DNA of 36,810 nt from Planctomycetia bacterium (lineage in GTDB: Bacteria > Planctomycetota > Phycisphaerae > FEN-1346), in the NCBI GenBank assembly GCA_003170085.1, contig PMZT01000057.1:1-36810 (forward strand). The letters are read 5' to 3'. A program made the translations under genes and the position numbers. This document shows, in pieces, positions 1-36,810 of this stretch (positions are counted from its first letter, which is position 1; the number at the start of each line of letters is the position of its first letter). The notes beneath the pieces were generated by a model that saw only the letters and a program-made list of their open reading frames with translations, ran no database searches and was not told the DNA's origin.

Positions 1-186
1 TGCCAGAATTCGCAGTCACACCCTTTGCGTTTGGTGTTTGCGAAATTCTATTGACGCCGGGGGTGGGTTTGCGGTAAGTAGGATTACCGGCGAATTAATG
101 TCGTGGGCAAACCTCCGCAATCGCCGGGGTTTGCCCTGCGTGTTTTATGGGAACCCGCAGCTCGAGTCCGCCGGAAGGAGAAAGCA

Positions 187-2124
187 ATGGGTTTTGCTGA
201 TGCCGTCAACTACAAGGCCATTGAACTGTGCCGCATCGTCGTCCGTATGACCACCGAGGCCGAGTCGGGCCATCCGAGTTCCGGCTGCGCGCTGGCCCAC
301 ATCGTGTCGGTCCTCATGTACCACACGATGCGGTACGATGTCGCGAACCCGTGGAATCCGCTGAGCGACCGGCTGGTGCTTAGCGAGGGCCACGCGGTGC
401 CGATCATTTACGCGGCCTACGGCGACCTGGGCGGCGTGTTTGGGCCTGATCCGAAGAACGCCCGCAAGATGACGCTCGAGGATTGCTGGTCGCTCCGCCG
501 CATCGACAGCCTGATCGACGGCCATCCGAACCCGGCCATCGGGTTCCCGTTCTTCGACGCCGCCACGGGCTCGCTGGGGCAGGGCGTCAGCGTGGCCGCC
601 GGCCTGGCTCTGGCGGCGCGGATGGACGGGATCGACAAGACGATCTACTGCATCTGCGGCGATGCCGAGGTCCGCGAGGGCCAGGTGTGGGAAGCGATCG
701 ATTTTCTGGCCGATCACCAGTTGACGAACGTCCGCGTTATCATCAACTGCAACAAGATGGGGCAGAGCGATTACGTGAGCCATCAGCAGAGCGCCGAGGT
801 CCTGGCCAAGAAGGTCAAGGCGTACGGCCTGCATCCGATCACCATCGACGGCCACGATCCGGTGGCCATCCGGAAGGCCCTGGCCGCGAAGCCGCCGCAG
901 GGCAAGCCCGTGGTTGTCATCGCCAAGACCGTGAAGGGCTGGGGCGTGCCGGCGTCGCAGAAGGTGGGCTACCACGGCAAACCGTTGTCGCGCGAGGAAA
1001 TGGCAGTGGCGCTGGCCGAGCTGAAGCTGCCCGAGCAGAAGCCCGACATGGTTCTCTGCCCGCCGATGCCGAGGGGCGAAATCCCGGCGGCCGCGAAGGA
1101 ACCGATCACGTTGCCCCCGCCTGACCTCATGAAACTGGCCGAGGGCACGAAGTTCGTCAGCAACGTCCAGAAGGGCAAAGTGGCCACGCGGCAGGCGTAC
1201 GGCCTGGCGCTGCGGGCGCTCGGCCGGGTGTCGAAGCGGATCGTGGCCCTCGACGCCGACGTCTCGAATTCCACGTTCTCCGAGATTTTTGCGAAGGAGT
1301 TCCCCGAACGCTACGTGGAGTGCCGCATTGCCGAGCAGAACATGGTCTCGGTGGCGTCGGGCCTGGCGGCGGCCGGCAAGATTCCGTTCGTCAGCACCTT
1401 CGCCAAGTTCCTCGTGCGGGCGTATGACCAGGTGGAGATGGCCGCCAACTCGTGCGCGAACGTGAAGCTCGTGGGCAGCCATTCCGGCATCAGCCTGGGC
1501 GCCGACGGCCCCAGCCAGATGGGCGTGGTCGATACGGCGTTCTTCGGGGCACTGGCGAGCGTCCGTACGCCCAAGGGGCACCCGGGCGCCATCGCGCTGA
1601 ACCCGTGCGACGCCATCAGCACGATCAAGCTGGCGGCACTCATGGCCGAGTACGACGGCCTGGTTTACATGCGGACCTTGCGGCCGGAAACGGTCCTCCT
1701 GTACAAGCCCGAGGAGCCGTTCACGCTCGTCGGCCAGAAGACCCTGGCCCAGGGCAAGGACCTGACGCTGGTGTCGTGGGGCTACATGATTCACGAGTGC
1801 CGGAAGGCCCTCGAGGCGCTCAAGGCCCAGGGCATCGAGTGCGGCCTGGTGGACGCCTACAGTCTGCCGCTGGCCGACAACTTTCTGGACGCCATTGGCG
1901 CCCGCGACGGCGCGAAGCTGCTGGTGGTCGAGGACAACTACGCCGGCGGCATCGGCAGCGCGGTGGCGGTGGCGGCGGCGCGGCGCGGCAGAATCCGCGT
2001 GGATGCGATGACGTGCGAGCGCATGCCGAAGTCCGGCAAGAGCGCCGATGACGTGCTGAAGTTCGTGGCGATCGACCAGACGGCGATCGTTCGTCGGGCC
2101 AAGGCGATTCTCGGCAAGGCCTGA
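187..2124 (+). CDS. tkt: Transketolase
   Basis: TPP-binding motif region GDAEVREGQVWEAIDFLADHQLTNVRVIINCNKMGQ, ECRIAEQNMVSVASGLA and C-terminal domain; AAGGAG SD before ATG 187, in frame with the longer track ORF starting at 103. Confidence 0.93.
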   Translation: MGFADAVNYKAIELCRIVVRMTTEAESGHPSSGCALAHIVSVLMYHTMRYDVANPWNPLSDRLVLSEGHAVPIIYAAYGDLGGVFGPDPKNARKMTLEDCWSLRRIDSLIDGHPNPAIGFPFFDAATGSLGQGVSVAAGLALAARMDGIDKTIYCICGDAEVREGQVWEAIDFLADHQLTNVRVIINCNKMGQSDYVSHQQSAEVLAKKVKAYGLHPITIDGHDPVAIRKALAAKPPQGKPVVVIAKTVKGWGVPASQKVGYHGKPLSREEMAVALAELKLPEQKPDMVLCPPMPRGEIPAAAKEPITLPPPDLMKLAEGTKFVSNVQKGKVATRQAYGLALRALGRVSKRIVALDADVSNSTFSEIFAKEFPERYVECRIAEQNMVSVASGLAAAGKIPFVSTFAKFLVRAYDQVEMAANSCANVKLVGSHSGISLGADGPSQMGVVDTAFFGALASVRTPKGHPGAIALNPCDAISTIKLAALMAEYDGLVYMRTLRPETVLLYKPEEPFTLVGQKTLAQGKDLTLVSWGYMIHECRKALEALKAQGIECGLVDAYSLPLADNFLDAIGARDGAKLLVVEDNYAGGIGSAVAVAAARRGRIRVDAMTCERMPKSGKSADDVLKFVAIDQTAIVRRAKAILGKA

Positions 2125-2220
2125 GCGGCCGGACCTACAGCCGGGGCGCTGCGGCGATGCGGGGCGACCGCGCCAATGCGGCGCCCCAAGGTAAGCGGTG
2201 GCCGCGGGAGGCCCGTGCCC

Positions 2221-3702
2221 ATGTCCATGAAGGACCGCATCGTCGGCGAAGGCATCACCTTCGACGATATCCTCCTGATCCCCGGCTACAGCGAGGTCGT
2301 TCCGCGCGACGTGGACACCTCGACGCGCCTGACGCGCGGCATCCGCATCAACATCCCGATCGTCTCGGCCGCGATGGACACCGTGACCGAGGCATCGCTG
2401 GCCATCGCCTTGGCGCAAGAGGGCGGCATCGGCATCATGCACAAGAACCTCTCGGTCGAGGACCAGTGCCGCGGGGTCGAGAAGGTCAAGCGCAGCGCCA
2501 ACGGCGTCATCACCGACCCCGTGACGCTCGGCCCCGACGAACGCGTTGCCACGGCCCAGAAGGTGATGGACGAGAACAACATCTCGGGCATCCCGATCAT
2601 CGAAGGCGGCCGCCTGGTGGGCATCCTCACGCGGCGTGACCTGAAGTTCCTGGAGGACATGCAGGTCGCGATCGCCGAGGTCATGACCCGTAAGAACCTC
2701 ATCACGGCCCCCGCCGGCACGAAGCTCGAGGACGCCGAGCGGATCCTCCTCAAGAACAAGGTTGAGAAGCTGCCCCTCGTTGACGACGCGGGCCGGCTGA
2801 TCGGCCTCATCACCATCAAGGATGTCGAGAAGTTGCACCGTTTTCCGCAGGCATGCCGCGATGGTCGCGGGCGGTTGCGTGTGGGGGCGGCCATCGGCGT
2901 GCACGATTATGAGCGGGCCCACAAGCTGATCGAGGAAGATGTGGACCTGCTCGTGGTTGACACCGCCCACGGCCACTCGGTCAACGTCATCGAGACGGTC
3001 AAACGCCTCCGCAAGGACTACGACATCCAGCTCGTCGCCGGCAACGTGGCCACGGCTGAGGCCGTCCGGGACCTCGTGAACGCCGGGGCCGATGCCGTCA
3101 AGGTGGGCATCGGGCCGGGCTCGATCTGCACCACGCGGGTGGTCAGCGGCGTGGGCGTGCCGCAGATCTCGGCCGTGGCGGCCTGTGCCGAAGAGGCCGA
3201 GAAGCTCGGCATCCCGATCATTTCCGACGGCGGCGTGCGACATAGCGGCGACCTCGTCAAGGCGCTGGCCGCGGGGGCGTCGAGCGTGATGCTGGGCAGC
3301 CTGCTGGCGGGCCTCGAGGAATCGCCCGGCGAGGTCATCATTTACAAGGGCCGCACGTTCAAGACCTACCGCGGCATGGGGTCGCTGGGGGCCATGGTGG
3401 CCGGTTCCGCCGACCGCTACAGCCAGGACGTCGAGCGGAAGCGCGGCGGCAAGCTCGTGCCCGAGGGCGTTGAGGGCCGCGTGCCTTACCGCGGGGTGCT
3501 GGCCGATTTCGTCTATCAACTGGTCGGCGGCGTGCGGGCCGGCATGGGTTACTGCGGGTGCCCGAATATCGAGGCGCTGCGCACCAAGCCGCGGTTTATG
3601 CGCGTTAGCCATGCGAGCGTCGTCGAGAGTCATCCGCACGACATCGCGATCACGCAGGAAGCGCCGAACTACAGCATCCCGAACTACGACCAGGGGTTCT
3701 AG
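2221..3702 (+). CDS. guaB: Inosine-5'-monophosphate dehydrogenase with CBS domains
   Basis: [20 protein letters not shown] active-site loop, [42 protein letters not shown]-terminus, CBS pair; start refined to ATG 2221 after GGGAGG. Confidence 0.95.
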
Positions 3703-3726
3703 GGCCGGCGCAGAGGGAAAAGCCAG

Positions 3727-3758
3727 GCAGCGAGGCTCATGGGGGCCGCGCTGCTTTT
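3727..3758 (+). terminator. Possible intrinsic terminator downstream of guaB
   Basis: GCAGCG ... CGCTGC inverted repeat with an inner GGC/GCC pairing, followed by TTTT, 25 nt after the guaB stop. Confidence 0.45.
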
Positions 3759-3774
3759 CATTTCTTGCGAGGGA

Positions 3775-4899
3775 TTACCGCTGCCAGAGGGCGTCCGGGT
3801 AGCCGGGCGATGAGACCACGTCGGTCATGCCGCCGAGGTATCCTTCGGTGTTGTTGAGGAACTGGTCGCGCTGCTTGGTGCCCCAGTTACGGTCGGCGTC
3901 GGCCAGTGATTGAAGGATTTTGATCAGTTGCTGGAAGGTGGTCTGGGCCCGCTGGTAATCGTCGGTCTGGGCGATGAACTTGACGTACGCGTCGAAGGTC
4001 TGGCCCAGCCGTTCCTCATACGCCTGTTGGTTGGGCGGGTTGGCCCTGCCGGTCTGCATGGCCTCCTTCGCAAACCCTGCGACGGCGAGGATCCATTCCT
4101 TGTAGACGGGGTAAGAGCTCCTGAGCTTGGTCATCGCCTCGTCGTATTCCTGCTGGCTCTGCGGCTTCCAGTAGACGCTGTCGCGCACCTTCGGGTCTTG
4201 GACGAGATATTCCATGGCCTTCTTGCGGGCCTTGATCGTCTCGACCATCGTTTTGTCGGTGGCCTGGGGACTCTTGTTCAGGAATTCCTCGTACCGGAGG
4301 GACTCGTCGTACTTGTCATAGGCCTCCTGGAACTTGCCCAGGAGCTCGTTCTTTCGGCCCTGTTCCACGGCTTTCTGGGCCACGGAGCGCCCTTCCGTCA
4401 ACTGGCCGGCGGTCCAGTTAGTGTAGAGAAAGTAGATGAGGAAACCCACGACGATTACGAAGGCGAAGACGCCCGCGAGGACGCCCACCTTGCCGCCCGT
4501 GGACATGCCGCTCCACCAGGTGTCGTGCGAACCGCCGAGCCGGATTTCCGTGCCGGCGTCAACGATACCCGCGACCACCGGCGCCTTGCGGGCCGGCTGC
4601 GCAGGCCTCGCGACCGCGACCGCTGCGGCCGCCGGTGCCGCCGCGCCGGCCGCCGTCAGGACGGCCTTGCAGTACGGGCACGCCTGGGTATCGACGGGCA
4701 CCTCCTTGCGGCAGCGCGGGCAGCTTCGCGATGTGCGGGTCTTGGTGGCCGCGGGGGCCGAGGCGAGTTCCACGCCGCGGTCCTTGCCGCTCGGGACCTT
4801 CAGCGTCCGGCGGCAGTTCGGACAGGTGACCTGGGCGCCCGCGCGGTCCGATTCCACCACCATGCTGCGCCCACACGGACACCGAAATAGAATCGACAT
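3775..4899 (-). CDS. Zinc-ribbon membrane protein of unknown function
   Basis: N-terminal CPCG...CPNC and CPRC...CPYC zinc ribbons, then one TM helix (VGVLAGVFAFVIVVGFLIYFLY) and a helical C-terminal region. Confidence 0.75.
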   Translation of the reverse strand: MSILFRCPCGRSMVVESDRAGAQVTCPNCRRTLKVPSGKDRGVELASAPAATKTRTSRSCPRCRKEVPVDTQACPYCKAVLTAAGAAAPAAAAVAVARPAQPARKAPVVAGIVDAGTEIRLGGSHDTWWSGMSTGGKVGVLAGVFAFVIVVGFLIYFLYTNWTAGQLTEGRSVAQKAVEQGRKNELLGKFQEAYDKYDESLRYEEFLNKSPQATDKTMVETIKARKKAMEYLVQDPKVRDSVYWKPQSQQEYDEAMTKLRSSYPVYKEWILAVAGFAKEAMQTGRANPPNQQAYEERLGQTFDAYVKFIAQTDDYQRAQTTFQQLIKILQSLADADRNWGTKQRDQFLNNTEGYLGGMTDVVSSPGYPDALWQR

Positions 4900-4950
4900 G
4901 GCCTCTTCCTTCCCTGGCGGTGCGGCCGATGGCGTACCCTGTGCGGCGGC

Positions 4951-6573
4951 CTACGCTTGGTCCACCGGACCGCCGGCCTTCTCCGCAGAATGCTGCGAGG
5001 GGGCGGCGCTATCGGCTGCGCGACCCTCAAACGCACTTGAATCCACCGGCAAGACGACCGTGAACGTGGAACCGTGGCCGACTTCGCTTTCGACCGAGAC
5101 GGTGCCGCCGAGCAGCCCCGTCAGTTCTTTTACGATTGACAGCCCCAAACCGGTACCACGATACCGTCTTGTGTAGCTGGAGTCCAGTTGTGTGAATCGT
5201 TCAAAGATGCGCAGTTGTTCATCGCGGGCGATGCCGGGGCCGGTGTCGACGACCTCGAACGCCACGCGCCGGTCCTGCACGAGTCGGACCGACAGCCGCA
5301 CTTCGCCCTGCTCGGTGAACTTGATCGCATTCGACAGCAGATTATAGAGGATCTGCTGCACCTTTGTCGCGTCCGTTATCATGAGCGGCGCAGCAGGGTC
5401 GATCTCGCACGACAGTTTCAGCGACGTTTCGGCCAGCATCGGGCGGACCATGTTGCAGACGGCCTCGGCGACGTCGGCCGGCGAAACGTGGTCCAGGCGC
5501 ACCTGGAGGCGCCCGGCCTCGATCTTCGCGAGGTCCAGGAGGTCGTTGATCATGTCGAGCAGCATCCGCCCGCTCGTCAGGATGTTGCGGGCATAGCGGC
5601 TGAGCTTGGCGTCGGCGGCCACGACCGGGGCGTCGCTCAGGATCTGCGCGAAGCCGAGGATCGAGTTGAGCGGGGTGCGCAGCTCGTGGCTCATCGTCGT
5701 CAGGAACTTGTTCTTGACCTGGTTCATCTCGAACAGGGCGACGTTGGCCTTCGCGAGTTCGTCGAGCTTGGCGTCGCGGGCGGCGGTGGCGGCGCGGAGG
5801 TCGGCCTGCGCCTTCGCCATCTCGTCGAGCATGTGGTTCATGGCGTCGGAGAGCGCCTCGAGCTCGTTGCCGGTGTCGATCTCGCTGCGGATCTGAAGGT
5901 CGCCTTCGCTCACGCGGTCGGTCACGTCCTTCAGGTGCTGGATGGGCCGGACCACCATGTACCGGAACAGGGCGTAGAAGACCGCCACCGAGAGGACGAC
6001 CACCAGCAGGGCCGCGATCACGAGGATCAACCGGTTTTCCAGCAGCGTGCGGTTGCGATCCTTCAGGCTGAGTTCGAGGCTCACGGCGCCGATGAGCTCG
6101 CCCGGCTTATACTCGCCGTGGCACGTGAGGCATTCGTTCTCGGCCCGCAGCGCCTGGATGTAGAAGAACGAGTCGCCCGCGGGCAGCCGCTGGCGGCCTT
6201 CCTCGGGGTGCTTCAGAAAGACGCGGACGGCCTCGTCCTCAAACGGCGGGAGGCCCGCCGGCACGACCTGCGGCTGGGTGGGCGTGGCAGACGCGATGCG
6301 GATGAGCTTCGGCTCCTTCTCGCTCTTGACCATGCCGAAGCGCCGGAGCTGCTCGGCGGCCTTGGGGTCGGCGGCAAACCGGATCGCGTGACGGTTCTGG
6401 ACGTAGGCCCGCACGAGGGCCTGCGCGCGCTCCTGGTCGCCGGAGCCGACGAGCCGTTCCATCTGCCACCACGGCCACCAGAGGCAGGCGGCGACCGTGA
6501 GGAGGATGAACAGCCCGAAGAAGAGCCGGCCCCTGCGTTCGAGCGTCGTCCTGGAAGTGCGGATTTTCGCCAT
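4951..6573 (-). CDS. Sensor histidine kinase with periplasmic CxxCH (Tll0287/DUF3365-like) domain, HAMP, HisKA, HATPase
   Basis: MSHELRTPLNSILGFAQIL H-box, NLLSNAIKFTE N-box, GTGLGLSIVKEL G-box; ENECLTCHGEYKPGELIGAVSLELSLK; start refined to MAKIRTSRTTLERRGRLFFGLFIL at 6573 because the upstream ORF extension runs through the repeat element. Confidence 0.88.
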   Translation of the reverse strand: MAKIRTSRTTLERRGRLFFGLFILLTVAACLWWPWWQMERLVGSGDQERAQALVRAYVQNRHAIRFAADPKAAEQLRRFGMVKSEKEPKLIRIASATPTQPQVVPAGLPPFEDEAVRVFLKHPEEGRQRLPAGDSFFYIQALRAENECLTCHGEYKPGELIGAVSLELSLKDRNRTLLENRLILVIAALLVVVLSVAVFYALFRYMVVRPIQHLKDVTDRVSEGDLQIRSEIDTGNELEALSDAMNHMLDEMAKAQADLRAATAARDAKLDELAKANVALFEMNQVKNKFLTTMSHELRTPLNSILGFAQILSDAPVVAADAKLSRYARNILTSGRMLLDMINDLLDLAKIEAGRLQVRLDHVSPADVAEAVCNMVRPMLAETSLKLSCEIDPAAPLMITDATKVQQILYNLLSNAIKFTEQGEVRLSVRLVQDRRVAFEVVDTGPGIARDEQLRIFERFTQLDSSYTRRYRGTGLGLSIVKELTGLLGGTVSVESEVGHGSTFTVVLPVDSSAFEGRAADSAAPSQHSAEKAGGPVDQA

Positions 6574-6590
6574 GCTCGGAGCCCCGGGCC

Positions 6591-6757
6591 AGTACGACAG
6601 CGCAACTTGCGACTTTGCGCGGTGGGTCTCCCGACCCACCGCGCAAGAATGCCGCATGTTCGCGGAGCAATCGTCAGCCGGCCCGCCACGGCGGGTCTTC
6701 GACGCGGCGGGTCGGGAGACCCGCCGCGCAAAACCTAAGAAGCCGTGCTGTCGTACT
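6591..6757. repeat. Copy A of a MITE/REP-like element: 18-bp TIRs and two GC-rich hairpins
   Basis: Left TIR 6591-6608 AGTACGACAGCGCAACTT; right TIR 6740-6757, reverse complement AGTACGACAGCACGGCTT. Hairpin 1: 6615-6628 / 6633-6646 (14-bp perfect). Hairpin 2: 6703-6713 / 6718-6728 (11-bp perfect). Confidence 0.85.
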
Positions 6758-7625
6758 AGAGCAGGCCGTATTCCTTCATTGCCCGTTGAAGCGTGTCGGC
6801 GCTGGCGGGCGCGAGATCCGTCATCGGCAGACGTTTCTCGTCCGATTCCACCAGGCCCATCCACTTCATGGCCGTCTTGACGGGAATGGGGTTGGTCTCG
6901 ACGAACATCGCGCGGCAGAGCGGGTACAGCTTGCGGTGGACCGCCTGGGCCTCCGCCAGCCGCCCGGCCAGCATGGCATCGGTCAGGCGGCGCACGTCCT
7001 TCGGCACGACGTTTGCCACGACGCTGATCACGCCGCGCGCGCCAAGGGCCATCAGCGGCAGCGTCAGGCTGTCATCGCCCGACAGGACCGTGATGGAGCA
7101 CCGCGCGAGGATCTCGCTCGTCTGGTCCATCGAGCCGGTGGCCTCCTTGACCGCGACGACCTGCGGCAGCCGGGCCAGGCGCGCGATCGTCTCGGGCGTC
7201 ATGTTGACGACGCACCGCGGCGGAATGTTGTAGAGGATCATGGGCAGGTCCACCGCCTCGGCGATCGCGGCGAAGTGCCGGTACAGCCCTTCCTGCGTGG
7301 GCTTGTTGTAGTACGGGGAGACCTGGAGCGTCGCGTTGGCGCCCACGTCCTTGGAGAACTTCGTCAGTTCGATGGCCTCGGCGGTGGCGTTCGCGCCGGC
7401 GCCGGCGATGACCGGAACCCGGCCCGCGGCGCGCTTCACGACCACCTTGATGATCTTCTCGTGCTCTTCGACGTCAACGGTCGGGCTTTCGCCGGTCGTT
7501 CCCACGGGCACCAGGGCCTGCGTGCCCTGCTCGACGTGCCAGTCCACCAGCCGCTCGATGCCGGCGTAATCCACCTGGCCATTCTTGAACGGCGTAACGA
7601 GGGCTACCATGCTTCCGGAAAACAT
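6756..7625 (-). CDS. dapA: 4-hydroxy-tetrahydrodipicolinate synthase
   Basis: GSMVALVTPFKNGQVDYAGIERLVDWHVEQGTQALVPVGTTGESPTV; YYNKPTQEGLYRHF; LYNIPPR. Confidence 0.95.
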   Translation of the reverse strand: MFSGSMVALVTPFKNGQVDYAGIERLVDWHVEQGTQALVPVGTTGESPTVDVEEHEKIIKVVVKRAAGRVPVIAGAGANATAEAIELTKFSKDVGANATLQVSPYYNKPTQEGLYRHFAAIAEAVDLPMILYNIPPRCVVNMTPETIARLARLPQVVAVKEATGSMDQTSEILARCSITVLSGDDSLTLPLMALGARGVISVVANVVPKDVRRLTDAMLAGRLAEAQAVHRKLYPLCRAMFVETNPIPVKTAMKWMGLVESDEKRLPMTDLAPASADTLQRAMKEYGLL

Positions 7626-7792
7626 GGGTAATCTCCTGTAAGTGATGCCTTAACGTGGACATTCTAACCGCCCCGGCCGCACTGTCCAGCGTTAAGACGG
7701 GCAGGGGGTATTGCGCCACTTACGGGGCGGGTGGCACGGCCTCCCGATGTTGGGTGGCCGTGCGCCCCGTCAGAAAGAGGATTTTCGCCGGG

Positions 7793-9079
7793 TCAGCTTT
7801 TCGGAGGCGTCGGCGGCAGGGGCGATGGCGGCGCATTCGCCGGCGTCCGGGCGAAGGCCTCGTTCCAGTTCACGCGGCCCGTGGCCTGCATCAGCACGAA
7901 CAGCGTGACGATCGCGCCGATGACCACCGTGAGGCCCGTGTAGCCCTTCCACATGAATGCGTAGCTGAACCCGATGAGGTAGACCAGTTGCGCGGCCCCG
8001 ACGTAGACGACCGCAAAGCGAAGGCCCGCGACGAGTCGCATGTAACTGACCACGAGGAACACGCTGACGACCGCCGAAATCCAGAACGCGGCGTTTAACT
8101 GCACCAGATCCACGAGATACGCCAGCAGGATGTGGAACGCGAAGAACCCGGCCGAGATGAACAGGTAGTGCATCGGATGCAGCGGCGTCTTCTTCAGCAC
8201 CATGATCGTGAAGAGGACCGTGAAAAAGAAGAAGAGGCTGACGGGGGCGAAGAAGCTCATCCGCGACGCTACCGGGCCGGCGTTCAGCCGCGCGGGCATC
8301 TCCACGCCGATCTCTTGGCGCGTGCTGCGATTCTCGAAGTGCCAGGTGGCTTTCTTGCCGCCCTCGATGTCGACGGCGGGCTCGGGGGTCGGGCTCGCGC
8401 ACCCCTTCGGGTAATCGATGTCCCTGAAATTCGTTGTGGCGGTCAGCGTGAAGTCCTTCACCATGGCGGTATGGCCGGCCCCCACAAGGGCCTCGCTGTC
8501 TTCTCTGCCGCCGCGCGAGACGGTCGGCTTGTGCTCGCGGTCGCGGGCCAGGTCGTAAAGCCAGCGGTCCCGACCCTGGGTCCGGTACGACACCGTGACG
8601 ACGTGCGATTTCTCGTCGGCGGGAATCGCGACAACCAGCTTGTCTTCCTCCTTGACCGACGCGATGTCGCGGGCCTGGCCGTCCAGCGTGACGTTCAGGT
8701 TCTCCGTGGTGGTCGCGTTCTTCGGCAGTTCAAAGACGAAGTTGCTCGCGGCATTCTGCCCGGCGCGCTGCGTGGCCACCGTATAGGCGCCGCTGAACTC
8801 CACCGTGTACGTGCTGAACCACAGCAGCCCCATGTAGCGGTCGGCATGGTCGAAGTGGACCTTGATCTCGCTCTTTGCGGGATCGATGGCGGCGGCGCTA
8901 CCCGTCTGGTACGGCGCCGCCTGGACTAATCCCGACGGGCCCCACCGGCTATTGACCTCTTTTGTGAGCGACTCGCCCAGGTCGCTCGTGCGGTACTCGA
9001 GCGTGCCGCCGAGGACCATCCAGGCGATGGTCGCGGCGATGAAGATGAGAATGATGGCGAAAAAGCGCAGCGCGGACAC
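7793..9079 (-). CDS. Inner membrane protein, CreD family-like
   Basis: N-terminal TM, large periplasmic beta-rich region, then a multi-TM block with LKKTPLHPMHYLFISAGFFAFHILLAYLVDLV typical of CreD-like proteins. Confidence 0.7.
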   Translation of the reverse strand: MSALRFFAIILIFIAATIAWMVLGGTLEYRTSDLGESLTKEVNSRWGPSGLVQAAPYQTGSAAAIDPAKSEIKVHFDHADRYMGLLWFSTYTVEFSGAYTVATQRAGQNAASNFVFELPKNATTTENLNVTLDGQARDIASVKEEDKLVVAIPADEKSHVVTVSYRTQGRDRWLYDLARDREHKPTVSRGGREDSEALVGAGHTAMVKDFTLTATTNFRDIDYPKGCASPTPEPAVDIEGGKKATWHFENRSTRQEIGVEMPARLNAGPVASRMSFFAPVSLFFFFTVLFTIMVLKKTPLHPMHYLFISAGFFAFHILLAYLVDLVQLNAAFWISAVVSVFLVVSYMRLVAGLRFAVVYVGAAQLVYLIGFSYAFMWKGYTGLTVVIGAIVTLFVLMQATGRVNWNEAFARTPANAPPSPLPPTPPKS

Positions 9080-9154
9080 AGGAGGCTCCTTAATCGGACA
9101 TTGGATTGCACCAAGCCGCTGAGCGGCGGACTTCCCGACCTGCCGCTGCTGGCA

Positions 9155-10282
9155 TCAGGGTGCTTCCCCACTGGACTTCACACCGAGGATATCTCTGGCT
9201 AGAGTCCTCTTCCATTCGCCTTGGTCGTCCATCATTATAAGCAATATGCCTTCAAAATCAGAGAAATCCTTCATAAGTTCTCTTCTGTCACCCTTGACTA
9301 GGAGAAAGACCCGGCGTTGCCTTAGCAACCCAACCATGAGCCCCATCTCAAATATGACGTTCTGGCGAGCGCGTGCTGAAAGCACCTTCTGAATTTCCTG
9401 AACTGACATGCAAGGGGCGATGTCTGAATGGCTCGCACCAGCGTCGTCAGGAGTCATTATCACCACCGCGAGGTTGGCCTGCAAACCAAAGTGCATAACC
9501 TTATCAAACAGCGCCTTTAGACCTTCGTTGGGCAAGTCCTGAAGCACTATAGGCTTCAAAGGCAGTTTCTTAATAACTTCCACGACTTGGTTCTTGGCTT
9601 CCAGGTCTCGCCCGTGAACCACAAAAACACTGCCTGAGCCTGGGGCGGGGGCGTCATCATCTTGGCGGCCGGGCGTCTCTGCTAATTCCCGTCTTGTCAG
9701 AAGCTCCCGCAGCCATGCTGAAGAGACTGCGGCGGCTTCGCGTAGTGTTTTGAGTTTCATGCCCTGTTGTATGCCGTGTCCTGGCAGCGAGTACCGAGCT
9801 ACGGTGTCAAAGCCCAGGGACGGCCAGTTCTCTATGAAGAGATTTGACAGTAGTTTCTGGGTATCGTCCACCCACTCCCAACATTGAGCTATTTGGCCGT
9901 CCACGTCATCCCAGGAGGTGCAATTAGCAAATGCCTCTCCCTGCGTGGCAGCCTCAGAGACCTTTTGGCTGGCGATTTTCTTGGGCACAACAAGGTTCAG
10001 CGAACCATGCCAAATGATCTGGTTCGCGCGATGGCACATGGAACGTTCAACTTTCCTCTTGCCAATGTCAGTAATGCGGGCCACACCAGACGAGACCGTG
10101 GCCAAACCAAGCTCCCGAAGACCTTGGGCTGCGGCTGTAACCAAGGGTTCCGGCATGTCTTTTTTGGTAGCGATTGCGCTCAGGTTTACGTAAGGGTCAG
10201 ACTCCGCATGGGCAAAAAGGCAAGATAAAACTTCAAGCCACTGTTGTGGGAGTTCGTCAAAGAGGTTGCCTTCGGATTTCAT
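9155..10282 (-). CDS. TIR-like (predicted nucleotide-binding, CAP12/PF10137-type) domain protein with N-terminal winged-helix-like region
   Basis: C-terminal GSVFVVHGRDLEAKNQVVEVIKKLPLKPIVLQDLPNEGLKALFDKV...ANLAVVIMTPDDAG...QNVIFEMGLMVGLLRQRRVFLLVKGD; visibly lower GC than flanks. Confidence 0.75.
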   Translation of the reverse strand: MKSEGNLFDELPQQWLEVLSCLFAHAESDPYVNLSAIATKKDMPEPLVTAAAQGLRELGLATVSSGVARITDIGKRKVERSMCHRANQIIWHGSLNLVVPKKIASQKVSEAATQGEAFANCTSWDDVDGQIAQCWEWVDDTQKLLSNLFIENWPSLGFDTVARYSLPGHGIQQGMKLKTLREAAAVSSAWLRELLTRRELAETPGRQDDDAPAPGSGSVFVVHGRDLEAKNQVVEVIKKLPLKPIVLQDLPNEGLKALFDKVMHFGLQANLAVVIMTPDDAGASHSDIAPCMSVQEIQKVLSARARQNVIFEMGLMVGLLRQRRVFLLVKGDRRELMKDFSDFEGILLIMMDDQGEWKRTLARDILGVKSSGEAP

Positions 10283-10316
10283 CTGAGCACCAATCGATAG
10301 GCCATAAGGTGTCGAG

Positions 10317-11042
10317 TTAAAGAACGGGCGACTCGATCAGCCGGATCATCTCTCGCACGGCCTTGCGAAGGCCGACGAAGACGGCCCGGCTGACGATGCT
10401 GTGGCCGATATTCAACTCCGTCATGCCCGGAATCTGGGCGATGCGGCAGACGTTCACGTAATTCAGTCCGTGCCCGGCGTGCACCACCAGGCCCAGCGCC
10501 TGCGCCTGCTTGGCGGCATCGGCCACGCGCACGAGCTGGTGGTCGCGGTCAGGGCCTTCGGCGGCGTTGGCGAACTCGCCGGTGTGGAACTCGACGGCGT
10601 CGGCGCCCACGCGGGCAGAGGCCTCGACTTCGGCCGGTGTGGGGTCGATGAAGAGGCTCACCACGATGCCCGCGGCCTGGAGCCGCTGCACGGCGGCCAG
10701 CACCTTCTCTTCCTGGCCGGCAACGGGCAGGCCGCCCTCGGTCGTGAGTTCCTGGCGGCCTTCGGGCACCAGAGTGGCCTGGTCGGGCTTGACGCGGCAG
10801 GCGGTGTCGACCATCGCGTCGGTCACGGCCATCTCGAGATTCAGCTTCACGTGGACCGTCTGGCGGAGGATCGCCAGGTCGCGATCCTGGATGTGGCGGC
10901 GGTCTTCGCGCAGGTGCAGCGTAATGCCCACGGCCCCGCCAAGCTCGGCCTCAGCCGCGGCCCACACGGGGTCCGGTTCCACGCCGCCGCGTGCCTGGCG
11001 GAGCGTAGCCACGTGATCGATATTGACGCCGAGGTGAGGCAT
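10317..11042 (-). CDS. pdxJ: Pyridoxine 5'-phosphate synthase
   Basis: [67 protein letters not shown]; start refined to [12 protein letters not shown]. Confidence 0.95.
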
Positions 11043-11077
11043 AAGGGGTTGTCCGGATTTCGAGCGTGCCCCGAACA

Positions 11078-11332
11078 TCAGGCCTGCCGGTAGCCCATCT
11101 CCTGAAGGACCTTCACGAGCTCCGCGGCGGAAATCCGCGCCAGGCCGTGATCCTGCTTGTAGGCGTCAACGGCCGCCTGCAGATTCTGGGCAGTGGCCGA
11201 AAGGGCGGCGGGGTCCTCGGGCAGGGGGAACTGGCGGCGATCCGCGGCGCGGCGCTCCGCGTCTTTAGACGCCGTGTGCCGGGAGGCGCGACGGTCCTTG
11301 CCGCTGCGTCGCTCCTTGAACGACCCGGCCAC
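11078..11332 (-). CDS. Small hypothetical protein (84 aa), charged N-terminus
   Basis: AAAGGAGG SD and GTG start; lies directly upstream of pdxJ on the same strand. Confidence 0.55.
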
Positions 11333-11379
11333 GTCCGCCTCCTTTCGCCCCTGGAAAACGCTTCCCAGCGGCCCTTACG

Positions 11380-11460
11380 CTACTGCTTGTGATGACGCCG
11401 TTTCCAGCGCATGTGCCGCTTTTTGCTGCCGACCTTGCGGCGACGTCGGGGTTTACCCAC
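11380..11460 (-). CDS. 26-aa highly basic sORF (GTG start), candidate small ribosome-associated protein
   Basis: Minus strand GGAGGTGAAAGC-GTG GGT AAA CCC CGA CGT CGC CGC AAG GTC GGC AGC AAA AAG CGG CAC ATG CGC TGG AAA CGG CGT CAT CAC AAG CAG TAG = MGKPRRRRKVGSKKRHMRWKRRHHKQ*; not in the ORF track. Confidence 0.6.
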   Translation of the reverse strand: MGKPRRRRKVGSKKRHMRWKRRHHKQ

Positions 11461-11561
11461 GCTTTCACCTCCCTGAGAATGAAGTTAGAGTGACGCTCAA
11501 GCCCCCCTTAAACCATAATTCGGGCCGGCTGTCAATCTTCTTGGCTTATCGACGCGCGTTT

Positions 11562-12680
11562 CTATGCCCTCCGGCGGGCAAACCGGCCCCCGGGCAAGGC
11601 GCGGATGAAACCCTTGAGTTCCAGCAGCGTCAGCGCGCCGCTCACGCGGTGTGTCTCCAGCCCCGCCCGCGAAGCCAGGATGTCCAGCCCCAGCGGCTCG
11701 CCGTCCATGACCTCCAGCAGACGCGATTCCTCGGGCGAAAGCACCGCCTTGAGGCCCAGCGTGGCCTGGCGCCCGGCATCCTCGTTCGCGGGGGCCGCGA
11801 TGCCGAGGTCGGGGAACTCGTCGAGCACGTCGGCCACCGATTCGACCAGCTTCGCCCCGTCGCGGATAAGCGCATGAACGCCGGCCGCGCCGGGGGCGTC
11901 CACGCGGTTCGGAACCGCAAAGACTTCCTTGCCGAGCTCGGCCGCAAGGCGCGCGGTGATGAGCGACCCGCTTTGCCGGCCCGCTTCGGCCACGATCACG
12001 CCGAGCGACAGGGCGGCGATGATGCGGTTGCGGCGCGGAAAGTTTTCGACCGCCGGCCCGATGTCCATCGCGAACTCGCTCACGAGGGCGCCGCGTTCGA
12101 TGACCGCATCGGCCAGGCGCTTGTTCTCCGGCGGATAGACCCGCGAGAGGCCGTTGCCGAGGACGGCGATCGTCCGCCCGCCCGCCGTCAGCGCCGCCCG
12201 GTGGGCCGCTGAGTCCACGCCGCGCGCCAGGCCCGAGACTACCGTGAACCCGGCCCGCACCAGGCCGCCGGCCAGTCGCTCGGCCTGCTCCTGTCCGTAG
12301 AGGCTGCACTTGCGCATGCCGACGATGGCGATGGCCCGGGCATCTTCCTCAACGAGCGTGCCCTTGACGTAAAGGACCGGCGGCGCGTCGGTCAGATAGC
12401 TGAGCGCGATCGGGTAGTCCGGCTGGCCGCGCAAGAGCAGGCGGACGCCGGCGGCCTGGGCCTTCGCAAGTTCCGCCTCGGGGTCAACCTCGGCCATGGC
12501 CTCGCGGAACTTGGCGGCGGAGTCCGGGCCGATGCCGCGAACCTGCACGAGCGCCGCGGCAGGGGCCTCGACTGCGGCGCAGGCCGAGCCGAAGTGCTCC
12601 GTCAGCGACGTGAACGTGCGCGGCCCGATCCCGGGGGTCAGGTTCAGGCGAAGCGTCGCCAGGCGTTCCTCGTTGTCCAT
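11562..12680 (-). CDS. dprA: DNA-processing protein DprA
   Basis: AIVGMRKCSLYGQEQAERLAGGLVRAGFTVVSGLARGVDSAAHRAAL; NRIIAALSLGVIVAEAGRQSGSLITARLAAELGKEVFAVPN. Confidence 0.95.
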   Translation of the reverse strand: MDNEERLATLRLNLTPGIGPRTFTSLTEHFGSACAAVEAPAAALVQVRGIGPDSAAKFREAMAEVDPEAELAKAQAAGVRLLLRGQPDYPIALSYLTDAPPVLYVKGTLVEEDARAIAIVGMRKCSLYGQEQAERLAGGLVRAGFTVVSGLARGVDSAAHRAALTAGGRTIAVLGNGLSRVYPPENKRLADAVIERGALVSEFAMDIGPAVENFPRRNRIIAALSLGVIVAEAGRQSGSLITARLAAELGKEVFAVPNRVDAPGAAGVHALIRDGAKLVESVADVLDEFPDLGIAAPANEDAGRQATLGLKAVLSPEESRLLEVMDGEPLGLDILASRAGLETHRVSGALTLLELKGFIRALPGGRFARRRA

Positions 12681-12727
12681 TCGATGTTGTCCCCCGCCAT
12701 GCCGCCGTCCGTGAAAATGGCAATGGG

Positions 12728-12756
12728 ATGATATGTCGAGTGACGGAAGTAGTCAA
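12728..12756 (-). promoter_or_regulatory. Sigma70-like promoter for dprA
   Basis: Minus strand TTGACT (12756-12751), 17-nt spacer, TATCAT (12733-12728), ~50 nt upstream of the dprA ATG. Confidence 0.55.
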
Positions 12757-12791
12757 ACAATCTTTGTGGCACAACAAGCTTCGCGGCAACC

Positions 12792-13904
12792 TCACGCCCC
12801 GGCGACGGCCTGGAGGGCCTCGCCGATCTCGCCGTCCGACACGTCGTTCACGTCGCGGACGCTGCCGATCGCCTCGGGCAGCACGAACCGCATGTGGCCG
12901 GCCTCGGCCTTCTTGTCGTGCCGCATGACGGCGAGGCACTGCTTGAGGTCCAGCGCCGGGTCGGGCCGTACGGGCAGGCCGAATCGTTCGAGCAGCCGCC
13001 GCTGGCGTTCCGCCACCGCACGGCCCACGAGGCCGCGGCGCACGGCGATCTCGGCTTCAACCATCATGCCGATGGCGACCGCGCAGCCATGAGACATGGG
13101 TAGGCCGCCCGCCGGGCCGGACGACGCCATCGCCAGGCTTTCGATGGCGTGGCCGATCGTATGGCCGTAGTTGAGAATCCGCCGCAGGCCCGACTCACGC
13201 TCGTCGGCCATGACGACCTCGGCCTTGATGCGGACGTTGCGGGTGACCACGTCTTCGAGCACCTCGGCGTCGCGGGCCAGGAGGCGCGCGGCCTGGGCCT
13301 CGAGGAGGGCAAAGAGATCGGCGTCGCGGATGACCGCGTGCTTCACGACTTCGGCCAGGCCGGTCCGCAGTTCTTCCTCGGGCAGCGTGGCAAGGGTGTC
13401 CACGTCGGCCAGGACGGCCGACGGCTGGTGAAACGCGCCGATGAGGTTCTTGCACTGCGGATGATCGACCGCGGTCTTCCCGCCGACGCTGGCGTCCACC
13501 TGCCCCAGCAGCGTGGTCGAGACGACGATCCACGGGATCCCGCGCATGTACGTGGCCGCCACGAAACCGGCGAGGTCGGAGACGACGCCGCCGCCGAGGG
13601 CCACGACCACCGAGCCGCGGTCGATGCCGGCCCGGAGCATCGTGTCGAAAAGTTCGCCGGCCTGGGCGAGGGTCTTGGAGGACTCGCCGGGCGGCACGAT
13701 GATCGCTTCGGCCGCCAGGCCCGCCTCGCGCAGGCTGGCCAGGGCCTTGTCCTTGTAGAGTGCCGCCACGTGGGCGTCGGTGATGAGGGCGGCCTTAGGG
13801 CTTCGGGCTGCCGCCTTCGCCTCCAGGCCCATCGACGTCAGGAGGCTGCGACCCACGGTGACGCCGTAGTCGAAACTTGAACATCTCACGCGCACGGTCT
13901 TCAT
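12792..13904 (-). CDS. aroB: 3-dehydroquinate synthase
   Basis: YGVTVGRSLL, GGGVVSDLAGFVAATYMRGIPWIVVSTTLLGQVDASVGGKTAVDHPQCKNLIGAFHQP, RRILNYGHTIGHAIE; start refined to MKTVRVRCSS. Confidence 0.95.
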   Translation of the reverse strand: MKTVRVRCSSFDYGVTVGRSLLTSMGLEAKAAARSPKAALITDAHVAALYKDKALASLREAGLAAEAIIVPPGESSKTLAQAGELFDTMLRAGIDRGSVVVALGGGVVSDLAGFVAATYMRGIPWIVVSTTLLGQVDASVGGKTAVDHPQCKNLIGAFHQPSAVLADVDTLATLPEEELRTGLAEVVKHAVIRDADLFALLEAQAARLLARDAEVLEDVVTRNVRIKAEVVMADERESGLRRILNYGHTIGHAIESLAMASSGPAGGLPMSHGCAVAIGMMVEAEIAVRRGLVGRAVAERQRRLLERFGLPVRPDPALDLKQCLAVMRHDKKAEAGHMRFVLPEAIGSVRDVNDVSDGEIGEALQAVAGA

Positions 13905-14841
13905 GAGGTTTTTTCCTCGAGAACTGCCGGGCCATGAAGTAAGCGACGAAGGCCAGCACCAGGATGCCAAGGACGATGACCGTCAGCCACCTGTTTTCAA
14001 GCGAGCCGAGCTTCTCCGACGAATCGGGTGCGGGGGCCTCCTGATCCAACTCCAGCCGACGGGCCACCAGCATCGGGGCCGTGCCGACGCCCCGTTCCCC
14101 CTCGTACTTGCGGATCTTGTAGAAGTAACCTTTGACGATCACCTCGTCGAACTGCCGGATGTACGGCACCGGATCATCTATCACGATTACGGTGGCATAG
14201 GTGGGTTCGGGACCCCGCTCGTGCTCGGCGATGGTGAGCTCGTACAGGAACTGTACGTCCTTCTGGAGCGCCATGCTCGGCACCTTGAACTTGCCCACCC
14301 TGAGGTAGATGCCGCGCAGGGTCACCGCCTCGCCGCGATAGCCCGACGGCATGGCGAAGAGGGCCTTGAAGGGCAGGGCCTCGGCGTCGGGCTTCAGCAG
14401 GTCGGGAGGCAGGCTGTTGACGGTATGGACGAGCCAGTAGAACGCCTCTTCGTCGTAGCCGAAGGTGTTGTCCTTGACGTCGCTGAGGAGCGCGCGGCCC
14501 TTTTCCATGATCTTCTGCCACGAGGCGTCGTCGTACCGCTTGAAGACCGGCAACTCCTTGATCTCTTCGAGGGTCAGCTTCTTCTTGGCGGGCGCGGGCT
14601 TCTTTTCTTCGCCTGGGGCGGGCGATTCCTTGCCCGCTTTCTCCTGATCCGGATTGGCGGTCGCAGCCGGGGCAACGGGTGTTTTCGTTTCTTCCGGCTT
14701 GGCGGCAGGCGCGACAGCCGCTTGGCCTGGCGCGGCCGCCGGTGCAACTTCCTCGGCCCGCGCCGCCTGAGCGATAACCGCCAGCGACGCCACGGCAAGG
14801 ATCAGGCCCCAGCAGATCGTGCCACAGGTTCTTGGGATCAT
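13795..14841 (-). CDS. Conserved membrane-anchored protein of unknown function with signal peptide, Ala/Pro-rich linker and C-terminal TM
   Basis: MIPRTCGTICWGLILAVASLAVIAQAARAEE signal; linker; globular region; TM LTVIVLGILVLAFVAYFMA. Overlaps aroB 5' end by 110 nt in another frame. Confidence 0.65.
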   Translation of the reverse strand: MIPRTCGTICWGLILAVASLAVIAQAARAEEVAPAAAPGQAAVAPAAKPEETKTPVAPAATANPDQEKAGKESPAPGEEKKPAPAKKKLTLEEIKELPVFKRYDDASWQKIMEKGRALLSDVKDNTFGYDEEAFYWLVHTVNSLPPDLLKPDAEALPFKALFAMPSGYRGEAVTLRGIYLRVGKFKVPSMALQKDVQFLYELTIAEHERGPEPTYATVIVIDDPVPYIRQFDEVIVKGYFYKIRKYEGERGVGTAPMLVARRLELDQEAPAPDSSEKLGSLENRWLTVIVLGILVLAFVAYFMARQFSRKKPHEDRAREMFKFRLRRHRGSQPPDVDGPGGEGGSPKP

Positions 14842-15175
14842 CCCGGTGTCTCCAGCGGTTATTCTAGGTTGCGGCGCGGGAGCGGTCAAAGGAAACCCCC
14901 GCTGCCCAGAGATAAAGACGTATGCGGCGCCGGATGCTCTCGCACAACCCGAAAAAAGGGCGTCTCCGAAACCGTTCTGGCTCGGAGACGCTCGACCGCC
15001 CTTCGGCCCGACAGTCAGACCCCTCTTAACTGTCCGTGCCCAGACGGCACAGGCCCAACCCATCATCCCGGGCGAAAGTCATCGCACATCGCTGATTTAT
15101 TATTCGCAGCCGCTGGGCGATCCGGCAAGCCCTGAACCGCGCTTTTTCGCGTCCACGGGCGCCGGGCCTCTCTGC

Positions 15176-15181
15176 TATAAT
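15176..15181 (+). promoter_or_regulatory. Extended -10 (TGCTATAAT) upstream of folC
   Basis: CTCTGCTATAATCGG; no good -35 seen, TG-extended -10 present. Confidence 0.4.
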
Positions 15182-15198
15182 CGGCGGCGCGTCGGTCG

Positions 15199-15226
15199 GC
15201 GCGGCAGGTGCGCAGACCCGCCGCGC
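15199..15226. repeat. Fragment E of the repeat family (second hairpin only, one arm mismatch)
   Basis: GCGCGGCAGGT-GCGCAG-ACCCGCCGCGC followed by AAACTGCTGTTG; compare copy B GCGCGGCGGGT-GCGGAG-ACCCGCCGCGC followed by AAAGTAGTGTTG. Confidence 0.55.
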
Positions 15227-15259
15227 AAACTGCTGTTGCGGGAGTGGGCGGTATATCGC

Positions 15260-16633
15260 ATGGAACTCGATACCTACGAAGCGGCGCTCCAGTATCTCTT
15301 CTCGGCCACCGATTACGAGAAGATGCGCCACGTCCGCTACAACGCCGACACGTTCAGTCTGGACCGCATGAGGCGGCTGCTCGAGCGGATGGGCTCGCCC
15401 GAGCGGCGGCTGCGGAGCGTCCACGTGGCCGGGACCAAGGGAAAGGGCTCCACCGCGGCCATGGTGCACGCGATGGCCCTCGACGCGGGCCTGCGGGTGG
15501 GGCTTTACACGTCGCCGCACCTCGTCGATATCCGCGAGCGGATTCGCGTGGGTGCCGACGAGATCCCGCCGGAGTCGCTGCGCCGCCTGATCGCCGGCGC
15601 GCAGCCGATCCTCGACCGGATGCGGGCCGAAGACGATCCGCCGACGTTCTTCGAGATCTTTACGGCGCTCGCCTTCCGCCATTTCGCCGACGCCGCCGTT
15701 GACCTCGCCGTGGTCGAGGTCGGCATGGGCGGGCGGCTCGACGCCACCAACGTGCTCGTGCCCGACGTCTCGGTCATCACGGCCCTCAGCCTTGACCACA
15801 CGCAGCAACTCGGGAGCACCCTGGCGGCGATCGCCGGCGAGAAGGCGGGCATCGTGAAGCCCGGCGTGCCCGTGGTCTCGCAACCGCAGCCGGCGGAGGC
15901 GCTGGCGGTCATCGAGGCCGCGTGCCGCGAGGCCGCCGCGCCGCTCGTCCTCGTGGGCCGCCACGTGACCTACGAGTGGCAACCGGCGGAGGAGGCGGGG
16001 CGGCGCGGCGGACGGCTGACGGTCCGCACGCCCGCCGCCGTATACGAGGACCTCTTCGTGCCGCTCATGGGCGAGCACCAGGCCCTGAACGCCTGTGCTG
16101 CCATCGCCGCCGCCGAACGGGCCGGGCCCCTGGCGGCGCGATTGACGCCCGAGCGGGTCCGTGCGGCGTTCGGACGCGTCGAGTGGCCGGGCCGCATGGA
16201 GTTTGTAACCGGCGGCGTAGCGAGGGCATGCGGGTGGGCCGGCAGCACCGGGCCGGACCTTGTGCTCGACGGTGCCCACAACCGGGCGAGCGTCGAACGA
16301 CTGGTCGAGGCGCTATTGCGGCACTTTTACGGACGGCGGATGGCCGTCGTTTTCGCCGCCGCCGCCGACAAGGACCTCGACGGCATGGTGGCGGCGCTGG
16401 CCGAGAAGATGCCCGGCGTCGCAGTGGTGTTCACGCGCAGCGCGAACCCGCGCGCCGCCGAGCCGGACGACCTGGCGGCACGTTTTGCCCGCGCCGGCGG
16501 GCGCGGCGGCGAAACGGCCGCCGATGCGCGGTCGGCGATCGAGGACGCCGCGGCGCACGTCGGCCCGGAAGGACTGGTGGTGGTCTGCGGGAGCCTGTAC
16601 CTGGTGGGAGAAGTAAAGAAGTATGTCACCTAG
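15260..16633 (+). CDS. folC: Folylpolyglutamate synthase / dihydrofolate synthase
   Basis: VHVAGTKGKGSTAAMVHAM, GLYTSPHLVDIRERIRV, EVGMGGRLDATNV, SLDHTQQLGSTLAAIAGEKAGIVKPGVPVV, LDGAHNRASVERL; start refined to MELDTYEAALQYL. Confidence 0.93.
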   Translation: MELDTYEAALQYLFSATDYEKMRHVRYNADTFSLDRMRRLLERMGSPERRLRSVHVAGTKGKGSTAAMVHAMALDAGLRVGLYTSPHLVDIRERIRVGADEIPPESLRRLIAGAQPILDRMRAEDDPPTFFEIFTALAFRHFADAAVDLAVVEVGMGGRLDATNVLVPDVSVITALSLDHTQQLGSTLAAIAGEKAGIVKPGVPVVSQPQPAEALAVIEAACREAAAPLVLVGRHVTYEWQPAEEAGRRGGRLTVRTPAAVYEDLFVPLMGEHQALNACAAIAAAERAGPLAARLTPERVRAAFGRVEWPGRMEFVTGGVARACGWAGSTGPDLVLDGAHNRASVERLVEALLRHFYGRRMAVVFAAAADKDLDGMVAALAEKMPGVAVVFTRSANPRAAEPDDLAARFARAGGRGGETAADARSAIEDAAAHVGPEGLVVVCGSLYLVGEVKKYVT

Positions 16634-16639
16634 AAGATG

Positions 16640-17218
16640 TCATGTTCCCGATTCCGCGTCCCTGGAATCGTGTTCGCCAAACACCTCCGCCTCGAAGCGG
16701 TAGACCGTGACTTCCGGCCACGTCCAGGCGTCAGGGGGCATGCCGGCCTTGCCGCCGGCGCAGTGCGAGAGGAACTCCTCTTTCGTCCAGCCGGTCTCGG
16801 TGGCGACCTGCGGCAGGAAACACCCCGATCCCATCGGGCCCTCGATGCAGATGCCGTGCCTGCCGAGCTCGATCTCCTTGAGCGGGTCCTTCGTCTTTTC
16901 GAGCGGCGAGAGGACCGAGATCTCGATGTCGAGTTCAGGCAACTCGCCGGCCGTCACCGGCTCGCCCTGGAATCGCGGGTCGCGGAGGACCGCCGAGGCC
17001 ATCTGCCGCACCGTCTGGACCAGCGGCGTGCGGGCGCTGAAGGTGCCGATGCAGCCGCGCAGGTCGCCGGCGTTGTGGAGCGAGACGAAGCAGCCGCACG
17101 GCGCCTGGAGCGCGGCGCTCTCCACCTGGGGCGGGGCCGTGGGCTTGCCGGTGACCAGCCCCGCGATCGTGTCGCGGGCGATGCGAAGCAGCAACTTTTT
17201 GTCGGCGACGCTTAGCAT
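16640..17218 (-). CDS. AMMECR1 domain protein (AmmeMemoRadiSam system protein A-like)
   Basis: CGCFVSLHNAGDLRGCIGTFSARTPL, VRQMASAVLRDPRFQGEPVTAGELPELDIEISVLSPLE, PQVATETGWTKEEFLSHCAGGKAGMPPDAW; start refined to MLSVADKKLLLRIA. Confidence 0.88.
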   Translation of the reverse strand: MLSVADKKLLLRIARDTIAGLVTGKPTAPPQVESAALQAPCGCFVSLHNAGDLRGCIGTFSARTPLVQTVRQMASAVLRDPRFQGEPVTAGELPELDIEISVLSPLEKTKDPLKEIELGRHGICIEGPMGSGCFLPQVATETGWTKEEFLSHCAGGKAGMPPDAWTWPEVTVYRFEAEVFGEHDSRDAESGT

Positions 17219-17916
17219 GGCGGTCGGCCCCCGATCACTTGGGTCAGGCACTTGGCGCCCAGAAGGGCCAGCACGAGCAGAAGGCCCACGCCCAGGACCA
17301 CCCAGTTGAAGTACTTGTCGATGAACGCCTTGGCCCGAATGCCGTACATGTAGATGAGAAATCCGATGAGCATGTACCGGAGTTTGCGGAAGATGACCGT
17401 GGCCGCCAGGAACGTCAGCCAGTGAACCCCGGCGAAGCCGGCGATCCACGCGAACACCTTGTACGGAATCGGGAAGACGGCCCCGAAGGCGACGGCCCAG
17501 AATCCGTACTCGCGAAACAGGTCCAGCGCCCACCGGGCCTCTTCCTGCAAGTGGAACCAGGCCATGACGCTCAGCACCCGCTCCTCGCCCACCCACGTGC
17601 CCGCGAGCATGGCGAACATGGCGCCGAACGTGCTCCAGAACGTGCAGTTGAGGGCGTACCAGAAACTGCGCTTCGGCTTGCCCAGGCACAGGGCCACCAG
17701 CAGCGGATCGACGGGAATGGGGAACCAGACGGCCTCAGAGAACGCCGTCACCGCCAGGGCGGTGCCCGCGTACTTCGTTTCGGCCCAGTGCAGCACCCAC
17801 TCGTACATCCACCGGACGGGGCGCATCACGCGCGCGGTCCAGTGGAGCTGGATCTCCGACTCGATAATCTCGTCGGTGACGCCCGTTGGCGCCTTCGGTT
17901 CAACCGGAGTTGACAA
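17212..17916 (-). CDS. YqaA / DedA (SNARE-associated, VTT) family membrane protein
   Basis: AFSEAVWFPIPVDPLLVALCLGKPKRSFWYALNCTFWSTFGAM...FGAVFPIPYKVFAWIAGFAG; proposed TTG start 17916 after AAAGGA, ATG at 17826 is an alternative; 7-nt overlap with the AMMECR1 gene. Confidence 0.75.
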   Translation of the reverse strand: MSTPVEPKAPTGVTDEIIESEIQLHWTARVMRPVRWMYEWVLHWAETKYAGTALAVTAFSEAVWFPIPVDPLLVALCLGKPKRSFWYALNCTFWSTFGAMFAMLAGTWVGEERVLSVMAWFHLQEEARWALDLFREYGFWAVAFGAVFPIPYKVFAWIAGFAGVHWLTFLAATVIFRKLRYMLIGFLIYMYGIRAKAFIDKYFNWVVLGVGLLLVLALLGAKCLTQVIGGRPPC

Positions 17917-18148
17917 TCCCGAATCCTTTCTGGCCGGCTGTCCCCCTTTGGCAATGGCGCGGGGCCGCCGGCGTTGGACCACGAAGACGCCCAAGTCTAC
18001 GCCCAGGCGCAGGTGTCGGCAAGGCAAAATGAGAGGTCGGTTGACTTTGGGGCGCGTTTGACGTGACAATTGATGATAGATGGCCGCCGTGGTCGGCATT
18101 CGGTGGCGGATGTCTGCTACAGCGTGGTTCTCCGACGAGGGTGGTCGC

Positions 18149-19075
18149 ATGATGAACATCGAGATAACGGGTCGGACCGTCGTGGTGGAAACGCCGGCGA
18201 AGATCAACCTGACCTTACGCGTTCTGGGCAAGCGGCCGGATGGTTACCACGACCTCGAGAGCGTCGTGGCCGCGGTGGGGCTGCGAGACCGGCTGACCTT
18301 CCGGCCCGCGACGGAGTTGTCGCTGACGTGCGACAGCGAGATCGTCCCGCTTGGCAACGACAACCTGATCATCAAGGCGGCGCGCGTGCTGGCCGAGGCA
18401 TGGGGGCGCACGGGCGGGGCGGCGATCCACCTGGAGAAGCGGATTCCCCCGGGCCGCGGTTTCGGCGGCGGGTCGAGCGATGCCGCGGCGGCCCTGGCGG
18501 GCCTGGCGCTCCTCTGGAAGACCGGCCACCGCCCCGATGAGTTGGCCTGCCTGGGCGCCCGTATCGGCAGCGACGTGCCGCTGTTCTTTGGCTCGGTGGT
18601 ATCGGTGATGCGAGGCAGGGGAGAACGCATCGAGCGCCTCACGGCGCGGCCGTCGTGGTGGACGGTGCTGGCCTGGCCGGACTACGGTCTTCCGACGGTG
18701 GACGTCTACAAGGCGTACGATGCGCTGCCGCCCCAGGACGGTCAGCGGCCTGCCGCCACCGAGATTCTGCGGCATCTGAAGGAATCGGCGAAGCAGGCCG
18801 GCCCCTTTCTGATCAACGATCTGGAGCCTGCAGCGGAAAGCATCCGGCCGGACGGGCCGGAGTTGCGGGCGATTCTGGAGCAAGCAGGTGCACCGGCCGT
18901 CGGGATGACGGGAAGTGGTTCGGCCTATTTTGCCCTGACCGACACCGAGACCGAGGCACAGCATCTGGCGCAGGCAGCGCGCGGCAAGGGAGCCGAAGCG
19001 GTGATTGCGCCCATCCTGGCTGAGGGCAAGACGCAACAGGAGGCATCCCATGAAAGTTACCAATGTCAGCATTAA
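18149..19075 (+). CDS. ispE: 4-diphosphocytidyl-2-C-methyl-D-erythritol kinase
   Basis: [58 protein letters not shown]. Confidence 0.93.
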
Positions 19076-19550
19076 ACTGTCACCTCAGAGCGGCGACCGG
19101 CTCAAGGCCTTCTGCACGATGACCCTGGACGGCGAGTTCGTTGTCCGCGACCTGAAGATCATCGAAGGCACCAACGGCCTGTTCGTCGCGATGCCCTCGA
19201 GGAAACTGACCGACCATTGCCCCAAGTGCAACGGGAAGAATCATCTGCGGGCCAAGTTCTGCAACGATTGCGGCGGACATCTGCCCGAGAAGCGCGTTTC
19301 GGACGAGGATGTCCAGGGCAAGCTTCACGCCGATATCGCACATCCGATCAACTCCGAGTGCCGCGCGCGGCTGCAGGAGGTCATTCTGCATGCCTACCGC
19401 GATGAACTCCGCCGCGCGGGGCGGGGCGAGGAGGCCGCGGCCGCGGTGGCCCAGCCGGAGCCCGATGCGTACCAGGAAGGTGATTCCGGCGTAAGCCCGG
19501 TGCATCCCGAGGCGTCGGCGGCTAAGCCCGGCGTCAAAAACGGCGGCTGA
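19050..19550 (+). CDS. spoVG: SpoVG family protein with inserted zinc ribbon
   Basis: [10 protein letters not shown]...[26 protein letters not shown] + [19 protein letters not shown] + [22 protein letters not shown]; strong AGGAGG SD; overlaps ispE by 26 nt. Confidence 0.9.
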
Positions 19551-19601
19551 GGGGGCCGGTTCGGGCAGGGTGTTTTAGAGCGCCGAGGCGGCCATGTTCG
19601 C

Positions 19602-19630
19602 TTGACTTATCAGCCAGGCGAAGCTATATT
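19602..19630 (+). promoter_or_regulatory. Sigma70-like promoter of the ilvB operon
   Basis: TTGACT (19602-19607), 17-nt spacer, TATATT (19625-19630); predicted TSS near 19637. Confidence 0.7.
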
Positions 19631-19636
19631 CGTGTA

Positions 19637-19851
19637 CCTATCCCGCCCCGCCATTGCCGGGGCGGTCGTCTTCCCATAAGGTTTCCCCTTACGGGCGGCC
19701 GATAGAAGTACGGCGAGCACCTGCGTAAGGTGCCCGTCGGGTTGCGGAACCACGCCGGTTCCGCGGTCGTTGAACCGGGGCTGGGTCCCGGTTCTCGGGG
19801 TCCGGAGAGCCGTCTCACCGGCGGCTGTCCATAGAAGGAAGGAGCCGTTCC
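19637..19851 (+). ncRNA. Structured ilvB leader: six consecutive hairpins (candidate cis-regulatory RNA)
   Basis: H1 19643-19665 (8-bp), H2 19673-19695, H3 19711-19739, H4 19744-19764 (8-bp perfect), H5 19772-19794 (8-bp perfect), H6 19804-19830; then AAGGAAGGAG SD and ilvB ATG. Confidence 0.6.
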
Positions 19852-21525
19852 ATGCGCGAGCGAGATGGTGCGCACATCCTCATGGAAGTCCTGAAGTCCG
19901 AAGGGGTCGAGGTCGTTTTCGGCATTCCCGGCGGCGTGGTCTTGCCCATTCTCGATGCGTTTTACGATCCCGGCATGCCGCGCTTCCTCCTGACGCGGCA
20001 CGAGCAGGGCGCCGGCCATGCGGCCGATGGCTACGCCCGCGCCACCGGCAAGGTAGGCGTGTGCCTGGCCACCTCCGGTCCCGGGGCGACGAACCTCGTG
20101 ACCGCCCTGGCCACCGCCAACTTCGACTCCATTCCCATCGTCGCCATCACCGGCCAGGTCAAGACGTTTCTGATCGGCAACGACGCTTTCCAGGAGGCCG
20201 ACATCACGGGCATCACGCGCCCGATCACCAAGCATAGCTACCTGGTGAAGGACGTGACGAAGCTGGGCGAGTGCCTGCGCGCGGCCTTCCACATTGCCCG
20301 CACGGGGCGGCCGGGGCCGGTGCTCGTCGATATCCCGGCCGATGTCGCCAGCGCGAAGACCGACGTCGAGATTCCCGACAGCGTCGATCTGCCCGGCTAC
20401 AAGCCCGTGATCAAGGGCAACCGGCGCCAGATCAAGCGCGCTGCCGAGGCGATCAACGCGGCCGAGCGGCCGCTTCTGTACGTCGGTGGCGGGGTCATCA
20501 TCTCCGGTGCGTCGGAACTGCTGCGCCAACTGGCCTTCAAGACCCACATCCCGGTCACGACCACGCTCATGGCGCTTGGGTCGTTCCCCGAGGATCATCC
20601 GCTTGCCCTCAAGATGCTGGGCATGCACGGCACGGCGTACGCGAATTACGCGGTCCAGGAATCGGACCTGCTGATCGCGGTCGGTGCGCGTTTCGACGAC
20701 CGGATCACCGGCGACGTCAAGCGGTTCGCCCCGCACGCGAAGGTCATCCACATTGACATCGACCCGTCGAGCATCTCGAAGAACATCCGGGTCGACATTC
20801 CGGTCGTCGGCGACGCCTCCGATATTCTCGAAGGGCTGCTCGAACTCTGCGAGCCGCGCGAGCACGAAGAGTGGCTGGCCAAGATCGCTGCGTGGAAGGC
20901 CAAGCATCCGCTCGCCTACAAGCCGGACGGCCTGAAGCCGCAGTACGTGATCGAGCAGATCTGCGAGATATCGCAGGGCAAGGCGGTCATTTGCACCGAG
21001 GTCGGCCAGAACCAGATGTGGTCGGCCCAGTGGTACACGCACCGCTACCCGCGGCACTTCATCTCGTCGGGCGGCCTGGGGACGATGGGCTACGGGTTCC
21101 CGGCGGCCATCGGGGCGCAGGTGGGCCGGCCCGATGCGCTCGTGGTCGATATCGCCGGCGACGGGTCGATCCAGATGAACATCCAGGAACTGGCCACGGC
21201 GGTCTACAACAAGCTGCCCGTCAAGATATGCATTCTCAATAATGGCCACCTCGGGATGGTCCGCCAGTGGCAGGAGCTTTTCTACAAGCGCCGCTACAGC
21301 GGATCGACCCTGAACGGAAACCCCGATTTTGTCCGCCTGGCCGAGGCCTACGGCGCCCGCGGGGCACGCATAACGAAGGCCGAAGACGTGCGGCCGGCCT
21401 TGGCGAAGGCGTTTGCCGACCCGTCGGTCTGGGTCCTCGACTTCGTGGTCGAACCGGAAGAGAACGTCTTTCCGATGGTGCCCGCCGGCGAAGCCATCGA
21501 CCGGATGATCGGCGGCATGGCGTAA
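19852..21525 (+). CDS. ilvB: Acetolactate synthase large subunit
   Basis: FGIPGGVVLPILDAFYDPGMPRFLLTRHEQGAGHAADGYARATGKVGVCLATSGPGATNLVTALA; GDGSIQMNIQELATAVYNKLPVKICILNNGHLGMVRQWQELFY. Confidence 0.96.
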   Translation: MRERDGAHILMEVLKSEGVEVVFGIPGGVVLPILDAFYDPGMPRFLLTRHEQGAGHAADGYARATGKVGVCLATSGPGATNLVTALATANFDSIPIVAITGQVKTFLIGNDAFQEADITGITRPITKHSYLVKDVTKLGECLRAAFHIARTGRPGPVLVDIPADVASAKTDVEIPDSVDLPGYKPVIKGNRRQIKRAAEAINAAERPLLYVGGGVIISGASELLRQLAFKTHIPVTTTLMALGSFPEDHPLALKMLGMHGTAYANYAVQESDLLIAVGARFDDRITGDVKRFAPHAKVIHIDIDPSSISKNIRVDIPVVGDASDILEGLLELCEPREHEEWLAKIAAWKAKHPLAYKPDGLKPQYVIEQICEISQGKAVICTEVGQNQMWSAQWYTHRYPRHFISSGGLGTMGYGFPAAIGAQVGRPDALVVDIAGDGSIQMNIQELATAVYNKLPVKICILNNGHLGMVRQWQELFYKRRYSGSTLNGNPDFVRLAEAYGARGARITKAEDVRPALAKAFADPSVWVLDFVVEPEENVFPMVPAGEAIDRMIGGMA

Positions 21526-21617
21526 CCGAACGGCGGCTTGCGGAGGGGCGCCGGTGCGCCCGCGGCACGATCCGACGTTCGTCGCGCCGTTACTTCGTCA
21601 CTTGAACTAGGGATAGC

Positions 21618-21636
21618 CCGGCGATAGAATCGCCGG
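21618..21636. repeat. Perfect 8-bp hairpin in the ilvB-ilvN gap
   Basis: CCGGCGAT-AGA-ATCGCCGG just upstream of the ilvN SD. Confidence 0.6.
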
Positions 21637-21657
21637 TTCTGAAAAAGGATGGGCGTT

Positions 21658-22134
21658 ATGCGTCACATAATCAGCACCATCGTCGAGAACAAGCCCGGCG
21701 TTCTGGCCCACATTGCGGGGCTGTTTGCCGGGCGGGGCTTCAATATCGATTCGCTGGCGGTCGGCGAGACCGAGGACCCCGCGCGCAGCCGCATGACGGT
21801 CGTCGTCCGCGGCGATGACTCCGTGCTCGAGCAGGTGCGCAAGCAACTCGGTAAGATCATCGACGTGATCAAGGTCACCGATTTCTCGGACGTCGAGTTT
21901 GTTGAACGCGACCTGGCGCTGGTGAAGGTGGCGGTCAAGCCCGAGAGGCGGCGCGAGATCTTCGAGTTGTGCGAGGTGTTCCGTGGCAAGGTCGTTGACA
22001 TCGGGGCCAAGCAGATCACGATCGAGATCTCCGGTCCCGAGAAGAAGGTCGAGGCGTTTATCGAACTTCTGAAGCCGTACGGCATCCGCGAGGTCGTGCG
22101 CACCGGGCGCATCGCCATTGCGCGGGGCGATTAA
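21658..22134 (+). CDS. ilvN: Acetolactate synthase small subunit
   Basis: MRHIISTIVENKPGVLAHIAGLFAGRGFNIDSLAVGETED ACT domain; second ATG fits the AAAGGA SD better than 21649. Confidence 0.95.
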   Translation: MRHIISTIVENKPGVLAHIAGLFAGRGFNIDSLAVGETEDPARSRMTVVVRGDDSVLEQVRKQLGKIIDVIKVTDFSDVEFVERDLALVKVAVKPERRREIFELCEVFRGKVVDIGAKQITIEISGPEKKVEAFIELLKPYGIREVVRTGRIAIARGD

Positions 22135-22267
22135 TACTACAATGCCACTTTAGCTTTTGCGCGGTGGGTCTCCGTACCCACCGCGCATGAAATGGCATTC
22201 ATGGTTACTTCAAGGGCAACGGCGCGGCGGGTGCGGAGACCCGCCGCGCAAAGTAGTGTTGACTATT
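22133..22267. repeat. Copy B of the repeat family between ilvN and ilvC
   Basis: Left TIR 22133-22150 AATACTACAATGCCACTT; right end 22250-22267 (reverse complement AATAGTCAACACTACTTT); hairpins 22158-22169/22176-22187 (12-bp) and 22222-22232/22239-22249 (11-bp). Confidence 0.85.
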
Positions 22268-22277
22268 GCACTCACCG

Positions 22278-22300
22278 GCCGGGCCTGCCCGGCGCGTTTT
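22278..22300 (+). terminator. Terminator-like hairpin upstream of ilvC
   Basis: GCCGGGC-CT-GCCCGGC then GCGTTTT, between copy B and ilvC. Confidence 0.4.
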
Positions 22301-22344
22301 CACGATACGCTTACTTCAAGCGAACCTGATCTAAGGAGGCAGTC

Positions 22345-23346
<1,002 letters not shown>

Positions 23347-23349
23347 AGC

Positions 23350-23430
23350 AATTCACGCGTGCCCGTAGCCCTATGCGCGGCGGGTGCGGAGACCCGCCGC
23401 GCAGAACCTTGAGAGTTGCGCTGTCGAATT
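23350..23430. repeat. Copy C of the repeat family between convergent ilvC and STAS gene
   Basis: Perfect 12-bp hairpin 23374-23385/23392-23403 (TGCGCGGCGGGT-GCGGAG-ACCCGCCGCGCA); right TIR 23413-23430 (reverse complement AATTCGACAGCGCAACTC); left end AATTCACGCGTGCCC degraded. Confidence 0.75.
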
Positions 23431-23767
23431 ACGCGCGGCCGCCTTGCATTCGCGCCAGGGCCTCGGCCACGCTGGGGGTGAACTCGAAAAGCGAGTCCAG
23501 GCCGGTGGCCAGAAATACGCCCCAGACCTTGTTCTTGGGCGTGCAGAGCACCAGGCGGCGGCCGCCTTCGATCATGCGTTTGCGCAGCCTGAGCAGCTTC
23601 GAAAGGCCGCTCGACGCGAGCAGGTCCAGCCCCGAGAGGTCCACCACGATGTCGCAGCAACAGGCGCTCTGGAGCCGCCCGAAGACTTCGTTCAGGTCTT
23701 CCGAAAGCTGCGGGTCGTCGGCCAGTTGAACGACCAGCGTCTCGTCATTCCACAGTTGGACCGTCAT
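23429..23767 (-). CDS. STAS domain protein (anti-sigma factor antagonist-like)
   Basis: 112 aa; DIVVDLSGLDLLASSGLSKLLRLRKRMIEGGRRLVLCTPKNKVWGVFLATGLDSLFEFTPSVAEAL. Confidence 0.85.
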   Translation of the reverse strand: MTVQLWNDETLVVQLADDPQLSEDLNEVFGRLQSACCCDIVVDLSGLDLLASSGLSKLLRLRKRMIEGGRRLVLCTPKNKVWGVFLATGLDSLFEFTPSVAEALARMQGGRA

Positions 23768-23786
23768 CGAGGGACCTTTCCGGGGC

Positions 23787-24761
23787 TTACCGCGCGCGAA
23801 GCAGGGCCGGGCCGGCCAGGCCGTCCGCCGCCGTCGTCGCCGCGATATCATCTAGAAATCGCCATGCATCCAGACCGTAGCCGGCCGTGGGCTTCAGGCC
23901 CGGCACCCGCGCCTGGAAGTACGCGTTGAATTGGATCATGTGGAGTTCCCGCAGGTACTTGGCCGCCATCGAGGCCAGGGCCGTGGCCAGGCTCCACGTT
24001 TCGCACCGGTCGCGCACCGTTATGGTGACCGGCGGCCCGTCGGGGCGCAGGAGTCGGTAGCGGCTCAGGGCCGGCGATTCCTCGACCGTCTCGACCGGCA
24101 TCATCGGCAGCGCGCCGCTGAGGAGCTCCGCGTAGTATCGGCGCCCGCCGTGACGGTCCATCGTGATGTGGATGGCGGCCGCGGGGTAACGGCGGAGGAC
24201 CTCGGCCATGAGGTCCGCGGTCAGGGCGAACAGGGCATCGGCCTTGTTCCGGTCGCCGTCCATCAGCCGATTCAGCCGCGCCGCCGACGCCACGTTCGCC
24301 CACAGCCCGCCCGGCCGGCCGTCAAGCGTTCGCAGCCCTTTTTCAAAGAGTCCCGCTGCCAGGTCCACGTCGCCGGGCGCACTGGCCGCGGGCAACGCAT
24401 GGGCCTCCGGCTTTTCCCACGGCGAGGCCGTGTTGCTATCGGCTTGGGCACACGGCACGGTCAGCAGGCCGAGCAGGGCGGCGAGGTCCGGCGGTCGGTG
24501 ACCACCGGCGGCAAGGAACCCGAGCACCGCTCGCTCGAGCGTGGCCAAGCCGCGCGAATTGCGGTAAGCCAGCTTGGAATCGCAGACGACGACGCGCGAG
24601 TCGCGGGCCGAGGGTTGCTTCGAGAGATGCTCTTCGAGAGACGGCCAGAGGTCCGGGTCCGGCGGCTCGTCAGAGGCGAAGTCAAAAGCCGCCGCGGCCA
24701 CCACCAGTGGCCCCAGGTGGGGTCCGTATCCGGCTTCGTCGATGCCCACGAGAATCGCCAT
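23787..24761 (-). CDS. Ribonuclease H-fold protein, RNase HII-like
   Basis: MAILVGIDEAGYGPHLGPLVVAAAAFDF (DEAGYGP motif), SKLAYRNSRGLATLERAVLGFL, later TMDRHGGRRYYAELL and SMAAKYLRELHMIQFNAYF. Confidence 0.65.
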   Translation of the reverse strand: MAILVGIDEAGYGPHLGPLVVAAAAFDFASDEPPDPDLWPSLEEHLSKQPSARDSRVVVCDSKLAYRNSRGLATLERAVLGFLAAGGHRPPDLAALLGLLTVPCAQADSNTASPWEKPEAHALPAASAPGDVDLAAGLFEKGLRTLDGRPGGLWANVASAARLNRLMDGDRNKADALFALTADLMAEVLRRYPAAAIHITMDRHGGRRYYAELLSGALPMMPVETVEESPALSRYRLLRPDGPPVTITVRDRCETWSLATALASMAAKYLRELHMIQFNAYFQARVPGLKPTAGYGLDAWRFLDDIAATTAADGLAGPALLRAR

Positions 24762-24910
24762 GGGGATAATTCTAAACCGCGCGGCCGTTGTCCACAAGGG
24801 CAAGGTGGCAAGGTTGTCGCGATACGCCGTTACGCTGCGTGTGGCCGTCTCACGAAGGCTTGCTCGAATCGAGTTTCTTGGTATTCTTATGCGGACGGCG
24901 GGTGCCGCTT

Positions 24911-25003
24911 AGTACCACAACGCCACTTGGCCTTTGCGCGGTCGAATACACGGTCTGCGCGGCGGGTGCGGAGACCCGCCGCGCAAAGTGGCGCTATAGT
25001 ATT
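24911..25003. repeat. Copy D of the repeat family upstream of tRNA-Leu
   Basis: Left TIR 24911-24928 AGTACCACAACGCCACTT; right TIR 24986-25003, reverse complement AATACTATAGCGCCACTT; 12-bp hairpin 24956-24967/24974-24985; first hairpin reduced to one arm TTTGCGCGGT. Confidence 0.85.
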
Positions 25004-25085
25004 AGTCGGGCACCCATAAGGCCGAAATGTTAGGGTGGCGTTCGGCTCGTGGGTTGGCCGATCTACCCACCGGAATGATCAGGTC

Positions 25086-25172
25086 GCGGGAGTGGCGGAA
25101 CTGGCAGACGCGCAAGGCTTAGGACCTTGTGCCCGTAAGGGCCTGGGGGTTCGAGTCCCCCCTCCCGCACCA
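25086..25172 (+). tRNA. tRNA-Leu (anticodon UAG), CCA encoded
   Basis: Acceptor GCGGGAG/CTCCCGC, anticodon arm CAAGG-CTTAGGA-CCTTG, long variable arm TGCCCGTAAGGGC, T arm GGGGGTTCGAGTCCCCC, ACCA end. Confidence 0.95.
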
Positions 25173-25182
25173 GACAGGCCCC

Positions 25183-25210
25183 TTGCTGGACAGTTGGTGT
25201 GGTGTATAAT
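25183..25210 (+). promoter_or_regulatory. Sigma70-like promoter upstream of the prepilin-type gene
   Basis: TTGCTG, 16-nt spacer, perfect TATAAT (25205-25210). Confidence 0.5.
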
Positions 25211-25354
25211 GAAATTGAATGAGAGTGTTACTCTAGGAAGCTTGCGCCAAGGCCCTTAGCCCACGCGGAAGGTAAGGGGTTGCCAGGGGGGGCCGGTCTG
25301 CAAAGAGTGGGTTCCAGTTCGCAATCGAGCCAGGTATCGCAAGGAGGTTCGCCG

Positions 25355-26680
25355 ATGAAACGTGCCAGGAGCCGGGCGTTCACGCTGGTCGAGCTGCTGG
25401 TGGTGATAGTCATTATCGCCATCCTGGTGGCGCTCCTGATGCCGGCATTCAGTTCGGCTTGGGGCGTGCTGAACAACACCAACTGCCAGGCGGAACTCAA
25501 GTCGCTCTGGCGGATCCAGGGGGCGTGGGCGGCCGACCGGATGGCGGCCACCGGCGGGCGACTCGACCAGGCCTGGACAGGGTCGATCACACCGTACCTG
25601 GAGAAGACCCTCCTTGTGCCGTGCGATCAGGCCACCTACCTGCCGCAACTACCGCCGGTCGTCTCGGTGAATTCGCTTGCCCTGAGCGATGTGTCGATCG
25701 GCTTCTACAGGGATCCAAATAGCCCCACCCCGGATAAGCAGGTGCACCTGGGCGTCCCCGGTGAGTGGGACTGGTATCAGACGTGGACGAACCCCGACGG
25801 CTCTCTGCACATCGACTGCAATCTTGACGGGAACTACAATCAGAAGGCGTGGCCTAACGGCGTTCAGCCGCCGAACCTCGTGCAAATAGCAACCGGCAAC
25901 GGCAGCGGCACCAGATGGAATAATACCTCGTTCGTCCCGGCGAATGGCATGTTGAGCGATAACGACTTCACCTTCACGGTCACGTACGACAATGCGCACA
26001 ACCCGACGGCGGTGACCATCGGCGACTGTGACGGCAACGGCGACAGTATGTGGACCGACTTCGAGGTTAAGGACAAGCCGCAGTGGGGCGGCGAGAAGTT
26101 CAAGCTGCTGTTCGGCGCCGGCCACGTGGGCGACGTGGTGACCATGATCAGCACCGGCGTGCCCATTACCAGTTGGACCATCTGGTCGTCGGTGCCGGCC
26201 TACCTTGGGCAATTGGGATATGGCATCAGCCGCGGCTCTTACCTGGACGATTACGGTAACCTCAAGTCCACGCCCGATCCGAGGCTCTTCTTTATCCTGG
26301 ACTATGCGAAAGGTGTGGCGGATTTCACGAACATCGTCCCGACCGCCTCCAACCCCCAGGAGACGGACGTGAACTATTGGAGCAGCATCTTCATCACCCA
26401 GTTGCCCCCCTTGAACTGGACCGTGCCGGTATCGTTTCCACCGCCCGCCGACCCCAATCAGCCCTGGACCTGGCAGCAGGCCCAGGCGCTGCGTCATACG
26501 TCCCGCGGCCACACGGGCACGGGCGTTGCGGGCGGAACGGTCAACGTTCTCTTCTGCGACGGCCACGTCGAGAACCTGGCGGAGGAGGATTTCACCACGA
26601 CGACCAACGGCACGGTCGAAAGGGGTGCCAAGGATCGTCGCTGGCGCTATGGGGAATCGCGGCTCCCACCATCACCCTGA
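25355..26680 (+). CDS. Prepilin-type N-terminal methylation protein with H-X9-DG type C-terminus
   Basis: MKRARSRAFTLVELLVVIVIIAILVALLMPAF; C-terminal NVLFCDGHVENL; AAGGAGG SD. Confidence 0.9.
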   Translation: MKRARSRAFTLVELLVVIVIIAILVALLMPAFSSAWGVLNNTNCQAELKSLWRIQGAWAADRMAATGGRLDQAWTGSITPYLEKTLLVPCDQATYLPQLPPVVSVNSLALSDVSIGFYRDPNSPTPDKQVHLGVPGEWDWYQTWTNPDGSLHIDCNLDGNYNQKAWPNGVQPPNLVQIATGNGSGTRWNNTSFVPANGMLSDNDFTFTVTYDNAHNPTAVTIGDCDGNGDSMWTDFEVKDKPQWGGEKFKLLFGAGHVGDVVTMISTGVPITSWTIWSSVPAYLGQLGYGISRGSYLDDYGNLKSTPDPRLFFILDYAKGVADFTNIVPTASNPQETDVNYWSSIFITQLPPLNWTVPVSFPPPADPNQPWTWQQAQALRHTSRGHTGTGVAGGTVNVLFCDGHVENLAEEDFTTTTNGTVERGAKDRRWRYGESRLPPSP

Positions 26681-26762
26681 GCCGGGATACCGTGCGGCCG
26701 GACCGCGGCCCTTGAACCATTTCACGAGTCGACATCTATAGTTTAGAGGAGAGGTCGGAGCA

Positions 26763-27458
26763 ATGCCTACCCGCGTGTTGTCCATGGTTTGCCTGGCGGC
26801 CCTGACGGCCCTGCTGTCGGCGGGGTGCTCGGATCCCACGAAAGATCTGACTTCTTCCGATCCGAAAGTGCAGCACCGGGCCGTGCTGGCGCTGGCCTAC
26901 CGGGGAGACGATGCGGCCCTCGACGCCCTGGCGCCGCTGGCGAAGGGCGAGAATGGCGACCTTGCGGCCGAAGTGCTCACGGCCTTGAGCAAGTCGCCGT
27001 CGGGCCGCGCGTGCGAGGTGCTGAGCGACGTCGTACTGACCGACAAGCGGGAGGGCCTGCGGCTGGTGGCGGCCGTGAGCCTGGGGCAGCGCAAGGAGCC
27101 GGAGGCGGCCGAGACGCTTCGCCGGGTGGTGGGCCGCGATCCGGCGCCCGGCGTGCGGGGCGAGGCCGCCAAGTCGCTGGGCGTGGTGGGCAAGATTGAA
27201 GACGCTACGCTCCTCGCGAACACGCTCGTCCGCGAGACCGATGCGCGGGCCGCGATGGGAGAGATCCTGGCGCTCCAGAAGCTTACGAGAGCAACGTACC
27301 CCCTGTACGATCCCAAGGCTTCGCCCGACGAGCAGCAGGCCCAATTGCAGCGGATACGGGAATCGGCCATTCACCAGATGGAAGTGAAAACGGGCAAGGT
27401 CCACCCGGACATCATCCGGATTCCGAAGGGGACACCCGATCCGCGGCTGAACCGATAA
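26763..27458 (+). CDS. HEAT-repeat lipoprotein
   Basis: Lipobox LTALLSAGC; repeated HEAT-like helices (VLALAYRGDDAALDALAPLAKGE, EAAETLRRVVGRDPAPGVRGEAAKSLGVVG). Confidence 0.75.
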   Translation: MPTRVLSMVCLAALTALLSAGCSDPTKDLTSSDPKVQHRAVLALAYRGDDAALDALAPLAKGENGDLAAEVLTALSKSPSGRACEVLSDVVLTDKREGLRLVAAVSLGQRKEPEAAETLRRVVGRDPAPGVRGEAAKSLGVVGKIEDATLLANTLVRETDARAAMGEILALQKLTRATYPLYDPKASPDEQQAQLQRIRESAIHQMEVKTGKVHPDIIRIPKGTPDPRLNR

Positions 27459-27465
27459 GCCGGCC

Positions 27466-28758
27466 TCAGGTCCGCAACTGGCCGTTTCCGTAGACGACCC
27501 ACTTGTAGGTCGTGAGGTCGCGGACGCCCATCGGGCCGCGGGCGTGGAGCTTGTCGGTCGAGATGCCCACCTCGGCCCCGAGGCCGTACTCGCCGCCGTC
27601 GGAGAACCGCGTGGACGTGTTCACCATGACGCTCGACGAGTCGACGTCGCGGACGAACTGCTGGACGCGGCGGATATCCTCCGACACGATCGCGTCGGTG
27701 TGGCTCGAGCCGTAGCGGGCAATGTGGTCGATCGCCTGCTCGAGGTCGTCCACCACGCGGATGGCCAGCACGAGGTCAAGGTACTCGGCGTACCAGTCTT
27801 CCTCGGTGGCGGGCTTGGCGGCCGGAAAGATCCGCCGCGTCCGCTCGCAGCCGCGCAATTCCACGCCGGACTCGGTCAGCCGGCGGCAGATGCGCGGCAG
27901 GAACCGGACGGCCACATTCTTATGGACAAGCATCGTTTCCATGGCGTTGCAGGTGGCGGCGCGCTGGACCTTGGCGTTGAAGCAGATCGCCTCGGCCATG
28001 TCGAGGTCGCCCAGCTCGTCGATGTACACGTGGCAGACGCCCTTGTAATGCTTGATGACCGGGATCGTCGACTGCTCGGCGACCGCCCGGATGAGCGACT
28101 CGCCCCCGCGCGGAATGACGACGTCGATGGTCCGTTCCTGGCGCAGCAGGGCCGCCAGCAGATCGCGATCGGGGTTGTCGATCATCTGGACGGCGTCCGG
28201 CGGCAGCCCCTGGCCCTGCACGGCCTCGGCCAGCACGCGGTGAATCGCCAGGTTCGACCGGAGCGATTCCTTTCCGCCGCGCAGGATCGACGCGTTGCCG
28301 CTCTTGAGGCCGAGGGCCGCCACGTCGCTCGTGACGTTGGGCCGCGACTCGTAGATGGTCAGGACGACGCCCAGCGGCACGCGTACGCGCTGGATCGCGA
28401 GGCCGTTGGGGCGCACGTACCCCTCGATGATCTCGCCCACGGGGTCGCGCAGCTCAGCGATTTCCTCGATGCTGCGGGCCATCTTCTCGATGCGTTCGCG
28501 CGTGAGCGTGAGCCGGTCGATCATGGCCGCGGAGAGTTTTTCCTTCTTGGCGTCGGCGATGTCGGCGGCGTTTTCCTGCAGGAGGACCGCGGCCCCCGTG
28601 CGGAGGCCCTCGGCCATGGCCCGCAAGGCCGCGTTCTTGGTGTTGGTGTTGGCGGCGGTCAGGGCGCGCGCAGCGGTCCGGGCGCGCTCGCCGATCGCCT
28701 GGGCCTCGCCCATCCAGGCCTCACGTCCGCCGGCATCGCCCGGGGCGGCTGGTTCCAT
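27466..28758 (-). CDS. proA: Gamma-glutamyl phosphate reductase
   Basis: PLGVVLTIYESRPNVTSDVAALGLKSGNASILRGGKES, KVQRAATCNAMETMLVH, SSSVMVNTSTRFSDGGEYGLGAEVGISTDKLHARGPMGVRDLTTYKW. Confidence 0.95.
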   Translation of the reverse strand: MEPAAPGDAGGREAWMGEAQAIGERARTAARALTAANTNTKNAALRAMAEGLRTGAAVLLQENAADIADAKKEKLSAAMIDRLTLTRERIEKMARSIEEIAELRDPVGEIIEGYVRPNGLAIQRVRVPLGVVLTIYESRPNVTSDVAALGLKSGNASILRGGKESLRSNLAIHRVLAEAVQGQGLPPDAVQMIDNPDRDLLAALLRQERTIDVVIPRGGESLIRAVAEQSTIPVIKHYKGVCHVYIDELGDLDMAEAICFNAKVQRAATCNAMETMLVHKNVAVRFLPRICRRLTESGVELRGCERTRRIFPAAKPATEEDWYAEYLDLVLAIRVVDDLEQAIDHIARYGSSHTDAIVSEDIRRVQQFVRDVDSSSVMVNTSTRFSDGGEYGLGAEVGISTDKLHARGPMGVRDLTTYKWVVYGNGQLRT

Positions 28759-28768
28759 GAAAATCTCC

Positions 28769-29773
28769 TTAGGTTCCCGCGGGGCTTTTCTCGCTCTGCT
28801 TCTCGAGATTGAAGTTGATCGTCGGCAGCGGCTTCACGAGCTTGACGCTGGGCGGCAGGCCCAGCACCACCGGTTTGCCCGGCAGCCACGAGGCCGGGTC
28901 GGGCTTGTCGTCGGCCGTCAGCACGAGCTGGACGCGGACGTCCTGCGGGCTCAGGCGCTCGATGTCGGGCGCCGGGCCCTGGACCTCAAGTTCCACGTAC
29001 CGCTCGGCCTCGGGCTGGAACACGATGCGGTAGCGGTTCAGCATCTCGGGCGGGGCGGAGATGAAGATCGGGAATCGCCCCAGCGATTTCGTCAGCAGCG
29101 TCGATTCGACCCGCGCCGTGACCTTGACGATGGGCGGCTCGAACACCGCCTCGATGCCGTCGGGGCCGCCCAGCTTGCGCTCGAGCGAGACCTCGCGCTC
29201 CACCTGCGAGTTCCGCGGAACCGAGCTGACCGCCAGCGGCGCCACGGCGAATCGCCTGGCCTCCGCCAGCGCCCGGTACTCCGCCTCCGCCACGCGGGCC
29301 ATGACCTCCGGCGGCTGGGCCGTGGCGGCCACCGCGACCGCCCCGGTGACCTTCGGCTCGACGCGGACCTTGACCTTGATCAGGTGGTCCAGGCGGACGA
29401 CGACGTCGCTGTCGACGGTGCCGTCGTGCTCGCTCTTGACGTCGGTCACGACGATCCGCCGCGCGGACCATTGCCGGAACCCGTCGCGGGCGTGGAGGGT
29501 CATGCGTCCGGACTTGAGATCGGCGTCGGTCAGGTCGAGCCGGCACACCATTTCTTCCGGCGAGGTCTTGAGCGTCTGGATCTCGCCCTTCGGACCCTTG
29601 AACGTGACCGTGACCTGCTCGGGCAAGAGGCTCCGGACGACGTAGTCGGCCGGCACGACGACCTTGACCGGCACGGCCTCTTCGCCCTGGCCGGTCTGCT
29701 CGAGGTCGGCCCAGACCCAGATAGCCGCGGTCAGCACGGCGACGGCCATGAATGTTCGGATGCTTTCTCTCAT
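28769..29773 (-). CDS. YbbR-like domain protein (CdaR-type)
   Basis: N-terminal TM; repeated YbbR-like beta segments (VPADYVVRSLLPEQVTVTFKGPKGEI); immediately downstream of cdaA. Confidence 0.75.
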   Translation of the reverse strand: MRESIRTFMAVAVLTAAIWVWADLEQTGQGEEAVPVKVVVPADYVVRSLLPEQVTVTFKGPKGEIQTLKTSPEEMVCRLDLTDADLKSGRMTLHARDGFRQWSARRIVVTDVKSEHDGTVDSDVVVRLDHLIKVKVRVEPKVTGAVAVAATAQPPEVMARVAEAEYRALAEARRFAVAPLAVSSVPRNSQVEREVSLERKLGGPDGIEAVFEPPIVKVTARVESTLLTKSLGRFPIFISAPPEMLNRYRIVFQPEAERYVELEVQGPAPDIERLSPQDVRVQLVLTADDKPDPASWLPGKPVVLGLPPSVKLVKPLPTINFNLEKQSEKSPAGT

Positions 29774-30660
29774 GACGATTTCGCGCCCGCCTCGTCCGGG
29801 CCGGCCGGCGGCGGGGCCGGCGTTTCCTGTGTCTGCGGGGCCGAGAGCGAGTGCTCGGCCAGCGTCGACTCGGCGGCGCGCAGCAACTGCATCAGGCGCT
29901 GGCGCAACTGGTCGGGGGTCAGCGGGGTCTCGAGTTGGCCGCCGTCGGCCAGCGAGATCGTCCCGGTTTCCTCGCTGACGACGATGACGACGGCGTCGGA
30001 TTCTTCGGTCAGGCCGACGGCCGCGCGGTGGCGCGTCCCGTAGTGCGGGTCCATGATCGCCTGGTGCGACAGGGGGAACTCGCAGCCGGCGGCCGCGATA
30101 CGGCCCGCGCGGATGACCACGCCCATGTCGTGCAGCGGCGACCCGGGCCAGAAGAGGGTGGTGAGGAGTTCGGAGGTGAGCTCGGCATCGAGCACGACGC
30201 CGCTTTCGGCCAGCGTGGCGAGGCGGCTGTCGCGCTCGACGGCGATGATCGCCCCGACCTTGTTGCGGCTGAGTGTGGCGGCGGCCCGTACGATGCTGTC
30301 GACGAACGCCGATGCGCCCTGGCGCAGGAAGAGCCGCAGCAGCGGGTTCTCGCCCAGGCGCATCAGGCTGCGCCTCAGCTCCGGCTGGAACACGATGATC
30401 GCCAGCACCAACACGACCGGGACCACTTTCTCATACAGGTAATTCAGGCGCTCCATGTGCAGATAGTCGGTCAGGATGCGCAGGATGACGAAGCTCGTGA
30501 CCAGCACGAGGATGAATCCGCGGACGACGCGGGCGCCGCGCGTGCCCCGCAGGCTGCGGTACGCCAGGTACACGAGGACGGCGATGATCGCGATCTCCAG
30601 CAGGTCCTTCGGGCCGGAGGTCCGGTAAACGCGGTCGAGATAGCTCAGGATATCGTTCAT
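29770..30660 (-). CDS. cdaA: Diadenylate cyclase (CdaA/DacA type)
   Basis: Three TM segments then DAC domain: LFWPGSPLHDMGVVIRAGRIAAAGCEFPLS, HYGTRHRAAVGLTEESDAVVIVVSEETGTISLADGG. Confidence 0.92.
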   Translation of the reverse strand: MNDILSYLDRVYRTSGPKDLLEIAIIAVLVYLAYRSLRGTRGARVVRGFILVLVTSFVILRILTDYLHMERLNYLYEKVVPVVLVLAIIVFQPELRRSLMRLGENPLLRLFLRQGASAFVDSIVRAAATLSRNKVGAIIAVERDSRLATLAESGVVLDAELTSELLTTLFWPGSPLHDMGVVIRAGRIAAAGCEFPLSHQAIMDPHYGTRHRAAVGLTEESDAVVIVVSEETGTISLADGGQLETPLTPDQLRQRLMQLLRAAESTLAEHSLSAPQTQETPAPPPAGPDEAGAKSS

Positions 30661-31886
30661 GAAACCTTCCCGGCCGATTCCGTAACCGCGGCCGCCACCG
30701 CGAGCGCCTGACGCATGGCGGCCACGTCGTGCACGCGCACCAGGAGCGCGCCCTGGGCGACGGCCAGGGCACAGGCCGCCGCCGTTCCGAAGAGCCGCTC
30801 CGACGGCACCTCGACGCCCGACAACTCGCCGATGAAACGCTTGCGGCTCGGCCCGACCAGGATCGGGCAGCCGAGGCTCCGCAACTGGCCCAGCCGCGCC
30901 AGCACCCCGAGGTTGTGCTCCAGCCGCTTGCCGAAGCCCAGGCCGGGGTCAACGAGGATCGCGTCTTCCGGCACGCCGGCCGCACGGGCCGCCTCGATGC
31001 CGCGCCGCAGGAACCGGCAGACGTCGGCCATCAGGTTATCATATTTCGGGTCGGTTTGCATCGTTTTCGGCTCGCCCAGCCTGTGCATGATGACGACGCC
31101 GGCCCCGGCCGCAGCCACGGTGCGGGCCATCTCGGGGTCGCCCTGGAGGCCGGTGACGTCGTTCACGAGGCATGCGCCCGCCGCCGTGGCCTCGCGGGCC
31201 ACGCGGGCGCGGCGCGTATCGATGCTCAGGGGTATGCCGGCGCGCCGCACGAGACCCTCAATGACGGGCATCACGCGCGCCAGTTCCACGTCCTCGCTGA
31301 CGGGGTCGCTGCCGGGCCGCGTGGACTCGCCGCCGATGTCGAGGACGTCGGCGCCTTCTTCCGCCAGGCGGACGCCGTGCGCCACCGCTTCGTCGGGCGA
31401 CCGGAACTGCCCGCCGTCGCTGAAGCTGTCGGGCGTGACGTTGACGATGCCCACGATCGCGGGGCGCGGCCCGACGGCCAGACGCCGCGTGCCCAGCCGG
31501 ATCGTGAAGTGCCGCCGCGCGTAGGCCTCGAGCGTGGCGCGCAGTTCTTCGCCCATCCGGGGAAGGTCAAACGGTTCCTGCGCGAGCCGTGCGAGGAGGT
31601 CGTTGAACTGCCGTCGCGAGCCGACGATGACGGCCGCCGTCCGCTCCACCGCTTCGGCCGAGATGCCGTGGCAGACGGCCACGTCGCCGCCGGCCGCCAG
31701 CATCTCCTGCTTCAGGAGGTTGGCCTGGCGGCGGTCGATGCCCTCCAGGGCCACGGCGAGCGCCTCGCCCTTGGTCATCATGCGGCGGATGCCGTAGTCG
31801 GTGGCGCCGGTGTGGCGCATTTCGTCGAGGAGAGGGGCGGCCTCGGTCGCCGCGATCACTCGGGCGTTAAAGCTGGACTGAAGCAC
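30657..31886 (-). CDS. folP: Dihydropteroate synthase with ~130-aa N-terminal extension
   Basis: IVGIVNVTPDSFSDGG, VLDIGGESTRPGSDPV, PLSIDTRRARVAREA, DPGLGFGKRLEHNLGVL; 4-nt overlap with cdaA start. Confidence 0.93.
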   Translation of the reverse strand: MLQSSFNARVIAATEAAPLLDEMRHTGATDYGIRRMMTKGEALAVALEGIDRRQANLLKQEMLAAGGDVAVCHGISAEAVERTAAVIVGSRRQFNDLLARLAQEPFDLPRMGEELRATLEAYARRHFTIRLGTRRLAVGPRPAIVGIVNVTPDSFSDGGQFRSPDEAVAHGVRLAEEGADVLDIGGESTRPGSDPVSEDVELARVMPVIEGLVRRAGIPLSIDTRRARVAREATAAGACLVNDVTGLQGDPEMARTVAAAGAGVVIMHRLGEPKTMQTDPKYDNLMADVCRFLRRGIEAARAAGVPEDAILVDPGLGFGKRLEHNLGVLARLGQLRSLGCPILVGPSRKRFIGELSGVEVPSERLFGTAAACALAVAQGALLVRVHDVAAMRQALAVAAAVTESAGKVS

Positions 31887-31904
31887 GTGTCGGTCCCCTC
31901 CGGT

Positions 31905-33875
<1,971 letters not shown>

Positions 33876-33885
33876 GAAACTACCT

Positions 33886-34389
33886 TTACCATTCTTTTTC
33901 CATGGCTTCGACGATCTTCACGGCCAGGCGCTCCATCGCCAGGTTGGTGGCCGACTCCTGGTTCTCGCTGATGGCCGGGGCGTACGAGGCCGAAGCCGAA
34001 ATGCGCTCGCGCCGGGCCAGAATGGCACCCGTCCGCAGGTCCTTCCACTCGAACCAGCAGGTGACCGTGACCTCGATGTCCTGCGGCCTGTCGCGCTGAA
34101 GGCTTTCCGTCAGGACCGGCGCCGAGAGCAGAATGATCTCGCCGCGCAGCTCCGTATCGGCCCGCTTGGGATCATGGATGACCTTGTAGGGCGTGTGCAA
34201 CTCGATGTTCTTGACGACGCGCTCCGAGAGGTTGAATTCCAGGTTGCGTCGGAATTCCTTGGAGCTGAAGATACTCACGGCCACCGAGTGCACGTCCGTC
34301 CGGTGCAGCGGCTCCATGGTGTAGCCGCAACCGGCCGCCGTCAGGGCCGACAGCGCCACCAGTGCGATCCAGCATCGAGTGTTCGTCAC
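33886..34389 (-). CDS. lptE: LptE-like LPS assembly lipoprotein
   Basis: Lipobox LTAAGCGY; SVAVSIFSSKEFRRNLEFNLSERVVKNIELHTPYKVI; GTG start overlapping upstream TGA by 4 nt. Confidence 0.75.
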   Translation of the reverse strand: MTNTRCWIALVALSALTAAGCGYTMEPLHRTDVHSVAVSIFSSKEFRRNLEFNLSERVVKNIELHTPYKVIHDPKRADTELRGEIILLSAPVLTESLQRDRPQDIEVTVTCWFEWKDLRTGAILARRERISASASYAPAISENQESATNLAMERLAVKIVEAMEKEW

Positions 34390-35711
34390 GGCTCGTGCTC
34401 CTGTTTGAGAGAGGGCCCGGGCAGCAGTCGCCGGGCCTGCTCGGCCCACGGGGTATCCGGGAACCGCGCCTCAAGTGTCTCGACATAATGGGCCGCCGCC
34501 TCGGGCCGATTCGTCCTCATGTAATGGGCGGCCGCCTCGTACAACCCCATGGCCTGCGTGTCGCGGACCTGTTCGAGGAGGTGGGCCACGTTCTCCTGCT
34601 CGGCCTCCTGCGGGTACTTCTGCTGAAACTGCTTCAGCCGGTCGTACGCCAGTTGCAGGCACGTTGTATCATACCGCGAACCGCGGCATCTTTCGATAGC
34701 GCACTTTGCCCGAAGTAATTCCGCCCGCCTCACGTCCGGGCCGTTCGGGAACTCGCGGCAGTACTTGTCGTAGTAGTCCTCGGCATCGTTCCACGCACGT
34801 TGGCCCCAGTGATAGTCGGCGATCCGCGCCACGATCTTTGGGGCGAGGTCGCCGGTGGGCTGGTGCTCGTACACCTTCCGCAGGATCTCCAGGCCCTCGC
34901 TCTCGGCCGACACCAGGAGCGCCACGCCCCAGATCTTGCGGTGCGTTCCGGTGAGGAACTTCTCGGCCACTTCCATTTCCTTCATCAGCGCATCGAGGTA
35001 GTGCGGACTGCCGGCGTAGGTGATGATGAACTCCTCGTATTGCTCGTAGACCAGGTAGTGCTCTTCCATGGCCCACAGGGCGACGCCACGGAGCCACATC
35101 GCCTCTTCGCGGTACTGCGACGTGGGGAAATGTTGGATCAGGTCATCCAGCATCGAGGCGGCGTTCTTGTAGTCCTTGGCCTTCAGATGCGACATGCCCA
35201 TGTCGAGCAGGATCTTGTCGTCAACGGGGCCCCGCTTCATTTTCAGCCAGGCGGCCTTCCAGTCGACGCCTCCGGCGGCCGGCTTCTCGGCCTCCGACGA
35301 CGGCGGCGCTGCGGCCGGCGTGGCCGGGGCAGGGGACTCTTTCTTCGCGGGCGCCTCGACGCGGGTCTCCGGCACAAACAACGGCGGCGCTGCTGATGGC
35401 GCCACCGGTGTAGCGGGCACAACAGGTGCCGCAGGCGTTATGGAAGGCGCCGGAGGCGGTATCGGTTCCTCCTCCTTCGGCGCAGGCGAAGGCGCTATGG
35501 GAACGACCTTGGGGGCCTGGGGCGCGGTTTTCGGGGCCCCTGGCGCCGGCTTGGATGCAGGGGGCGTGGCCTTGGGTGCCTCGGGGGCCGGGGGCAGTGC
35601 CTCCTCCACGTAAAGCCAGTGGCCGTCACGCCAGACCCAACGGGCCCACGCCGGCGACGTACTGCCCAGCGCCAGGCCGCAGATAATCAACGCGATCACG
35701 AAACGACGCAC
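34386..35711 (-). CDS. Tetratricopeptide/BamD-like outer-membrane-associated protein with signal peptide and Ala/Pro-rich linker
   Basis: VRRFVIALIICGLALGSTSPAWA signal (GTG start); TPR-like repeats DYKNAASMLDDLIQHFPTSQYREEAMWLRGVAL, AWNDAEDYYDKYCREFPNGPDVRRAELL. Confidence 0.7.
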   Translation of the reverse strand: MRRFVIALIICGLALGSTSPAWARWVWRDGHWLYVEEALPPAPEAPKATPPASKPAPGAPKTAPQAPKVVPIAPSPAPKEEEPIPPPAPSITPAAPVVPATPVAPSAAPPLFVPETRVEAPAKKESPAPATPAAAPPSSEAEKPAAGGVDWKAAWLKMKRGPVDDKILLDMGMSHLKAKDYKNAASMLDDLIQHFPTSQYREEAMWLRGVALWAMEEHYLVYEQYEEFIITYAGSPHYLDALMKEMEVAEKFLTGTHRKIWGVALLVSAESEGLEILRKVYEHQPTGDLAPKIVARIADYHWGQRAWNDAEDYYDKYCREFPNGPDVRRAELLRAKCAIERCRGSRYDTTCLQLAYDRLKQFQQKYPQEAEQENVAHLLEQVRDTQAMGLYEAAAHYMRTNRPEAAAHYVETLEARFPDTPWAEQARRLLPGPSLKQEHEP

Positions 35712-35757
35712 GATCCATCCCCTTGTCAGACAGAACGAACTCCGCGGCGGCACCCGC

Positions 35758-35787
35758 CCCGCCACGGCGGGTCTTCGACGCGGCGGG
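35758..35787. repeat. Fragment F of the repeat family
   Basis: 30-bp exact match CCCGCCACGGCGGGTCTTCGACGCGGCGGG to copy A (6682-6711). Confidence 0.65.
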
Positions 35788-35911
35788 GGGCCGACCCACG
35801 GGCTACGGCTTCCGCTCTCCGAAAGTCGCCGCATTATACATGAAAACAGGATGTTCTGAGTCTACCGAAAGTGCGCATTTAACGCAACGCAAACAATCGC
35901 GGCGCCGCATC

Positions 35912-36655
35912 TTAAACGTATCTCAGGGCCGAAAGTTTCCTGCCGGCCAGTTCCTCGATGCGGGCCGAAAGCAGGCCGCGGATCAGGTCGGCCGTGGCCT
36001 CGGTCAGACGCACGCGGCGGACCTCGTCCCAGCCGGCCGACAGGAGGAACGCGATGGCCTGCGCCGCCTTTGCCGTGAGGTGATGAATCCGGCCCGGCGG
36101 ATGGCAGTTACCGCACACCGGGCCGCCCAGGCCGCTGCTGAAATTGAGGGGACTCTCCAGCGAGATCGCCGCCCCGCATTCCGCACACTGGTCCAGGCGC
36201 GGCACGTAGCCCAGCAGGGCCAGCAGCCGCCATACCAGGGTCAGGGTGACGGCCCGGCAGGCCTCGACCTCGACCGCGGCCAGTAGTCGCAGGCCGTCGA
36301 CCACGAGGTCGAAGACCGCCGGCTGCGCCTCAAGGTCCGGCACGATCGTCAGGATGATCTCCGTGATGCACGAGGCGCCGTAGAAGGCGGGGAGCCTGCG
36401 GCGGATGCCGTCGAATCGCTCGGTCTCGTAAAGCTCCATGAGCGTGGCGAGGCGGTTCGGGTCGGCCTGGCTGAAGACCGCGTCGCCGAGCGTCCAGCGG
36501 TCGAGCGGCCCGCTGAACGGGTTCTGGCCGCGCTTCGAGCCTTTCGCGAGGCACCGCAGGCGGCCGATCTCGCGGGCCAGCACGTGAACGATCTGGCTGG
36601 TCTCGCTCCAGTCCTGGCATCGCAGAATCAGGATGGGGGATTTATAGACGGGCAC
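35912..36655 (-). CDS. recO: DNA repair protein RecO
   Basis: ILRCQDWSETSQIVHVLAREIGRLRCLAKGSKRGQNPFSGPLDRW; CAECGA...CGNCH zinc-binding region. Confidence 0.9.
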   Translation of the reverse strand: MPVYKSPILILRCQDWSETSQIVHVLAREIGRLRCLAKGSKRGQNPFSGPLDRWTLGDAVFSQADPNRLATLMELYETERFDGIRRRLPAFYGASCITEIILTIVPDLEAQPAVFDLVVDGLRLLAAVEVEACRAVTLTLVWRLLALLGYVPRLDQCAECGAAISLESPLNFSSGLGGPVCGNCHPPGRIHHLTAKAAQAIAFLLSAGWDEVRRVRLTEATADLIRGLLSARIEELAGRKLSALRYV

Positions 36656-36744
36656 GCCTTCTTCTCTTTCGCTCTCTATCTTTTGCGGCGTCCTCTGGTA
36701 CGTGTTTGGCGTCAGTGCCTATGACGACGTTCTTGGCCGCTCCA

Positions 36745-36805
36745 GGGCACCCACATGGGGGTGCCCCTACGATTGCGTGCAGGACGACGAATGCGCCGTA
36801 GGGGC
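36745..36805. repeat. Second, unrelated palindromic repeat, probably truncated by the window end
   Basis: GGGCACCC/GGGTGCCC (36745-36752/36759-36766) and GCCCCTACG/CGTAGGGGC (36763-36771/36797-36805). Confidence 0.5.
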
Positions 36806-36810
36806 GGCCC

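What the first reader, a model, noticed from the sequence alone, without database searches (positions are those of the whole stretch)
6752..6760. Element end supplies the dapA stop codon; the same junction occurs at ilvN (22132-22134) and the STAS gene (23429-23431)
Seen directly: in all three genes whose 3' end touches an element, the stop codon is a flanking T plus the first two TIR bases: dapA T|AG-TACGACAGCG, ilvN T|AA-TACTACAATG, STAS T|AA-TTCGACAGCG. Copy D also begins T|AG and its other end T|AA. Inference: the family either targets T-ended stop-codon contexts or carries an end that regenerates a stop, allowing insertion directly at gene ends without lengthening the protein. Three cases only.
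Basis: partly seen in the sequence, partly recalled or inferred. Interest (0 to 1): 0.75.

Follow-up and report, generated by a model that had tools for sequence, protein, structure and literature searches.

The report
Mini-transposons inserted at gene stop codons
A common family of short non-coding jumping elements in this planctomycete-like genome inserts at a 4-letter site (roughly YTAR) that includes the TAA and TAG stop codons, so many copies sit directly behind a gene's own stop codon without changing the protein.

Summary
The stop codons of dapA, ilvN and the STAS gene directly abut the inverted repeat of a short element. Across the genome, 43 of 245 sampled element ends (one counted twice, so 42) abut a predicted stop codon at distance exactly 0. 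No other distance has more than four.

The inverted repeat starts at TAC/CAC, not AG/AA. The bases outside it are a 4-bp target duplication, consensus YTAR (25 of 72 paired copies perfect), repeated in a sister genus (17 of 48). The stop codon is therefore the host's own, inside the target site. Orthologues without the element at that site end at the same residue.

A 1538-bp element in the same genome has matching ends and an IS701-family transposase (311 bits, cut-off 150). The small elements are best read as MITEs moved by such an IS701 element.

Stop-codon placement follows mostly from target availability plus selection. Compared with YTAR sites within 100 bp downstream, stop sites show no significant excess (odds ratio 1.2, p = 0.69); compared with all intergenic sites the excess is about threefold, consistent with loss of insertions upstream of genes. 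No evidence that the element makes stop codons.

The parts
6593..6755 (.). Copy A, 163-bp MITE between dapA and the next gene on the same strand; inverted repeats TACGACAGCGCAACTT / AAGCCGTGCTGTCGTA
   Evidence: folds almost end to end into a hairpin, -110 kcal/mol
6756..6759 (-). Target duplication CTAG on the dapA side, containing the dapA stop TAG (6756-6758); far copy is CCAG at 6589-6592 (3 of 4 match)
22135..22266 (.). Copy B, about 132 bp, between ilvN and ilvC; right end decayed and placed by eye
   Evidence: left end TACTACAATGCCACTT
22131..22134 (+). Target site TTAA containing the ilvN stop TAA (22132-22134)
   Evidence: element-free orthologue ends ...RTGRVAIARGE TAA
23355..23428 (.). 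Copy C, about 74 bp, between ilvC and the STAS gene; right repeat TTCGACAGCGCAACTC intact, left end decayed and placed by eye
23429..23432 (-). Target site GTAA containing the STAS-gene stop TAA (23429-23431)
   Evidence: element-free orthologue ends ...LQGGRA TGA
24913..25001 (.). Copy D, 89 bp, intergenic, perfect TTAG duplication on both sides (24909-24912 and 25002-25005); joined flanks form a small hairpin GGGTGCC..GGCACCC
15197..15230 (.). Isolated internal palindrome of the family with no recognisable repeat ends; degraded copy or separate repeat

Best explanation
The elements are MITEs (short non-coding transposons) moved in trans by an IS701-family transposase. Insertion duplicates a 4-bp target with consensus YTAR (more loosely NTAR/YTAN). 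Because YTAR contains TAA or TAG, one class of target is 'last base of the final sense codon + stop codon'. Insertion there leaves gene-N-TAR intact, then places the inverted repeat (YACKACARCGC...), the element, and a second copy of the 4 bp. The protein does not change. In this GC-rich genome YTAR is scarce inside coding sequence, so the usable sites are concentrated in intergenic DNA and at stop codons. Selection removes insertions in genes and probably in upstream regions, leaving about a third of surviving copies directly behind a stop. Shown: target duplication, repeat sequence, an IS701 element with the same kind of ends, native stop codons in orthologues, target availability. Inferred: that this IS701 transposase (or a close relative) moved the MITEs, and that selection explains the excess over all intergenic sites.
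For: Perfect 4-bp direct duplication in 25 of 72 paired copies, none of 5 or more; 17 of 48 in sister genus G003, with 17 direct versus 1 inverted among non-palindromic cases. The two 4-mers agree about equally at all four positions (49, 53, 54, 55 of 72), so all four bases are duplicated. Bases outside the repeat: mostly T at -3, A at -2, purine at -1, pyrimidine at -4. Eight G000 copies with a perfect duplication lie exactly at a stop codon, so the pre-insertion site already held the stop. L254 (contig C182) holds a 1538-bp element with ends CACTACAACGCTAC, flanks TTAG/TTAA, and a 496-aa ORF that matches NF033540 IS701 transposase at 311 bits (cut-off 150) and DDE_5 PF13546. Its ends fit the published IS701 end consensus ---YACT-Y--YR, a family with 4-bp repeats (PMC2266710). 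YTAR sites in 400 kb from the interiors of 20 long contigs: 189 in 356 kb coding, 192 in 44 kb intergenic, 37 of 305 stops. Stop versus YTAR within 4-100 bp downstream: odds ratio 1.2, p = 0.69; stop versus all intergenic: odds ratio 3.2, p = 4e-5.
Against: Copies B and C have only one well-preserved end, and their far 4-mers do not match the stop-side 4-mers; A matches 3 of 4. At stops, RTAR sites (20-24) are used more than the YTAR preference of intergenic copies predicts; this may be later drift at the codon's third base, or a looser true target (G003 often uses GTAG/CTAC and ATAG/CTAT). Only one complete IS701 copy was found, and its ends (CACTACAACGCTAC) match the TACTACAA type better than the TACGACAGCGC type. 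No close (same-species) empty site was available.
Confidence: 0.92

Rival explanations
1. One reading: the element's outer two bases (AG/AA) complete a stop codon with a target T, so insertion creates a stop at any in-frame T.
For: Junction letters read T|AR in all three genes.
Against: AR, together with YT, is duplicated on the far side as a direct repeat. Orthologues end at the same residue without the element. The IS701 element of this genome and the published IS701 motif both have the conserved end at YACT.
Confidence: 0.03
2. Active homing to stop codons or gene 3' ends, beyond what the 4-bp target gives (for example through terminator hairpins or transcription-linked DNA structure).
For: About threefold excess over all intergenic YTAR sites. 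A few copies split palindromic, terminator-like flanks: 5 of 70 versus 0.9 expected, largest of 300 shuffles 4.
Against: No significant excess relative to sites 4-100 bp downstream of stops (odds ratio 1.2-1.4, p = 0.69 and 0.14). In G003 the palindrome signal lies within the shuffles (3 observed, 0.7 expected, largest 4).
Confidence: 0.1
3. IS630/Tc1-type MITE with a TA duplication and a repeat that starts with a purine.
For: TA is the most conserved part of the junction; IS630-type transposases exist in the genome.
Against: All four positions are duplicated with similar fidelity, and ATAG/ATAG, GTAG/GTAG, TTAC/TTAC and CTAA/CTAA occur; the element with matching ends carries an IS701 transposase.
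Confidence: 0.03

Closest known systems
IS701 family insertion sequences (De Palmenaer et al. 2008, PMC2266710)
   Same: 4-bp target duplication; end motif YACT-Y--YR; size 1400-1550 bp (here 1538); transposase matches NF033540
   Different: The window copies are short (51-345 bp family-wide), non-coding, often hairpin-like. The paper's text gives no YTAR/stop-codon target, and its end consensus shows three unspecified positions before YACT. Other IS701 members duplicate 4-9 bp without consensus (PMC8024623)
IS870 of Agrobacterium (Fournier et al. 1993; seen only as a cited title in PMC6471742)
   Same: Target CTAG and a stop codon meet at the insertion junction
   Different: According to that title, in IS870 the target supplies the stop of the element's own ORF; here the host gene keeps its own stop
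Bacterial MITEs with TA targets (RUP of Streptococcus pneumoniae, Correia elements of Neisseria; from general knowledge, not tested)
   Same: Short, repeated, intergenic, moved in trans
   Different: Those use TA targets and IS630-type transposases; here 4 bp and IS701

Membership tests
MITE | Short, non-coding, terminal inverted repeats, many copies | tested here: met
   51-345 bp paired copies; 412 repeat matches versus 86 control matches
MITE | Target-site duplication | tested here: met
   4 bp, 25 of 72 perfect, 17 of 48 in G003
MITE | Ends shared with a transposase-bearing element | tested here: met
   L254 element, CACTACAACGCTAC ends
IS701 (L254 element) | IS701 transposase | tested here: met
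   NF033540, 311 bits, cut-off 150
IS701 (L254 element) | 4-bp direct repeat | tested here: inconclusive
   Flanks TTAG/TTAA, 3 of 4 bases; the MITEs themselves show 4 bp
IS701 (L254 element) | End motif ---YACT-Y--YR | tested here: met
   YACTACAACG compared by eye with the table in PMC2266710
IS701-mobilised MITE | Transposase acts on MITE ends | not testable with these tools
   Needs a transposition or binding assay
IS630/Tc1 MITE | 2-bp TA duplication only | tested here: not met
   All four positions duplicated

The most novel reading that the evidence does not exclude
The lineage has evolved a target specificity that coincides with 'codon + stop' and thereby a built-in safe site: a DNA transposon that preferentially lands behind host stop codons, beyond what base composition and selection explain.
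Probability: 0.1. Interest if true: 0.55.

Novelty: new member of a known kind. Interest (0 to 1): 0.3.

Why it matters
It shows a simple route by which a transposon with a 4-bp target can be harmless: if the target contains TAA/TAG and is rare inside GC-rich genes, many insertions land directly behind an intact stop codon. It also links an abundant MITE family to IS701, where none of the papers found here describes one, and it warns that junction letters can be misread as element sequence when they are target duplication.

Tried and rejected
Element-supplied stop: rejected by the 4-bp duplication and by orthologues. TA-only (IS630) duplication: rejected. Terminal-hairpin targeting: weak signal, 5 of 70 versus 0.9 in G000, inside the shuffle range in G003. 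Intrinsic terminator function of copy A: no terminator-like site found. Known RNA family in the elements: none in Rfam (only a tRNA at 25086-25169). Other DDE transposases as partner: no matching pair of ends found around L250-L253; IS630-type and Y1-type genes were located but their ends were not examined. Papers on IS701 MITEs: none found.

Full report
What is there. The three junctions are as described. dapA, ilvN and the STAS gene each end in TAG or TAA, and the next base is the first base of the inverted repeat of a short element. The host is a 4.47-Mb draft genome in 313 contigs. Many of the nearest named records by DapA are Planctomycetota MAGs at 55-60% identity, so it is a deep lineage, probably Planctomycetota.

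The family. Searching the genome gave 412 matches to RTACKACARCGCMACTT at up to 3 mismatches against 86 for the reversed pattern. I fetched stretches around the listed copies (L001-L189). 245 distinct ends were collected and 72 paired copies of 51-345 bp. Internally many carry GC-rich palindromes of the type GCGCGGYGGGTCTCC..ACCCRCCGCGC; 11 of 12 such palindromes in the window and 400 kb lie within 200 bp of a loosely matched repeat end. Copy A folds almost end to end.

Where the element ends. Outside the TAC the bases read YTAR. In 25 of 72 paired copies the four bases on the left equal the four on the right exactly, as direct repeats; no copy has a perfect repeat of 5 or more. Cases such as ATAG/ATAG, GTAG/GTAG, TTAC/TTAC and CTAA/CTAA show that this is a duplication and not an extended inverted repeat. 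The sister genus G003, with a younger expansion of the same repeat, repeats this: 17 of 48 perfect, 17 direct against 1 inverted. In the window, D is TTAG/TTAG (perfect), A is CTAG/CCAG (3 of 4), and B and C have decayed far ends.

Is the stop the host's own? Yes. Eight G000 copies with perfect duplications sit exactly on a stop, so the target contained it. Orthologues agree: IlvN in G004 ends RTGRVAIARGE TAA, DapA in G001 ends YGLL TAG, STAS in G004 ends LQGGRA TGA, none with an element at that place. In G003 a related element lies 15 bp behind the dapA stop, after GTAG, apparently a separate insertion.

How strong is the stop association? 43 of 245 ends (one duplicated record) have a predicted stop at distance 0; other distances have at most 4. 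Gene calls come from a simple codon-usage caller trained on the window. For ends with at most 2 mismatches, 37 are at stops and 157 are other intergenic ends, which corresponds to roughly 37 against 60 copies (an estimate, since each intergenic copy has two ends). G003: 13 of 48 copies.

Is that more than the target predicts? In 400 kb taken from the interiors of long contigs, YTAR occurs 189 times in 356 kb coding, 192 times in 44 kb intergenic, and at 37 of 305 stops. Against all intergenic YTAR the stop share is about threefold in excess (odds ratio 3.2, p = 4e-5). Against YTAR 4-100 bp downstream of stops it is not (16:20 observed, 38:57 available, odds ratio 1.2, p = 0.69); with all NTAR/YTAN sites it is 37:46 against 155:276 (odds ratio 1.43, p = 0.14). 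I read this as target availability plus loss of insertions upstream of genes. Caveats: the availability sample comes from long contigs, which are poor in repeats; stop-side sites keep TAR by selection while other duplications decay; and RTAR alone is over-represented at stops (20 of 37) relative to downstream sites (9 of 46).

The moving enzyme. Of five PF01609 hits in the genome, one, in L254, is framed by CACTACAACGCTAC ends 1538 bp apart with flanks TTAG/TTAA. Its 496-aa ORF is an IS701 transposase by NCBIfam (311 bits, cut-off 150) and DDE_5 by Pfam. IS701 elements have 4-bp repeats and the end motif YACT-Y--YR (PMC2266710), which fits YACTACAACG. The transposase's own stop codon lies inside the repeat. 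Fragments of related transposases occur in G005 and G002.

Known parallels. IS870 is cited as needing CTAG to form the stop of its own ORF (title cited in PMC6471742; the paper itself is not held). The present case is the mirror image: the host stop is kept. I found no paper describing IS701 MITEs or stop-codon insertion of this kind, within the limits of that library.

Verdict. Real, recurrent, and explained by a 4-bp target that contains the stop codon. The family is a new MITE family of a known kind.

Noticed in passing
L254:1055-2592 (G000:C182): Complete IS701-family element whose transposase stop codon TAG lies inside its own terminal repeat (GCGTTGTAGTG).
   Followed up: partly
G003 (sister genus), e.g. 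L324-L383: Younger expansion of the same MITE: 187 repeat matches at up to 2 mismatches versus 10 control, many copies of exactly 131 bp; targets there lean to GTAG/CTAC and ATAG/CTAT.
   Followed up: partly
L029 1413-1581 and L037 1369-1511: Copies splitting palindromic flanks (GGCGTCTTTTTTAG / CTAAAAAAGACGCCCC; GCGCCTTTCTTAG / CTAAGAAAGACGC), which look like insertions into hairpin tips.
   Followed up: partly
window 24893-25025: Copy D sits in the loop of a small hairpin GGGTGCC..GGCACCC when the flanks are joined, upstream of a tRNA gene (25086-25169).
   Followed up: partly
L257-L265: Nine Y1_Tnp (REP-associated type) transposase matches in the genome; whether they act on free GCGCGGYGGGT palindromes (such as window 15197-15230) was not tested.
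   Followed up: no
window 35748-35787: 40-bp stretch 93% identical to part of copy A (6672-6711) with no recognisable element ends.
   Followed up: no
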